64,000 nucleotides of DNA from Gammaproteobacteria bacterium. GTDB taxonomy: Bacteria > Pseudomonadota > Gammaproteobacteria > Ga0077554 > Ga007554. Below are positions 1 through 64,000 of this stretch, one piece after another. The stretch is taken from positions 1 through 64,000 of the forward strand of contig JACPOZ010000049.1 of NCBI GenBank assembly GCA_016191235.1, read 5' to 3'. Position numbers and translations under genes: made by a program. Each line of letters begins with the position of its first letter. Positions within the stretch are counted from its first letter, which is position 1. The notes under the pieces are model-generated. The model saw only the letters and a program-made list of their open reading frames with translations, was not told the DNA's origin and made no database searches.

Positions 1-201
1 CGGCAACACCATGACTCGATGCTCACGGCGTGTTATACCTGCATGAGAGTGAGACATGAAAAACTGATTTGATTTTATCTGAAACAGGGGTTGACAATTG
101 CGGCCTCATAGAAGGGTGCGTCTCACGCACCGTATGAAAATGAATGATGAATGGTGCGTGAGACGCACCCTACAACCCACATCGATCCCCCGCCACTGAC
201 C
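1..201. other. Intergenic region before the first gene
   Basis: No gene is visible here. A TTGACA hexamer lies at 91-96, but nothing resembling a -10 box follows at normal spacing, because the inverted-repeat element at 114-170 begins there. The element may have separated an older promoter from the acyltransferase gene; this is inference. Confidence 0.4.
114..170. repeat. Palindromic GGGTGCGTCTCACGCACC element, copy 1
   Basis: A perfect 18-bp inverted repeat, arms 114-131 and 153-170, has a 21-bp spacer. A related copy is at 28625-28669 and degenerate ones are at 6434-6464 and 47620-47664. All are intergenic, as expected of REP/REPIN-type dispersed hairpins. No REP transposase is seen in the window. 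Confidence 0.8.
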
Positions 202-939
202 ATGCTCATCCTCCGCTCCCTCCTGTTCTCCCTCGGCATGGCGCTCTCAACGCTGGTCTTTGCGCCGCTCAGTCTGCTCACTTTCCCTTTGCCGCTACGG
301 CAGCGCTACGCGTTCATTACCCAATGGTCGCGTTTTAACCTGTGGTGGCTGGCGGTGACATGCAAGCTGCGCTACACCGTGGAGGGCCGGGAAAACATCC
401 CCGCGACCAACGGTATCATCCTCTGCAAGCACCAATCCGCCTGGGAGACACTGGCGTTACAGAGGATTTTTCCGCCACAGGTATGGCTGCTCAAGCGCGA
501 ACTGCTGTGGGTGCCGTTTTTCGGCTGGGGACTGGCCATGCTCAACCCCATCGCTATCAACCGCAAAGCAGGCAAAAAGGCCTTACGCCAACTCCGGGAA
601 CAGGGCGCGCAACGTCTGGCCGATGGTCTATGGGTGGTTATTTTCCCGGAAGGCACACGCGTCGCGCCCGGTGACAAACGCCCTTACGCCCCCGGCGGAG
701 CAGTGTTGTCACATCACACCGGCTACCCTATAGTGCCGGTGGCGCACAACGCCGGTGAGTTTTGGCCGCGGCGGGGATTCATCAAACGGCCTGGCACTAT
801 CAGGCTCGTCATCGGCCCGGCCATCGCCAGCACTGGCCGCTCAGCATCACAGATCAACGCGGAGGCGGAGGCCTGGATTGAAAATAAAGCGCATGAAATC
901 AGCGCCGCCGGCAGGCTGCTAGACATTCAAATTTATTGA
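202..939 (+). CDS. PlsC-like 1-acyl-sn-glycerol-3-phosphate acyltransferase
   Basis: The 245-residue product is a lysophospholipid acyltransferase that would acylate lysophosphatidic acid to phosphatidic acid at the inner membrane. An N-terminal hydrophobic segment (about residues 1-30) is followed by His77...Glu82 in the order HQSAWE, that is HX4E in place of the usual HX4D, and by FPEGTR at 148-153, which binds the phosphate of the acceptor. The ATG at 202 was chosen because an upstream in-frame ATG at 151 lies inside the palindromic repeat and adds a non-conserved stretch. The gene stands alone. The exact acyl acceptor is inferred from the family only. Confidence 0.85.
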   Translation: MLILRSLLFSLGMALSTLVFAPLSLLTFPLPLRQRYAFITQWSRFNLWWLAVTCKLRYTVEGRENIPATNGIILCKHQSAWETLALQRIFPPQVWLLKRELLWVPFFGWGLAMLNPIAINRKAGKKALRQLREQGAQRLADGLWVVIFPEGTRVAPGDKRPYAPGGAVLSHHTGYPIVPVAHNAGEFWPRRGFIKRPGTIRLVIGPAIASTGRSASQINAEAEAWIENKAHEISAAGRLLDIQIY

Positions 940-1022
940 AGTAATACTTCGAAACTATTTGCTATCACAGGAGAAAATCCTGGTGTAGCCTGTTACCACT
1001 TCTTCAAAACTCCTGAACGAAC

Positions 1023-1847
1023 ATGGATGAATTATTAGCCAACCCCGCATTCCAGGCCGCCGTAGCGCCCTTTTTTGTAGCGCTCGTCGCTGGTTTCCTG
1101 CTTAAATACGCGGGATGGTACTGGGCAGGGCTGGCCGTGATGCTCGGCTTCTACGCCAGTGTGTCATTGGTCACAGGCTTTGAGTTCACGCCGCTCACCA
1201 GCACCCGCAAAGTGGTGCTCCTGGGCATGATAGCAGTGGCCGTTGGCCTGGCGCTCGACCTTTTCACCCCCAAGCGGCAGTATCTTTTACCCCTCCTCGC
1301 CATCGCCGGGGCAGCGGCGCTGCTGTGGGTAATCTGGCCGCCACTGATGCGCATGGAAGGACAGGCCTTTTGGATGTATGCAGCAGGCGGCATTGCTTAT
1401 GTGGCCTGGCTGATGCTGTCACTGGAAGGCCTGCGCAGCCGCGCCTTGCGCGCCGATGCGGCTACGTTGATGCTGAGCCTGGGCACCGGCATCGCGGCGC
1501 TGATCGGCGCCTCAGCCCTGCTCGGGCAATTGGCGTCGGCGCTGGCTGCGGCGCTCGGTGCGTTTCTGCTGTTGAGCGTGATGAAGAAAACCTTGCCAGT
1601 GGGGTTCGTAATAATGCTGCCGGTAACGCTGCTTGGCGGACTGATCGGCATAAGCGGGCTGGTATATGCAAAGCTGCCTTGGTATAGCTTGCCCATCCTG
1701 GCGCTGATACCACTGCTGGCGCGCATCCCTCTGCCCAAACGTCTGCCGCTATGGGGGCAAGCGCTGGCGCTGGTAGCCGCCACCGCACCTGCGGCGGCTG
1801 GCGCGATTTATGTGGCATGGAAAATTGCCGGGGCGCCGCCTATATAG
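1023..1847 (+). CDS. Polytopic membrane protein of unknown function
   Basis: The 274-residue product is almost entirely hydrophobic, with about eight predicted membrane helices spread from residue 12 to 268, short polar loops and no cysteine-rich or charged catalytic motif. I do not recognise the family. It lies 83 nt after the acyltransferase and 43 nt before yceI on the same strand, so the three may be co-transcribed, but no clear ribosome-binding site precedes the ATG. Codon use looks like that of its neighbours. A transporter or a membrane-assembly role is possible; neither is supported by a motif. Confidence 0.7.
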   Translation: MDELLANPAFQAAVAPFFVALVAGFLLKYAGWYWAGLAVMLGFYASVSLVTGFEFTPLTSTRKVVLLGMIAVAVGLALDLFTPKRQYLLPLLAIAGAAALLWVIWPPLMRMEGQAFWMYAAGGIAYVAWLMLSLEGLRSRALRADAATLMLSLGTGIAALIGASALLGQLASALAAALGAFLLLSVMKKTLPVGFVIMLPVTLLGGLIGISGLVYAKLPWYSLPILALIPLLARIPLPKRLPLWGQALALVAATAPAAAGAIYVAWKIAGAPPI

Positions 1848-1890
1848 TTTTTTGATATTCATCTTCACCCCCCAACCCAAGGAGAGCACC

Positions 1891-2466
1891 ATGCGTAAAG
1901 TCGTACTTGCTGTTGCATTAACCACGCTGTCTTGCACCGCATTCGCAGCGGTGGAGAACTACACGATCGACCCGGAACACACCTTTCCTCACTTCGCCAT
2001 CAACCATCTGGGTTTTTCCACCATGCACGGCCGCTTCAACACCACCAAGGGCAAGATCGTGATGGATCGCACCGGCAACACCAGCGCGGTGGACATCACA
2101 ATTGACGCAGCTTCAGTTGATACTGGCTTCAAAAAGCGCGACGACCACCTGCGCTCACCGGATTTCCTGAATGCCGCGGAATTCCCTGAGATTACCTACA
2201 AATCCAGCAAGATCACCTTCAACGGCCCCTCCAAGGCGACCGTGGATGGCACGATGACCATTGCCGGGGTCAGCAAGCCTGTCAAACTGGATGTGCAGCG
2301 CATCAACTGCGGCATCCACCCCATGGACCCGAAGAAACAAAAATTCGTATGCGGCTTTGACGCCACCACCAAGATCAAGCGCTCGGACTTCGGCGTGAAA
2401 TACGCCCTACCGGCGGTAGGCGATGACATGGCGATTACGCTGGAAGTCGAAGGGGTAAGGAACTAA
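1891..2466 (+). CDS. YceI-family periplasmic lipid-binding protein
   Basis: This is a 191-residue secreted protein with a Sec signal peptide (residues 1-20, ending AFA-A). The mature part starts YTIDPEHT and carries the YceI lipocalin-like features, including FPHFAINHLGFS, RDDHLRSPDF and the late IKRSDFGV segment. YceI proteins form a beta-barrel that binds polyisoprenoid-type lipids. The ATG at 1891 is preceded by AAGGAGAG at 1879-1886, an optimal ribosome-binding site; the longer frame starting at 1810 overlaps the previous gene and lacks a signal peptide. A short GC hairpin follows the stop. Confidence 0.93.
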   Translation: MRKVVLAVALTTLSCTAFAAVENYTIDPEHTFPHFAINHLGFSTMHGRFNTTKGKIVMDRTGNTSAVDITIDAASVDTGFKKRDDHLRSPDFLNAAEFPEITYKSSKITFNGPSKATVDGTMTIAGVSKPVKLDVQRINCGIHPMDPKKQKFVCGFDATTKIKRSDFGVKYALPAVGDDMAITLEVEGVRN

Positions 2467-2487
2467 CAACCCCTTTCCTCCCACACC

Positions 2488-2507
2488 CCCCCGACTCCAA
2501 TCGGGGG
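2488..2507 (+). terminator. Possible terminator hairpin after yceI
   Basis: A 7-bp perfect stem (CCCCCGA / TCGGGGG) with a 6-nt loop lies 21 nt after the yceI stop. The sequence after it (ATTCTCCCCC) is only weakly T-rich, so termination is plausible but not certain. Confidence 0.4.
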
Positions 2508-2636
2508 ATTCTCCCCCTCACCCCCTTTTCGAGCACCAGAATAACCACACACCCCTTGCGCCAATCGTCATAAATGTGTTTGACCCTGAAGTTCATGCCG
2601 GCAAAGCAAAAATAAATATTCATCGGGAGGGTAAAT

Positions 2637-5234
2637 ATGGTGGCAATGAATGAAATCATCGACGGCATCCTCAAAGAGATGGACATCGATGCCGATGAAA
2701 TCTCCTTGCGCAAGGGCTACCTCGAGCTCAGCGCGAACGACAAGGCGCTGCTCAAGGAATTGCATGATCAACTGAACGCGGCGCGACCCTATTTCATCGA
2801 CGATTTTTATGCCCATCTCGCGGCCTTTACGCCGACACGGGCCCTGATTCCCGATGTGCCCACCCTGGAGCGCCTGAAACAAAAACAGTCGGAATACTTC
2901 GACCGCCTGACGGCGGGAGAATACGACTGGGATTATGTGCGCGATCGCCTGCGCGTGGGCGTTGCGCATCAGCACGTCGGGCTGCCCCCCCAATGGTACC
3001 TGGGCGCCTACAGCAAATACCTCATAAACCTGTTGCCCGAGGTGTGGCACATCACCCAGGGTGACGCCGACAAGACGCTGGCGGCGCTGCGCGCCCTGAT
3101 CAGGATCATCTTTTTCGACATAGGCCTGGCCATCGACACCTATATCCATGCCGATCGCCGGGCCATCGAATCGCTGAAGGCGTTTGCCGAGAACATCGTC
3201 GCCAGCCTGCCGCTATGCTTGTTGGTGATTTCCGCTGAACACCGCATTGTCTCCGCCAACCTGCCATGCAGGACGCTGTTCGGCTTGAGCGCCGATCACC
3301 TGGCCGGGAAGCACCTGGAAGAGATCTTGCCAAAGGTGGGCGTTCAAGAGGCGGCGGATGAAGTGCTGGCAACGGGCAAGGCACGGCGCGGCATGACCGT
3401 GAAGCTCTCCGGTGGAGGAGAGGAAAAATATCTGCGGATCTCCATCGCCCGGCTCGATTCGGCCGAAAAGCAGCCCCCGGAGGCGGCGCAACTGCTCCTC
3501 GCCGTAGAAAACCTCACCGAAGAGGAGCGGTTGCGCGCGCTCACCATGGACTCCGCGGAACGCGTCCGCTCCATCATGGACAACGTGATCGATGGCATCA
3601 TCACTATCAACGAACATGGCATCGTCGAATCCTTCAACCGTTCGGCACAGCGGATCTTCGGCCATACCGCGGATGAAGTGATCGGCCGGAACGTCAGCAT
3701 GCTGATGCCCGAGCCTTATCACAGCGAGCATGACGGCTATCTGGCGCGCTATCTGAGCAGCCACCAGGCCGCGTGCCTGAACTTCGGGGTGCGCGAGGTG
3801 CTGGGCCGGCGCAAGGACGGATCGACCTTTCCCATGAATCTTGCCACCAGTGAGATGCGTCTCGGCGACCGGCGCCTGTTCATCGGTATCGCGCGTGACA
3901 TCACGGAGCACAAACAGGACAAGGAGCGGCTCGATTATCTCGCCAATTTTGACGAACTGACTGGCCTGCCCAACCGCAACCTGTTTCAAGACCGCCTGAG
4001 CCAACGTCTGACCCATGCCTTCCGGCACGATAATCAACCGGTGGCTTTGCTGTTTCTCGGCCTGGACCGCTTCAAGGCAATCAACGACACACTGGGCCAC
4101 GATCATGGCGATCTCCTGCTGCATGCCGTGGCGCAAAGACTAAAAGACTGCGTCCGCACCGAAGACACGGTGGCGCGGGCGGGTGGCGATGAATTCGCCA
4201 TTATCCTCACGGACGTCAAGGGACCCCAGGATGCCGTGCGGGTGGCGGAAAAAGTGTTGGAGGCATTCCGGCATCCCTTCCTTGTTCGGGAGCAGGAGCT
4301 GTTTATCTCGGCAAGCATCGGCATCGCACTCTACCCCAGCGATGGAGCCGATACACAGACCCTGTTGAAAAATGCCGGGGTGGCCATGGATCGCGCCAAG
4401 GAAAAGGGCAAGAACACCTATCAATTCTACACCGCCGGCATGAACAGCCAGGCACTGGCGAGACTGACCCTGGAAAACCGCCTGCGCCGCGCCCTGGAGC
4501 GCAATGAGTACCTGTTGCACTACCAGCCCATGGTGGATGTCGCCTCCGGGAAGATCACCAGCGTCGAGGCGCTGATCCGCTGGAGGCATGCGCAGTCAGG
4601 ACTGGTTCCGCCGGCAGAGTTCATCCCCCTATTGGAAGACACCGGGCTGATCGTGCCCGTCGGCGCATGGGTATTGCGCACCGCGTGCGCCCAGGCCAGG
4701 TTTTGGCAGACGATCAACCCCTGCACCATCGGCGTGTCCGTCAACCTCTCCGCCCGGCAATTCAATGACCCGCGCCTGGCTGAGCAGATAGGCCAGATAC
4801 TGGCAGACACCGGCCTTGAACCGCATCTGCTGGAGCTGGAAATCACCGAAAGCATGCTCATGCAAAATGTCGAGACCGCCATCGACACCCTGAACGCTCT
4901 TCACGGGATGGGGGTGAGGCTTGCCATAGATGATTTCGGCACCGGCTATTCCTCGCTGAGCTACCTGCGGCGATTTCCTATACACAGCCTGAAAATCGAC
5001 CGCTCCTTTGTGGATGGAGTTACCACAAATCCCGACGATGCCGCTATTGCCGACGCCATCCTCGCGTTGGCGCATACCCTGAATTTACGAGTGATCGCCG
5101 AGGGAGTGGAAACAGCAGAACAACTGCAATACCTCCGCTCACGGCGCTGCGATATGGCACAGGGTTACCTGCTCAGCAAACCGCTGCCTGCCGAAGAAAT
5201 TACCAGGATGTTAGGGGAAGACAAACGCCTTTGA
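2637..5234 (+). CDS. Globin-coupled diguanylate cyclase / phosphodiesterase (globin-PAS-PAS-GGDEF-EAL)
   Basis: The 865-residue cytoplasmic enzyme is likely to tune c-di-GMP to oxygen or another heme ligand. Residues about 25-175 match globin-coupled sensors; His111 in HQHVGLPPQWYLGAY is the candidate proximal heme ligand. Two PAS segments follow (about 185-295 and 310-425, the second ending in a PAC-like IARDITE). The GGDEF domain has an intact GGDEF at 516-520 and an RTED inhibitory site five residues before it. The EAL domain starts at 644-646 (EAL) and keeps DDFGTGYSSL and EGVET, so both catalytic halves look intact. The start is supported by GGGAGGG at 2625-2631. It is a single gene, convergent with rsmA. 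Confidence 0.93.
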   Translation: MVAMNEIIDGILKEMDIDADEISLRKGYLELSANDKALLKELHDQLNAARPYFIDDFYAHLAAFTPTRALIPDVPTLERLKQKQSEYFDRLTAGEYDWDYVRDRLRVGVAHQHVGLPPQWYLGAYSKYLINLLPEVWHITQGDADKTLAALRALIRIIFFDIGLAIDTYIHADRRAIESLKAFAENIVASLPLCLLVISAEHRIVSANLPCRTLFGLSADHLAGKHLEEILPKVGVQEAADEVLATGKARRGMTVKLSGGGEEKYLRISIARLDSAEKQPPEAAQLLLAVENLTEEERLRALTMDSAERVRSIMDNVIDGIITINEHGIVESFNRSAQRIFGHTADEVIGRNVSMLMPEPYHSEHDGYLARYLSSHQAACLNFGVREVLGRRKDGSTFPMNLATSEMRLGDRRLFIGIARDITEHKQDKERLDYLANFDELTGLPNRNLFQDRLSQRLTHAFRHDNQPVALLFLGLDRFKAINDTLGHDHGDLLLHAVAQRLKDCVRTEDTVARAGGDEFAIILTDVKGPQDAVRVAEKVLEAFRHPFLVREQELFISASIGIALYPSDGADTQTLLKNAGVAMDRAKEKGKNTYQFYTAGMNSQALARLTLENRLRRALERNEYLLHYQPMVDVASGKITSVEALIRWRHAQSGLVPPAEFIPLLEDTGLIVPVGAWVLRTACAQARFWQTINPCTIGVSVNLSARQFNDPRLAEQIGQILADTGLEPHLLELEITESMLMQNVETAIDTLNALHGMGVRLAIDDFGTGYSSLSYLRRFPIHSLKIDRSFVDGVTTNPDDAAIADAILALAHTLNLRVIAEGVETAEQLQYLRSRRCDMAQGYLLSKPLPAEEITRMLGEDKRL

Positions 5235-5238
5235 CGAA

Positions 5239-6024
5239 TCAGGGATCGGCAGGCAAGAGATTACTGAGCCTGGCGAATTGCGCCAGGCTCAGTACCTCCG
5301 CACGCAGGCCGGGGTCGATATCCTCAGCGCGAATCTGCTCTTCGGTGAGCAGTCCTTTGAGGGTATTGCGCAGCGTTTTACGGCGCTGGGAAAACGCCTG
5401 CTTGACCAGACGGGCGAAATTGGCCTGATTGGCGACCTGCACCAACGGCTTTTCATGAGGCACTAATCGTACTATCGCAGAATCAACCTTGGGCGCGGGA
5501 GTAAATGCGCCGGGGCCTACTATGAACAGCGGCTCGACAACACAATAATATTGAATCATAACGCTGAGCCGCCCATAATCCTTCCCCCCCGGCAGCGCCG
5601 CCATGCGCTCCACCACCTCTTTTTGCAGCATGAAGTGCATATCCTGGACGCATCCGATCTGATCGATCAGGTGAAACAGCAGCGGTGTGGAAATGTTGTA
5701 CGGCAGATTACCCACCACCCGCAGCGGCCTGCCATCGCCGGCCAGCGCGGCAAAATCGAAGCGCAGGGCGTCGGCGCTGTGGATGCGTAATTCGCCCAAC
5801 CCGGCGCACACACGCTCCAGCACAGGAATCAAATCACGATCCAGCTCCACCACATCCATGCTGCCCGCCTCACGCAGAAGGTGCTGGGTAAGCGCGCCCT
5901 TGCCTGGACCGATTTCCACTATATGCTGGCCTTGCCGGGGATTGACGACGGTGACGATGCGTTGAATTACGCTGTCATCATGCAGGAAATTCTGGCCGAA
6001 GCGTTTACGTGGGATGTGCTGCAT
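5239..6024 (-). CDS. rsmA: 16S rRNA (adenine(1518)-N(6)/adenine(1519)-N(6))-dimethyltransferase
   Basis: RsmA (KsgA) dimethylates two adjacent adenines near the 3' end of 16S rRNA during small-subunit maturation, using S-adenosylmethionine. The 261-residue protein begins with the typical KRFGQNFLHD, has the SAM motif VEIGPGKGALT (about residues 37-47) and the catalytic NLPY (in VVGNLPYNISTP). Full length for the family. Its usual neighbours (surA, pdxA, apaH) are not present. It ends only 4 bp from the globin-GGDEF-EAL gene, and a strong hairpin is embedded in its last codons. Confidence 0.97.
   Translation of the reverse strand: MQHIPRKRFGQNFLHDDSVIQRIVTVVNPRQGQHIVEIGPGKGALTQHLLREAGSMDVVELDRDLIPVLERVCAGLGELRIHSADALRFDFAALAGDGRPLRVVGNLPYNISTPLLFHLIDQIGCVQDMHFMLQKEVVERMAALPGGKDYGRLSVMIQYYCVVEPLFIVGPGAFTPAPKVDSAIVRLVPHEKPLVQVANQANFARLVKQAFSQRRKTLRNTLKGLLTEEQIRAEDIDPGLRAEVLSLAQFARLSNLLPADP
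5263..5293. terminator. Perfect hairpin inside the 3' end of rsmA
   Basis: A 13-bp perfect stem, arms 5263-5275 and 5281-5293, with a 5-nt loop (AATTG) sits inside the last codons of rsmA, 28 nt past the stop of the convergent GGDEF-EAL gene. No T-tract follows on either strand, so it may protect or block transcripts at the convergent junction rather than be a classical terminator. Confidence 0.45.
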
Positions 6025-6082
6025 AGCTGCGTTTTATTGTTATCTTAAGGTTGATTGGAGCAGCCGAAATAGCAAGAAAATC

Positions 6083-6159
6083 CGTAACTATTCAGCATCA
6101 TTGGTCTCCCCCTTTGAAAAGGGGGGAACTCGATGTCAGGGGTATACTGAATAGTTACG
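6083..6159. repeat. Small inverted-repeat element
   Basis: A 13-bp perfect inverted repeat (CGTAACTATTCAG at 6083-6095, its complement at 6147-6159) encloses a second hairpin, CCCCCTTTGAAAAGGGGGG, at about 6108-6126. It lies in the 446-bp gene-free gap between rsmA and the Tim44-domain gene and has no coding potential. Confidence 0.65.
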
Positions 6160-6185
6160 AAAATCCATCTGGTTGCAGACCAGTC

Positions 6186-6357
6186 GCTTAACCCGAATGT
6201 TTCATAAATTCGCGTGATGATCGCGCAGGATTTTGATTGATAGGGGAATTTTGTGAAGAAGCGCCGTAGTGATTCATACGGCCGACTGAACAAAGTTCCC
6301 ATAGCGATCAAAAGACCCGCGAGGGCGCGCGTGTGTTATGAAACATTCGGGTTAAGC
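6186..6357. repeat. 172-bp element with perfect 22-bp terminal inverted repeats
   Basis: Arms 6186-6207 and 6336-6357 are perfect reverse complements of 22 bp; the core sequence is TTAACCCGAATGTTTCATAA. The 128-bp interior has no convincing open frame. Size and structure suggest a non-autonomous miniature transposable element. No transposase or second copy is visible in this window. Confidence 0.7.
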
Positions 6358-6433
6358 CGCCGCCCTGGCGGTGGAAGCGGGAAGCAGCCAGGTGACGGTC
6401 AGCGTGTCCGACACCGTTCCGTTGCAGTGATAT

Positions 6434-6464
6434 GGGTGCGTTACGCCACACGCGCAACACACCC
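6434..6464 (-). terminator. Hairpin downstream of the Tim44-domain gene
   Basis: Imperfect 13-bp arms (GGGTGCGTTACGC at 6434-6446 and GCGCAACACACCC at 6452-6464, two mismatches) lie just past the stop of the minus-strand gene at 6471. It looks like a degenerate member of the GGGTGCG repeat family and could act as its 3' end. Confidence 0.4.
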
Positions 6465-6470
6465 TGCTTC

Positions 6471-7484
6471 TCAACCCTCAAGCTGCTGGATACCGTCCAG
6501 GTACCAGGTAGGCTGGGTACTACGTGCGGGACGAGTAAAGTGCCAGATCTCGCGCACGGGGGTAACATGCTTATCGTCCGTGGTGTCCGTGTCGATTTCG
6601 CGCATCAGCACATCGAACAGCACGGTGGCTTCGACGTTACTACCCTCTTCCCGGACTTCCAGCAATTCGCCTTCCACTTTCAACAGCTCGGTGCGGTTTT
6701 CACCAGACCGCGCACGGATCTGATCCTGTAGCTCGGCAAACACTTTATCCGTGGTGAACTGGCGCAAATCGGCCAGATCACCCTCGTCCCAGGCCTTTTG
6801 CAGACGCTGATATGCGGCCTTGGCGCCGTCGATGAAGCCTGCACTGTCGAAATCCTTGGGGATCACTCCGGGCAGCGGACGGAAGCTCACCTGAGCTGTG
6901 TCAACATTTGTTTCAGTAGCGGAGGTTTTGTCTTTCCTGAACAAAAGATCCGTGTCAAAAGACGCGCTGCTGCGTGGTGTAGCGGCATCATGATCAACGC
7001 GGTTCGCCGGACTGTAGTCGATTGACGGTTCGGTAACGGGGCCAGACATGGCGCCGCTTCCCGCAGCCATGCGTTCCTGCACAGGAGGCATGGATGCACG
7101 CTTTCTCGCGGCAAAGATTTTGTACAGCACAAAGGCGATCACGGCAAAAATCGCAACGTCCATGAAATTAATATTCTCAAACGCGCCGCCGAAGAAGAGT
7201 GCACCGAGCAACCCGCCCAACGCCAAGCCACCCAGCATGCCCATCAGGCCGCCCTTACTCGCCAATGAGGCGCGCTGACCGGCGTTTTGCGCTTGGGCAG
7301 GTGACTGCGCGCTCGAAGGCCCGGCAGCGGACTGCTGACGATTCTGGTAGGGCTGGCTGTAACTGTTCTTGCCGCCAAATGACTTGCCGCCACCCATACG
7401 CTTGGCCTCGGCGCTATCAATAACGCCGCCCGCCAGAAAAATTCCAACGACCAAGGCCAGCACAACACTCAATGAGGTTTTCAT
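6471..7484 (-). CDS. Tim44-like domain protein, secreted or membrane-attached
   Basis: The 337-residue protein has a signal peptide (residues 1-27, ending AEA), a mature N terminus RMGGGKSFGGKNSYSQ rich in Gly, Ser and Gln, hydrophobic segments at about 80-125, and a C-terminal Tim44-like domain (about 195-335). This is the architecture of bacterial Tim44/Mba1-domain proteins, whose function is not established. The domain resembles the membrane-facing part of mitochondrial Tim44. It lies downstream of the MoeA-like gene on the same strand with a 78-nt gap. Confidence 0.85.
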   Translation of the reverse strand: MKTSLSVVLALVVGIFLAGGVIDSAEAKRMGGGKSFGGKNSYSQPYQNRQQSAAGPSSAQSPAQAQNAGQRASLASKGGLMGMLGGLALGGLLGALFFGGAFENINFMDVAIFAVIAFVLYKIFAARKRASMPPVQERMAAGSGAMSGPVTEPSIDYSPANRVDHDAATPRSSASFDTDLLFRKDKTSATETNVDTAQVSFRPLPGVIPKDFDSAGFIDGAKAAYQRLQKAWDEGDLADLRQFTTDKVFAELQDQIRARSGENRTELLKVEGELLEVREEGSNVEATVLFDVLMREIDTDTTDDKHVTPVREIWHFTRPARSTQPTWYLDGIQQLEG

Positions 7485-7562
7485 TCACACTCCAATAATT
7501 TGTATAGCTTTACAATTCTACATCAATTCAGACCATTGCCAAAACACATAGTTCAGATGCTT

Positions 7563-8564
7563 TTAGGCATCCAGCGGCAGATCCGCCGGCCGGCCCAGCA
7601 GCTTGTTGATCGCTGCCACGCCAAACAAGTTAAAGCCGCGCAGCGCCTCGGGCGGATGGCCTGCCACGCAGACGATGGGTTTGCCTTGGGCTACGCCCAT
7701 GATCAGGGGACGTCCCGAGCGCATCGGCACGCCATCCACCAGTAGTTCTCCGAGCGCCCGCACCAGGTCTGAAATAAAATCACGCCCGCCCACCGCAGTG
7801 CCACCCGAGATCACCAGCATGTCGGCATCCTTCAATGCCTGCGTGGCGGCGGCAACAAAACCATCAAAATCGTCACTCATGATACCACCGAACACCGGAA
7901 CGCCCCCTGCCTGGGCAATCGCCGCCGCCAGCATCACGGAATTGCTGTCGCGGATTGCGCCGGGGTGCATCGGATCAGTATACGGAATCACCTCATCACC
8001 AGAGGAAAACAGCGCCACCCTGGGTGTGCGCGCCACGTCCAGGGTGTCAATACCAAGGCTGGCAACCGTTCCCAGATTCATGGGGTCAAGCACCGTCCCG
8101 GCACTCAGCACTACTGCACCTTTTTTGATGTCACAGCCCTGATCTTCAATAAAAAAGCGCGGCGGGAAAGGACGGGTGATAGTGAAGCTATCTCCCTGCC
8201 GCGTGGCCTCCCACATCCGCACCACGGAAAGCGCGCCATCCGACACGATGCTGCCGGTGGCGACCCCCAACGCCTGACCCGGCGCAATCGCGGGGCAGGT
8301 GCTATCCCCCGGCTTCACCTCTCCAATGATCGAAAACAACACGGGATTGGACTCGGAGGCCTCACGGGTATCCGCCGCATTGACCACAAAACCCTCGACA
8401 ATGACGCGATGATACGGTGGGGAATCCTCTGGCGCGGCGAGATCGCAGTATAAGGTCCGTCCCAACGACTCGGAGAGCGCGCAGCGTTCCGCACCCAAGG
8501 TGCGAAACGGTACTGCGGCGGCAAAACGTTGTTGAGCCTCGATTAAGGGTGATGTATCGGTCAT
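7563..8564 (-). CDS. MoeA-like molybdopterin-binding protein, short and divergent
   Basis: The 333-residue product resembles molybdopterin molybdenumtransferase MoeA in its linker region and molybdopterin-binding domain (VALFSSGDEVIP, GAIRDSNSVML, SGGTAVGGRDF). It is clearly off the standard pattern: the DGYA-type motif reads EGFVV, the GLPGNP-type motif reads CVAGHPPEA, and the protein ends about 70 residues early, lacking MoeA domain IV. It may therefore not insert molybdenum. No other molybdenum-cofactor gene is nearby. Its neighbours are the ABC1 kinase gene upstream and the Tim44-domain gene downstream. Confidence 0.7.
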   Translation of the reverse strand: MTDTSPLIEAQQRFAAAVPFRTLGAERCALSESLGRTLYCDLAAPEDSPPYHRVIVEGFVVNAADTREASESNPVLFSIIGEVKPGDSTCPAIAPGQALGVATGSIVSDGALSVVRMWEATRQGDSFTITRPFPPRFFIEDQGCDIKKGAVVLSAGTVLDPMNLGTVASLGIDTLDVARTPRVALFSSGDEVIPYTDPMHPGAIRDSNSVMLAAAIAQAGGVPVFGGIMSDDFDGFVAAATQALKDADMLVISGGTAVGGRDFISDLVRALGELLVDGVPMRSGRPLIMGVAQGKPIVCVAGHPPEALRGFNLFGVAAINKLLGRPADLPLDA

Positions 8565-8670
8565 GCGTGATCCTTATTTCAATAACCCAAGGTAAGACCA
8601 AGACAATACCGGAAAGTGTGCGAGTGTGCATCTACTTCGGGCGCTCAAAAACATATCCGCCGACTTTAGC

Positions 8671-10356
8671 TCAGAATTTCCCCGAACGCAGCATCGCCAC
8701 CACCCACCATAAGCCGAGAAAACTCGCCACCAGGTATCCGAACAGACCCAATAACGGGACATCCCCATAATGCGGACCGACGTCTGTGCTCATCACTATC
8801 GACGAACCCACCACGATGGAGGCAATGATCATACTCAGGCTCAGGCGGTTGCTGGCACGGTCCAAATGCTGCTCCAGTCCTTCCAGTTGCTCGTGGCGGA
8901 GTTTGAGTGCGAAATCACCCCGCTGTAATTGCTGAACAGCTCTGGCCAGCGTGCGAGGAAACCCGGACACTGCCATGCATAATGTGTTTAAGGTGCGATA
9001 GCCTTTCCCCAGAATCTCCGTCCGATTCAAATCCGGCAATAATTGCCGCACTATCATGCGCGGCGCATAGGCCTGCAAGGCGGCGATCATGTCAAAGCGG
9101 GGATCGAGAACGCGCACCACCGACTCCATGGTCATCAACGCCTTTGTGACCAACAACAACTCCCTGAGCACCTGGATATGATGACGGCCCATCAGCCGGA
9201 TGAACTGATACAGGGCTTCGGAGAAGGAAGCCTCTTGCGCCGCCACGGCATAACACTCATCCAGGGATGCGCCCAGATCCCTGGCAAAAGCGGCGCGGTC
9301 TACGTCCGATGCCCCGCCGCCCATATCCAGATAAATATCCGCCATCCACTCCGCATCACGTGCGACGAGGGCTAGAAAGAGTTGCGCAAGATTGCTCCGG
9401 TCCCGTTTGGTGAGGCGGCCCACGATGCCGAAGTCGTGAAAACACAAACGCCCATCCTCCTCCATGATAAACAGATTTCCCGGATGGGGATCACCATGAA
9501 AAAAGCCATGCTCAAAAAACTGGACGAGATAAACATGCACCAGCAGTTCGGCCAAGCGCTGGCGCGCCACAGGCTCTGACGGATATTCCGCGCCGATCTT
9601 CTGCCCAATGCTCCGCGCCATGGTCAGCACCCGCTTGCCGGATAGATCCCAAAACACCGCCGGCACGATCACCGAGCTCTCATCCTTGAAGTTGTCACGA
9701 AAGCGTTCCGCATTGTGGCCTTCACGGCGGAAGTCCAGTTCGAGCAGGATGGTTTCCGAGAATTCCTCCACCAGGCCGACGGGGTCATAACGTCGGCTTT
9801 CAGCAACATGCTTATGCAGCAGCCTGGCAATGAAGAAGAGGATTTCCAGATCCGCCTGGATGATCTGCTCGATATCGGGGCGTTGCACCTTGACAATGAC
9901 CGCTGTGCCATCAAGTAAGGTTGCGGTGTGTACCTGGGCGATGGAAGCGGCGGCAAGCGGTTCGTTGTCAAACGATGCGAAAAGCTGGGACACAGGCTGC
10001 CCCAGTACTTCCTCGATAATCCGCCGCGCCTGCTCCGCAGGAAACTGCGGCACGGTGTCTTGCAGCTTTTGCAATTCGCGGAGCATATCATCCGGCAGCA
10101 GATCGCGCCGCACGCTGAGCATCTGCCCGAACTTGATAAACGTCGTGCCGAGTTCCTCCAGCACCAGACGGAAACGCTGGGCATCGCTCAACACGGCGGA
10201 TACCTGCTCCACCGCGCCCTTGGGCAGATAGCCTTTCAGGCGCAGGCGCTCCACATAATGGCCCCAGCCTTTCTCCACCATCACATGGAGGATGCGGGCC
10301 AACCGCCGCAAGTCACGGACGGGAAGATGCCCTGGCGTCAACTTCGGTGAGTCCAT
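8671..10356 (-). CDS. ABC1/UbiB-family atypical kinase
   Basis: The 561-residue protein carries the ABC1 family features: KFGQ in the N-terminal extension, an alanine-rich nucleotide loop AAASIAQVH, the lysine in VIVKVQRP, HGDPHPGN and an HDFG metal-binding motif, then two C-terminal membrane helices (about residues 500-555). UbiB proteins support ubiquinone synthesis at the inner membrane. The N terminus differs from classical UbiB and the gene is not beside ubiE or ubiJ, so it may be a paralogue. The 236-bp miniature element sits 33 nt upstream of the start. Confidence 0.85.
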   Translation of the reverse strand: MDSPKLTPGHLPVRDLRRLARILHVMVEKGWGHYVERLRLKGYLPKGAVEQVSAVLSDAQRFRLVLEELGTTFIKFGQMLSVRRDLLPDDMLRELQKLQDTVPQFPAEQARRIIEEVLGQPVSQLFASFDNEPLAAASIAQVHTATLLDGTAVIVKVQRPDIEQIIQADLEILFFIARLLHKHVAESRRYDPVGLVEEFSETILLELDFRREGHNAERFRDNFKDESSVIVPAVFWDLSGKRVLTMARSIGQKIGAEYPSEPVARQRLAELLVHVYLVQFFEHGFFHGDPHPGNLFIMEEDGRLCFHDFGIVGRLTKRDRSNLAQLFLALVARDAEWMADIYLDMGGGASDVDRAAFARDLGASLDECYAVAAQEASFSEALYQFIRLMGRHHIQVLRELLLVTKALMTMESVVRVLDPRFDMIAALQAYAPRMIVRQLLPDLNRTEILGKGYRTLNTLCMAVSGFPRTLARAVQQLQRGDFALKLRHEQLEGLEQHLDRASNRLSLSMIIASIVVGSSIVMSTDVGPHYGDVPLLGLFGYLVASFLGLWWVVAMLRSGKF

Positions 10357-10388
10357 CTTCGCCGTCCTTGTAGCATGTCTCTGTTAAA

Positions 10389-10624
10389 CCTAAAAACGGC
10401 AGTTGACCGCTTCTCTGGACGGCTAGCAATATGTTTTATGAGACTTTATCGCACCCTGTGGGTTCACCTGTTTGGTGAAGCCCGCTACGGGGCGGATTGC
10501 ACGATTTTCAGTGCGCATGGCGGCGTTGCAACTCCTTGGAATGGAACAACCATTCCGCGTCGTCGCGCCTTGCCCTGCACCCCGAAAACCGCACACTCCA
10601 CCCCGTCCAACTGCCGTTTTTAGG
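10389..10624. mobile_element. 236-bp miniature inverted-repeat element, copy A1
   Basis: The termini are CCTAAAAACGGCAGTTG and its reverse complement. The element is flanked by a 5-bp direct duplication TTAAA (10384-10388 and 10625-10629). The right duplication includes the stop codon of the DUF302 gene. Copies A2 (23787-24025) and A3 (32626-32861) share most of the interior. There is no transposase, so it is a MITE-like non-autonomous element. Short open frames that cross it are not considered genes. Confidence 0.88.
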
Positions 10625-11023
10625 TTAAACTGCTTCCAATGCCTCTTGCAACAAGGGACGCGCTTGCGTTGCAACGGAATCAAGCTGGGGATTTTTGATC
10701 ATGTCCACCATCGGCTGTGGATCCATGGCCGAAATATGCACCTGTCCCTGGGCATCCTGATAAACAATCACGTTACAGGGCAAGAACAGACCGATCTCAG
10801 GTTCCGCGCTGACGGCCTGATGAGCCAGCGGCGGGTTGCAGGCCCCCAGGATCACATAAGGCGGCATGTCCGCGCCGAGTTTTTGCTTGAGCGTGGCCGC
10901 CACGTCGATGCGCGTGAGTATGCCGAAGCCCTTGCTCTTGAGGGTTTCGGTAACGCGCGCCTCGGCCTCCTCCACGCTCATGTTGACGATCCTGCCAAAA
11001 CCATAGGTGTGCGATTGCAGCAT
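10625..11023 (-). CDS. DUF302 family protein
   Basis: The 132-residue cytoplasmic protein matches the DUF302 fold: GFGRIVNMSVEEAEARVTETL at the start, ILTRIDVAATLKQKLG in the middle, then YVILGACNPPLA and a typical LPCNVIVY strand. DUF302 proteins are widespread in sulfur- and metal-exposed bacteria; their function is unsettled. The start is well supported by AAGGAG on the minus strand 8 nt before the ATG. The stop codon abuts the miniature element A1 and is part of its target-site duplication. The gene may be co-transcribed with yoaA, which ends 28 nt upstream. Confidence 0.9.
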   Translation of the reverse strand: MLQSHTYGFGRIVNMSVEEAEARVTETLKSKGFGILTRIDVAATLKQKLGADMPPYVILGACNPPLAHQAVSAEPEIGLFLPCNVIVYQDAQGQVHISAMDPQPMVDMIKNPQLDSVATQARPLLQEALEAV

Positions 11024-11051
11024 GATGCTTTCTCCTTTCTCAGTGGGTAGG

Positions 11052-12995
11052 TTACGCTTCTGTAGTCATGGGGGCTGCGCACTGCGTTTCCAACTCAAAG
11101 AAGCGTTGCACATTTTCCAGTTTGCGCGTGCGTATCATCGGCGGCAGACTGTTGATAAAGGTACGTCCATACGGTTTTGAAAACAGCCGTGGGTCGCATA
11201 GCATCATTACTCCTCGATCATTAACATCGCGAATCAGCCGCCCTACTCCCTGCTTGAGTGTGATCACCGCGTGGGGCAGCTGGTAATCCATAAAGGGATT
11301 GCCGCCTTGTGCGCGCAGGGCATCAAGCCTGGCTTGCAAGACGGGATCGCCCGGCGAGGCGAAAGGCAGTTTGTCGATGATGACGCAGGACAGCGCCGGG
11401 CCGCGCACATCGACACCCTCCCAGAAGCTGCTGGTGCCGAGCAGTATAGCGTTGCCCATGGCGCGAAAACGCTCCACCAACTCGCCACGCGGGGCGCTGC
11501 CTTGCACGAGCAGCGGGTAGGCTACTCTGCCCTGTAGCCGTTCATGCGCCTCTTGCAATGCACGATGGCTGGTGAACAACAGAAAGGCACGTCCACGGCT
11601 GGCCTCCAGTACCGGCAAGGCAGCTTCCACCAGCGCTTCGATGTAGTTTGGGCTGCTGGGATCGGGCATGTCTAGGGGCGCATAGAACACGGCATTGCGT
11701 GAGAAATTGAAGGGGCTGTCCCAGCACTTTGTCACGGCGTCGTGCAGGCCCAGGCGCGAGGCAAAGTGTTCGAAGCTGCCACCCACCGCCAGCGTGGCGG
11801 AAGTAAAGATCCAGGCGCATTTTTTCGCATCCGTGCGTGCGCGAAAGATTTCGGCGATATCGAGCGGCGTACTGTTGAGGGTGAAACTTTTCGTGTAGGT
11901 TTCAAACCAGATGACATGATTTTCCGGCTTCGCACCAGTGAGACTATCCAGGCGCACCAGCAACTCGCCAGTGCGGCGCTGGCAGTTTTCCAGTCCCTTG
12001 CCGCGCACCGCCGCCGGCTCCAGCCGTTTTTGCAGCGCTGTCAGCGCATCGCGCAATTGTTGCATGGCTGCGGTTACTTCGGGGAGAGCCGCCACCTCGC
12101 GCCATGCGGTACGGCGCGCATCGCGCCCCAGTGCCAGACGCAAATCCAGCGCGGCTTTTTTCAGCTTATCCGCCGCCTCGGGCAGTTCGCTCATGTCGCC
12201 TGCTTCGCGCATATGTTCCGTAATGGTATCGTCCGCCAGTTCCAGCATCTGGCGGCTGCTCAATGAGGTGCCGAAGAAATTCGATGCCACCTCGGGGAGC
12301 TGGTGCGCTTCATCAATAATAAATGCGTTCGCGCCCGGCAACAGCTCGCCAAAGCCTTCATCCTTGAGCGCCATGTCGGCAAACAGCAGATGATGATTGA
12401 TAACTACCAGATCGGCTTCCTGTGCCGCACGCCGCGCCTTCATGATATGGCAATCCGAATACACAGGGCATTCCTGGCCCAGGCAGTTATCCGTTGTGGA
12501 TGTGACCTGAAACCACAGCGGCGAGTCCTCGGGGACATCCACCACCTCGGCGACATCACCGCTGCGGGTGCGCCCCGCCCACTCTTTGATCCGTTGCAAC
12601 ATCGCGCGGTTCTCGCGCGTATGTCCACGTCCGTCCAGCTCGGCAAGCTCCAGGCGATGCAAACACAAATAGTTGGCACGGCCTTTGAGCAGCGCGGCGC
12701 GCAACGGTACACCCAAGGCATTGCGCACTACGGGCAAGTCGCGGTGAAAGAGCTGGTCCTGGAGATTTTTGGTGCCGGTAGAAATAATAACCTTTTTGCC
12801 GGACAGAATTGCGGGCACCAGATAGGCGTAGGTCTTGCCCGTGCCGGTACCTGCCTCGCTGATCAGCAGGCCATAATCGTCGAACACCTGCGCGATGGCC
12901 TCCGCCATCTCTTGCTGCGCCGCACGAGGCGCGAAGCCTGAAATACGCTTTGCTAGCGGGCCATCAGGACCCAGGAGTTCAGCGGGAGATTGCAT
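11052..12995 (-). CDS. yoaA: ATP-dependent DNA helicase of the DinG/YoaA (XPD-like) family
   Basis: The 647-residue superfamily 2 helicase has a Walker A EAGTGTGKT near the N terminus, DEAH in AFIIDEAHQLPE, and an iron-sulfur cluster region with the spaced cysteines YLC...CLGQECPVYSDC between them. The start (PDGPLAKRISGFAPRAAQQEMA) and length resemble E. coli YoaA more than DinG. YoaA works in DNA repair with the polymerase III chi subunit in E. coli; that role is taken from the family. The motif SFWEGVDVRG and the C-terminal GVGRLIRD helicase motif VI are intact. Confidence 0.9.
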   Translation of the reverse strand: MQSPAELLGPDGPLAKRISGFAPRAAQQEMAEAIAQVFDDYGLLISEAGTGTGKTYAYLVPAILSGKKVIISTGTKNLQDQLFHRDLPVVRNALGVPLRAALLKGRANYLCLHRLELAELDGRGHTRENRAMLQRIKEWAGRTRSGDVAEVVDVPEDSPLWFQVTSTTDNCLGQECPVYSDCHIMKARRAAQEADLVVINHHLLFADMALKDEGFGELLPGANAFIIDEAHQLPEVASNFFGTSLSSRQMLELADDTITEHMREAGDMSELPEAADKLKKAALDLRLALGRDARRTAWREVAALPEVTAAMQQLRDALTALQKRLEPAAVRGKGLENCQRRTGELLVRLDSLTGAKPENHVIWFETYTKSFTLNSTPLDIAEIFRARTDAKKCAWIFTSATLAVGGSFEHFASRLGLHDAVTKCWDSPFNFSRNAVFYAPLDMPDPSSPNYIEALVEAALPVLEASRGRAFLLFTSHRALQEAHERLQGRVAYPLLVQGSAPRGELVERFRAMGNAILLGTSSFWEGVDVRGPALSCVIIDKLPFASPGDPVLQARLDALRAQGGNPFMDYQLPHAVITLKQGVGRLIRDVNDRGVMMLCDPRLFSKPYGRTFINSLPPMIRTRKLENVQRFFELETQCAAPMTTEA

Positions 12996-13088
12996 TGAGA
13001 AACTCCTGATTTATACATGGCGCAAGGACGTGGCCTCAATATCTCAGGGTAATGTTGGGTCCGCTTCGCTTGCCCCATCAACCTGCAT

Positions 13089-13589
13089 CTACTGACTGTC
13101 CCAGCCACCACCCTCTTCAGCGCCGGCTTCACGCGTCCACACCAACTGGCTGATGATTTTGAATTTGGCCACGGACATTGCGCCACGCTTGTTGCGTCTG
13201 CTTGCATCGGAGCCTGCGATGGCTTGCAGGATATCTTCGCGCTCCGCCTCGTAGATTTCATAAGGCTCGAAATTCTCGTCCATCAGCACCAGCATGACGC
13301 TGTCCCACTCCTGGTCGGTTTTCATTTGCCCGATGCGCTGGCCCGCCTTGCCTTCGTCAAAAATGGCACGGCCTTTGATCTGGATGCGCTTGCCCGCACG
13401 TCTGCCGCGCCCGATGGCGTCATACCCCCCCGGCTTGGGATCGCACAAATCCAGCTCTAGCAGACGCGCGGCATCATGTTCGGCGATTTCGCCGCTCACA
13501 CCGCCCAGCGGCCTGCCAGTCGCCTTGCGGTATTCGGCGGACAGGCGGCGCGCCTCTGCGATGAGTTTGTCTACCGAATATACGGTCAT
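13089..13589 (-). CDS. Small conserved-looking protein, possible nuclease-like fold
   Basis: I do not recognise a named family with confidence. The 166-residue product has an N-terminal helix-rich part, then GGYDAIGRGRRAGKRIQIKGRAI. An acidic residue followed by a strand ending in Q-I-K is reminiscent of the D...(E/Q)xK core of restriction-endonuclease-like proteins, but one motif is not proof. A basic segment (DASRRNKRGAMS) follows. It lies on the same strand as yoaA, 93 nt upstream of it, and a shared role in DNA metabolism is conceivable. Confidence 0.6.
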   Translation of the reverse strand: MTVYSVDKLIAEARRLSAEYRKATGRPLGGVSGEIAEHDAARLLELDLCDPKPGGYDAIGRGRRAGKRIQIKGRAIFDEGKAGQRIGQMKTDQEWDSVMLVLMDENFEPYEIYEAEREDILQAIAGSDASRRNKRGAMSVAKFKIISQLVWTREAGAEEGGGWDSQ

Positions 13590-13638
13590 CGGTTTATACC
13601 TTGATTGCTGCGGCTATTTTTTAAAATATACCACAATA

Positions 13639-16600
13639 TCAAGGCTGTTTTTCATCACTAAAATAGGGGAACAAGATAGGCAGGAGCAACAGCGTTAAAA
13701 ACGTGGCCGAAACCAATCCGCCAACGATCACCACGGCGAAGGGACGCTGGGTTTCCGAACCTATGCCGTGGGATAGCGCAGCGGGCAGCAAGCCGATGCC
13801 CGCCATCAGCGCCGTCATCAACACCGGACGCAGACGGCGCACAGCGCCTTCCACGGTGGCAGTCATCATGTCTTTTCCTTCCCGGACCAGCTCCTTGATC
13901 TGCTCCACCATGATCACACCGTTTTGCACAGAAATACCCGCCAGGGCGATAAAGCCGACCGCAGCGGAAACCGACAGATGCAACCCACTAATGCCCAGCC
14001 CAGCAAGACCGCCGATCAGGGAAAAGGGCACCATGAGAAGCACCAACAGTGCATTTTTTACCGACTGGAAGGCCCAGAACAGTAGAATAAAAATAAGCAG
14101 AATGCTGACCGGCACAATGATTTCCAGGCGCTTCGTGGCACGCTGCTGGTTCTCGAACTGCCCGCCCCACGTCATCTCGTAACCTGGAGGCAATTTGACT
14201 TCCTTGCGCACTTTCTCCATGGCCTCGACCACGAAACCACCCTGATCGCGCTCCAGCAGGTTAACCTTCACCGCCACATTGCGCCCGCCGTCCTCGCGGC
14301 TAATGCGGGCGGCGCCCTCGCGTATGGTAATGTTGGCAAGCGTGGAGAGCGGTAACTGAATATTGCTGCCGGGCACGCTCACCATCAGGCCGCTGATGGC
14401 TTCCACGTTGTCGCGGTAGGGTTTGTCCAGACGCAGGGTAACATCGAAGCGTCGCTCACCATCATAGAAGCTGTTGGCTGCGCTCCCGGCCAGAGCGGTC
14501 TGGATGGCGCCTGCCGCATCGCCGATGCTGAGTCCATATCGGGCCAGTTGCTCACGGTCGATTTCAATATTGAGCTGGCTTAACCCACCCACCTTGATGG
14601 CCGCAACGTCTGTCGCGCCACGAATGGCGCTCACCACGCGAGCGGTTTCTTCAGACTTTTCTTCAAGTATTTCCAGATCAGGGCCAAAAATCTTGATGGC
14701 GATTTCTCCCTTCACGCCACTCAACGCCTCCTCCACGCTATCCTGAATCACCTGAGAGAAGTTGGTGTGGATACCAGGGATCGCTTCCATACGCTTGGAC
14801 ATGTCCTCAATGAGATCCTCCTTGCTGTGAAAACGCCAGTTATCGTGCGGCGTCAAATTAGCCATAATCTCCATATTGTTGGGACCCTTGGGGTCAGTGC
14901 CGTCATCGGGACGGCCCACATGGCTGATAACACTGTCCACTTCTTTGTAGCTGCGAAGAATGTCGCGAATCTGTCCTTCTACGGCCTTGGTTTTATCCAG
15001 CGCCGTGGAGGGCGGCAGTGTAATGGTTAGCCATATGTTCCCCTCGTCGAGCTTGGGCAAAAATTCGCTGCCCAGGCGCGGCGCGAGGATCAGGCTGACT
15101 GCAAGAACGCCCACGGCGAGGCCCACTACGATCTTGCGATACTGAAACGCACGAACAAGCAGGCGCTGATAATATCCCTGCAAAGCATGCATCCAGACGC
15201 TATGACGCTCTGCCATGCTATTGTTCTTGAGGGTATAGCTGAGCAGCACGGGAACCAACGTCAGCGTCAGAAGAATCGCGCCAAGCAGGGCAAAACTCAA
15301 GGTGAATGCCATGGGTGAGAAGATCTTTCCTTCTACACGCTCGAAGGTAAAAATGGGAAGAAAGGCGCAGATGATGATGGCCTTGGCAAACAGCACGGGT
15401 TTTCCCACTTGCAGAGTAGTGCTCTTCAAGGCATTCCAGCGCCAGGAGACCGTGCCGTGACTGGGGTGTTGAGTCTGATCCGCCTGGGCCAGCGCCAGGC
15501 GCACCATCAGAGCCTCCACCAGCACCACGGCGCTGTCCACAATAATACCGAAGTCCACCGCCCCCAATGAAATCAGGTTGGCCGAAACCCCTTTTATGTC
15601 CATACCGATAAATGCGAATAGCAACGACAAGGGAATCACGCTTGCGACAATCAGCGCCGCCTTCCAGTTGCGCAAAAACACAATCAGGATGACAACCACC
15701 AGCAGCGCGCCGGCGAGCAGATTTTCCGTCACCGTATGCACGGTATGCGCAATCAACTGGGTGCGGTCATAGATTGTGTGCAGCTTCACCCCGGGCGGCA
15801 GTTTGTGCGTGTTAAGATTGTTGATCTCGTCCTTCAGGGCGGAGATGACGAGCGCCGGATTGCGGCCCTTGACCATTTGTACGATGCCTTCCACGACATC
15901 ATTCTGCTGGTTGTAGGCGACATAACCTGCGCGCGTGCGCGGGCCGATCTCCACGTCGGCCACGTCATCGATAAAAACCGGCGAACCGTTGATGCTTGTG
16001 ATCACCACACGACGGATGCTATCCAGGCTGGCAAAAAGACCGACGCCGCGCACCACCAGGGCCTCATCACCACGGCGAATCAGGCCGCCACCAGTATTCA
16101 TGCTGTTATTGGCGAGCGCCTGGGATAGCTGATCCAGGGTGAGGCTGTACTTGCGCAGCTTGTAGGGGTCGACGCGCACTTGATATTCTTTGATGGCACC
16201 GCCGAAGCTCACGACATCGGCCACTCCCGGCACACTGCGCAAGGCGGGCCGGATGACCCAATCCTGAATCGCACGCACCTCGATCATCGGCATGTCCTTG
16301 GGCGTTTCAAGGACATAGCGATAGATCTCGCCAACGGCGGTGGTTAACGGGGCAAGTCCGGGTTGAACCCCGGCCGGCAGGCTGACGTTGGCGAGTTTTT
16401 CCAGCACCTGCTGGCGGGCGAAGTAATCATCGGTCTTGTCGGCAAACGTCAGCGTGACAACCGACAGCCCGGTGATGGAAACGGAACGCACCTGGGTAAG
16501 GCCGGGAATGCCATTCATCTCGCGTTCGATAGGCATGGAGACGCTGCGCTCCACCTCGGGCGGCGCCTGCCCCAGCATTTGCGTGACGATCGACACCTGC

Positions 16601-16734
16601 ACGTCCTGCACATCCGGAAAGGCCTGGATGGGCAGCCTTTGCACCGCCAGAATGCCCGCAATCAATATCACCACGGCGGCGCCGAGAACAAAAATCCTTT
16701 GCCTCAACGCAAAGGTAATCAGCTTATCGAGCAT
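13639..16734 (-). CDS. CzcA/CusA-family heavy-metal efflux RND pump
   Basis: The 1031-residue inner-membrane pump has the heavy-metal RND layout: helix 1 at residues 13-31, a large periplasmic loop, helices 2-6 at about 335-500, helix 7 at about 530, a second loop, and helices 8-12 at about 865-1025. The helix-4 proton/metal signature is DFGIIVDSAVVLVE, close to the divalent-cation CzcA pattern DFGxxxDGAVxxVEN but with Ser for Gly and Ala for Asn. It forms a tripartite exporter with the adaptor and TolC-type genes immediately upstream on the same strand. The metal (Co, Zn, Cd, Ni or Cu) cannot be decided. Confidence 0.93.
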   Translation of the reverse strand: MLDKLITFALRQRIFVLGAAVVILIAGILAVQRLPIQAFPDVQDVQVSIVTQMLGQAPPEVERSVSMPIEREMNGIPGLTQVRSVSITGLSVVTLTFADKTDDYFARQQVLEKLANVSLPAGVQPGLAPLTTAVGEIYRYVLETPKDMPMIEVRAIQDWVIRPALRSVPGVADVVSFGGAIKEYQVRVDPYKLRKYSLTLDQLSQALANNSMNTGGGLIRRGDEALVVRGVGLFASLDSIRRVVITSINGSPVFIDDVADVEIGPRTRAGYVAYNQQNDVVEGIVQMVKGRNPALVISALKDEINNLNTHKLPPGVKLHTIYDRTQLIAHTVHTVTENLLAGALLVVVILIVFLRNWKAALIVASVIPLSLLFAFIGMDIKGVSANLISLGAVDFGIIVDSAVVLVEALMVRLALAQADQTQHPSHGTVSWRWNALKSTTLQVGKPVLFAKAIIICAFLPIFTFERVEGKIFSPMAFTLSFALLGAILLTLTLVPVLLSYTLKNNSMAERHSVWMHALQGYYQRLLVRAFQYRKIVVGLAVGVLAVSLILAPRLGSEFLPKLDEGNIWLTITLPPSTALDKTKAVEGQIRDILRSYKEVDSVISHVGRPDDGTDPKGPNNMEIMANLTPHDNWRFHSKEDLIEDMSKRMEAIPGIHTNFSQVIQDSVEEALSGVKGEIAIKIFGPDLEILEEKSEETARVVSAIRGATDVAAIKVGGLSQLNIEIDREQLARYGLSIGDAAGAIQTALAGSAANSFYDGERRFDVTLRLDKPYRDNVEAISGLMVSVPGSNIQLPLSTLANITIREGAARISREDGGRNVAVKVNLLERDQGGFVVEAMEKVRKEVKLPPGYEMTWGGQFENQQRATKRLEIIVPVSILLIFILLFWAFQSVKNALLVLLMVPFSLIGGLAGLGISGLHLSVSAAVGFIALAGISVQNGVIMVEQIKELVREGKDMMTATVEGAVRRLRPVLMTALMAGIGLLPAALSHGIGSETQRPFAVVIVGGLVSATFLTLLLLPILFPYFSDEKQP

Positions 16735-16787
16735 AGAGGTCTAACCTGGGTATTTCATCAGTTGAACCGGCAATGAAATTGCTTGGC

Positions 16788-17894
16788 TCACCTTTGCAGG
16801 TCGGAATTCAAAAGCACGGCGCCACTCGTGACGACCCGGTCTCCGGCACGCAGCCCGCTTTCCACAACGCTGAACTCGCGAGTTTGCAAACCAAGCTGCA
16901 CGCCTCTTTTATGCAGTTCGCCGGGGACCGTTTCCACAAACACAAAGGTACGTCTTCCCTCCGTCACCAAGGCGCTGTTGGGCACTACCAATACCGGCTG
17001 ACTCCTGTCCTCAAGGGGCATCACGCGCGCAAACATCTCCGGCTTCAGACGACGCTCGGGGTTATCCAGAATCACCCGCGCCCGGACACGGCGCGTAGCA
17101 GGATCAAGCACATCGGCAATGTTTGCCACTCGCGCCATGAAAGTCTGGCCGGGATAGGCATCAACACTCACTGCCACCGATTGCCCGGTGCGCAGCTTGC
17201 CCAGATCGCGCTCGGTCAATTCAACGATCACCCAGAGATGGGTAGGATCGCTGATCACAAACAGCGGGTCAGGCAGGTCCGGGCGGACCTCCATGCCAGG
17301 ATTAACATGACGCTCGGTAACAACCCCACTGATGGGCGCGTGCAAAACATAAGTCTCCCCTGGGGATTTTCCGCCCTCGGGCAGCAGATTGTGCAAGCGC
17401 ATCCTGGCGCGGCGCGCCTCGGCCTCGGCCTTGCTCAGATCGGCCTCGGCCTGCTCCAGATTTTTACGCGCAATGGCCTGCCCCTCGAAGAGCGTCCGCG
17501 CACGCTCGTAGGCGGCGCGGTACTGTGCCAGATCGGCATCGCCCTTGGCGACATCGGCAAGGGCCACACCCAGCTCCGGCGCATCCAGATCCAGTAGCGC
17601 CTGGCCCTTGCGCACCGTGTCCCCAGGCTCGGCACTGATGCGGGTGACGCGCCCGACGACGGGCGAGCTAACGCGGCTAGTGTGATCTTCATCGTAAGCA
17701 ATGCGGCCGGGCAACGGCTCACTCAGAGGACGCAGACGGGGATTAATCACGGCGATATTTAGCGCGGAAAGTTGCGGTGCATTGGGCTTGTAGCGCAGCA
17801 TGCCTGCGTCCTGGGGCTGCTCCGCCGCCTGGGCGGCATGGACGCAAAAAAACAACAATACCGGCAAGAATAGAAAACGTCTGGAATACTTCAT
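16788..17894 (-). CDS. RND efflux periplasmic adaptor (CzcB-like)
   Basis: The 368-residue membrane-fusion protein begins with a signal peptide (MKYSRRFLFLPVLLFFCVHA, cleavage near AQA-AE). It shows the biotinyl-lipoyl hairpin halves (GRVTRISAEPGDTVRKGQALLDLD and its partner VLHAPISGVVTERHVNPG) on each side of a coiled-coil of about 75 residues, then beta-barrel segments ending VVPNSALV. It would bridge the pump and the outer-membrane channel. It lies 53 nt before the pump gene and 31 nt after the TolC-like gene. No N-terminal histidine-rich metal-binding stretch is seen. Confidence 0.92.
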   Translation of the reverse strand: MKYSRRFLFLPVLLFFCVHAAQAAEQPQDAGMLRYKPNAPQLSALNIAVINPRLRPLSEPLPGRIAYDEDHTSRVSSPVVGRVTRISAEPGDTVRKGQALLDLDAPELGVALADVAKGDADLAQYRAAYERARTLFEGQAIARKNLEQAEADLSKAEAEARRARMRLHNLLPEGGKSPGETYVLHAPISGVVTERHVNPGMEVRPDLPDPLFVISDPTHLWVIVELTERDLGKLRTGQSVAVSVDAYPGQTFMARVANIADVLDPATRRVRARVILDNPERRLKPEMFARVMPLEDRSQPVLVVPNSALVTEGRRTFVFVETVPGELHKRGVQLGLQTREFSVVESGLRAGDRVVTSGAVLLNSDLQR

Positions 17895-17925
17895 GTGCTG
17901 GTTCTCAGTTATAAGTATTATCGAG

Positions 17926-19245
17926 CTAGGGGGGCGGGGACGGTGGCACCTGCTCTACACCCAGCACCTTGACGAGATCAGCATAGGCAACCGCGCGATT
18001 ATAAAGTGCGTTTTGATATTCGAGCACACTGTTTTTGTAGCTGCGTTGCGCCTCGATAAAATCCAGAATGCCCGTCGCGCCCTTGCTATAGGCCAGCTCC
18101 GCAGCCTGGCGGACCGTTTTAACCCGGCCAATGACATCCTCCTCGAAGCGCCGCGCCTGGGCATCGGCAGTACGCCAGGCGACCGTCGCCCCCACAACCT
18201 CGGCACGAACATTCTGCTCAAGTTGCTGGACTTGAAGACTGGAGTTGCTGAGATTAACCTCCGCCAGGGCAATCTCGCCCTGGTTCCGGTAAAAAACCGG
18301 AAGGGGAACGCTGATCCCCACACCGATCGCATTGTCGGCATTGGGATAACAAAAAGGACACGCCTCATCCTGTACCGCAACGGTGACATCCGGGGTGCGC
18401 CTGGCGCGGGCCAGCGCAAGGGCTTTTTCCGCTTGATTAACCCGCAGCCGCGCAGCCTGCAGATCCGCCCGTTGCACCAGGGCCTGGTCAATAAAAACTT
18501 CGGGAGGCTGTTTTGCATCAACCTCGCTGCGCTTGAGCGAGACATCCTGCGCGGCAAAATTCATCGCATCGCCGGGCCAGGCAAGAAGTACCGCCAGGCC
18601 GGTTCGCGCACCAGTGAGGCTGCGCAACGCCTGGCCCAGATCCCCTTGCGCCTTGAAACGCTCCACCTCCACGCGTAAAAAATCCGATTCGGCAATATCC
18701 CCGCTCTCCAGCCTCAAACTGTTGTTGCGCACTATATCGTCATAACGCACCAGGGTTTCACGCGTCAGATCAACCACCTTCTGGCTCAACAGCAGGTTGT
18801 AATAGGCATGCCGCACTTCATTGCTGAGCACGCGCACAGCATCGCGCAAGTCATTCTCTGAAGCCTGCAGGGCAAACCCGCTGCTTTCCTTGCGCAGCCC
18901 GCGCTTGCCCGCTGTTTCAACAAGCTGCTCCAGTCGCGCAATAGTGTCATACTGCGCCCCAGCGAAACCACTGTGCCTTCCTATCGCAGCAACGCCGGGA
19001 GACTGGCTGTACAACGAAAGCACAGGATTGGGGATGGCGGCGGCAATGATCTGCTGAGCCCGCGCCGCATCGACATTGTAACGCGCCGCGATCAAATCCA
19101 AATTGCGCTGATAAAAAAGGGCTATCGCCTGATCTTCCGTGAGCGGCACATCCCCGGCAAAAGCGCTGATTGGCACAAAGGACGGGAAGAGGATGCCCAT
19201 GAACAATACCAGTAAAGCGATAAATCCAAACCTAGGCATTGACAC
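17926..19245 (-). CDS. TolC-family outer-membrane efflux protein (CzcC-like)
   Basis: This 439-residue outer-membrane factor has a signal peptide (about residues 1-31, ending AFA-G) and two TolC repeats rich in coiled-coil (QRNLDLIAARYNVDAARAQ near 50 and VQQLEQNVRAEVVGA near 320). It is the first gene of the three-gene metal-efflux operon. The frame opens with GTG at 19245; an ATG two codons later (19239) is an equally good start, and the ribosome-binding site is weak for both. A perfect 17-bp palindrome lies 30 nt upstream. Confidence 0.9.
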   Translation of the reverse strand: MSMPRFGFIALLVLFMGILFPSFVPISAFAGDVPLTEDQAIALFYQRNLDLIAARYNVDAARAQQIIAAAIPNPVLSLYSQSPGVAAIGRHSGFAGAQYDTIARLEQLVETAGKRGLRKESSGFALQASENDLRDAVRVLSNEVRHAYYNLLLSQKVVDLTRETLVRYDDIVRNNSLRLESGDIAESDFLRVEVERFKAQGDLGQALRSLTGARTGLAVLLAWPGDAMNFAAQDVSLKRSEVDAKQPPEVFIDQALVQRADLQAARLRVNQAEKALALARARRTPDVTVAVQDEACPFCYPNADNAIGVGISVPLPVFYRNQGEIALAEVNLSNSSLQVQQLEQNVRAEVVGATVAWRTADAQARRFEEDVIGRVKTVRQAAELAYSKGATGILDFIEAQRSYKNSVLEYQNALYNRAVAYADLVKVLGVEQVPPSPPP

Positions 19246-19274
19246 GAGAGTCCAAAGGATATTTCTTATTAGGG

Positions 19275-19291
19275 TTGTCTATCATAGACAA
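19275..19291. promoter_or_regulatory. Perfect palindrome upstream of the metal-efflux operon, likely operator
   Basis: TTGTCTATCATAGACAA is a perfect 17-nt dyad centred on C19283, 30 nt before the first codon of the efflux operon. Position and symmetry fit a homodimeric repressor or activator. No regulator gene is adjacent, so the protein is unknown. Confidence 0.55.
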
Positions 19292-19410
19292 AAGATGCCA
19301 GCAAAAGTTCAAGTCCAACGGCACGCTACCAGTTACCGGATACGCCCGCAATGGGCTGTCCAAGCACGGAGAAAATTTCAGGCAATCGTGAATGCTGCCA
19401 TCAAAAAATT

Positions 19411-20877
19411 TCAGGCACTCAGACGAAAGGCAATCGCCTGTTCATAAAGCTCCAGATAATGCTTGGCGCTACGCCGCCAGCTGAAATCCTGCCGCATACT
19501 GGCGCGGATGATCTGCTGCCAGACCAGGGGTTGCCAGTATAGCACCAAGGCACGCTGGAAAGCCGCCAGCAGGGCCGGGGCGGAGGCCTCGTCAAATACA
19601 ACACCTGTAGCGCTGCCACTGGCCAGGTTGTCCGGCGTGGCATCCACCACGGTATCGGACAGGCCGCCAGTACGGCGCACGATAGGAACCGTACCGTAGC
19701 GCAGGCTGTAAATCTGGTTCAGGCCGCAGGGCTCAAAGCGTGACGGCATGACAAACATATCCGCGCCGCTCTCAATGAGATGCGCCAATTCCTCGTCAAA
19801 ACCGATCTGCACTGCAAGCTGTTGCGGATGATGCGCCATCAGGTCTGTAAATGCGGCTTCAAAGCGCTTTTCACCGCTGCCCAGCATCACCACCTGCACC
19901 GGCTGCTGCAACACTTCGGGCAGACTGGCAAGCAGCAGGTCGACGCCTTTCTGCTCAACAAGACGCCCGATCAATCCTATCACGGGTATCTCTGGCGCTA
20001 CCGGCAAACCTACGCGCGCCTGCAGCGCGGCTTTGTTTGCAGCCTTGCCGGACAAATCGCGCGCACTATAGGGTTGCGCAATTAAAGCGTCGCGCTGCGG
20101 ATCCCACTCGTGGTAATCCACGCCGTTAAGGATGCCCATCAGCCGCCCGGCACGGTGGCTGAGCAGACCCTCCAGACCGCAGCCGTATTCGGGGGTGAGA
20201 ATCTCACGCGCGTAGTTCGGGCTGACTGTGCTCAACATATCCGCATACACCAAGCCGCCTTTGATGAAGGATAGCCCGCCATAAAACTCCAGGCCCTCCG
20301 GCGACCACAGCGCGGGCGGCAGATTTAGATCTGTGAATGCGCTTACCGGAAAAAGCCCCTGATACGCCAGGTTGTGGATAGTAAACACCGTAGCCGGGCG
20401 CGTTGCATCCTGAGCCAGCAATGCGGGGATCAAGCCGCATTGCCAGTCGTTGCAATGCACCACGTCAGGCTGCCAATCCAGTCCGGCCTGATTACGCGCC
20501 ACCGCAGCCACGGCGTTGGCAAACAACGCAAAGCGCTGGGCATTGTCCGGCCAGTCCTTGCCGTCCGGCCCAAGATAAGGGTTGCCGGGGCGATCAAACC
20601 AGGCGGGGGCATCCACCAGCCACACCTTCAGCGTGCTGCCCGGCAACTTGCCTTCCAGAATACGCACCGGCTCCGAGAAACCGGCAAGCGCAGGATTAAC
20701 CAGGGTAAGTTTACCGGCGCGCGCCAACACATCGCGGTAGGCGGGGATAATCAGACGAACATCCTGGCGCAGTGATTTCAGCGCAACGGGCAGGCTGCCC
20801 GCGACATCCCCCAATCCCCCGGTCTTCATCAAGGGATGGGCCTCGCTGGCGACGAATAGAATTTTATGGGTTTGCAT
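19411..20877 (-). CDS. glgA: Glycogen synthase (ADP-glucose)
   Basis: GlgA (488 residues) transfers glucose from ADP-glucose to the growing alpha-1,4-glucan. The N-terminal KTGGLGDVAGSLP is the ADP-glucose-binding loop; MPSRFEPCGLNQIYSLRYGTVPIVRRTGGL in the second Rossmann domain carries the catalytic Glu region. The ATG at 20877 (MQTHKILFVASEAHP) was chosen because the 29 residues upstream in frame come from the intergenic palindromic element and are not family-like. No other glycogen gene is nearby. No good ribosome-binding site is visible. Confidence 0.95.
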   Translation of the reverse strand: MQTHKILFVASEAHPLMKTGGLGDVAGSLPVALKSLRQDVRLIIPAYRDVLARAGKLTLVNPALAGFSEPVRILEGKLPGSTLKVWLVDAPAWFDRPGNPYLGPDGKDWPDNAQRFALFANAVAAVARNQAGLDWQPDVVHCNDWQCGLIPALLAQDATRPATVFTIHNLAYQGLFPVSAFTDLNLPPALWSPEGLEFYGGLSFIKGGLVYADMLSTVSPNYAREILTPEYGCGLEGLLSHRAGRLMGILNGVDYHEWDPQRDALIAQPYSARDLSGKAANKAALQARVGLPVAPEIPVIGLIGRLVEQKGVDLLLASLPEVLQQPVQVVMLGSGEKRFEAAFTDLMAHHPQQLAVQIGFDEELAHLIESGADMFVMPSRFEPCGLNQIYSLRYGTVPIVRRTGGLSDTVVDATPDNLASGSATGVVFDEASAPALLAAFQRALVLYWQPLVWQQIIRASMRQDFSWRRSAKHYLELYEQAIAFRLSA

Positions 20878-20923
20878 TTTTTTATGGTTTCGAGTATTGG
20901 GTTCAGAGTAAATGTTAGGTATT

Positions 20924-21068
20924 GTCCACGAAACACACGAAAGGCACAAAGCTTCATGGCACAATTCGTTTGGCCGTTGCTTTCGGGTAGCACGCTGCCA
21001 GCAAACTCAGGCACATTCCTGCGCCAATAGCTCCCCCACTTTTTCGTGCCTTTCGTGTTTTTCGTGGA
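20924..21068. repeat. CCACGAAAAACACGAAA-type palindromic element, copy B1
   Basis: The left arm GTCCACGAAACACACGAAAG (20924-20943) pairs with a right arm ending TTTTTCGTGGA (21042-21068), with about 100 bp between. Its interior is similar to that of the element at 44406-44553, for example a shared CACAATYCGTT. It is intergenic, between glgA and mtaD, and has no coding capacity. Confidence 0.75.
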
Positions 21069-21101
21069 TCACGCCTTTCCGTTGGGCGCGCCTAACATCC
21101 G

Positions 21102-22421
21102 TTAATCGTACTTCTTAATCTTCTCCCGCCACTGCCACGCCTTGGCCAGAATGGCGTACTCGTCGAGGGTAGTCAGGACGCGCTCCTTGAGCAGGTGTCT
21201 GCCCGCCACCCATACATCGGTAACCTTGTCGCGGCCTGTGGCGTATACCAGTTGTGAAATGGGATGATAAACAGGCTGTGTCTCTATGCCGCCCAGATGC
21301 ACTGCGATAATGTCAGCTGCCTTGCCGGGCAGCAGCGAGCCGGTTTCTTCGTCCAGTCCCAATGCCTTGGCACCGTTGAGTGTCGCCATGCGCAATGCCG
21401 TGGCGGCGCTTACTGCGCTGGCATCACCCGCCACCGCCTTGGCGAGCAACGCGGCGGTACGCATTTCGCTGAACATGTCCAGATCGTTGTTGCTCGCCGC
21501 GCCGTCGGTACCGATGGCGACATTCACTCCCGCCTTGAGCAATGCCTGCACCGGGCAAAAACCGCTGGCCAGTTTCAGGTTCGACTCGGGGCAATGAACG
21601 ACATACCCACCCGTTGCTGCATAGCGGCTGATCTCCTCATCGGTCAGCTGCGTCATATGCACACCCACGAGGTGCGGCGACAACAGGCCAAGACGATCCA
21701 GCCGTTGCAAAGGACGCTCATTGTAATGCATCAGGCTTTGCTCAATTTCATCCACCGTCTCGTGGATGTGCATATGCACCGGGATATCCAGCTCATCGGC
21801 ATAGATGCGAATTTTATCAAGCGGATCATTCGACACCGTATAAGGTGCGTGCGGCGCAAAGGCGGTGCGGATCAGCGGATGATCGCGGTAACGGTCATGC
21901 ACCTCCAGCCCCTTGCGCACATAGTCCCCGGCATCGCTGGCCCACACCGTGGGGAAGTCGATCACGATCAAACCGACGCACGCACGCATGTGACAATCAG
22001 CCGCCACGCGCGCGGCTTCATCGGGGAAAAAATACATATCACTGAAGCAGGTGGTGCCGCCACGCAACATTTCCGCAATGGCAAGCTGCGTGCCGTCCTG
22101 CACGAACTCAGGACTGACCCACGCCCCCTCGGCCGGCCAGATGTGATTGTTCAACCACTCCATCAGAGGAAGATCGTCGGCCAAGCCGCGGAACAACGAC
22201 ATCGCGGCATGCGTGTGGGCATTGATCAAACCGGGAATAAGGGCGTGCTCGCTTAGACTCAGTGTCGTATGTGACTGATATTTCGCGCTTGCCTCCAGGG
22301 TGGGCAGGATCTCCACAATGCGTCCGTCATGAATCGCCAAACTGTGCTGTTCATACACTGTATGCTCAGGCTCAACAGGGATGATCCACCGGGCATGGAT
22401 AAGCGTGTCTACATTCTGCAT
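21102..22421 (-). CDS. mtaD: 5-methylthioadenosine / S-adenosylhomocysteine deaminase (TRZ/ATZ family)
   Basis: The 439-residue amidohydrolase deaminates methylthioadenosine to methylthioinosine. Metal-binding motifs are visible: NAHTHAAMSLFRG (HxH on strand 1), HMHIHET, a later conserved His in YVVHCPESN, and the Asp in GTDGAASNNDLDM. The head-to-head position with mtnA supports methylthioadenosine salvage by the deaminase route described in Pseudomonas, where the isomerase acts after methylthioinosine phosphorolysis. The substrate assignment among TRZ/ATZ enzymes rests on this context. Confidence 0.85.
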   Translation of the reverse strand: MQNVDTLIHARWIIPVEPEHTVYEQHSLAIHDGRIVEILPTLEASAKYQSHTTLSLSEHALIPGLINAHTHAAMSLFRGLADDLPLMEWLNNHIWPAEGAWVSPEFVQDGTQLAIAEMLRGGTTCFSDMYFFPDEAARVAADCHMRACVGLIVIDFPTVWASDAGDYVRKGLEVHDRYRDHPLIRTAFAPHAPYTVSNDPLDKIRIYADELDIPVHMHIHETVDEIEQSLMHYNERPLQRLDRLGLLSPHLVGVHMTQLTDEEISRYAATGGYVVHCPESNLKLASGFCPVQALLKAGVNVAIGTDGAASNNDLDMFSEMRTAALLAKAVAGDASAVSAATALRMATLNGAKALGLDEETGSLLPGKAADIIAVHLGGIETQPVYHPISQLVYATGRDKVTDVWVAGRHLLKERVLTTLDEYAILAKAWQWREKIKKYD

Positions 22422-22488
22422 GGTGATTCCAGTATTAACTTGCGCACAGGCAATCAGTATACCGGGAATGAGCGAAAAATCACCGCCA

Positions 22489-22650
22489 GCAGCCTGTCTG
22501 ACTTAGGGGATCGTAGCGAGAAAGCGGGAGAGCGAGGACAGTTTTCCGCTATTTTGAGGAGAATAGCTGGCACTATTTAACGAAAAATAGCGGAAAAATG
22601 GACCGCTCTCCCGCTTTCGCAGTAGATTCGACCTAAGTCAGACAGGCTGC
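22489..22650. repeat. 162-bp nested hairpin element between mtaD and mtnA
   Basis: Outer arms 22489-22507 and 22632-22650 are a perfect 19-bp inverted repeat; middle arms AAAGCGGGAGAGCG (22521-22534) and its complement (22604-22617), and inner arms around TTTTCCGCTATTTT (22541-22554) and its complement, continue the stem. It occupies most of the 311-bp divergent promoter region. It is either a dispersed element or a large regulatory structure. Confidence 0.75.
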
Positions 22651-22732
22651 CAGACACCGCGCGTTTTTCTTTGCTCGACACGAGGCGGGCCGGTATCATG
22701 GACGCTTCTCAACTCATCGGTTTTCAATACAC

Positions 22733-23785
22733 ATGTCGAACAATCATTATGACTCGATCCGTGCCGTAGAATGGCATGACGGCGCACTGAAATTGCTGGA
22801 TCAACGCGTGTTGCCGCACCGGCGCGAATATCTCGTGATAGAAGACGCCGCAAGCACGGCGCAGGCCATCACGGATATGGTGATACGCGGCGCGCCCGCG
22901 ATAGGCGTCACCGCAGCCTATGGCGTGGTGCTGGCAGCACGTGACCGCTACGCGCGCTCCCCCGCCACCTGGAAACAAGACATCGAGGCCGACCTGGAGC
23001 TGCTTGCGCGCTCCCGCCCCACCGCCGTCAATCTGTTCTGGGCCATTGAGCGGATGCGCCGTCACCTGGTAAACCTCAGCGGTGATCCGCAGCAGGCATT
23101 GCTCGCCGAGGCGCGCCGCATCCACGAGGAAGACATCGCCGCCAACAGGCGCATGGGCGCGCTGGGGGCCGCCCTCATCCAGGATCGCTGCACGGTGCTG
23201 ACGCACTGCAACACCGGCTCACTAGCCACTGGCGGCTATGGCACGGCGCTGGGGGTGATTCGCGCGGCCTACGCGGCGGGCAACATCAGCCAGGTGTTTG
23301 CAGATGAGACACGCCCCTGGATGCAGGGCGCGCGTCTTACTGCCTGGGAGCTGGTGGAAGACCGCATCCCGGTAACGCTGCTGGTCGAGGGCGCGGCGGC
23401 GCACCTGATGAAACAGGGCGGCGTGCGCTGGGTCATCGTCGGCGCAGACCGCATCGCCGCCAACGGCGACACCGCCAACAAGATCGGCACCTACAGCCTG
23501 GCCATATTGGCGCGCCATCATGGCGTGAAATTCATGGTGGTGGCGCCCACCTCCACTGTCGATATGACCATCACCAGCGGCGCGGATATCCCCATCGAGA
23601 TCCGCTCGCCCGCCGAGGTGCTGACCCTCGCCGGCCATCCCGTCGCAGCGGAAGGCGCGCAGGCCTGGAATCCGGCCTTCGATGTTGCGCCAGCCGAACT
23701 GATCGACGCGATTGTCACGGAGCGCGGTGTAGTCCTCGCCCCCACCGCCGCAAAAATGGCAGCCATGATGGGAGGCGGGGCATAA
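22733..23785 (+). CDS. mtnA: S-methyl-5-thioribose-1-phosphate isomerase
   Basis: MtnA (350 residues) converts methylthioribose-1-phosphate to methylthioribulose-1-phosphate in the methionine salvage pathway. Typical segments are present: [34 protein letters not shown] with the catalytic Cys, and [18 protein letters not shown] with the catalytic Asp. Length is normal. It is divergent from mtaD. Its stop codon TAA is part of the 5-bp duplication made by miniature element A2, which separates it from the next gene. Later salvage genes (mtnB, mtnC, mtnD) are not in the window. Confidence 0.96.
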
Positions 23786-23786
23786 T

Positions 23787-24025
23787 CCTAAAAACGGCAG
23801 TTGACCGCTTCTTTGAGCGGTTAGCGATATGCTTTGAATGGGCTTTTTAATGTTTTGCAAGCTCACCCGTTTGGCGAGTCCGCTACGAGGCGGATTGCAC
23901 GGTTTTCAGTGCGCATGGCAGCGTTGCAACTCCTTGGAATGGAACAACAACCATTCCGCGTCGTCGCGCCTTGCCCTGCACCCCGAAAACCGCACACTCC
24001 ACCCCGTCTAACTGCCGTTTTTAGG
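23787..24025. mobile_element. 239-bp miniature inverted-repeat element, copy A2
   Basis: Same termini and orientation as copy A1. The flanks ATAAT (23782-23786) and ATAAC (24026-24030) match at four of five positions, a slightly decayed target duplication. It overlaps the stop codon of mtnA on the left and ends 13 nt before the TTG start of the exporter gene on the right. Confidence 0.87.
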
Positions 24026-24038
24026 ATAACACCACCCA

Positions 24039-24827
24039 TTGGAAACGCTGCTCCTCTATCTTGCTACCGGCGCGGTAGCCGGGGTTCTCGCCGGACTGCT
24101 GGGCGTCGGCGGCGGGCTGATCATCGTCCCGGCGCTGGCATTTATCTTTGCAACCCAAGGCGTGCCGGATGCTATCGTCATGCACATGGCGCTCGGCACG
24201 TCGCTGGCAACCATTGTGATGACCTCGACCTCATCAGTACGCGCGCATCACAAGCGCGGCGCGGTGTTGTGGCAGGTAGTCTGGCGCCTCACCCCCGGCA
24301 TCGTAGTGGGTACGCTGATGGGTGCCATGCTCGCCGATATGCTGTCTAGCGGGACGCTGAAGCACATCTTCGGCATCTTTGCGCTGCTGGTAGCGTTGCA
24401 GATGGGACTAGGGGCAAAACCCGCACCGCACCGGCGGCTCCCCGGACGATCAGGCATGGGGCTGGCAGGCTGGATCATAGGCAGCGTATCGGCCATCGTC
24501 GGCATCGGCGGCGGCTCCTTGACCGTACCGTTCCTTACCTGGTGCAAGGTCGGCATTCACAACGCCGTGGCCACCTCCAGCGCGTGCGGCCTACCCATCG
24601 CCCTGGCAGGCAGCCTGGGATTCATCATCACCGGCTGGAATGAAACTGCCCTGCCCGCCTACAGCAGCGGCTATATCTACTGGCCCGCAATGGCCGGCAT
24701 CGCCACCGCCAGCGTACTGTTCGCTCCCCTGGGCGCAAAGTTCGCGCACGCCTTGCCTGCGGATATTTTGAAGAAGTTTTTCGCTATTTTTCTTGCGCTG
24801 CTTGGGACACGAATGCTGGTGGGTTAA
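24039..24827 (+). CDS. TauE/SafE-family (sulfite exporter-like) membrane protein
   Basis: The 262-residue transporter-like protein has about eight helices and two repeats of the family signature: GAVAGVLAGLLGVGGGLIIVPAL near residue 10 and GSVSAIVGIGGGSLTVPFL near 145. Family members export sulfite, organosulfonates or sulfoacetate, and some have other substrates; nothing here fixes the substrate. The start is TTG with no good ribosome-binding site; the best candidate, AGGA at 24023-24026, lies at the terminus of miniature element A2, 12 nt away. The insertion may have replaced the natural upstream region. It overlaps the 3' end of the convergent Wzz gene by 4 bp. Confidence 0.88.
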   Translation: METLLLYLATGAVAGVLAGLLGVGGGLIIVPALAFIFATQGVPDAIVMHMALGTSLATIVMTSTSSVRAHHKRGAVLWQVVWRLTPGIVVGTLMGAMLADMLSSGTLKHIFGIFALLVALQMGLGAKPAPHRRLPGRSGMGLAGWIIGSVSAIVGIGGGSLTVPFLTWCKVGIHNAVATSSACGLPIALAGSLGFIITGWNETALPAYSSGYIYWPAMAGIATASVLFAPLGAKFAHALPADILKKFFAIFLALLGTRMLVG

Positions 24828-25690
24828 TTAACCGCCATCCGTGCCCGCGTCTTGCCGACAAACTCAGCAAAAAAAGCCCCAAAAACACCCAGCATCAACC
24901 CCAGCACGGTGGCCAACGCCAGGTAAAGCGCAGGCTTGGGCTTGACAGGTTTGATGGGCAATGTCGGCTGCCTGAGCAGAACACTCGGTCTGGATTGTAA
25001 TTCGGACATCGCCAGCCTGACTGCTATCTGCTGCTGTTCAATCTGCGGTAACCGTTGAAGCAACAGGTCCTTTTGGAGCGTGAGCAAACCGGCCAACGAA
25101 GCCTCGCTGCCTACCAGTGATGATACGCGATGCTCGATCAAGGAAAGTGCTTGCTCGATCCGATCATGCTCGTTCTGCAAAGATTCCAATTGCCTCTGCT
25201 GTTCAGTTCTCCCTATATCGAATAACGTCTGATGCTTCTTGATCACCTTGGCCGCGACATCCACGAGAAACTTCTGCGCCTCCTGCGCCTCATAAGCCTG
25301 CGCAATTATTTCAACGCCGTTGGGCAACGACTTCTCCATGGTCTTCACTTCCTTGATCATGGGAAATTTCTGTTCCCCCTCGCTGTCATCCTTGACCCGG
25401 TACTCCTCCTTCAAACGCTGCACAAGCAGCTGCGACGCTTCTACCTGCACCACCTGCCCCATCTGTACCACCTGCCCTATTCCCAGCACGGCACGGCTTT
25501 CGTACACAGGTTTAGTGATCGCTATCCATGCCCCCACCAACAGCAAAGACAGCAACAAACTGCCGATGATCATTTTTTTTCTTTTTATAATTACCCGCCA
25601 CAGATCAATCAAACTGATTTCGTCTTCCTGCAAAGCCTCCTGTCTCTCACGGGTTGGGTCAAACTGATCCGTTGAATATTTATCTGACAT
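24824..25690 (-). CDS. Wzz/chain-length-determinant domain protein
   Basis: The 288-residue inner-membrane protein has a cytoplasmic N terminus with the Wzz start EISLIDLWRVIIKRKK, helix 1 at about 39-58, a largely helical periplasmic region with a coiled-coil around residues 140-215 (RTEQQRQLESLQNEHDRIEQAL), and helix 2 at about 258-278 preceded by PTLPIKPVKPKPAL, the proline-rich signature. Such proteins set polysaccharide chain length. No O-antigen or capsule gene is adjacent, so this is an orphan copy. It has no C-terminal tyrosine-kinase domain. Confidence 0.85.
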   Translation of the reverse strand: MSDKYSTDQFDPTRERQEALQEDEISLIDLWRVIIKRKKMIIGSLLLSLLLVGAWIAITKPVYESRAVLGIGQVVQMGQVVQVEASQLLVQRLKEEYRVKDDSEGEQKFPMIKEVKTMEKSLPNGVEIIAQAYEAQEAQKFLVDVAAKVIKKHQTLFDIGRTEQQRQLESLQNEHDRIEQALSLIEHRVSSLVGSEASLAGLLTLQKDLLLQRLPQIEQQQIAVRLAMSELQSRPSVLLRQPTLPIKPVKPKPALYLALATVLGLMLGVFGAFFAEFVGKTRARMAVN

Positions 25691-25795
25691 TATTTCTCCA
25701 CATATATCATGTTACTTTATTTCTATAGATAGATAACCAGACGGCCGCCATCGCTTTCTTTGACCGAGGGCAGCGTAGCACGACTTTAAATGAGG

Positions 25796-26518
25796 TCAAG
25801 CAGCAAGCGCAGCGTCGATTTCCGTTTGTATTGCAAGCAAAACACCATTGGGGTCTTCTGATGCGGTAATGGGCCGTCCTATCACGAGATAATCCGATCC
25901 GGCACGGATAGCATCATAAGGCGTCATGATGCGCTTTTGGTCGTCGTGCTGCGCCCCTTGCGGACGAATGCCCGGTGTCACCAGACAAAAATCCGTGCCC
26001 TGGTTTTGGCGCAGATCGGCCACTTCAAGAGATGAACAAACAACACCATCCAATCCCGATTGTTTCACCAGCGCGGCGAGCCGCAGAACATTTTCACGCG
26101 GGGTGCCCGGCAAACCGATCTCATGAAGATCGTCCTCATTCATGCTGGTCAGGACAGTCACGCCAATCAACAAGGGGCGCTGCGGCGCTTTTTCAATGGC
26201 ATTGCGCGCCGCGTCCATCATGCGCCGTCCACCCAGGGCATGGACATTGACCATCCACACACCAAGATCGGCAGCCGCAGCACAGGCCTGTGCAACAGTG
26301 TTGGGAATATCGTGGAATTTGAGGTCGAGAAAAACATCAAAGCCCTTGCCCGCCAGCCGCTCCACCAATGCCGGGCCACTGCGGGTAAACAGTTCTTTTC
26401 CAACCTTGAGACGGCAATGGCGGGGATCCAGCCTGCTTGCCAGCGCCAGCGCCTGAGCGGCATCGGCACAATCCAGGGCAACGACAATGCGAGGCTTAAT
26501 TTCTAACATGCCTGCCAT
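25796..26518 (-). CDS. pyrF: Orotidine-5'-phosphate decarboxylase
   Basis: PyrF (240 residues) decarboxylates OMP to UMP, the last step of pyrimidine synthesis. The catalytic [11 protein letters not shown] stretch (Asp-Lys-His-Asp array) and the phosphate-binding [11 protein letters not shown] segment are intact. The ATG directly abuts the lapB stop codon (TAA-ATG on the minus strand); an alternative ATG lies three codons downstream. The lapA-lapB-pyrF order is the usual gammaproteobacterial one. Confidence 0.97.
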
Positions 26519-27721
26519 TTATACTCTTTGGGTATTCTTCGATTGCATACAGGGCAGGGCCTGCATCTGGATCGGTTTTACGCTGCCCCAGGTTTTACAG
26601 CCAGGACATTGCCAGTGTATGGATTTGCCCGAAAAACCACAGTGATTGCATCTGTATAATGGGTTTTCCTTTAGCAGCTTTTCAATCCCTTCCTTGATCA
26701 TCAGCAGGCTGGACTGCGCATTGCCATCGCTACCGGCAAGTTGCAAATCGATCATCGAAACCAATCCCGTAAGCGTAGGTTGCTTTTGCAAATGATCCGT
26801 AACAAACACCATTGCATCATGTTCGCCATATTGATTGCGTAAAAATTCAACCAACGCGGATATGGGCACAATGCGGGGGTATTTCTGCACCAGTTTCTTC
26901 AGATAGTCCATCATCTCCGTCGGATTCTCCAAGGCGTGATAGCAGCCCAGCATCGGCGGAATCACCTCGGAGAGATACTCCGGATCCTGCGCCTCAACGC
27001 GCTGATAGGTTTGCAGCGCAGCCTTGCAATCCCCTCCCCCCCTCTCCATATCACCTTGCATGATGGTGGCGCGAACACAGCCGGAATCAGCAGACAAGGC
27101 ACGCTTGATCATTTGTGCAGCACGTACGTTATCCTTCTGCACGCGGGCCTGATCGGCTATTTCGCAATAATATTGGGCAATAAGGCTGTTCAGCTTTTTG
27201 CCCGTTGCCCCCTCAAGTTTGCGGGCCATGTCTATCGCCTTGTCCCATTCCTTTTCCTGCTGATAGATATCACACAGCAAGCGCAGCGCCGGCGTGGCCT
27301 GCCCGTTGACTTCTATCAACTCCAGAAAGAGGCTTTCGGCGCGGTCAAGAAGCCCGGCACGCATATAATCCTGCCCCAGCTCCAGGAGCGCCTGATTGCG
27401 CTGATCGAGGCTCAGCGTTGGCCTGGCGATAAGATTTTGATGGATGCGTATGGCGCGGTCTACTTCTCCACGCCGGCGGAACAGACTTCCCAGTGCGAGA
27501 TGGGTTTCGACCGTATCCGAGTCCACTTCAAGCATCCTGACAAACACCTCAATGGCCTTATCAGGTTGCTCATTGATCAGATAATTGAGTCCCCTGAAAT
27601 AATCGGGGCGAAGCCCTGCAGCCCCTTCTTCCTGCTTGCGCCGGGTTTCCTGCTTGGCCATCCACCAGCCTGACGCTGCCGCCACCGGCAGTAATAGCCA
27701 CAATAAATCCGACGTGTTCAA
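26519..27721 (-). CDS. lapB: Lipopolysaccharide assembly protein B (TPR and rubredoxin-like zinc domain)
   Basis: LapB (YciM; 400 residues) is an inner-membrane adaptor that presents LpxC to FtsH and so controls LPS synthesis. Visible parts are an N-terminal membrane anchor (residues 5-22), tetratricopeptide repeats from about residue 35 to 350 (RPDYFRGLNYLINEQPDKAIEVF onwards), and a C-terminal metal knuckle YRCNHCGFSGKSIHWQCPGC with two CxxC pairs. The start overlaps the lapA stop by ATGA, so the two are translationally coupled. Confidence 0.96.
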   Translation of the reverse strand: MNTSDLLWLLLPVAAASGWWMAKQETRRKQEEGAAGLRPDYFRGLNYLINEQPDKAIEVFVRMLEVDSDTVETHLALGSLFRRRGEVDRAIRIHQNLIARPTLSLDQRNQALLELGQDYMRAGLLDRAESLFLELIEVNGQATPALRLLCDIYQQEKEWDKAIDMARKLEGATGKKLNSLIAQYYCEIADQARVQKDNVRAAQMIKRALSADSGCVRATIMQGDMERGGGDCKAALQTYQRVEAQDPEYLSEVIPPMLGCYHALENPTEMMDYLKKLVQKYPRIVPISALVEFLRNQYGEHDAMVFVTDHLQKQPTLTGLVSMIDLQLAGSDGNAQSSLLMIKEGIEKLLKENPLYRCNHCGFSGKSIHWQCPGCKTWGSVKPIQMQALPCMQSKNTQRV

Positions 27722-28011
27722 CGTTCATCCCGGATCGGCAGAGAACGCAAATTGACAAGCTCTGTTTCGGTAGTCTTGGCTGCCTTGCGCAGCCCGGTAA
27801 TCTCCCGTTTTAATTGTATGATCACGCTCAGGCTGGCCAGAATACCGCAAAGGGCACCTATCACCAGGGAGATCACTACCACGAGGGACAAGGATAGCTG
27901 CCAGCTACCGAAATAGTAGTCGAGCTGCACGGGTTGAGAGTTAAGAACGGCGAAACCCAGGCCGATTGTGAGCACCACCAGAAAGATGATGAGATAGATA
28001 ATGCGCAACAT
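27718..28011 (-). CDS. lapA: Lipopolysaccharide assembly protein A (DUF1049)
   Basis: LapA is a 97-residue inner-membrane protein with two helices (about 3-23 and 42-66) separated by the conserved AVLNSQPVQLDYYFGSW segment, then a short coiled-coil (LKREITGLRKAAKTTETELVNL). It works with LapB in LPS assembly control. It overlaps lapB by 4 bp and lies 69 nt downstream of ihfB. Confidence 0.94.
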   Translation of the reverse strand: MLRIIYLIIFLVVLTIGLGFAVLNSQPVQLDYYFGSWQLSLSLVVVISLVIGALCGILASLSVIIQLKREITGLRKAAKTTETELVNLRSLPIRDER

Positions 28012-28080
28012 ACCCCTCCTCTCTTTGGGTTACGAACAGACAGTCACTTCAACACAACGAAAGGGGTAGGAAACCCACAC

Positions 28081-28404
28081 TCACATACTGCCGCCCGCCT
28101 GTTGCTCCATGCTGCTGTTAACCCGGTCACGCAACTCCTTGCCTGGCTTAAAGTGCGGCACATATTTACCTGGCAGAGGAACGGCTTCGCCGGTTTTTGG
28201 GTTTCTCCCCATGCGCGGCAGCCGGTGGTGCAAGGAAAAACTGCCAAACCCGCGGATTTCGATGCGCTCCCCACCCGCCAGCGCCTGAGCCATTTGCTCG
28301 ATGATGGTCTTGACCGAGAACTCAACATCTTTGTAGGTCAAATGATTCAGCTTTTGTGCAAGTGCCTCGATCAACTCGGACTTGGTCATTGCTTTTATAT
28401 CCAT
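28081..28404 (-). CDS. ihfB: Integration host factor subunit beta
   Basis: IhfB is a 107-residue HU/IHF-fold DNA-bending protein. [11 protein letters not shown] at the start, [28 protein letters not shown] (the arm with the intercalating proline) and [15 protein letters not shown] are all typical. Two ATGs are possible; the first (28404) is preceded by GGGGAG at good distance, the second, five codons later, by nothing, so the first was chosen although family members commonly begin at MTKSEL. The order rpsA-ihfB-lapA is conserved in the class. Confidence 0.95.
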
Positions 28405-28624
28405 GCTTCAACTCCCCAATAGACTTTTGACTGAATCATCCGGCAACTCTGCTCCTGCGTTGCCCTCGGCCACCGCTCCCGGCGGCGCGGCTCTACCTCC
28501 CCCCTGGAGTCAAACCTTCGTCCATCCATGAACGCCTGGCGACCTTTAGGAGGCAACACAGCGTGAAATTTTCACGAATAAAAACTCTAATTCGAATTCT
28601 TTTTGAAACAATAATAATTATGTA

Positions 28625-28669
28625 GGGTGCGTCCCACGCACCATCATCGTTGATGCGTGGGACGCACCC
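28625..28669. repeat. Palindromic GGGTGCGTCCCACGCACC element, copy 2
   Basis: Arms 28625-28642 and 28653-28669 pair nearly perfectly around a 10-nt centre. It is the same family as 114-170, with one base of the arm changed compensatorily in both halves (T to C, A to G), which indicates that the hairpin itself is maintained. Confidence 0.78.
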
Positions 28670-28734
28670 TGCGACACTGTACTTTTAATTCAGCAGTGGA
28701 ATAAATCGCCAATCGTTCACCACAGCCAAACAAG

Positions 28735-28764
28735 AATAGAGGCACAGGTACCTGCACCTCTATT
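28735..28764 (-). terminator. Hairpin 3' of rpsA
   Basis: AATAGAGG and CCTCTATT form the outer stem and CAGGTACCTG the inner palindrome, with a two-base internal mismatch. On the minus strand it is followed by CTTGTTTGG. It lies 28 nt past the rpsA stop and is a plausible terminator or 3'-stabilising structure. Confidence 0.55.
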
Positions 28765-28791
28765 ACTGTCACACCATTTACTTCTTGCGGA

Positions 28792-30465
28792 TTACTCGAC
28801 TCTGCTTTCCATCTTTTCCTTGATGAGGTCACCCAGGGTGGTTGCACCTCCGGATCCCTTGGTGTATTCCTGCATCACCTCGGCCTCTTCCTCGTGATCC
28901 TTGGCCTTGACGGACAAGACGATGGTGCGGTTTTTACGGTCAACGCCCATGAATTTGGCCTCGACCTGATCGCCCACCTTCAGCACGGTGCGCGCATCTT
29001 CCACACGCTCGCGGCCCAGTTCGGAGGCGCGCAACTGTCCTTCCACGCCCTCTTCCAGCTCAATAACCGCGCCCTTGGCATCCACCTCTTTCACCACACC
29101 CGTGACGATGCTGCCCTTCACGTGATCAGCAACAAAGTTAGAGAAGGGGTCTTTCTCAAGCTGCTTGATGCCAAGGGAGATGCGCTCACGCTCAGGATCA
29201 ATGGCCAGCACCACTGCCTCGACTTCATCGCCCTTCTTGTAGTTGCGCACCGCTTCTTCGCCAGGGATGTTCCAGGAAAGGTCAGTCAGGTGTAGCAATC
29301 CGTCGATGCCGCCGTCGAGGCCGACGAAGATACCGAAATCGGTGATGGATTTGATCTGCCCGGCAACCTTATCACCCTTGTTGTGAGTTGCGGAGAACTC
29401 TTCCCAGGGGTTAGGACGGCACTGTTTCATGCCCAACGAAATGCGGCGGCGTCCTTCGTCGATGTCCAGCACGGTGACTTCCACTTCGTCACCCATATGC
29501 ACCAGCTTGGAAGGATGCACGTTTTTATTCGTCCAATCCATTTCCGAGACATGCACCAGACCTTCGACGCCACTTTCGATTTCAACAAAGCAGCCATAAT
29601 CGGCAATGTTGGTAATCTTGCCAAACAGGCGAGCGCTGACAGGATAACGGCGTGCAATATCAACCCAGGGATCTTCGCCCATCTGCTTGAGGCCGAGCGA
29701 GACGCGATTACGCTCACGATCAAACTTGAGCACCTTGACGTCGATCTCATCGCCCACGTTGACGACTTCGGAGGGATGCTTGACACGCTTCCACGCCATA
29801 TCAGTGATGTGCAGCAGGCCATCGACGCCGCCCAGGTCGACAAATGCGCCGTAGTCGGTGAGGTTCTTCACCACACCTTTGACGATCTGCCCTTCTTCCA
29901 GGTTCTCCAGCAGGGCCTGACGCACGGCGCCGCCTTCGCTTTCAACCACGGCACGCCGGGAGACAACCACATTATTGCGTTTGCGATCAAGCTTGACGAC
30001 CTTGAATTCGAGCTCTTTGCCTTCCAGATGGGTGGTGTCGCGCAGCGGACGGACATCCACCAGCGATCCCGGCAAGAAGGCACGCACACCGCTGGTGTCG
30101 ACGGTGAATCCACCTTTGACCTTGCCGCTGATGATACCCTTGACGATCTCACCGGCCTCCATGGCGCGCTCAAGGCGCGTCCAGGATTCGGCACGTTTGG
30201 CTTTCTCGCGTGACAGGCGGGTCTCGCCCGTGCCGTCTTCCATCATCTCGAGCGCGACATCGACGATATCGCCAACAGCAACTTCGGCAACGCCCATCTC
30301 GTTATAGAACTGCTCCATGGGGATGGCGCTTTCGGACTTCAGTCCAGCATTCACGATCACCATATCCGGTGTCATGCGCACCACGGTGGCCGTTACTATG
30401 GCACCGGGACGGATGCGGGTTACAAAAAGACTCTCTTCCAATAATTGTGCAAAGCTTTCGCTCAT
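28792..30465 (-). CDS. rpsA: 30S ribosomal protein S1
   Basis: The 557-residue protein has six S1 (OB-fold) RNA-binding repeats, the first two diverged and the last four clear (for example [53 protein letters not shown]). It begins [12 protein letters not shown] like E. coli S1 and has the same length, so it is full length. S1 recruits mRNA to the 30S subunit. It lies downstream of cmk, with a hairpin between them suggesting its own transcription, as in relatives. Confidence 0.98.
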
Positions 30466-30569
30466 TGATTCTTACCTTGCCCCATTACAACACCGGGACG
30501 ATTGTTGATCCGCGTTGGTCGCGGGTGATTTATAAACGCCGGATTCAGTAGTGAATCAGACTCCTAAAC

Positions 30570-30586
30570 AAGCCGGAAACCGGCTT
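30570..30586 (-). terminator. Terminator-like hairpin between cmk and rpsA
   Basis: AAGCCGGAAACCGGCTT is a perfect 7-bp stem with a 3-nt loop, 10 nt past the cmk stop on the minus strand and followed by GTTTAGG. The T-run is short, so partial termination before rpsA is the likelier reading. Confidence 0.5.
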
Positions 30587-30596
30587 CTAACTTCCA

Positions 30597-31283
30597 TCAA
30601 GAAGACACGCCTCGCCATAAATCCATGAGCCGTTGCACGACTGCATCAATGCCAATACCCGTCGTATCGACAACGATAGCGTCGTCAGCCGCCCTCATTG
30701 GAGCGAAGCTGCGCGTGCTGTCACGCACGTCACGTTCGGCAATCTCTTTTAGAAGATTGCCAAGATTAACATCCAAACCTTTATCTTTCAACTGTTTATG
30801 CCGGCGCGCCGCGCGCTCCTCGGCGCTCGCCGTAAGAAAGACCTTGAGCTGGGCGTCCGGAAACACCACCGTGCCCATATCACGCCCATCCGCCACCAGC
30901 CCAGGCGGCTCAAGAAACGCGCGTTGGCGATCCAGCAGGGCGAAGCGCACGGCAGGCAACGCTGCCACACGGGAGGCGTCGTTGCCACATTCCTCGCTAC
31001 GCAGGGCGTCGGTAACCTCCTCCCCCTCCAGGACGACCCGGATTTGCAGCTCCTCGTCGGTATCGAACTGGACGTCAAGGTGCGCCGCAAGGGTTTCCAG
31101 AGCCGGTTCGTTATCCAACGCAATGGCATGACGCTGAGCGGCCAGGCCGACAAGGCGATAGAGAGAGCCGCTATCGAGAAAATGCCAGCCCAGTTTTTTG
31201 GCCAGGATACGGCTCACCGTCCCTTTGCCGGAGCCGCCGGGACCGTCGATAGTAATCACTGGCGGGGGAGTTTTGGGCATCAT
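30597..31283 (-). CDS. cmk: Cytidylate kinase
   Basis: Cmk (228 residues) phosphorylates CMP and dCMP. The P-loop is [18 protein letters not shown] near the N terminus; the CMP-binding region has [16 protein letters not shown] and the lid has [14 protein letters not shown]. The start overlaps the aroA stop by ATGA. aroA-cmk-rpsA is a conserved order. Confidence 0.97.
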
Positions 31284-32611
31284 GGCTGGCGATTATCTCC
31301 GGCTATACCCAGGCCGGTGGCACGCGCCAGCTCGACGAAACCGGGGAACGAGGTGCCGACATTGGCACAATCATCGATCATGACCGGGCCGGTGGCGCGC
31401 AATGCCGCCATGGCGAAGGCCATGGCAATGCGATGATCGCCGTGGCTGTTGATGCGGCCACCGCTCAGACCGCCGCCGCGAATCACCATGCCATCGGGCG
31501 TGGGGCGGGCATCAACCCCCAGCGCCACAAGACCATCGGCCATCACCTGGATGCGATCGCTCTCCTTGACGCGCAGCTCTTCCGCGCCGCTGAGCACCGT
31601 CTCACCCTCTGCGCAGGCCGCGGCAATAAACAGCGCGGGGAATTCGTCTATCGCCAATGGTACTTGATCGCGCGGGATGGTTACCCCGCGCAGATGGCTG
31701 GAACGCACCCGGATATCGGCGACCGGCTCGCCGCCCGCCTGACGCAGATGGCTTATCTCGATATTCGCACCCATCAGGCGCAAGATGTTTATGACGCCAA
31801 CGCGCGTCGGATTGATTCCGACATGCTCCAAGGTCAGATCCGAACCCTCGGCGATGGCCGCACCCACCATAAAAAACGCCGCCGATGAGATATCGGCAGG
31901 CACATCAATCGAGGTCGCGATGAGTTTTCCGCCGCTGCCACCTACGCATATTTTCCCGTTTTTGCATTCAACGGGATAACCAAACCCCATCAACATGCGC
32001 TCGGTATGGTCCCGCGTGGGCGCCGGCTCGGTCACACTAGTGACCCCTTCAGCATAGAGACCGGCAAGCAACAGGCTGGACTTGACCTGCGCGCTGGCCA
32101 CCGGCATCACATAATCTATGCCCTTGAGATGCGCACCGCCCCGAACGCGCAACGGTGGCGTGCCTTTCTCGCTGGTCTCGATGCGCGCACCCATCAGGCT
32201 TAATGGGTCGGCGACACGTTTCATGGGGCGGCGCGACAGGGAGTCATCGCCAGTCATCACCACATCGAACGGCTGGGCTGCCAGCAGCCCCGCTAGCAGG
32301 CGCATGGAGGTGCCGGAATTGCCAAGATAGAGCGGACCCGCCGGAGCCTTCAGGCCGTGGAGGCCGACACCGTGAACCGTGACGTGCCCATCATGGGGGC
32401 CTTCAATATTTACACCCATCTCACGAAAAGCATTGAGCGTCGCCAGACTGTCTTCGCCTTGCAGAAAGCCGGTAATTTCAGTCGTACCTTCGGCCAGCGC
32501 ACCCAGCATAATGGAGCGGTGAGAGATCGACTTATCACCGGGGACGCGCAGACGGCCCTGCAGGTGCCCGCCGGGGGCAACAAAAAACGTGTTTGGATGC
32601 GGTGCGTTCAT
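31280..32611 (-). CDS. aroA: 3-phosphoshikimate 1-carboxyvinyltransferase (EPSP synthase)
   Basis: AroA (443 residues) joins phosphoenolpyruvate to shikimate-3-phosphate in the aromatic pathway. Typical segments are [35 protein letters not shown] and the C-terminal LRVKESDRI and [10 protein letters not shown]. The [10 protein letters not shown] signature has Ser-Met where class I enzymes have Ala-Met, closer to class II AroA forms, which are less glyphosate-sensitive; this is family knowledge, not a test. Miniature element A3 lies 14 nt upstream of the start codon. Confidence 0.96.
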
Positions 32612-32625
32612 TTGATTCCAATTAT

Positions 32626-32861
32626 CCTAAAAACGGCAGTTGGACGGGGTGGAGTGTGCGGTTTTCGGGGTGCAGGGCAAGGCGCAACGACGCGGAATGG
32701 TTGTTCCATTCCAAGGAGTTGCAACGCTGCCATGCGCACTGAAAACCGCACAATCCGCATCGTAGCGGACTCACCAAACAGGTGAACTCGCAGGATATGA
32801 TAAAGCTTATTAAAAACATAATGCTAGCCGTCCAGAGCAGCGGTCAACTGCCGTTTTTAGG
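32626..32861. mobile_element. 236-bp miniature inverted-repeat element, copy A3
   Basis: It is inverted relative to copies A1 and A2. It has the same CCTAAAAACGGCAGTTG termini and a perfect 5-bp target duplication ATTAT (32621-32625 and 32862-32866). It lies between tyrA and aroA, which are both on the minus strand, so any aroA transcript starting at tyrA must cross the hairpin. Confidence 0.9.
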
Positions 32862-32976
32862 ATTATGTTAACCACCGTGAAGGTGGCAATGCCACGGAGA
32901 ACATGGAGAATGCTTTTTCAGGAGTCCAAAGGTTCGATCATGGCAGAAGAAAGTGGCAAATCCATTAAAGACCCTA

Positions 32977-33849
32977 TCAACCATTGTTCTCTTGCCGGCA
33001 AAACCGGTCACGCGCGGCTTTGGCGCGGTCGAATGTGGACAAGATACGTTCACCATCGCCTGCGCGAATCGCCTCACCCAGCGAAGCAATATCTGCCATA
33101 AAGCGCTCCAGCACAGACAACACTGCCGCCCGATTCGCCAGACAGATGTCGCGCCACATCGCCGGATCGCTGGAGGCGATGCGCGTAAAATCGCGGAATC
33201 CGCCGGCGGCGAAACGGAATATCTCCTCGCTCTCATCCATGCGCACCAATGTGTCGACCAGGGCATAGGCCAGCAGATGTGGCAGATGGCTGGTCGCCGC
33301 CAGCACTTCGTCGTGGTGCTCCACACCCATTTCCACCACTTCGGCGCCGGTATGCTGCCACAATGCGCGCACGCTTGCCAGCGCTTCAGGCTGGGTGTGG
33401 GGTAAGGGGGTGAGTATCACACGCCGCCCTTCGAAAAGGCCGGTGAACGACGCCTCAACACCGCTCTTTTCAGTGCCGGCGATGGGATGGCCTGGCACGA
33501 ATGTCGGCGGGACTTCGCCGAAAACGGCACGGGCGGCGTCCACAACACTGCCCTTGGCGCTGCCCACATCGGTAATGATGGTATCCGGGCGGACATGCCC
33601 GGCGATCTGCCGGAACACCGCCTCCATCGCCCCCAACGGCACTGCCACTACGACCATATCAGCATCATGCACCGCAGCAGCGATATCGATCTCGTACCTG
33701 TCGACAACACCCAGCTCCAGCGCCTTGCGCAACTGAGCCTCGTCACACCCGCCACCGACGATTTCCCGGCACACCCCCGCCCGCTTTATAGATCGCGCCA
33801 GCGAACCGCCGATCAGGCCGACACCGATGATGGTCAGGCGTTTAATCAT
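32977..33849 (-). CDS. tyrA: Prephenate dehydrogenase
   Basis: TyrA (290 residues, monofunctional) oxidises prephenate to 4-hydroxyphenylpyruvate for tyrosine. The NAD site is IIGVGLIGGSLARSI at the N terminus; the catalytic His region is PTFVPGHPIAGTEKSG, and the helical domain contains HHDEVLAATSHLPHLLAYAL. The ATG at 33849 was preferred to the GTG at 33864, because the GTG lies inside the intergenic palindromic sequence and the family normally begins MIKRLTIIG. There is no chorismate mutase domain, consistent with the separate PheA fusion. Confidence 0.95.
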   Translation of the reverse strand: MIKRLTIIGVGLIGGSLARSIKRAGVCREIVGGGCDEAQLRKALELGVVDRYEIDIAAAVHDADMVVVAVPLGAMEAVFRQIAGHVRPDTIITDVGSAKGSVVDAARAVFGEVPPTFVPGHPIAGTEKSGVEASFTGLFEGRRVILTPLPHTQPEALASVRALWQHTGAEVVEMGVEHHDEVLAATSHLPHLLAYALVDTLVRMDESEEIFRFAAGGFRDFTRIASSDPAMWRDICLANRAAVLSVLERFMADIASLGEAIRAGDGERILSTFDRAKAARDRFCRQENNG

Positions 33850-33858
33850 GCTGACTTT

Positions 33859-33959
33859 TGCCACTGAGGCGCAGAACCCACAAAAAAACAGCCATCGTAA
33901 TTTACCGGGATCTGCATGGCATCAAATCAACAAAAAATCTCTGCGTTCTCTATGGCCAA
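33859..33959. repeat. Degenerate inverted repeat between aroF and tyrA
   Basis: The left flank GCCACTGAGGCGCAGAACC and the right flank CTCTGCGTTCTCTATGG are imperfect reverse complements, resembling the CCACAGAGG elements at 35013-35124. It marks another palindromic element in this operon junction. Confidence 0.45.
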
Positions 33960-33966
33960 GTTATTG

Positions 33967-34983
33967 TTACAAATCCCGGCCAATCACCCGCGCGATACCG
34001 CGCAGTTCGCCCATCAATTGCGTCAGTTGTGGCGGGCTAAGGGCCTGATCGGCATCGCACCACGCCTCGGCGGGCATGGGGTGCATCTCCACCAGCAGTC
34101 CGTCGGCACCCGCCGCGATTGCGGCGCGCGACAGTGCGGGCACCATCCACGCCTTGCCGCCGGCATGGCTGGGGTCAATGATCACCGGCAGATGGGTCTC
34201 GCGCTTGAGCACCGGGATGGCGGTGACATCGAGCATGTTGCGGTAATAGGTCTCGAAACTGCGCACGCCGCGCTCGCAGAAGATGATGTTGTGATTGCCG
34301 CCCGCAGCGATGTATTCCGCCGCCATCAGCCACTCGGAGATTGTCGCCGACATGCCGCGCTTGAGAATCACCGGGGTCTGGATGCGGCCTACTTCCTTGA
34401 GCAGATCGAAATTCTGCATGTTGCGTGTGCCGATCTGGATCACATCCACCTTGTGTTCGAGAAAGGTATCGAGCATGCGCACGTCCATCAGCTCGGTGAC
34501 GATCGGCAGGTTGTGCCGATCCGCCGCACGCCGGAACATATCCAACCCCTCGACGCCCGCCCCCTGGAAGGCATAGGGACTGGTGCGCGGCTTGAACGCA
34601 CCGCCACGCATCAGGCGGCAACCCGCAGCAGCGACGCTTTGCGCTGCGCTGTCCATCTGCGGCTGGGTTTCAACCGAACAAGGTCCGGCGATGATCTGCA
34701 CAGTGTTGCCACCGAGCTTGATGCCGCGAATATCGATGACGCTGTCTTCCGGGTGAGATTCGCGCGACACAATCTTATACGGCTTCATCACACGAATGAC
34801 ATTTTCCACGCCGCCCAGCGCCTGCAACGCCTCCATGTCCACCTTGCGCTCATCACCAATGGCGCCGATCACAGTGCGCTCGATGCCGCGTGACACGTTG
34901 GAACCCATACCCATGGACTCCAGCTTTTTTTCCACCGCCCGAATTTCCTCGTCGGCGACATGGGACTTCATAATGATGATCAC
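33967..34983 (-). CDS. aroF: 3-deoxy-7-phosphoheptulonate synthase, type I-beta with N-terminal regulatory domain
   Basis: This DAHP synthase (338 residues) opens the shikimate pathway from phosphoenolpyruvate and erythrose-4-phosphate. Residues 1-70 form a ferredoxin-like (ACT-like) domain MIIIMKSHVADEEI...IGAIGDERKVD, known in this subtype to give tyrosine inhibition; the barrel has IAGPCSVET, MRGGAFKPRTSPYAFQG, QIGTRNMQNF, LKRGMSAT and DPSHAGGK. It is not the E. coli AroF/G/H subtype despite the symbol. Its place between tyrA and pheA fits the pathway. Confidence 0.92.
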   Translation of the reverse strand: MIIIMKSHVADEEIRAVEKKLESMGMGSNVSRGIERTVIGAIGDERKVDMEALQALGGVENVIRVMKPYKIVSRESHPEDSVIDIRGIKLGGNTVQIIAGPCSVETQPQMDSAAQSVAAAGCRLMRGGAFKPRTSPYAFQGAGVEGLDMFRRAADRHNLPIVTELMDVRMLDTFLEHKVDVIQIGTRNMQNFDLLKEVGRIQTPVILKRGMSATISEWLMAAEYIAAGGNHNIIFCERGVRSFETYYRNMLDVTAIPVLKRETHLPVIIDPSHAGGKAWMVPALSRAAIAAGADGLLVEMHPMPAEAWCDADQALSPPQLTQLMGELRGIARVIGRDL

Positions 34984-35012
34984 AGCACTACCTCATTAAC
35001 ATTAATTTTTCG

Positions 35013-35124
35013 CCACAGAGGGCACGGAAGACACAGCGAACCTGAAGCAATGATTTTGTTGGGTCCGGAGCTGCACTCCTTGACCCAGCCTACACTCTAC
35101 TCCGTGTCCTCTGTGCCTCCATGG
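35013..35124. repeat. CCACAGAGGGCACGGAAG palindromic element
   Basis: The left arm CCACAGAGGGCACGGAAG (from 35013) pairs imperfectly with TCCGTGTCCTCTGTGCC (35101-35117), followed by TCCATGG. The interior of about 65 bp has no gene. It fills the aroF-pheA junction. Confidence 0.6.
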
Positions 35125-35148
35125 CTATATTCATATATTCAAAATAAC

Positions 35149-36228
35149 CTACAGTACGGCGCCGGGATAAGAGCCCAGCACTTTCATCATTGCCGCCTCA
35201 TCACCCAGCTCCTGGAGCGCCTTGGCCACGCCAGGCTCCTGGCTATGGCCTTCGATATCGATAAAAAACACATAGTCCCACATGCCGCGCCGCGACGGGC
35301 GTGACTCGATGCGCGTCATGGAGATGCCGTGACGGAAAAGCGGCTCAAGCAGACGATGCAAAGCCCCCGGACGATTACGTGCCGAGAGCAGCAATGACGT
35401 TTTGTCATTACCGCTGGGCGGCGGCGATTTCGTGCCGATCACCAGAAAGCGCGTGGTATTGTCCGGCTCATCCTCGATGTTGGCCGCCAGAATATTGAGT
35501 CCATAGATCTCCGCCGCCGTGGCACCCGCGATGGCCACTGCCCCTGCTTCCTGAGCGGCGCGGCGCGCGGCCTCCGCATTGCTGCTCACGGTCACATGCT
35601 CCACACCACAAAGATGCTCTTCGATCCATCCGCGACACTGGGCCAAGGCCTGCTGATGCACATACAAACGGCTCACGCCATTGATGCCATCCATCCTGCC
35701 CAGCAGATTATGATGAATGCGCAGCTCCACCTCGCCGCAAACCCTGAGCGGCGAGCTGATGAACATATCGAGGGTATGATTGACCACACCCTCCGTGGAA
35801 TTTTCCACCGGCACAACGCCATAATGCGACGCCCCCGCCTCGACATCGCGGAACACCTCGTCAATGGCGCCATGCGACACGGTACGCACCGAATGGCCAA
35901 AATGCTTGAGGGCGGCAGCCTGGGTAAAAGTGCCTTCCGGGCCGAGAAAGGCTATTTTCATAGGCTGCTCCAAGGCCAGGCAAGCTGACATGATCTCGCG
36001 GAACAACCGCGCCATCTCCTCGCCGCTCAACGGGCCGGTGTTGCGCGCCAATACATTACGCAACACCTGCGCCTCGCGCTCAGGGCGATAGTAGTCAGCG
36101 GCCTCGCCACCCAGTTTAACCTTGGCGACCTCCTGGGCGCACGCGGCACGCTCATTGATCAACATCTGAATTTGTTCGTCCAGATGGTCAATGCGTGTAC
36201 GAATGGCTTGTAGTGCATTGTTGGTCAT
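35149..36228 (-). CDS. pheA: Bifunctional chorismate mutase / prephenate dehydratase (P-protein)
   Basis: PheA (359 residues) converts chorismate to prephenate and then phenylpyruvate. Residues 1-90 are an AroQ chorismate mutase (AIRTRIDHLDEQIQMLINERAACAQEVAKVK), about 93-270 a prephenate dehydratase (IAFLGPEGTFTQAA, VPVENSTEGVVNHTLD, with the Thr-Arg-Phe motif in DNTTRFLVIG), and 280-355 an ACT domain for phenylalanine inhibition (RPGALHRLLEPLFRHGISMTRIESRPSR). All three parts look intact. Confidence 0.97.
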   Translation of the reverse strand: MTNNALQAIRTRIDHLDEQIQMLINERAACAQEVAKVKLGGEAADYYRPEREAQVLRNVLARNTGPLSGEEMARLFREIMSACLALEQPMKIAFLGPEGTFTQAAALKHFGHSVRTVSHGAIDEVFRDVEAGASHYGVVPVENSTEGVVNHTLDMFISSPLRVCGEVELRIHHNLLGRMDGINGVSRLYVHQQALAQCRGWIEEHLCGVEHVTVSSNAEAARRAAQEAGAVAIAGATAAEIYGLNILAANIEDEPDNTTRFLVIGTKSPPPSGNDKTSLLLSARNRPGALHRLLEPLFRHGISMTRIESRPSRRGMWDYVFFIDIEGHSQEPGVAKALQELGDEAAMMKVLGSYPGAVL

Positions 36229-36310
36229 AGTAAATAAACAGGGTTATGTGCCGGTTTTGCTGCTTGGCCCTTTCCGCTTGCCACTGCCTTTATCTAAAAA
36301 ACTCAGTTTT

Positions 36311-36433
36311 CCACAAAAGTCACGAAAAAACACGAAAATATTCAAACACATATCGCGTGTTACTTGCCACCCAGTGAATTGCTGAAGTAATCCATGTTTT
36401 TGTTTTATTTCGTGAATTTTGTGTTTTTCGTGG
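36311..36433. repeat. CCACGAAAAACACGAAA-type palindromic element, copy B3
   Basis: The left arm CCACAAAAGTCACGAAAAAA starts at 36311; the right arm (TTTCGTGAATTTTGTGTTTTTCGTGG) ends at 36433. It fills the serA-pheA junction and is more diverged than copies B1 and B2. Confidence 0.65.
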
Positions 36434-36453
36434 ACAAAAAGCGGTTGTAAGGT

Positions 36454-37617
36454 TTATAAAACCCGCACCGCCAGAACACCCTCGATGGCGGCGAGTTCCC
36501 GGATCACGGACTCGGGTATCGGCGTCTCCACGTCGGCCAGAGTATAGGCTAGGTTGCCTCTGGATTTGTTGAGCAGATCGACGATATTCAACCCGGCCTT
36601 GGCCATGGCGGTGGAGATCTGCCCTACCATGTTGGGGACGTTGGCGTTGGCGACACCGATCCGATAGCCTTCGGTGCGCGGCATAACCACTTCGGGGAAG
36701 TTCACGGAGTTGGTGATGTTGCCGTTTTCCAGGAAATCACTCACCTGGTCCGCCACCATCACCGCACAATTATCTTCCGCCTCCTCGGTAGATGCGCCGA
36801 GGTGTGGCAGGGTAATCACGCGCGGGTGGTTTTTGAGCAGATTGCCGGGGAAATCGCACACGTAGCTATAGATTTTGCCGGCGTTGATCGCCTCCACCAG
36901 TGCCGCATCGTCAACGATGCCGCTGCGCGAAAAGTTGAGCACCACGGCCCTCTTTTTCATGATCTTGATGCGCTCGGCGCTAAGCATGTTGCGGGTGGCA
37001 TCCATCAACGGTATGTGGAATGTGACGAAATCAACCTTGGACAGCATATCATCGACGCTGGCAGCCTGCTGCACGTCGGAAGACAGCTTCCAGGCGGCCT
37101 GCACGGTGATCGCCGGGTCAAAGCCGATCACCTTCATGCCCAGCTTGATGGCAAGATTCGCCACGCGGACGCCGATAGCCCCCAGACCGATCACCCCCAG
37201 GGTGCGGCCCGGCAGCTCGTAGCCAACAAAATCTTTTTTGCCTGTCTCGACCTGCTTGTCGATACTGGCGTCGTCGCCCTCGACATGACGCGCGAAATCC
37301 CACGCCTGGCAGATGTTGCGGTAGGCCAGCAGCATACCCGCAAGCACCAGTTCCGCCACCGCATTGGCGTTGGCGCCCGGCGCATTGAACACCGGAATGC
37401 CGAGTGCGCTCAACTTGTCCACGGGAATATTGTTGACGCCCGCACCGGCCCGGCCCACCGCCTTTACCGATGGGGGGATCGGGTAATCGTGCATTTTAAA
37501 CGAGCGCAGCAGGATCGCGTCGGGGTGCTGAATTTCGGAAGCAACCTCATACCTGTTGCGCGGCAGCCGCTCCAGTCCTGCGACAGAAATATTGTTCAAC
37601 GTCAGTATTTTGAACAT
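36454..37617 (-). CDS. serA: D-3-phosphoglycerate dehydrogenase
   Basis: SerA (387 residues) oxidises 3-phosphoglycerate, the first step of serine synthesis. The NAD fold shows TLGVIGLGAIGVRVANLA, catalytic-domain segments VLNFSRSGIVDD and LPHLGASTEEAEDN with the active-site His, and a C-terminal ACT-type domain (about residues 315-387). It is the short form, without the extra allosteric substrate-binding domain. It sits directly downstream of serC (24 nt), making a two-gene serine unit inside the aromatic array. Confidence 0.94.
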   Translation of the reverse strand: MFKILTLNNISVAGLERLPRNRYEVASEIQHPDAILLRSFKMHDYPIPPSVKAVGRAGAGVNNIPVDKLSALGIPVFNAPGANANAVAELVLAGMLLAYRNICQAWDFARHVEGDDASIDKQVETGKKDFVGYELPGRTLGVIGLGAIGVRVANLAIKLGMKVIGFDPAITVQAAWKLSSDVQQAASVDDMLSKVDFVTFHIPLMDATRNMLSAERIKIMKKRAVVLNFSRSGIVDDAALVEAINAGKIYSYVCDFPGNLLKNHPRVITLPHLGASTEEAEDNCAVMVADQVSDFLENGNITNSVNFPEVVMPRTEGYRIGVANANVPNMVGQISTAMAKAGLNIVDLLNKSRGNLAYTLADVETPIPESVIRELAAIEGVLAVRVL

Positions 37618-37641
37618 GGCTTTCGATCCTGATTTATCAGA

Positions 37642-38724
37642 CTATCCGTGGCGCTTCTCAAAATCGGCCATAAAGGCAATCAGCGCATCCACACCTTCTT
37701 CCGGCATGGCATTGTAGATGCTGGCACGCATCCCGCCCACCGAGCGATGCCCTGCCAGCGCCACCAGGCCCACAGCCTCCGCCTCCTTGAGGAAGGTTTT
37801 GTCGAGATTGGCGTCGGCCAGGGTGAACGGCACGTTCATCCACGAACGGCATGCCGGGTCCACCGGGTTGGCGTAGAAGGGAGATGTGTCGATAGCGGCA
37901 TACAGCTTGTCCGCCTTGCGCTTGTTGACTGCGGCCATCGCCTGCAAACCGCCGCCGCGCTTGATCCAGTCGAACACCAGACCGGCGCAGTACCAGCCGT
38001 AGGTCGGCGGGGTATTATACATCGAGCCATTATCGGCGTGCGTCTTGTAATCAAGCATGATAGGCGTACCGGCCACGGTCTGGCCGATCAGGTCGTCGCG
38101 GATGATCACCACCGTCAGCCCCGCCGGGCCGATGTTCTTTTGTGCCCCGGCGTAGATAATGCCGAACTTGCTGACATCAATCGGGCGCGACAGCAGCGTG
38201 GACGACATGTCCACCACCAGCGGCACATCGCCGGTCTGCGGTACCCAATGGAACTCCACGCCGCCGATGGTCTCGTTAGGCGTGTAATGGACATAGGCGC
38301 TGGAGGGATCAAGCTGCCACTGCGTTTGCGCGGGGATCGTCGAGTAGTTGCTCGCCTTGGAGGTGGCGGCGACATTCACTTCGCAGTAACGCTTCGCCTC
38401 GCCAATGGCCTTTTCCGACCACATGCCGGTATTGATGTAATCCGCCTTGGCTTTGCCACGCAGCAGGTTCATCGGCACCATGGCGAACTGGCTGCTCGCC
38501 CCGCCTTGCAGGAACAGCACCTTGTAGTTGGATGGAACGGCCAGCAGCCCGCGCAGATCGGCCTCGGCCTGCTCCGCAATGGACACGAATTCCTTGCCGC
38601 GGTGGCTCATCTCCATCACCGACATGCCCGATCCCTGCCAGTCGAGCATCTCGTCCCTGGCCTTTTCGAGAACTTCCTGCGGCATCACTGCCGGTCCGGC
38701 GCTGAAATTGTATATACGTGACAT
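37642..38724 (-). CDS. serC: Phosphoserine aminotransferase
   Basis: SerC (360 residues, PLP enzyme) makes phosphoserine from 3-phosphohydroxypyruvate and also serves pyridoxine synthesis. It begins MSRIYNFSAGPA, keeps FLQGGASSQFAMVPMNLL and the PLP-binding lysine in IYAGAQKNIGPAGLTVV. The ATG at 38724 has AGGAG 10 nt before it; the TTG three codons upstream is too close to that site. It follows gyrA by 33 nt on the same strand. Confidence 0.97.
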   Translation of the reverse strand: MSRIYNFSAGPAVMPQEVLEKARDEMLDWQGSGMSVMEMSHRGKEFVSIAEQAEADLRGLLAVPSNYKVLFLQGGASSQFAMVPMNLLRGKAKADYINTGMWSEKAIGEAKRYCEVNVAATSKASNYSTIPAQTQWQLDPSSAYVHYTPNETIGGVEFHWVPQTGDVPLVVDMSSTLLSRPIDVSKFGIIYAGAQKNIGPAGLTVVIIRDDLIGQTVAGTPIMLDYKTHADNGSMYNTPPTYGWYCAGLVFDWIKRGGGLQAMAAVNKRKADKLYAAIDTSPFYANPVDPACRSWMNVPFTLADANLDKTFLKEAEAVGLVALAGHRSVGGMRASIYNAMPEEGVDALIAFMADFEKRHG

Positions 38725-38757
38725 TGTGAACAAGCTCCTCTTATTTTTGAGTGTTGA

Positions 38758-41355
<2,598 letters not shown>

Positions 41356-41510
41356 CGGGAACGCGGCATCCTTACAGGCTTCATGCAAGCCCAAGAGCTT
41401 TTTGGTGTGGGGTTAACGATAACCTGCCGATCTTTTTGCATAAGCCGGAAATGTTACCATAAACATGGGACTTGCTGCACTTCAAGAATTAATCGCGCGT
41501 CTTTCTCAGG

Positions 41511-41550
41511 GTGACGACCACCCCCTTGCTCGCAAGGGGGTGGTCGTCAC
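41511..41550 (-). terminator. Perfect 18-bp hairpin after the lysine-rich microprotein gene
   Basis: Arms 41511-41528 and 41533-41550 are perfect complements with a 4-nt loop; the stem includes the run CCACCCCCTTG. It begins one base after the stop codon of the small gene on the minus strand, between it and gyrA. No T-tract follows, so it could stop polymerase poorly but protect the upstream mRNA 3' end. Confidence 0.7.
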
Positions 41551-41551
41551 C

Positions 41552-41659
41552 TCAAAAACCCTTGGACTCTTTCTTCGCCTTCTTGGCGGCCTTTTTTTCC
41601 TTCATGGTCTTGGCCGGTTGTTTCTTGGTTTCCTTCTTGCTGTCCACGCCTTTGCTCAT
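41552..41659 (-). CDS. Lysine-rich 35-residue microprotein
   Basis: A short gene with a strong AAGGAG site (CAAGGAGCGAGAATC before ATG on the minus strand) encodes 35 residues beginning MSKGVDSKKETKKQPAKTMK and ending KESKGF. Fifteen residues are Lys; there is no membrane segment, so it should be cytosolic, disordered and strongly basic, able to bind nucleic acid or ribosomes. I recall similar small lysine-rich proteins in other proteobacteria but know no function. It lies upstream of gyrA and is followed by a perfect hairpin. Confidence 0.72.
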   Translation of the reverse strand: MSKGVDSKKETKKQPAKTMKEKKAAKKAKKESKGF

Positions 41660-41772
41660 GATTCTCGCTCCTTGATGATACAGTTATAAAAAGTGAGGCG
41701 GCTCTACTGCGGGTTGATGGCAGATTTGCCACCAACTCATTCTACCTGCATTGCGGGTGGAGTCCATACATC

Positions 41773-42267
41773 TCACGCCCCAGCAACCACCGCAACCCCA
41801 TACATCACCACCCACGCATACACCCCCGCCACGATATCATCAATCATCACCCCCATCCCGCCACCGGCATAGCGGTCAAGCAGGTGTATGGGCCAGGGTT
41901 TCCAGATGTCGAACAGGCGGAACAGGCCAAACCCTATCAGCACCCATAGCCAGCCCGCCGGGGCGGCGACCATGGCGACGAGGTAGCCTACGATTTCATC
42001 CCACACGATGCCAGGGTGGTCATGCACGCCGAGGTCATGCGTGGTGACATGGCATAGCCAGACACCTAGCGCGAACAAGGCGGCGGTGACGGCAAGATAT
42101 CCGCTGAGTGGCAGGTGTTGCAGCAACAGATAGAAGGGGATGCCAACCAGCGTACCGAAGGTGCCGGGGGCAACTTTTATGGCGCCCGCACCGAATCCGA
42201 AGGCGGCGAAATGGATGGGGTTCGACCAGATGCTGGCGGGGACATCGGGTTTTTTCACGGCACTCAA
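41773..42267 (-). CDS. pgpA: Phosphatidylglycerophosphatase A
   Basis: PgpA (164 residues) dephosphorylates phosphatidylglycerophosphate at the inner membrane. Family segments FGFGAGAIKVAPGTFGTLVGIP, IVWDEIVGYLVAM and GFGLFRLFDIWKPWPI are present, with about three to four helices. The frame opens with TTG at 42267, with GTG at 42258 as alternative. The TTG has TAGGA 7 nt before it, and that AGGA belongs to the terminal repeat of the palindromic element at 42272-42420. thiL-pgpA is a conserved pair. Confidence 0.93.
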   Translation of the reverse strand: MSAVKKPDVPASIWSNPIHFAAFGFGAGAIKVAPGTFGTLVGIPFYLLLQHLPLSGYLAVTAALFALGVWLCHVTTHDLGVHDHPGIVWDEIVGYLVAMVAAPAGWLWVLIGFGLFRLFDIWKPWPIHLLDRYAGGGMGVMIDDIVAGVYAWVVMYGVAVVAGA

Positions 42268-42271
42268 GCGC

Positions 42272-42420
42272 TATTCCTACCGCATCACAAAGTGCTGAAG
42301 GGCGCATTGCGGCGTTAAAATCGGACTCAAAATGCTCACATACTTCATGTATGCTCCGCTTTTTCGCCCGATTTTGCCTTGCACTGCATCCCTTGATCAC
42401 TTTGTGACACAGTAGGACTA
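42272..42420. mobile_element. 149-bp palindromic element spanning the thiL-pgpA junction
   Basis: The ends TATTCCTAC (42272-42280) and GTAGGACTA (42412-42420) are inverted, with nested pairs CACAAAGTG / CACTTTGTG, AAAATCGG / CCGATTTT and CATAC / GTATG continuing to the centre. It is a nearly full-length palindrome without a transposase. It overlaps the last 24 codons and the stop of thiL. A target duplication could not be recognised. Confidence 0.72.
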
Positions 42421-43382
42421 AAATGCTGATAACCGCCGACAGTGGGTTCAAAGACCTCACCATTGAGCAGGCAACGCAGACCGTGCGGGCTTTCGATCAC
42501 GCCGATGCGTGTGCAGCCGCCGGGAAAACGGGCGAGAAGCTGTTCGGCTTCTGCCTGCTTTTCGGGGGGGACGGTAAAGCATAACTCATAATCATCGCCG
42601 CCGGAGAGCGGCAAATTCCACCGCTCCCTGTGCTTTGCCATTGCGGTGAAGGCGGTGGACACCGGGATATGCTCGACTTCCAGCGTCGCGCCAACGCCGC
42701 TGGCCTTGAGGATGTGGCCGAGATCGGCAGTCAGGCCGTCGGATATGTCGATAGCCGCGGAAGCAATGCCGCGCAAGGCTATCCCTGTCTGGATACGCGG
42801 TGTGGGGCGCTCCAGCCGCTCGGCAAGAAAGGCTGCATGGGTGTGCGCCAACTCTTCCGTGTTGCCGCTCCGCATGCGTAAGGCCAAGGCGGCGTCGCCC
42901 AGTGTGCCGGTGACATAAATCACATCGCCGGGGCGCGTGCCTGCGCGGCGTAGCGCCATGCCTTCCGGCACAAAACCGTGCATCTGCACGGTCAGGGTGA
43001 GCGGCCCACGGCAGGTGTCGCCGCCGACCAGTTGCACACCGCATCGTCCGGCCAGCGCAAACAGACCCGCGCTGAAGGCCGCCAGCCAGGCTTCATCGGA
43101 CTGCGGCAGGGTGAGCGCAAGGGTGGCCCATGCAGGCTCGGCGCCCATCGCGGCCATATCGCTGAGGTTGACGGCCAGCACCTTGTAGCCAACTGCGGCG
43201 GGATCGGCATCGGGGAAGAAATGCACGCCGGACACCATGGTATCCATCGCCACCACCAGATCACTGCCGGACGGCACACGCAGCACCGCGCCGTCATCGC
43301 TGATGCCGAGCACCACATCTGGGCGCGTGACACCATGATGGGCAAAATAGCGATTGATGAGATCGAATTCTGATAGCGGCAT
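42345..43382 (-). CDS. thiL: Thiamine-monophosphate kinase with element-derived tail
   Basis: ThiL (345 residues) phosphorylates thiamine monophosphate to the active cofactor. The N terminus MPLSEFDLINRYF, GISDDGAVL (metal/ATP Asp), VAMDTMVSGVHF, VGGDTCRGPLTLTVQMHG and DISDGLTADLGHI are canonical. Residues 322-345, starting SPTVSQSDQG and ending GEKAEHT, are encoded by the palindromic element at 42272-42420, so the natural end was probably near GGYQHF at 321. The fold is expected to be complete without this tail. It lies 3 nt after nusB. Confidence 0.95.
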   Translation of the reverse strand: MPLSEFDLINRYFAHHGVTRPDVVLGISDDGAVLRVPSGSDLVVAMDTMVSGVHFFPDADPAAVGYKVLAVNLSDMAAMGAEPAWATLALTLPQSDEAWLAAFSAGLFALAGRCGVQLVGGDTCRGPLTLTVQMHGFVPEGMALRRAGTRPGDVIYVTGTLGDAALALRMRSGNTEELAHTHAAFLAERLERPTPRIQTGIALRGIASAAIDISDGLTADLGHILKASGVGATLEVEHIPVSTAFTAMAKHRERWNLPLSGGDDYELCFTVPPEKQAEAEQLLARFPGGCTRIGVIESPHGLRCLLNGEVFEPTVGGYQHFSPTVSQSDQGMQCKAKSGEKAEHT

Positions 43383-43385
43383 GGT

Positions 43386-43892
43386 CTATCCGCCTTTCGG
43401 CCCTGCCCTCATCTGCATTTCGGTTGCGCGCAGTTTGCGCGCCACCTTATCAAGTATGCCGTTGACATATTTGTGGCTCTGATCGGCACCGAACACCTTG
43501 GCCAGATCCACGCTTTCATTGATGATCACCCGATACGGGATCTCAAGACGGAATTTAAGCTCGTAGACGCCGATACGCAGAATGGCGCGCTCCACGGGGT
43601 CGAGCTCCGGAATGGGACGATCGAGCAGGAAGGCGAACTGCGCATCCAGCTCATCCAGGTGCGCGGGGACCTGATGCAGCAGCTCCTGAAAATAGGCCAC
43701 ATCGGCCTTTTTCATATCATGCTCGGTAACAAACTGGCTGTCGATGTCGCTGACATTCTGGCCGGCCACCTGCCATTGATAGAGGGCCTGTACGGCACGG
43801 TGACGCGCCAGGCTACGGGCGTGGCCAGGGTGCAATCTGCTTGGCCCGCGCCGCGCGGGCGCATTCTTTTTTTCTTCTATGGGCTGCGTCAT
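43386..43892 (-). CDS. nusB: Transcription antitermination factor NusB
   Basis: NusB (168 residues) binds boxA RNA with S10 in rRNA antitermination. [20 protein letters not shown] near residue 24 and the C-terminal [31 protein letters not shown] are family hallmarks. An N-terminal basic, proline-rich extension of about 25 residues precedes the fold. It overlaps ribH by ATGA, the usual ribH-nusB arrangement. Confidence 0.97.
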
Positions 43893-44368
43893 GATTTATC
43901 GATCTGCTGCAACAGATTGATCATCTCGATGGCGGTCATTGCCGCGTCCACACCCTTGTTGCCCGCCTTGGTGCCGGCACGCTCAATGGCCTGTTCGATG
44001 GTGTCAACAGTCAGCACGCCGAAGGCCACCGGCAGGTTAAACTGCATGGCGACACCCGCCAGCCCCTTGCTGCATTCGCCGGCCACATAATCGAAGTGCG
44101 GCGTGCTGCCACGAATCACCGCGCCCACGGCAATGATGGCGTTGTAACGTTTGCCTGCGGCGATGCGTTGCGCCACCAGCGGCAGCTCATACGCGCCTGG
44201 CGCATACACCACGTCGATATCCTGCTCCGTGGCGCCGTGACGCAACAGGGCATCCACCGCGCCATTGACCAGGTGCTCGACAATAAAACTGTTGAAGCGC
44301 CCGGCAACAATCGCAAAGCGCGCGCCACGCACCGTGAAATCGCCTTCGATGGTTTTGATGTTTTTCAT
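43889..44368 (-). CDS. ribH: 6,7-dimethyl-8-ribityllumazine synthase
   Basis: RibH (159 residues) condenses the ribitylamino-uracil with dihydroxybutanone phosphate; it forms the icosahedral or pentameric lumazine synthase. Active-site segments are [49 protein letters not shown] and the late [13 protein letters not shown]. The name ribE is also used in E. coli. It is followed by nusB with a 4-bp overlap and preceded by a 209-bp junction with a palindromic element. Confidence 0.97.
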
Positions 44369-44405
44369 GATTTATGACTCGTTGCTTAATGTGATGTTAC
44401 GCACT

Positions 44406-44553
44406 GTCCACGAAAAGCACGAAAGGCACGAAAATTCTTCGTAACACAATCCGTTCGACAGTTGCTTGCGGATAGCATTCAAGGGACTGGCAAACCCATC
44501 TCCGGGTCAACAACCCCGCCCATTTTTTCGTGCCTTTCGTGTTTTTCGTGGAC
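44406..44553. repeat. CCACGAAAAACACGAAA-type palindromic element, copy B2
   Basis: The left arm GTCCACGAAAAGCACGAAAG starts at 44406; the right arm, with TTTCGTGTTTTTCGTGGAC at its end, finishes at 44553. The interior shares blocks with copy B1 (20924-21068), so both derive from one element. It fills the ribB-ribH junction. Confidence 0.78.
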
Positions 44554-44577
44554 GCACCTTACTCATTTGACGGCAGC

Positions 44578-45684
44578 CTATTGCACATACTCGACCACTT
44601 CCAGGCCAAACCCTGCCAGTCCATGCACCTTCTTGGGCGCGCCCAATATCCGCATCTTGCCCACGCCTATATCGGCAAGTATCTGCGCGCCCGCGCCGTA
44701 GGTGCGCAAATCAATTCCCGCCGCCGGTTTCGGCAAGTGTATACCCTTATCCTTGAGCTGATAATCCCTGATGCGCCGCACCAGATCACCGCCCTTTTCC
44801 GGTTTGCGCAACATCACTGCCACGCCGGCGCCTTCTTCTGCGATACGCCGCAAGGCATCGCGTAGCGGCCAGCCGCAATCATCGCGCCGGGTATCAAACA
44901 CATCGCACAGTGTATCCTGCAAATGCACGCGCACCAGCGTAGGCTGTTCCGCATGCACCTCGCCCAGCACCAGCGCCAGGTGCAACTCCTGGTCTATGGC
45001 ATCCTGATAGGCCAGGAGACGGAACATGCCGTGCTCCGTCGGCAGATTGCACTCGGCAACGCGCGCCACGGTCTTTTCATTTTCCAGCCGGTAGTGGATC
45101 AGATCGGCAATCGTACCGATCTTCAATTTATGCTCCAGCGCAAACTTCTCCAGCTCGGGGCGGCGCGCCATGGTGCCGTCTTCGTTGAGAATTTCGACAA
45201 TCACGCAGGCCGGCTCCAGCCCCGCCAACCGTGCCAGATCGCAACCCGCCTCGGTATGCCCGGCACGCGTCAGCACGCCGCCGCGTTGCGCCATGATAGG
45301 GAAAATATGCCCTGGCTGCACAATGTCCGACGGCTTGGCATCCGGCGCCACTGCGGCGCGCACCGTAACGGCGCGGTCGGCGGCGGAGATGCCCGTCGTC
45401 ACACCCTCGGCAGCTTCGATGGACACGGTGAAGTTGGTCATATGCTTGTCGTTGGTATCGCTTACCATCAGCGGCAAGCGCAACTGTTCGCAGCGCTCAC
45501 GCGTCAGCGTAAGACAGATCAAGCCGCGCCCGTAACGCGCCATGAAATTGATATCCTCGCCACGCACGCACGACGCAGCCATCACCAGATCACCTTCGTT
45601 CTCGCGATCCTCATCGTCCATGATGATGACCATCCTGCCCTGGCGGATGTCTTCGATAATCTCTTGGGTGGTACTTACGGACAT
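44578..45684 (-). CDS. ribB: 3,4-dihydroxy-2-butanone-4-phosphate synthase with degenerate GTP cyclohydrolase II domain
   Basis: Residues 1-205 are an intact DHBP synthase ([31 protein letters not shown]-like segment, [14 protein letters not shown]), supplying the four-carbon unit of riboflavin. Residues 206-368 have the GTP cyclohydrolase II fold, but of the three zinc cysteines only one remains: the CLTGD...RCDCG pattern reads DTLCDVF...RRDDCG and the RQEGRGIG loop reads [11 protein letters not shown] cyclohydrolase activity is therefore unlikely, as in known RibBX-type proteins; a separate ribA is expected elsewhere. Confidence 0.93.
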
Positions 45685-45690
45685 ATCAAC

Positions 45691-46353
45691 TCAGCTTTTT
45701 AGAAATCCATGCTCGGCAAGAAAGGCGCGGCTAATCCCATCACTCCCCGGCTGCGCGGCACGCTCGCCCAGCAGCAGCCGTTCCAGATACCGGGCCAACA
45801 CATCCACTTCGAGATTGACGCGCCTGCCTGCGGTAAATTCATCCATCGTGGTCTCTTTCAAGGTATGAGGCACAATGTTGAGATCGAACTCTGCGCCGTT
45901 CACGGCATTGACCGTGAGGCTGATGCCGTCGACACAAATCGAACCCTTTTCCGCAATATACCTGGCCAGCGCATCCGGCGCCCTGATGGTAAAACGCGCC
46001 GAACGCCCATCTTCCCCGCGCCTCACCACCGTGCCCGCACCATCCACATGCCCGCTCACCAGATGGCCGCCGAGGCGTGTAGTGGGCGTCAGCGCCTGTT
46101 CCAGATTCACCCGGCTGCCCTGCTTCAATCCGGAAAACGTGGTGCATGCCAGCGTCTCGCCGGACACATCCACCCAGAAACCGTCGCTTGTAAAATGCGT
46201 TACCGTCAAGCACACGCCGCTCACGGCGATGCTGTCGCCGATCCGTGCAGCGGCAAGATCCAGCTTTCCCGCAGCGATACGCATGCGCAGATCGGCACCC
46301 ATGGGTTCCAGTGCAGCCACCGTGCCTATGGCCTGTATGATGCCAGTGAACAT
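45691..46353 (-). CDS. ribE: Riboflavin synthase, alpha subunit
   Basis: The 220-residue enzyme (ribC in E. coli) dismutates two lumazines to riboflavin. The N-terminal MFTGIIQAIGTV and the duplicated lumazine-binding domain (first half about 1-90, second about 98-190, with GHLVSGHVDGAG in the second half) are typical. It lies 6 nt upstream of ribB on the same strand. Confidence 0.97.
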   Translation of the reverse strand: MFTGIIQAIGTVAALEPMGADLRMRIAAGKLDLAAARIGDSIAVSGVCLTVTHFTSDGFWVDVSGETLACTTFSGLKQGSRVNLEQALTPTTRLGGHLVSGHVDGAGTVVRRGEDGRSARFTIRAPDALARYIAEKGSICVDGISLTVNAVNGAEFDLNIVPHTLKETTMDEFTAGRRVNLEVDVLARYLERLLLGERAAQPGSDGISRAFLAEHGFLKS

Positions 46354-46484
46354 GAGTTATTCCATTTCCAATTCAATGGTGTATTTTACCCGGCTTCGCC
46401 CCCCTCGCTACGCTCTCCCCGCAAGGCGGGAGAGGGTTGGGGAGAGGGTATATGTTAATTCTCTGAATTGAACTGGAATTAGAG
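46354..46484. repeat. ribD-ribE junction with CTCTCCCC/GGGAGAG hairpin
   Basis: CTCTCCCCGCAAGGCGGGAGAG (46411-46432) folds into a short GC hairpin followed by a second GGGAGAGG-like stretch, a common intergenic repeat pattern in proteobacteria. AATTCCAGTTCAATTC-type half-repeats on each side (near 46370 and 46460) make a larger imperfect inverted repeat. There is no gene. Confidence 0.5.
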
Positions 46485-47600
46485 TTACGAACTTCCCGCA
46501 ACTTTAGCAGTAATCCGCCAATCCTTCCCCACCGCACGGATGTCCAGGATTTCCAGCTCAATGCGCTGATCCATGCTCACCAACTCCGGCAAATGAAACA
46601 ACCCGCGCGCAGCATCACCCATCAGGTGCGGGGCCATATAGATGATCAATTCGTCGATCAATCCCGCCCGCAGTATGGCTCCATTCAGCGTAGCGCCCGC
46701 CTCCAGCAAGACTTCATTGATTTGCTGTGCCGCGAGGTAGCGCATCACGGCAGGCAGATCAATGCTATCGTCATACTCAGACAACGTCACAACCGTAACG
46801 TTGTCCCGTGCCAGAGCATCATGCAACACCTGATTCCGCGAGGCCGTCACAATCAGCGTGCGCCCTGGCGCATCGAGCAGGCGCGCCTGTGGCGGGGTGC
46901 GCAAATGGGTATCCAGCACGACGCGCAACGGCTGCCGAATACGCTCATCATCCAGCCTCACCGTAAGCGCGGGATCATCCGCCAACACCGTGCCGACGCC
47001 AGTCATGATTGCCGAACTGCGGGCGCGCAGATGGTGAACGTCGTGACGTGCCGCCTCGGAAGTAATCCACTTGCTCTCGCCGTTCGCCATGGCGGTGCGC
47101 CCATCCAGACTCATCGCCAGCTTGCAGCGCACGAAGGGCCGACCGTGGCGCATGCGCATGATAAAACCGGGATTCAGCGCCTCGGCCTCTGCCTGCATTA
47201 CGCCGCTCTCGACGGCGATGCCCGCTGCCACGAGCCGCGCCAGCCCCTCACCGCCAACCTTTGGGTTAGGATCCACCATCGCCGCCACCACACGCGCCAC
47301 GCCAGCCGCAACCAGCGCATCGGCGCAGGGTGGGGTGCGGCCATGATGGCAGCAGGGCTCCAGCGTCACATAGGCTGTCGCGCCGCGCGCGCGTTCGCCA
47401 GCCTGCACCAGGGCGTGGACCTCCGCATGCGGCCCGCCCGCCCGTTCGTGCCAGCCTTCGCCGACAATTTCGCCATCACGCACCAGGACACAGCCAACAC
47501 GGGGGTTGGGATCAGTGGTGCATAGGCCGCGCCTGGCGAGTCGAAGGGCGCGGGCCATGAGTTGGTAATCACTTTGACAATCCATAGGAAATTGCGGCAT
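46485..47600 (-). CDS. ribD: Bifunctional diaminohydroxyphosphoribosylaminopyrimidine deaminase / reductase
   Basis: RibD (371 residues) carries out two consecutive riboflavin steps. The N-terminal deaminase has the zinc motif HAEVHAL and EPCCHHGRTPPC; the C-terminal reductase (from about residue 150) has FVRCKLAMSLDGRTA and the nucleotide-binding VLLEAGATLNGAIL. Two in-frame ATGs (47600 and 47585) are possible; neither has a good ribosome-binding site. A 65-nt gap to nrdR carries a degenerate palindrome. Confidence 0.96.
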   Translation of the reverse strand: MPQFPMDCQSDYQLMARALRLARRGLCTTDPNPRVGCVLVRDGEIVGEGWHERAGGPHAEVHALVQAGERARGATAYVTLEPCCHHGRTPPCADALVAAGVARVVAAMVDPNPKVGGEGLARLVAAGIAVESGVMQAEAEALNPGFIMRMRHGRPFVRCKLAMSLDGRTAMANGESKWITSEAARHDVHHLRARSSAIMTGVGTVLADDPALTVRLDDERIRQPLRVVLDTHLRTPPQARLLDAPGRTLIVTASRNQVLHDALARDNVTVVTLSEYDDSIDLPAVMRYLAAQQINEVLLEAGATLNGAILRAGLIDELIIYMAPHLMGDAARGLFHLPELVSMDQRIELEILDIRAVGKDWRITAKVAGSS

Positions 47601-47619
47601 GCCGGTGAAAATTTAATCG

Positions 47620-47664
47620 GGCGTCCTACGCACCGCATGAAAATGACGAGTGCGCACCCTGCTG
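47620..47664. repeat. Degenerate GGGTGCG-family palindrome, copy 4
   Basis: GGGCGTCCTACGCACC (from about 47619) and GTGCGCACCC (47649 to about 47660) are eroded arms with the spacer GCATGAAAATGA, which matches the spacer GTATGAAAATGA of copy 1 at 114-170. Common descent is therefore likely. Confidence 0.5.
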
Positions 47665-47665
47665 A

Positions 47666-48160
47666 CTAATCCGCTTGCTTTTTCTGCAACGGTTCCGCTG
47701 CGGGTGCAGGCCTCTGCTCCAACCGGTCGATCTCCTCGCGAAAGGCATTCACATCCTGAAAGCTGCGGTACACCGAGGCAAACCGGACATAGGCAACCTG
47801 ATCCAACTGGCGCAACTCATCCATCACCCATTCACCCAGCACGCGCGAATTGACTTCGCGGTCGCCCGCAGTGCTCAGGCGGTGTTTGATATGATTGATG
47901 GCGTCATCCATCCGCTCGGTGGGCACGGGACGTTTTTCCAGCGCACGCAACATTCCGGCGCGCAGCTTACCCTCATCAAAGGGAACACGGCTGCCGTCAC
48001 GTTTTACAATGCGCGGCATCACCAGCTCCGCTGTCTCAAAAGTGGTGAAGCGCTCAGCACAGGTGAGACACTCACGGCGCCGACGCACCACAGCACCCTC
48101 GTTCGCCAGCCGCGAGTCGATGACTTTGGTGTCGTCAGCGCCGCAAAAGGGGCAACGCAT
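47666..48160 (-). CDS. nrdR: Transcriptional repressor NrdR
   Basis: NrdR (164 residues) senses dATP/ATP and represses ribonucleotide reductase genes. A zinc ribbon ([15 protein letters not shown]...CLTC) at residues 3-34 is followed by the ATP-cone ([21 protein letters not shown]). The C-terminal tail beyond residue 150 is low-complexity ([13 protein letters not shown]). The start overlaps the glyA stop by one base (TAATG). Confidence 0.97.
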
Positions 48161-49416
48161 TATTTACCGTACACGGGAAAGCGCCCGCACAACTCCAGCA
48201 CGTGATGTTTTACGCGCTCGATGGCAGCGGCATTGCCCACATTATCCAGAACATCGCAGATCCAGCCGGCCAGGACGCGAACCTCGGCTTCATTGAAGCC
48301 ACGCGTGGTCACCGCCGGGGTGCCGATACGGATGCCGCTGGTGACGAACGGTGAGCGCGGGTCATTGGGAACGCTGTTCTTGTTGACGGTGATGTTCGCC
48401 GCGCCCAATGCCTCTTCTGCTTCTTTCCCACTGATTTCCTTGCCGGTCAGGTCGACCAAAAACAGATGATTATCGGTGCCGCCGGAAACCACCTTGTAGC
48501 CACGCTCGATCAGCACCTTTGCCATGACGCGAGCATTGGCGACCACCTGGTTCTGGTACACCTTGAATTCGGGCTGCAGCGCCTCCTTGAAGGCCACCGC
48601 CTTGGCGGCGATGACGTGCATCAGGGGGCCGCCCTGGATGCCCGGGAAAATCATCGAATTGAGCTTCTTTTCAATGTCGGGATTGGCCTTCGCCAGAATG
48701 ATGCCCCCGCGCGGGCCACGCAGGGTCTTGTGCGTGGTCGAGGTGGTAATATCGGCGATCTGCACCGGGCTGGGATAAACCCCGGCAGCGACCAGTCCGG
48801 CTACGTGGGCCATATCGACAAACAGGTACGCGCCCACCTTGTCGGCGATGGCACGGAAGCGCTGCCAGTCAACCACTCTTGAATAGGCACTGAAACCGGC
48901 AACGATCATCTTCGGCTTATGCTCCAACGCCAGAGCCTCCACCTGTGCGTAATCGATCTCGCCCGTGGCGACATCCAGACCATACTGCACGGCGTTGTAA
49001 ATCTTGCCGGAAAAATTGACCTTGGCGCCGTGGGTAAGATGGCCGCCGTGGGCCAGGCTCATGCCCAGAATGGTATCGCCGGGATTAAGCAGCGCCATGT
49101 ACACGGCAGCATTGGCCTGGGAGCCGGAATGCGGCTGGACGTTGGCATAATCGGCGCCAAACAGTTGTTTTACACGATCAATAGCAAGCTGCTCAGCCTT
49201 ATCGACATATTCGCAACCGCCATAATAACGCTTGCCGGGATAGCCTTCGGCATATTTGTTTGTTAAAACAGAGCCTTGCGCCTCCATCACGCGCGGGCTG
49301 GCATAATTCTCGGAGGCGATCAGCTCGATATGCTCTTCCTGGCGAACCACCTCAGCCTGCATGGCGGCCCACAACTCATCATCAAAACCGGCAATGGTCA
49401 TTTTTTGCGTAAACAT
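48160..49416 (-). CDS. glyA: Serine hydroxymethyltransferase
   Basis: GlyA (418 residues, PLP) interconverts serine and glycine while charging tetrahydrofolate. It contains [19 protein letters not shown], the PLP lysine in [15 protein letters not shown], and HNLFLVDL-like DNHLFLVDL. The ATG at 49416 ([16 protein letters not shown]) has AGGTGA 6 nt upstream and matches family length; the frame continues 25 codons further without homology. It leads the glyA-nrdR-rib array. Confidence 0.97.
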
Positions 49417-49607
49417 CCGACTCACCTGTTGGAAATTCTGTTTAAATAATCCCCAATCATACCCGATACGCATGGATTGCGCATTGGCCATTTTAGCAAG
49501 TAATGCTGGAAGAGCTTATTTAGGTTATACTTTTAAAGGGATTCGGACATAATCACGGAGGGTGTTAATATCGGCCTAAATACTCAATGCTCATTAAGAG
49601 GCAAACT

Positions 49608-50975
49608 ATGTCAGCGGAAATAAAACCACATTTGTCGGGGCCACCCTCGTCCCAAAAAGCTCTCCGCCTGCTGGACAGCCTCAAACGGACCCAAGCCGGT
49701 ACCGTTATTTATCAGCATATCAAACAAATCCTTGAGGATGACGAAGTCACACGCACTGAGACCGAACAGGCCTATGCCAGCCTGCTGGGCACTCTGCTGA
49801 GTGCCTACGCACAGCAATTCCCCGCCGATTCACTGTTCCGCACTCACATCAAGCTGGTGCAAATGCGCCTTATGCCGCCACTACTGGCAACCGAGCTTAC
49901 CGCTTTGCGCCCCTATATTGAGATGTATGCAACAGATCTCAGGCGCAACAACCTGAAGATCACGGAAACATTGATAGAGTCATTGACCCCTCTGCTGGAA
50001 AAATTTGGCGTCGATGTCGAGGAGATTGTCGAGACCACATCAGAGGGCACCCATACAATTCACGAAGCCCCAGATCCGCCGCATGTCGCACACCGTGTCG
50101 ATCATGCCTATCGCCAACATCTCGATGCCAAGCACAGAAGCATGCATGAGATTCAGGAGACGCTCGCCGGAAAAATTGTGGACGCCATCCACCAGAATGA
50201 AGACTTTAACGTGCGTTTGGAAATTGCATCAGGAAGATTACAACGGGCGGGAAGCATCACAATTCTCAACACACTCAGGCAGGTGCTCGTCAATGAAACG
50301 GAAAATATCCTGGATAGCAACCGGGCGCTGGGAGAGCAGCTCGCAAGCGCCCGCGACCACCTGAAAACCATCCAGTCCGACACCCAGCAACTGAACGATG
50401 AGCTGACCCGGGTGCATCTGCTCAGCCTCACCGATGAATTAACGAACCTGCCTAACCGACGCGCCTTTATGCGCCGGCTTGAAGATGAGGTGGCACGCGT
50501 ACAGCGCTATGGCAACCCGCTCACACTGGCCATCATTGACCTGGACGACTTCAAATCCATCAACGACAATCTCGGCCATGCAGCGGGTGACGAAGTACTG
50601 CGCAGCTTTGCATCTAATGTGCTATCGACCTTCCGCCACCACGACATAGTGGCGCGCTACGGTGGCGAAGAGTTTGCCATATTGCTGCCTAATACGGACA
50701 GCGAGGGCGCAATGCACGCCCTGAGAAAGGTGCAAAAGCGCGCCGCTGAGTCGTCCTGCAGGCATGGCAATGCGGTGCTGCCTATACCTACCTTTTCCGC
50801 CGGAATTGCGTTGCACAAACCCGGCGAGACCCCCAGCAACTTGATTGAACGTGCCGATAGCGCGCTGTACCGGGCAAAACATCTGGGGCGCAACAGGCTG
50901 GAGCTGGATACCGCGTCAGGCTCACATTTCGCCGCCAGTCTCGTCACCCCAGGCGATCCGTCAGTTATACGTTGA
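49608..50975 (+). CDS. Diguanylate cyclase with helical N-terminal region
   Basis: The 455-residue cytoplasmic protein makes c-di-GMP. The first 270 residues are mostly helical with no recognisable sensor and end in a coiled-coil (LGEQLASARDHLKTIQSDTQQLNDEL) that probably sets dimer geometry. The GGDEF domain (about 285-440) has GGEEF in the active site and RHHD five residues before it, an intact inhibitory I-site. The ATG at 49608 follows AGAGG at good spacing; an upstream ATG at 49587 lacks one. It is convergent with the hybrid kinase gene, with 15 bp between stops. Confidence 0.93.
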   Translation: MSAEIKPHLSGPPSSQKALRLLDSLKRTQAGTVIYQHIKQILEDDEVTRTETEQAYASLLGTLLSAYAQQFPADSLFRTHIKLVQMRLMPPLLATELTALRPYIEMYATDLRRNNLKITETLIESLTPLLEKFGVDVEEIVETTSEGTHTIHEAPDPPHVAHRVDHAYRQHLDAKHRSMHEIQETLAGKIVDAIHQNEDFNVRLEIASGRLQRAGSITILNTLRQVLVNETENILDSNRALGEQLASARDHLKTIQSDTQQLNDELTRVHLLSLTDELTNLPNRRAFMRRLEDEVARVQRYGNPLTLAIIDLDDFKSINDNLGHAAGDEVLRSFASNVLSTFRHHDIVARYGGEEFAILLPNTDSEGAMHALRKVQKRAAESSCRHGNAVLPIPTFSAGIALHKPGETPSNLIERADSALYRAKHLGRNRLELDTASGSHFAASLVTPGDPSVIR

Positions 50976-50990
50976 TTAACTACCAGGAAC

Positions 50991-53900
50991 TCACTGAATA
51001 CTTTGCTTGATCAATGCGCTCAACGTGTCGATCAGCTCCTGATTCGAAACCTGAGACTTCACCAGGGCGGCGGCGGTCTTGCGCACATCTTCGCCTGTGA
51101 CATTCTGCACTGAAAACACCACCACCGGCGGCTGTGGATTCAGCGTGCTGAGCAGTGGCAGCACATCCCAGCCCGAGCCATCGGGCAAACCCAAGTCAAG
51201 GATAATCAGGTCATAGCGTTGCTGATCGAGCTTGTCAGCCACTTGCCGCAGATTTCCGGCATAATCAAAATCAGCGATATCCTGCGCCATGGAAGAGACC
51301 ACCTGCCGGACATCAGGATCATCCTCGACGTGCAGAATACGCGGCTTGTGATTACCGCCCTCCGCCGCAGCCTGTTTTAGCGCGCCCAAAAGCCGCCCTT
51401 GGTCAATCGGCTTGCTGAACCAGTCCAGCACGGCAAAACCGCCGCCATTCATCTCCTCGCGGGCCTGCTCGACCTGCGCGGACACAACGATGATAGGCAA
51501 TGTCCGCGTAGCCTCCTGGTCACGCAGCTCACGAATCAACAATACGCCATTCTGATCCGGCAAGCCGATATCCAGCGTCATTGCGGCATAGCTATTCGCT
51601 CCCAGCATCTGCTTGGCATGTGCCGCGTCATGCGCAACATCGACATCAAAACCACCCTCCTTCAGCATCACATCGAGAAATGCCGCCACATCGGGATCGT
51701 CTTCACAGACCAAAACTCGCGGAAGCAAAGAGTCAGCGTTATCGCCCTCCGCCGGACCTTCCCGCCACTCCGGAAAATCAAAATAAAACGTGGCGCCAGT
51801 TTCACGCTGCGCATCAAACGCAAGCTGCCCGCCCATTCTTTCGATGATCGCTTTCGAGATGCTCAAGCCCAATCCGGTGCCGCCTTTCTGGCGTGTGTCG
51901 GACGTGTCGGCCTGGGAAAATTTCTGAAAAATCTTGTCGCGGAAGGCAGGGGCAATGCCAGCACCTTGGTCCGCCACCGACACTCTAATCATCGAACCAC
52001 GCCGTTCCACATTTATATCAACACGGCCATTCGGCGGGGAAAATTTCGCCGCGTTTGAAAGCAGGTTGGACATGACCTGCATCAGGCGGTCGCTATCCAT
52101 GCTCACCTTGACGCCCGGCAGCGCCGCAACCAACTCAAATCTCACACCATACTGCTCACCGTAGGCATGATTTGACTCCAGCGCGAGCTCGATGAGCGGC
52201 ATCAACGCTTGCGGACGTATATCGAACGTCATCTTGCCGGACTCAATCTTTTCGATATCCAATATATCGTTGATGAGATGCACCAGCCGCTCACTGTTTT
52301 TGTAGGCAATATCGATCAGCGGCTTGGCGCGCGCCGGCAACTCGCCGGCCACGCCACCCGCGAGCAGGCCAAGCGAACCGCGTATCGAAGTCAGCGGGGT
52401 TCGCAGCTCATGGCTGACCGTGGAAACAAATTCGTTTTTCATCAGATCAATCTTTTTGCGCTCGGTAATGTCACGCACGATGGCGACAAACAAGCCTTTT
52501 CCTTCACCCGTCTTCACTAATTGCAAAAATATTTCAACCGGAAAGTCATGGCCATCCTTATGACGATGCACCGTTTCGAACTGCATGGACGGCTTCTCGC
52601 CCGAAATCAGGGGCGCTATCGCGCCGCGAAATACGGACTCCGGCATCAGAGGCTTGATCTGGCAGGGCGTCATGGTAAGCAGCTCATCGCGCGTATAACC
52701 CATACTCTCCACCGCCCCCCTGCTCACATAAACAAAACGCAGGCTGTCCGGTTCAAACATGAAAATCATGTCGAGGGTGTTATCCAAAACATCCTTGAAC
52801 CTATTCAGGTCATCCAAAATTCGCATACGTTCGGTAACATCATAAGCTATCCCCAAAAAACCTGTAATGACACCCTGGCTGTCACGTAACGCCGTCACCG
52901 ACAAATTTGCTTTGAAACGCCCGCCATCCTTGCGAATACAAGACCACTGGTTTTCATCTGACTCGCCCAGACGTGCCTTGGCGACAAACACATCAAACCC
53001 AGGCTCAATATTGACGCCCAGCTCTGCGCTTAATCCCTGGGCACGACGCACAACCTCATCAGGGTCATGCAGAATAGCCGGGGTACATTTACCCACCAGA
53101 TCTTGCGCGGCATACCCCAGCATGCGCTCGGCTGAGGCATTGAAAGTACTGATCACTCCACGCTGATCAGTCGAAATGATCGCGAAATCTGCGCTATCAA
53201 GGATGGCTTGCTGCAAAGTTGTTGTCTCGCGCAACACGGCCTCATTTTTCCTCAACTCACCCGTCATGCGGTTTGCCAGGGAAAGCGCCCTCACTCGATA
53301 AGTCGACAACATCCAGATAACCGTAGCAAGCAGGATGCTCAAAACCACCCCGCCAACCAGGATTATCCATGGCTCTTCTTGATCGACATCCGCATCAAAA
53401 GCCGAATCAGAGAAAAATCGCAATGTCCAGGGATGCCCGCCCACATCAATTGATACTGTTTGTGTAAAAAGAGGATGGTAATTTTCTTGGCCCTCGGGGG
53501 ACTCTCCATAAAGACGCGCTTCTGGTGCAATCTGTCTGCCATCAAATACTTCAAGCCTGATGCCTGGCCATTCCCGGCCCAGGATGACCTGCATCAAATC
53601 ATTAACGCGAAATGGGCTATAGATAAATCCCAGCATTGCCGCACGGCGCTCGGCCAGCGTGCCCTTAGGCAACCCGTTGGCGTAAAGAGGCAAATACATC
53701 AGGAAACCGGCCTGCTTATTCTGGCCGGTTTCCTGAACCAGCGTCACCTTCCCCGAAATCACTGCCGCCCCCGTATCCCGCGCCTGATCCATGGCAGCAC
53801 GCCGCACACTCTCGGAATACATGTCATAGCCAAACGCGCGCAGATTGCGCCCTGCAAACGGCTCTAAATAAATGACCGGATAGTATTCAGGACGCTGGCC

Positions 53901-54317
53901 CTCAGGCTTGATACTATAATAAGGAAAACCCTCGCCACGCACGGAGCGCTCATGGATATCACTCTCCTGCGAAGTAATACGCTTGGCGAAACCGACACCC
54001 TGAATTCCAGGAAAACTTCTCGCCAGATCCAGCCCTGTGACATACTGACGCCACTCGCCACGCTCAACAAACTTTGAAGCAGAAAAATAGGCCACCCCGC
54101 CCCGCAGTACCTGCTCATAACCCTGCATGCGATTTTTTATGGCCAGCGTCATTTGACTCGCCTGTCCGTCAAAATACAGACGACCCTGTTCCAGGGCATT
54201 CTCCCTGGAAACAACCCATCCCCAAACCGTCATCAACAAGCAAACCAGCAGCACCATCCAGGCAATGAGATTACCTCGTACCCACTCATTTCTACCACTG
54301 TGATCAGTACTAGACAT
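50991..54317 (-). CDS. CHASE-PAS-PAS hybrid sensor histidine kinase with two receiver domains
   Basis: The 1108-residue inner-membrane kinase has helix 1 (about 17-37), a periplasmic CHASE ligand domain (about 60-270), helix 2 (about 312-333), two PAS segments (about 370-480 and 495-615), HisKA with His636 in SHELRTP, an HATPase domain (N, G1 and G2 boxes visible as LLSNAAKFSPP, DQGAGIAP and GGTGLGL), then two receivers with phospho-Asp at 916 (LDIGLPD) and 1041 (LDLGLPD). There is no Hpt or output domain, so a separate partner is required. The ATG at 54317 was chosen; the frame upstream to 54506 is not family-like. It is divergent from rimO. Confidence 0.92.
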   Translation of the reverse strand: MSSTDHSGRNEWVRGNLIAWMVLLVCLLMTVWGWVVSRENALEQGRLYFDGQASQMTLAIKNRMQGYEQVLRGGVAYFSASKFVERGEWRQYVTGLDLARSFPGIQGVGFAKRITSQESDIHERSVRGEGFPYYSIKPEGQRPEYYPVIYLEPFAGRNLRAFGYDMYSESVRRAAMDQARDTGAAVISGKVTLVQETGQNKQAGFLMYLPLYANGLPKGTLAERRAAMLGFIYSPFRVNDLMQVILGREWPGIRLEVFDGRQIAPEARLYGESPEGQENYHPLFTQTVSIDVGGHPWTLRFFSDSAFDADVDQEEPWIILVGGVVLSILLATVIWMLSTYRVRALSLANRMTGELRKNEAVLRETTTLQQAILDSADFAIISTDQRGVISTFNASAERMLGYAAQDLVGKCTPAILHDPDEVVRRAQGLSAELGVNIEPGFDVFVAKARLGESDENQWSCIRKDGGRFKANLSVTALRDSQGVITGFLGIAYDVTERMRILDDLNRFKDVLDNTLDMIFMFEPDSLRFVYVSRGAVESMGYTRDELLTMTPCQIKPLMPESVFRGAIAPLISGEKPSMQFETVHRHKDGHDFPVEIFLQLVKTGEGKGLFVAIVRDITERKKIDLMKNEFVSTVSHELRTPLTSIRGSLGLLAGGVAGELPARAKPLIDIAYKNSERLVHLINDILDIEKIESGKMTFDIRPQALMPLIELALESNHAYGEQYGVRFELVAALPGVKVSMDSDRLMQVMSNLLSNAAKFSPPNGRVDINVERRGSMIRVSVADQGAGIAPAFRDKIFQKFSQADTSDTRQKGGTGLGLSISKAIIERMGGQLAFDAQRETGATFYFDFPEWREGPAEGDNADSLLPRVLVCEDDPDVAAFLDVMLKEGGFDVDVAHDAAHAKQMLGANSYAAMTLDIGLPDQNGVLLIRELRDQEATRTLPIIVVSAQVEQAREEMNGGGFAVLDWFSKPIDQGRLLGALKQAAAEGGNHKPRILHVEDDPDVRQVVSSMAQDIADFDYAGNLRQVADKLDQQRYDLIILDLGLPDGSGWDVLPLLSTLNPQPPVVVFSVQNVTGEDVRKTAAALVKSQVSNQELIDTLSALIKQSIQ

Positions 54318-54511
54318 AAGGCCCCGCCAAAATTCCAACAAAAACAACCTGACATGCAATTTTAGCGCCGCTGATGGCGCACGACTCTCGAACAACAATG
54401 ACAATGAGGATATAATGGCCCCATACATCTCCAGCACCCTGTCAGTCCGCCCCGCGCCGGAAGGCAGCATTATCCTGGCACACCACCCGCAATGAATAAT
54501 GGGCAACTAAC

Positions 54512-55843
54512 ATGACGCAGGCCTCACCCAAAGTTGGCTTTATCAGCCTCGGCTGCCCCAAGGCGCTCGTTGATTCAGAACAGATCCTCACCCAATTGCG
54601 CGCCGAAGGCTATGCCATTTCCCCCACTTATCAAGATGCCGACCTGGTGGTCGTCAACACCTGCGGATTCATCGACAGCGCGGTAGAGGAATCGCTGGAC
54701 GCCATCGGCGAAGCACTGGCGGAGAATGGCAAGGTCATTGTCACAGGCTGCCTGGGCGCGCGTGAAGAGGTTATCCGCGAGGCACACCCTCACGTCCTGG
54801 CCGTCACTGGCCCCCACGCCATGCAGGAAGTCATGCACGCCGTGCATAAACACCTGCCACCTTCACACGACCCATACACCAGCCTGATACCGCCCCAGGG
54901 CATCAAGCTGACACCAAAACATTACGCCTACCTGAAAATATCTGAGGGCTGCAACCATCGCTGTAGCTTCTGCATCATCCCCTCCATGCGCGGCGATCTG
55001 ATAAGCCGCCCCATAGGCGAAGTCATGCAGGAAGCCGAGCATCTGGTCAATGCGGGCGTAAGAGAATTACTGGTAATCTCGCAAGACACCAGCGCCTATG
55101 GCGTTGATACCAAATACCGCACCGGTTTCTGGAAGGGCAGGCCACTCAAGACACACCTCACGGCGCTCGCAGATGCGCTGGGAGATCTCGGCGCATGGGT
55201 GCGCCTGCACTATGTATACCCTTACCCCCATGTGGACGATCTCATCCCCCTCATGGCCGAAGGCAAACTCCTGCCCTACCTGGACGCCCCCTTGCAGCAT
55301 GCCAGCCCGCGCATACTCAAAGCCATGAAACGTCCCGCCAACAGCGAGAACACCCTTGAACGGCTGCGGCTATGGCGCAGCATTTGCCCAGACATCACGT
55401 TACGCAGTACCTTCATCGTCGGCTTTCCGGGGGAAACGGGGGATGATTTCAAATATCTGCTGGACTTCCTCCATGAAGCCGAGCTGGACCGTGTCGGATG
55501 CTTTGCTTATTCCCCCGTGGAAGGCGCCAGCGCCAACGCTTTGCCGAACCCGGTCCCTGAAGAGATCAAACAGGAACGCCTGGAACGATTCATGGCTGTC
55601 CAGGCCGGAATCAGCGCAGCAAAACTGCAAAACAAAATCGGAAAAACGTTCAAGGTGCTGGTAGATGAAGTTGGGAGCGGAGGCGCAATCGCCCGCTCCG
55701 CCGCAGACGCGCCGGAGATTGATGGTCAGGTGTACATCGAAGATGCAGCGGGTCTAAGCCCAGGAGAATTCGTGGAAGTGGAAATTATCGACGCTGACGA
55801 ACATGACCTTTGGGGCGCTATCAAGGGCAAGAGTTCAGAGTAA
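54512..55843 (+). CDS. rimO: Ribosomal protein S12 methylthiotransferase
   Basis: RimO (443 residues) is a radical-SAM enzyme that methylthiolates Asp88 (E. coli numbering) of S12. The N-terminal methylthiotransferase domain holds its auxiliary-cluster cysteines in SLGCPKA, NTCGFI and GCLGAR; the radical-SAM cluster is C147, C151, C154 in CNHRCSFC; a C-terminal TRAM domain (about 375-440) binds the substrate. Full length. A strong terminator follows. Confidence 0.96.
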
Positions 55844-55851
55844 AACAACCC

Positions 55852-55885
55852 TTAGCCACAGAGAGAACTCTGCGGCTAATTGCTT
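55852..55885 (+). terminator. Intrinsic terminator of rimO
   Basis: TTAGCCACAGAG and CTCTGCGGCTAA form a 12-bp stem (one mismatch, 4-nt loop, 55852-55879), followed by TTGCTTTTTT. It lies 8 nt after the rimO stop codon. Confidence 0.82.
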
Positions 55886-55889
55886 TTTT

Positions 55890-55935
55890 CCACGAAAAAC
55901 ACGAAACTCACGAAATATTTTCGTGTTTTTCGTGG
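55890..55935. repeat. CCACGAAAAACACGAAA hairpin, compact copy B4
   Basis: A perfect 17-bp stem, CCACGAAAAACACGAAA (55890-55906) with its complement (55919-55935), and a 12-nt loop. It carries the terminal repeat of elements B1-B3 with the interior lost. It lies between convergent rimO and the thioredoxin-like gene. Confidence 0.8.
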
Positions 55936-55965
55936 ATAACTGAGTTTTTAGTTTATAGGCCTACT

Positions 55966-56742
55966 CTACTTATAAACCTGCAAGAACGACTTGGCATCCT
56001 TGAACTGAGACTCATCGGCGAACTGTCCGAGGTGGAAAACATATTGCTGCTTTTTGCCGGATAAATCCAGCCCGGCCAAGGCGAAACTCTTGCCCGCAAA
56101 GTCCGCGAAAAACCGCACACCCTTCACCAGATCCACCTGCGTACCGCTGCGCAACTCCAGGCGCACGCGCTGCTTGCCGATATCGATGGCAACCGGCGCC
56201 GTCGGCAATATCATCAAGCGGGTTTTGAGGATACGATTGGCGCCCGTGAGCAGGAAAAAAGTGGCCACGCCATCTTTGTCGATCACAAACGTCCAAGGGT
56301 CACCTTTCACGCGAAAGGCAATAAAGGCTTCGGTATTTTGATATTGATCCATATGCAGGAAAAGCACTTGAGACTCATATTTGGTAAGCAGGGATTTTAA
56401 CATTTGCAACTGCACATCGCACACGGTGCAATGACCGGGCGTGGCAAACTCCAGAACAATGGGCTTACCTGTTTTAAGCGCCTCATCAATCGAATACTGA
56501 TACATCCGCTCATCGGGCTGACGATAACTGGTGATCTTGCTAAAATCCCCGCCAACATCCGCCAGGGTCTTGGTCCTGAGGCTGGGCGCTTTCTGGCCAA
56601 CCAGCAGGGTGTCTTTGTTATTTCCGCCGTCACACCCGGCAAGCATCAAGCCAACAAACAGCGCGCAGGCGATACTCGTGCCCTTTAGGGCATAATGCTG
56701 GTTGCCGATCTGGTTGTTCACATGACCACCCGTCACTTTCAT
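55966..56742 (-). CDS. Thioredoxin-like lipoprotein
   Basis: The 258-residue protein has a lipobox LMLAGC with lipidated Cys37 after a hydrophobic segment (residues 22-36), then a thioredoxin-like fold with the redox pair CTVC at 105-108 (PIVLEFATPGHCTVC) and a cis-proline-like region in DPWTFVIDKDG. About 100 further residues form a domain I do not recognise. It would work in the periplasm, perhaps in cytochrome maturation or metal delivery. The ATG at 56742 overlaps the upstream stop as ATGA, so it is translationally coupled to the oxidase-like gene; a longer frame from 56796 would obscure the signal. Confidence 0.82.
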   Translation of the reverse strand: MKVTGGHVNNQIGNQHYALKGTSIACALFVGLMLAGCDGGNNKDTLLVGQKAPSLRTKTLADVGGDFSKITSYRQPDERMYQYSIDEALKTGKPIVLEFATPGHCTVCDVQLQMLKSLLTKYESQVLFLHMDQYQNTEAFIAFRVKGDPWTFVIDKDGVATFFLLTGANRILKTRLMILPTAPVAIDIGKQRVRLELRSGTQVDLVKGVRFFADFAGKSFALAGLDLSGKKQQYVFHLGQFADESQFKDAKSFLQVYK

Positions 56743-57266
56743 TGACGCTCTTTCCATCCCGAGCACGTGCGAAAGATGTTGTATGCCCAAATACAATTGG
56801 CCAGCAGTACGATCGAACCAAACACACCAACCAGTATCATAAAGGGTTTTACGATCGTTTTAACCTCATCAGGCGGCATTTCCATGCTCGCCAGTCCGCC
56901 CATTGTACCTGCGGCGACAAAAAACACTACCATACCCAACAGCCCAAGATTGTGCGTCCAGAAATGAACCTTCACCAGCTTTAGACTAAAAATGGGCCGT
57001 TTCACTAGGCGCGGCACGATGAAGTACACAGACCCGAAAATGGCCATCTCTACCCAACCCAGCAGATTGATATGTCCATGACCAAGCATGATCAAGTGAG
57101 CGTGGGGACGGTTATTAATGAAATCTCGCAGATCCGGCAGCATTCCTACCACCACACCCCAGGAAAATCCGATCAAACTATATATTACGCAGGCATAAAA
57201 AAACCATAATGTATAACGCCTGTATTCTATTTCATTCTGATGCAGCCAGGGTTCGTTGTTGCTCAT
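56739..57266 (-). CDS. Four-helix protein resembling the first part of heme-copper oxidase / NorB subunit I
   Basis: The 175-residue membrane protein has helices at about 20-41, 58-86, 100-122 and 141-163. GHGHINLLGWVEMAIFGSVYFIVPRL (62-87) resembles helix 2 of NorB/CcoN, where the family has a low-spin heme ligand in HxNLL; His65 is the equivalent. Other histidines are 55, 57, 63, 101 and 105. The remaining eight helices of subunit I, with the CuB histidines, are absent and there is no frameshift nearby, so it is either a truncated relic or a small b-type cytochrome. It is coupled to genes on both sides. Confidence 0.78.
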   Translation of the reverse strand: MSNNEPWLHQNEIEYRRYTLWFFYACVIYSLIGFSWGVVVGMLPDLRDFINNRPHAHLIMLGHGHINLLGWVEMAIFGSVYFIVPRLVKRPIFSLKLVKVHFWTHNLGLLGMVVFFVAAGTMGGLASMEMPPDEVKTIVKPFMILVGVFGSIVLLANCIWAYNIFRTCSGWKERQ

Positions 57267-57859
57267 TAGTGCTGATGTTCCTCTCCGGCAGAACCACTAC
57301 CCTGTGGCTTGTCGCGTATATCTTGATATTTATCCTTCCAGGTTTCCGGTGCGAAGGTTCCCACCATTCCATCAATAAATCCGGAGCGTTCCTTCGGAGG
57401 CTGGGCCGCCGCAGCAGAGCCTCGATCCGCCCGCAGCTCCGAAAGGAAGACGGCAATCTTATGTAAATTCTCTTTAGGCAACGATGTTACATAGGCGGCT
57501 TCTTTGGGCGGCAAGCCATGATCGACCGTCGGCCCGCCATAAGTCTTTTCCGGATCAATAAAAAAACTTTCAATCCATTGTATAGAGCGTCTGGAGCCAA
57601 TGCCATCGAGGCTCGCGCCCATGTTTGTGCCATTGCGCAACGCCCGGTGACAGGAGTTGCAGCGGGCTTCACGATAGAGCGCGGAACCTTCCAGCCCCAA
57701 CGGCGAAAAATCGAAGTGGGTGGTTACGGCAAACATCGGGGCTTCAGAGCGTGAGCGCACTACTTCCATGGCAATGAACGCAATGATTCCCAACACAAAA
57801 AACGCACCGAAAATACTGAACAGTATCTTTTCGCCGGACTTGAGACGTTGTTTACCCAT
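57266..57859 (-). CDS. Membrane-anchored monoheme cytochrome c
   Basis: The 197-residue protein has an uncleaved N-terminal helix (about residues 11-33) and a periplasmic class I cytochrome c domain with CNSCH at 67-71. It recalls FixO/CcoO or NorC-type anchored subunits (RSIQWIESFFIDPEKTYGGPTVDHGLPP). The C-terminal 45 residues are hydrophilic and end in EEHQH, a possible metal-binding end. The gene precedes the oxidase-like gene, overlapping it by one base. Confidence 0.87.
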   Translation of the reverse strand: MGKQRLKSGEKILFSIFGAFFVLGIIAFIAMEVVRSRSEAPMFAVTTHFDFSPLGLEGSALYREARCNSCHRALRNGTNMGASLDGIGSRRSIQWIESFFIDPEKTYGGPTVDHGLPPKEAAYVTSLPKENLHKIAVFLSELRADRGSAAAAQPPKERSGFIDGMVGTFAPETWKDKYQDIRDKPQGSGSAGEEHQH

Positions 57860-58010
57860 GTGATTCTAGCGCCTTTAAAAGTATCGGAAATCACCAAGCA
57901 CCGCGAACACATGCGTGATTCGCGCCGCCAGTAAATGCAACCTAAAGTACAAGACGACGTTAGTGAGACAAAACCACAGACATGAAGTTCAGGCGACCCG
58001 CTTAAAATTA

Positions 58011-58036
58011 AGGGTGAGGAAGTATTCCCCACCCCT
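58011..58036 (-). terminator. Second hairpin after the diheme cytochrome gene
   Basis: On the minus strand AGGGGTGGGGAA and TTCCTCACCCT pair with one mismatch around a short loop, followed by TAATTTTAAG. It may reinforce the stronger terminator at 58052-58070. Confidence 0.5.
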
Positions 58037-58051
58037 AAATAATTACCTAGT

Positions 58052-58070
58052 AAAAACCAGCGAACGCCGG
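58052..58070 (-). terminator. Intrinsic terminator of the diheme cytochrome gene
   Basis: On the minus strand CCGGCGTTCGCTGG folds into a compact GC stem (one G-T pair) followed directly by TTTTT, 1 nt after the stop codon. It separates this gene from the downstream membrane cytochrome gene. Confidence 0.75.
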
Positions 58071-58071
58071 T

Positions 58072-58812
58072 CTAGTGCGGATCGTAAGCGTGGCGCGTAT
58101 TACCGCTGGAGTAAAATGAAGTAATTGCCAGGTAGGCGGCTGCATTATTGATGTCATCATCGGACATCTTTTGCGCAACAGCACGCATCGCACCCTTAGG
58201 ATCATTGGCACGGCTGCCATCACGCCATTTTTTCAATTGATTGACAAGATATACGTAACGCTGCTGACCAATCATGGGAAAGACCGGCGGGGCACCCATA
58301 CCATTATATCCGTGGCATGACTTACAGGCAGTGATGCCTTTCTCATTACCGCCCCACTCGACCAGCGATTTGCCCTTGTGTGGCAAGCCAACCACTTGAC
58401 CTGCGGCCTTCAACTCTTCAAGGTTGGAGACCTTGGTGTCGCCATGCTTGCGCAGGCTCGCCAGATAGGTCGCCACATCCTTGCGGTCCTGCTCGCTCAG
58501 ACCCTTGGCGTTGGTGTTCATGACGAACATGGTTGTGTCTGTACGTTTGTCGGTTGCGAAATCTTCCAGCTGCTTCAAGAGGAAATTATAAAACTGGCCG
58601 GAGATACGGGGTGTGCCCATGTTGTCGTCGCCCAGCCCTTCGGGGCCGTGGCATGAATTACACGCGGGAACACTGCCCTTGCCTTCCGTGAAAATCTTTT
58701 TACCATTGGCAAGATCACCGTCACCCTTGGGCCACGCCACACTTGCCATGACTACCGATGGCAACATTGCCGCCATAAGTACCGCCGCAGTCGAAACTAT
58801 TACACGTTTCAT
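58072..58812 (-). CDS. Periplasmic diheme cytochrome c (c4/c553-like)
   Basis: The 246-residue protein has a signal peptide (residues 1-23, ending VMA-S) and two class I cytochrome domains. Heme-binding CNSCH is at 51-55 and CKSCH at 163-167; GLGDDNMGTPRISGQF and GMGAPPVFPMIGQQR precede the probable Met axial ligands of each half. This is the cytochrome c4 plan, an electron carrier to terminal oxidases or a donor for the membrane cytochrome downstream. The C terminus ends in HAYDPH. It sits between two microprotein genes and a terminator. Confidence 0.93.
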   Translation of the reverse strand: MKRVIVSTAAVLMAAMLPSVVMASVAWPKGDGDLANGKKIFTEGKGSVPACNSCHGPEGLGDDNMGTPRISGQFYNFLLKQLEDFATDKRTDTTMFVMNTNAKGLSEQDRKDVATYLASLRKHGDTKVSNLEELKAAGQVVGLPHKGKSLVEWGGNEKGITACKSCHGYNGMGAPPVFPMIGQQRYVYLVNQLKKWRDGSRANDPKGAMRAVAQKMSDDDINNAAAYLAITSFYSSGNTRHAYDPH

Positions 58813-58988
58813 CTTAAAGACACCCTCCCAAGTATTTAACCATTCTTATCATCCCGTGGCTCAAGCCCAGCAGGCGGACAGATCCAGCATGGGATCGCCA
58901 ACCATAAACGGAGCCGCCCCGCAGGATTCCCACCCGCACGACAAACCGCCTCTTTGTGTTTAAAGCCCCCCCGACCCATCAAGCGGGA

Positions 58989-59081
58989 TCAGGAATTCAT
59001 CTTAACCAAAAGTGCCGCAAAAACAAACGCTCCAACAAACCAGATCGCGTAGATAGTAAAGATTTCAGCTGAATACATCAT
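58989..59081 (-). CDS. Single-helix microprotein (30 residues) upstream of the cytochromes
   Basis: A clear GGAGG ribosome-binding site (GTGGAGGCGATTAAAT before ATGATG on the minus strand) precedes a 30-codon frame beginning MMYSAEIFTIYAIWFVGAFV and ending LVKMNS. Residues 8-26 are a membrane helix; the short polar ends lack cysteine or histidine. It resembles in plan the tiny subunits that stabilise terminal oxidases (CydX, CcoQ-like), without sequence similarity that I can recognise. Same strand as the cytochrome genes, 176 nt before the diheme cytochrome. Confidence 0.62.
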   Translation of the reverse strand: MMYSAEIFTIYAIWFVGAFVFAALLVKMNS

Positions 59082-59141
59082 ATTTAATCGCCTCCACTTT
59101 TATGAGTCGCCCTATAACTAGAGCTTGAATATTATATTGTT

Positions 59142-59246
59142 TTATCCAAGCTTGAGGATATATAACATGACAGATAATATTAATGCAAGTACTATCCCCT
59201 CCAATCCATGCGTGATAGTTTTAGCTAATTTAAAATATCCTCCCAT
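59142..59246 (-). CDS. Single-helix microprotein (34 residues), first of the redox cluster
   Basis: A 34-codon frame starts ATGGGAGGATATTTT on the minus strand, with a basic N terminus (residues 1-11) and a helix at about 15-33 (EGIVLALILSVMLYIL). AGCAGG abuts the ATG, too close for a normal ribosome-binding site, so the start is uncertain. It lies 60 nt before the 30-residue gene on the same strand, and both have one helix. The reverse strand has a shorter frame here, less convincing. Confidence 0.45.
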   Translation of the reverse strand: MGGYFKLAKTITHGLEGIVLALILSVMLYILKLG

Positions 59247-59318
59247 CCTGCTGCTGTCATAATAGGACGGATGCTTCCAGCCGCATATCAGCTCAAACAT
59301 GTTACGCTAAAATACCAA

Positions 59319-59340
59319 ACCAATACAAAACCAATACAAA
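59319..59340. promoter_or_regulatory. Two perfect 11-bp tandem repeats in a divergent promoter region
   Basis: ACCAATACAAA occurs twice without a gap (59319-59329, 59330-59340), with partial units ACCAA before and ACC after. The 11-bp period is one helical turn, as expected for side-by-side regulator sites. It lies between the microprotein/cytochrome cluster (minus) and the GT-C gene (plus). Confidence 0.4.
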
Positions 59341-59364
59341 ACCTCAAATTCCAAAGGAAAGTCA

Positions 59365-60747
59365 ATGCAATACCGCATCTCAGACCGCCATCTGGGTCTG
59401 CTAGCCATGATTATCTGGGGCGGCGCGATACTGGCGCTGGGCCTGGTCAGATTTGAACCCTACGGGCTGGATGAAGGCGCCGCCAGGGGGCTACTGCTAA
59501 ATTGGTCTGTCGTCGACAACATTGCCAGTCCCATTGTTATTTTTGGACTCCCCGACTTCCGGGCATTGTTTTTTGTTCCGCTGGGGCTTTATTGGTCGGG
59601 CAGCATTATCGCGGCCAAGGTATATACCTTAATGATGGCTTTCTCTGCCATCCTGCTTCTCTATTCCTGGAGCCGCCGGGCCAGCGGCATAGAAGCTGCG
59701 CTGATTGCCAGTGCATTACTGGCAATCTCACCGCTCATGATCACGCAGATTGACGCCATCGGCGCGGGCCCGTACCTGCTTTTGACCTTTGGCCTGGGTG
59801 TTTGGCTGGACAAGACTTATCGCGCGGCACAACGTCCACTGAGCGGCTGGTATTTCCTGCAACTCTTGGCCGTCGGCACTAGCGTTAGCCTACACCCTGC
59901 CGGACTGGCTTACCCGCTGGCTCTGATGTGGCGGTGGCATAAAGACCCCGCCGATGCCCGCCAAAAAAGACATGTCCTTATCGGCGTCACCCTAATCACA
60001 ACCATCATCTTGATCATGCGGCTGGGATGGCCCGACATAGTGTGGTGGAACAATCCTATCACCACACTTGGCCTGGCGAATCTGGGCAACCAGATGGAAG
60101 AACCAAGCTGGATCGTCGGCGCCTTGTCCGCAGCGTTATTGCTGCTGGTGCTGTGGCTGGAGAGACGTACGCTACTGAATGACCTGATGGGCACCATACT
60201 GCTGCTGGGCCTGTTGATCGGCCTTGCCGCCGCTGACGCTACATGGGCCATGCTGGCGCTGGTGCTGGTTTTATACCGGGGAGTGCCGCGCCTGATCGCC
60301 GCAAACAAAAAGAGCCTGGCGGGCCGTTATGGGTTGGTGATGATAGTAATGCTGGTTGTTTCCATGTCGTTCATGCTTGCGGATAAAAGCTATGCGCGTA
60401 TCGTGAAAGACGGCGAATTAAGCCCCGAGGATCAGCTCATCAAGCTGCTCGCCGTGGAGGCATCGGACACCAAACAGCCTTTCCGCGCCGCCAGCCAATG
60501 GCCGGCCCGCAGCATGATCGCGTGCAAGCGTGACGTGCTGCCGTTGCCGCCGCCCGCCAAGGACGGGGAAGCCCTGCTCAAGACGATCAAGGGCATTACG
60601 CACCTTACCTTCAACCCCTACAATCCCGCCTATCGTGAGCTTGGACGCAACATCGCTCAATTGGGCGCCGCAACGCAAACGCTGGCGCTGCAACAGGGGG
60701 GGGTGATTATTAAAATACGGCAGCCAGCCAAGCCGGCTGCCCAATAG
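59365..60747 (+). CDS. GT-C-fold membrane glycosyltransferase-like protein
   Basis: The 460-residue protein has about ten to twelve membrane helices in the first 350 residues, then a periplasmic C-terminal region of about 110 residues. The first loop contains FEPYGLDEGAARGLLLNW, the acidic pair typical of ArnT/PMT-like (GT39, GT83) enzymes that use polyprenyl-phosphate sugars. No acceptor can be named. The ATG has AAAGGAAAG at 53-58 past 59300, seven nt before it. It stands alone, convergent with psiE. Confidence 0.72.
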   Translation: MQYRISDRHLGLLAMIIWGGAILALGLVRFEPYGLDEGAARGLLLNWSVVDNIASPIVIFGLPDFRALFFVPLGLYWSGSIIAAKVYTLMMAFSAILLLYSWSRRASGIEAALIASALLAISPLMITQIDAIGAGPYLLLTFGLGVWLDKTYRAAQRPLSGWYFLQLLAVGTSVSLHPAGLAYPLALMWRWHKDPADARQKRHVLIGVTLITTIILIMRLGWPDIVWWNNPITTLGLANLGNQMEEPSWIVGALSAALLLLVLWLERRTLLNDLMGTILLLGLLIGLAAADATWAMLALVLVLYRGVPRLIAANKKSLAGRYGLVMIVMLVVSMSFMLADKSYARIVKDGELSPEDQLIKLLAVEASDTKQPFRAASQWPARSMIACKRDVLPLPPPAKDGEALLKTIKGITHLTFNPYNPAYRELGRNIAQLGAATQTLALQQGGVIIKIRQPAKPAAQ

Positions 60748-60787
60748 GACTGTCTAACAAACGATAGCGCCGCCGCTTTTTTGCGAA

Positions 60788-60838
60788 CCTTTTGGGAGCG
60801 TGAAGCCTGTCCTCGGGCACTTCCAGGCTCCCAAAAGG
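60788..60838. terminator. Inverted repeat between convergent genes
   Basis: CCTTTTGGGAGC (60788-60799) and GCTCCCAAAAGG (60827-60838) are a perfect 12-bp inverted repeat with a 27-nt spacer, halfway between the GT-C gene and psiE. With T-runs in the arms it could serve both strands. Confidence 0.5.
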
Positions 60839-60872
60839 GACAAGGTAATTGGCGGCACTATCACCCCCAAAA

Positions 60873-61343
60873 TCATTCCGGCGCTTTTTCTTGCGATGCG
60901 GCGGGCTTGTTCACCATATCAGCCATCCGCCTCTCGCGCTGATACACTACCACCGAACCAATACGCAATATGGTCAGCACCAGCATCAGGGCGCTTAGCG
61001 CGTAGATTTGCTCAGACGGGATTTTGTGCTCAAACAGACCAATCATCAATTCCCGCAAAACAAACACAATGCCGGCATCGACGATAAACGTCATACGCAG
61101 ACGCTGGGTGTGGAAGTACTCCACCAGCGAACGCGATAGCTCGACCAGAATGAAGAGGGTCAAGACATCGGAGATGATCTTGGAGTAGTGCTTGCCCAGC
61201 TCTTTCTCGACCATCAGATCACCGACAGACATGAACAGGTGCAGCACGCCAATGATCATGCCCAGCGTAATGAATAACAACATGGCACCGAACACTACGC
61301 TGATAACTTTATTGAACAGTTTCAGAAAATCGATTTTCATCAT
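60873..61343 (-). CDS. PsiE-family phosphate-starvation-inducible membrane protein
   Basis: The 156-residue inner-membrane protein has four helices (about 13-36, 58-78, 84-104 and 113-133) and the family stretch DVLTLFILVELSRSLVEYFHTQRLRMTFIVDAGIVFVLREL. PsiE proteins are induced in phosphate starvation in E. coli; their function is unknown. The start may be at either of the two first methionines. It lies 27 nt downstream of mutM on the same strand. Confidence 0.87.
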   Translation of the reverse strand: MMKIDFLKLFNKVISVVFGAMLLFITLGMIIGVLHLFMSVGDLMVEKELGKHYSKIISDVLTLFILVELSRSLVEYFHTQRLRMTFIVDAGIVFVLRELMIGLFEHKIPSEQIYALSALMLVLTILRIGSVVVYQRERRMADMVNKPAASQEKAPE

Positions 61344-61370
61344 ATTGAATCTCTCATCTTTTTTTGTATA

Positions 61371-62186
61371 TCAACGCTGGCATGCTGAGCAGAAAAATGT
61401 CGAGCGCTGCCCCTGTTTAATTTGCACAATAGCGCGCCCGCAGCGAACGCAAGGCTGGTCCGTCCTGCCGTACACCTTGAGCTGCTGCTGAAAATAACCC
61501 GGCTTGCCCTCGCCATTATAAAAATCGCGCAGCGTGGTGCCGCCCTGGGCAATCGCGTCGCTCAATACCTGCTGGATGGCCAGTGCCAGGCGCCGATATC
61601 GCTGTTGCGAAATGCGTCCCGCTTCGCGCAGGGGGTGGATACCGGCGAGAAACAGTGTCTCACTCGCGTAAATATTACCTACGCCCGTGACAATATGACT
61701 ATCCATAATAAATTGCTTAACGGCAAGGCTGCGGCTACGGGAACGCTGGTGCAAATAGCTGCCATCAAACGCATCGCTGAACGGCTCAGGACCGAGATCG
61801 CTCAACAGGGCATGCTGTAGTGGATTTTCCCGCGTCCACAACACGGCGCCAAAGCGCCGTGGGTCGCGCAAGCGCAGGCAATCGCCGCTGGCGAGCGCGA
61901 TATCCACATGATCGTGTTTTTCGGCCGGGCTTGAGCTTGGCAGGATGCGCAGACTGCCCGACATGCCCAAGTGGATGATCACGCTGCCCACCGGAGAACG
62001 CAACAGCAGATACTTGCCGCGCCGCTCTACTGCCTGCAGTGTTTGCCCGGCCAGGTCGCCAGCAAGTTCCGGGGAGACGGGCTGCCGCAGACGGGCATTG
62101 CGCACGACAATATGCGAGACGCGCTGGCCCACAACGTAGGGGGCAATACCTCGGCAGGTGGTCTCGACTTCGGGAAGTTCAGGCAC
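61371..62186 (-). CDS. mutM: Formamidopyrimidine-DNA glycosylase
   Basis: MutM (Fpg, 271 residues) excises 8-oxoguanine and nicks the strand. The start MPELPEVETTCRGI supplies the catalytic Pro2 and Glu3; Lys58-equivalent is in RRGKYLLL; the helix-two-turn-helix has KQFIMDSHIVTGVGNIYA; the C-terminal zinc finger is CVRCG...CSAC. The next gene upstream (DUF4340) ends 1 nt before the start. Confidence 0.97.
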   Translation of the reverse strand: MPELPEVETTCRGIAPYVVGQRVSHIVVRNARLRQPVSPELAGDLAGQTLQAVERRGKYLLLRSPVGSVIIHLGMSGSLRILPSSSPAEKHDHVDIALASGDCLRLRDPRRFGAVLWTRENPLQHALLSDLGPEPFSDAFDGSYLHQRSRSRSLAVKQFIMDSHIVTGVGNIYASETLFLAGIHPLREAGRISQQRYRRLALAIQQVLSDAIAQGGTTLRDFYNGEGKPGYFQQQLKVYGRTDQPCVRCGRAIVQIKQGQRSTFFCSACQR

Positions 62187-62187
62187 G

Positions 62188-63069
62188 TTATTGATCCCGA
62201 CCGTTGCCCTGGCGATCCTTGGAAGACTCGCGCAAAAACAGACGCTGCGCCTGTTCCACAGTAAAATGATACTGCATACCGATGTCGCGGCGGGCCAGAA
62301 TCAATTCCGGCTCTCTGGCGACAATTTCAAAATGCAACTCTGTCGCCGGCTCAAGACGCACCACAATCTCACCTAGCGCCTTGCCATCCGGGGCATACGT
62401 CTCAACGCTGTGCGCCTCGGTGCGCTGCCATTCGTCCACCAGACGCTGCACCACATCTGCGGAAAGATCCGCCCTTGCGGGCGCGACCGTCCAGCGCCCA
62501 TCTTCCGCGCGGCTGATCGTGGCATCAGGCAGCTTGATCTCCATCTGCTTGAACCCTGCCGGAAGCAAGGCAGGACTCACCAGCGCCGCCAACGCGATGT
62601 TTGCATCCCGGTAGCCGCTATCGGCGATCAGATGTACGGTCTGCCCCACCTTCACGTATCGCCGCCCCTCCAGTGGTTCGGTGCTACCAAAGGCAAGCTC
62701 CAGACCATCGAGTTCCACATAAAGATCGGGGGAGTCAAGCTTGAATTTTGCCAGATCCACGCCACGCACATCGAGTTGCGCGTAACTCGGGGCGCGCGCC
62801 AGCTCCAGCAATCGCTGTACATTTTCGCTATTGGCGGGCACGCTGATGGGTTGGTTGAGGCGCCAGCCCTGATTACCCTTAACCAGGCTTATAACTTCAC
62901 CATCCTTGTGGTTGATACGGATTTGGCTGATCTTGCCGGGATCAATAACCGTCAGGGTGGATGACTGTCCTGGCGACTCCTTGCCTCTCCCATAAAATGC
63001 GAACAGGGCCAATCCCGCCAGGATGACAAACAATGCCAGATTGAACCAGGCACGCGAACCTATTTTCAT
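62188..63069 (-). CDS. DUF4340 domain protein
   Basis: The 293-residue protein has one N-terminal helix (about 8-26) and a long extracytoplasmic region of repeated beta-rich units (ISQIRINHKDGEVISLVKGNQGWRLNQP is the first). DUF4340 proteins are regularly encoded after GldG-like ABC-transporter subunits, as here, 13 nt after the partial gene. Function is not established; they are thought to be part of an envelope ABC system. Confidence 0.85.
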   Translation of the reverse strand: MKIGSRAWFNLALFVILAGLALFAFYGRGKESPGQSSTLTVIDPGKISQIRINHKDGEVISLVKGNQGWRLNQPISVPANSENVQRLLELARAPSYAQLDVRGVDLAKFKLDSPDLYVELDGLELAFGSTEPLEGRRYVKVGQTVHLIADSGYRDANIALAALVSPALLPAGFKQMEIKLPDATISRAEDGRWTVAPARADLSADVVQRLVDEWQRTEAHSVETYAPDGKALGEIVVRLEPATELHFEIVAREPELILARRDIGMQYHFTVEQAQRLFLRESSKDRQGNGRDQ

Positions 63070-63082
63070 GTCTTCGTCACCA

Positions 63083-64000
63083 TCACAGTTTGCGGCGCCG
63101 CAGCCAGATCAGCAAACCGCTGCCGGCCAACATGGCTGGAATGGCGACGAGGAAGCCGATACCAATAACGGCATAGTGCGTTTGCGACAAATTGAGCGAC
63201 AGATCAGGGGCAGTCTTAACGGGGATGGCGATGAAGGCGTCATCATGAGACAGCCAGTTCACGATATTCATTCCCAGATTCAGATTGCCGCCATTGCCGA
63301 GATAGGCATTGGAGAGAAAGTCGCCATCCCCCAACACCACAACACGCTGCTGCATGTCCTTGCCGCCAGCATCCTTGACTGCACGGTTCAAGCTCACACC
63401 TATGGCCAGCGGCCCTGCAACATCACCACCTTGATTAAAGCTGATCTCGCCGGAAAGCCTGCCGCTTTCCGACCAGCTGCGCTCTCCCGTCATTAGAAAA
63501 GGCTGGCCATCCCAGCCTGCGGGCACTGTTAATTTCAGACCGCTCGCCAAGGGAAACAAAGTGACCACATTGAAGCCCTGCGTGACAGGATGGTCGCCAT
63601 AATCGGCCACCAGCGCAAAGGCGGGATTGTTGATCGAAAACGCCTGCGTGGCGAGATCAACAATCACGCCCGGCAGAAATTCAACGCCAAGCTGTTGGGC
63701 CAATGGCTTCAGACCGTGCAATGAGCCAGGATCGCCCAGCCACAGGAGGTTGCCGCCGTGCGCCACGTAATCCTGGATCAACTTCACCTCGCCCGGCAGT
63801 AGATCCACTTGGGGGCTGGCGACAACCAGGGTCGCGGTGTTGGCGGGGATCTGCGGCTGGCTGGCCAGATTGATGGTTTGCGCCTTGAAACCCTTGGTCT
63901 CGACCTGGCCGATCCACGACCCCAGGTCGTGATTGGCCCGACCATGCGGGTTGCGCTCGCCATGCCCTTCCAAAAACACGATCCAGCGTTCTCCGCCGCG
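63083..64000 (-). CDS. GldG-like ABC-transporter auxiliary protein, partial (C-terminal part)
   Basis: The frame runs through the window edge without a start; 305 residues are visible. The sequence RWIVFLEGHGERNPHG near the edge, LGDPGSLHGLKPLAQQLGVEF, VVVLGDGDFLSNAYLGNGGN and a final helix followed by RRRKL at the C terminus are characteristic of the large extracytoplasmic subunit of GldG-type ABC systems (uncharacterised ABC type, PF09822). GTG at 63979 in the frame is not a real start. Its ATPase and permease genes should lie beyond the edge. Confidence 0.82.
   Translation of the reverse strand, partial: RGGERWIVFLEGHGERNPHGRANHDLGSWIGQVETKGFKAQTINLASQPQIPANTATLVVASPQVDLLPGEVKLIQDYVAHGGNLLWLGDPGSLHGLKPLAQQLGVEFLPGVIVDLATQAFSINNPAFALVADYGDHPVTQGFNVVTLFPLASGLKLTVPAGWDGQPFLMTGERSWSESGRLSGEISFNQGGDVAGPLAIGVSLNRAVKDAGGKDMQQRVVVLGDGDFLSNAYLGNGGNLNLGMNIVNWLSHDDAFIAIPVKTAPDLSLNLSQTHYAVIGIGFLVAIPAMLAGSGLLIWLRRRKL

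Follow-up and report, generated by a model that had tools for sequence, protein, structure and literature searches.

We describe a 143-bp palindromic MITE that has very probably inserted at the end of thiL in a gammaproteobacterial genome, adding a tail of 23 residues to ThiL. The features involved are listed in Table 1; the window is the whole stretch of DNA that was analysed, 64,000 nucleotides in length. In the sequence of events that we propose with good confidence, a non-autonomous, MITE-like palindrome of 143 bp entered a TTAG site in the ribH-nusB-thiL-pgpA cluster, 7 nt short of where the thiL stop codon ended. This removed the last residue and the stop of thiL and gave the gene 23 new codons, which are followed by a TGA stop in the centre of the element. 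Because TTAG is out of frame as a stop at this site, the thiL reading frame continues through the 5′ arm to the central TGA, and the former thiL-pgpA junction now lies 77 nt downstream of the new thiL stop.

Table 1. Features at the thiL-pgpA junction (positions in the window)
Feature	Position	Strand	Remarks
thiL, thiamine-phosphate kinase, 345 aa	42345..43382	-	TIGR01379, PRK05731, AIRS/AIRS_C
Target-site duplication copy 1, TTAG on thiL strand	42418..42421	-	
Palindromic MITE, 143 bp, end type A (TCCTACTGTGTCACAAAG...CACAGTAGGA in family consensus)	42275..42417	-	core 42294-42398
Element-encoded C-terminal extension of 23 codons, PTVSQSDQGMQCKAKSGEKAEHT, plus TGA at 42347-42345	42345..42416	-	read from sequence
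GTAGGA element end, with AGGA as candidate Shine–Dalgarno	42275..42280	-	putative function
Target-site duplication copy 2, ATAG on thiL strand, one substitution	42271..42274	-	
pgpA, phosphatidylglycerophosphatase A, from TTG 42267	41773..42267	-	PF04608 E 5e-41, NCBIfam

The palindrome at the thiL-pgpA junction is real and exceeds chance. Inverted arms were detected at 42272-42302 and 42390-42420, and the predicted folds of both the RNA (-79.3 kcal/mol, z -10.8) and the DNA (-32.2 kcal/mol, z -6.1) were equalled or bettered by none of 200 shuffled sequences. A sequence-only reading of the window had proposed a full-length palindrome of 149 bp at 42272-42420. The arms and folds confirm the palindrome, but comparison with 42 other copies sets its boundaries at exactly 143 bp, the remainder being three bases of the target duplication on each side. 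The element carries no transposase ORF, and we found no Rfam match, promoter or intrinsic terminator within it. Elsewhere in the window, a perfect-looking inverted repeat (GGTGACGACCACCCCCTTGC/GCAAGGGGGTGGTCGTCACC, 41510-41551) lies just upstream of a gyrA-like gene (38758-41394, minus strand).

Three genomes of the same genus (G001-G003), with ThiL proteins that are 91% identical, lack the element at this junction. In these relatives thiL ends in ...YQHFSx-stop (SL-stop, SN-stop or SA-stop across the three), and in two of them, as well as in G005, the stop overlaps the TTG of pgpA as TTGA. The junction reads CAGCATTTTAG-TGCTTGAGTGCCGTG in G003 and CAGCATTTTAG-(TCCTAC...GTAGGA)-ATAG-CGCTTGAGTGCCGTG in the window. 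Relative to the thiL stop, the pgpA start lies at +77 in the window, compared with an extrapolated -4 in the relatives without the element. Judging from these alignments, the ancestral thiL most likely ended in SA-stop, with the stop overlapping the pgpA TTG as TTGA.

The insertion is present in one genome, a 2.1-Mb MAG that is 79% complete and divided into 73 contigs; the named relatives are also MAGs, from uncultured Gammaproteobacteria. Could the junction be an assembly chimera formed at a repeated palindrome? The number of contigs and the dozens of repeat copies would favour such an error, but a chimera would join unrelated flanks, and the flanks observed here are those of the same thiL-pgpA junction as in the relatives, together with a target duplication. 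We consider this explanation hardly credible.

The conserved part of ThiL ends just before the palindrome, as had been noticed from the sequence: the family models TIGR01379 (NCBIfam) and PRK05731 cover residues 5-321 and 1-322, respectively. Residues 323-345 are derived from the element, and Ser322 is ancestral, with a codon that spans the junction. The element-encoded tail is missing from all the relatives examined. In the other complete thiL loci that were retrieved, in-frame tails past residue 321 consist of 0-9 codons before the first stop, the larger raw counts being those that include internal stops. The earlier suggestion that a palindromic element supplied the tail is therefore upheld: three genomes of the same genus have an empty site, the target duplication is 4 bp long, many copies of the element exist, and the tail is absent where relatives lack the element. 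We infer that the tail is a tolerated addition and is probably disordered. Both genes had also been called 'essential-type', which is a fair label for thiL in a thiamine prototroph. In E. coli, pgpA alone is dispensable, and pgpB and pgpC overlap with it in function.

The element belongs to a repeat family. A search of its own genome, an incomplete MAG, returned 31 BLAST matches, corresponding to about 25 copies. At least 15 matches were found in each of seven relatives from the same genus and family, and matches are sporadic elsewhere in the class. We collected 76 copies, of which 43 have A ends, 30 have B ends (GAACCTGTTCACGATCTC) and 3 have C ends (GGGCACYTCTAAAAATTC). The A-type ends are 18-19 bp long, with at most six mismatches summed over both ends, and are accompanied by a 4-bp NTAN duplication that is exact in 18 of the 43 copies and has at most one mismatch in 34. 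The B ends are accompanied by a 3-bp TNA duplication (25/30). Allowing up to one mismatch, the A-type end was found only in G000-G003 among 369 genomes of the class, a sample that excluded G004-G007, which carry this end with up to two mismatches. Single A-type ends in G003 and G001 (L176-L180) were considered as IS ends and rejected, as they have the appearance of eroded or deleted copies.

Copies with different ends (L001-L030 and L141-L227, e.g. L002, L007 and L022) share a core of about 105 bp (GATCAAGGG...CCCTTCAGC), which is joined to these ends at identical positions. The identity between the cores of A and B copies reaches 98%, and the core of the window copy is 97.1% identical to those of B copies in G002 and G003. 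The family appears to have switched transposase, because a single 105-bp core is found with terminal repeats of three or more unrelated pairs. In G004, an 865-bp IS with a DDE_Tnp_1 transposase and a TAA duplication has terminal repeats that match the B ends; in this respect the family resembles the IS5-family ISs and their MITEs. Unlike these, the A-type ends of the window copy have no autonomous element that we could find among the loci and genomes searched. Among the best PF01609 and PF13586 matches in the genomes that host the family, which are the matches that were scanned, only B-type ends are shared with an autonomous IS5-family element, and no element with A-type ends was seen. A pattern search of the 369 class genomes, a scan of viral contigs, and plasmid and phage searches also returned no autonomous A-type partner. 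The TNA and YTAR-like duplications of the family fit subgroups of IS5.

A tree of the core requires six changes of end type, where the minimum possible is two; this count is rough, as the alignment has few columns and the tree many unresolved forks, and the well-supported branches force two to three changes per type. It is, in our view, an even bet that the 105-bp core has repeatedly swapped matched pairs of ends (A, with 4-bp NTAN duplications; B, with 3-bp TNA duplications and IS5-family ends; and C, a third pair), i.e. that it is an IS parasite changing its host transposase, perhaps helped by arm-to-arm copying within the palindrome. A limited literature search found no precedent for a bacterial MITE core whose matched ends are interchangeable. 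Related central cores with other end sequences (e.g. TTAGCAGGTTGTTGAAAAA) are also found in distant gammaproteobacteria (L229 and L230, in G028 and G040).

Where do the copies sit relative to genes? We scored 40 neighbouring gene 3′ ends as coding by codon usage, which makes the individual cases provisional: 21 fall on the duplicated site, another 18 lie 3-358 nt short of it and one, that of thiL, is cut inside the coding region. Genes with the element on the duplicated site keep their stop codon (e.g. at L004, L015, L021, L142, L160 and L166), and the duplicated target in these cases contains TAA, TAG or TGA. Insertion on stop codons is easy because the NTAN and TNA targets include these three triplets, and thiL is the exception because TTAG is out of frame there. 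A habit like that of the Rickettsia palindromic elements (RPE) was rejected, since 39 of the 40 scored gene ends lie at or before the element. Two weaker cases of fusion were seen. A PEP-CTERM-like gene in G007 (L175, 1500-1685) reads through an element copy, which gives the protein a long extension beyond its sorting signal. The other case is a fusion of 7 codons to a rhombosortase of G002 (L211). At L002 and L146, the ORFs that run into the element appear to be non-coding frames and were rejected as fusions.

The sequence-only reading had also assigned the ribosome-binding site of pgpA to the element. An AGGA at 42278-42275 does lie 7 nt before the TTG, and from its position it is plausible that the element supplies this site. 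The claim is weakened by a better-conserved alternative start at codon 4 (GTG, 42258-42256), 9 nt beyond the TTG and 16 nt from the AGGA, and by the pairing of the AGGA in the free mRNA. The TTG was dropped as a certain start, since G001 has TTT at this position, with an ATG at codon 4 as its aligned start. No obvious Shine–Dalgarno sequence was found upstream of the pgpA starts of the relatives, whether TTG or codon 4. Across the window, a 4-nt Shine–Dalgarno core was found for 12 of 39 genes, compared with 5 of 39 control positions, therefore the dependence on such sequences is modest.

How might pgpA now be translated? Probably read in the past by termination-reinitiation at the overlap, the gene would now rely on a start whose closest AGGA is formed by the last bases of the element. 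Reinitiation by the same ribosome is unlikely because of the +77 spacing. In the computed fold of the free mRNA, GUAGGA pairs with the UCCUAC of the 5′ arm and the probability that the Shine–Dalgarno sequence is unpaired is about 0; this rises to 0.26-0.72, but solely if the entire 5′ arm is kept open. According to this model, termination of one ribosome at the TGA is not enough to open the AGGA; the upstream arm must be covered as well. Ribosomes that translate thiL up to the central stop would disrupt the 5′ arm and could expose the AGGA, and coupling may persist through this unfolding of the RNA, probably with a lower efficiency. Coupling by RNA unfolding has been documented across a long hairpin and at a spacing of +52 (PMC12548453). 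For pgpA, we propose the unfolding step tentatively and lean towards doubting it.

A plainer explanation, to which we give nearly an even chance, is that the insertion is simply tolerated: ThiL still works with a neutral tail, the conserved GTG or TTG gives weak or redundant translation of pgpA unaided by the element, and there has been no recruitment. A GTG or ATG at codon 4 is found in all members of the genus, and the relatives have no obvious Shine–Dalgarno sequence, so their start works without one. Of the 12 departures of the window copy from the family consensus, 8 fall within the 3′ arm, although most other copies vary too. However, the 7-nt spacing between the AGGA and the TTG is close to the optimum, and the former overlap, which would have driven reinitiation, has been lost. 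A further possibility is domestication, where the tail or a hairpin switch has been selected, e.g. one that ties the translation of pgpA to that of thiL. The 24-codon run of thiL is free of frameshifts and stops, and three substitutions near the 3′ end of the element (C134T, A135G and A137G) retain RNA pairing as G-U wobbles. That said, three transitions that keep the pairing as wobbles would not be an improbable outcome of chance, most copies are in any case intact at 143 bp, and the insertion is known from a single sequence. We regard domestication as improbable.

MITE-derived C-terminal tails are already known, and the insertion in thiL adds a new case in which the state before insertion is clear. 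A good comparison is the amidase gene ECA3499 of Erwinia carotovora, where the native stop is replaced by a tail from RU-1 (PMC2759123). As in thiL, a palindromic MITE, there the enterobacterial ERIC/RU-1, lies at the 3′ end of a conserved enzyme gene, the native stop is lost, the tail extends beyond the conserved domain and the new stop is inside the element. The sequences are unrelated, and ERIC has TA duplications where the window family has 4-bp NTAN; in the accessible part of the source, no overlapping downstream gene is described for ECA3499 (PMC2759123). The RPE are also palindromes of about 150 bp that are read in frame as protein in conserved genes, and represent the extreme case of palindromic elements read in this way (reviewed in PMC10969869). 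They are frequently inside genes, whereas the window family is mostly found at or outside gene ends, with clear IS-type ends and target duplications. The Tn3-derived miniature elements (TIME) are likewise non-autonomous and form mosaics (PMC4133298), but they carry different cargo between the same ends, whereas here the same core lies between different ends.

The thiL-pgpA junction offers a before-and-after case, with a 4-base overlap in the relatives and an insertion here, where a MITE has altered how one gene of an operon ends and the context in which the following gene is translated. As both states are available, the effect on coupling is directly testable. The family itself suggests that non-autonomous elements can swap transposase by means of matched ends around a fixed core. 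If true, transposase swapping would help to account for the persistence of MITEs whose parent IS has been lost.
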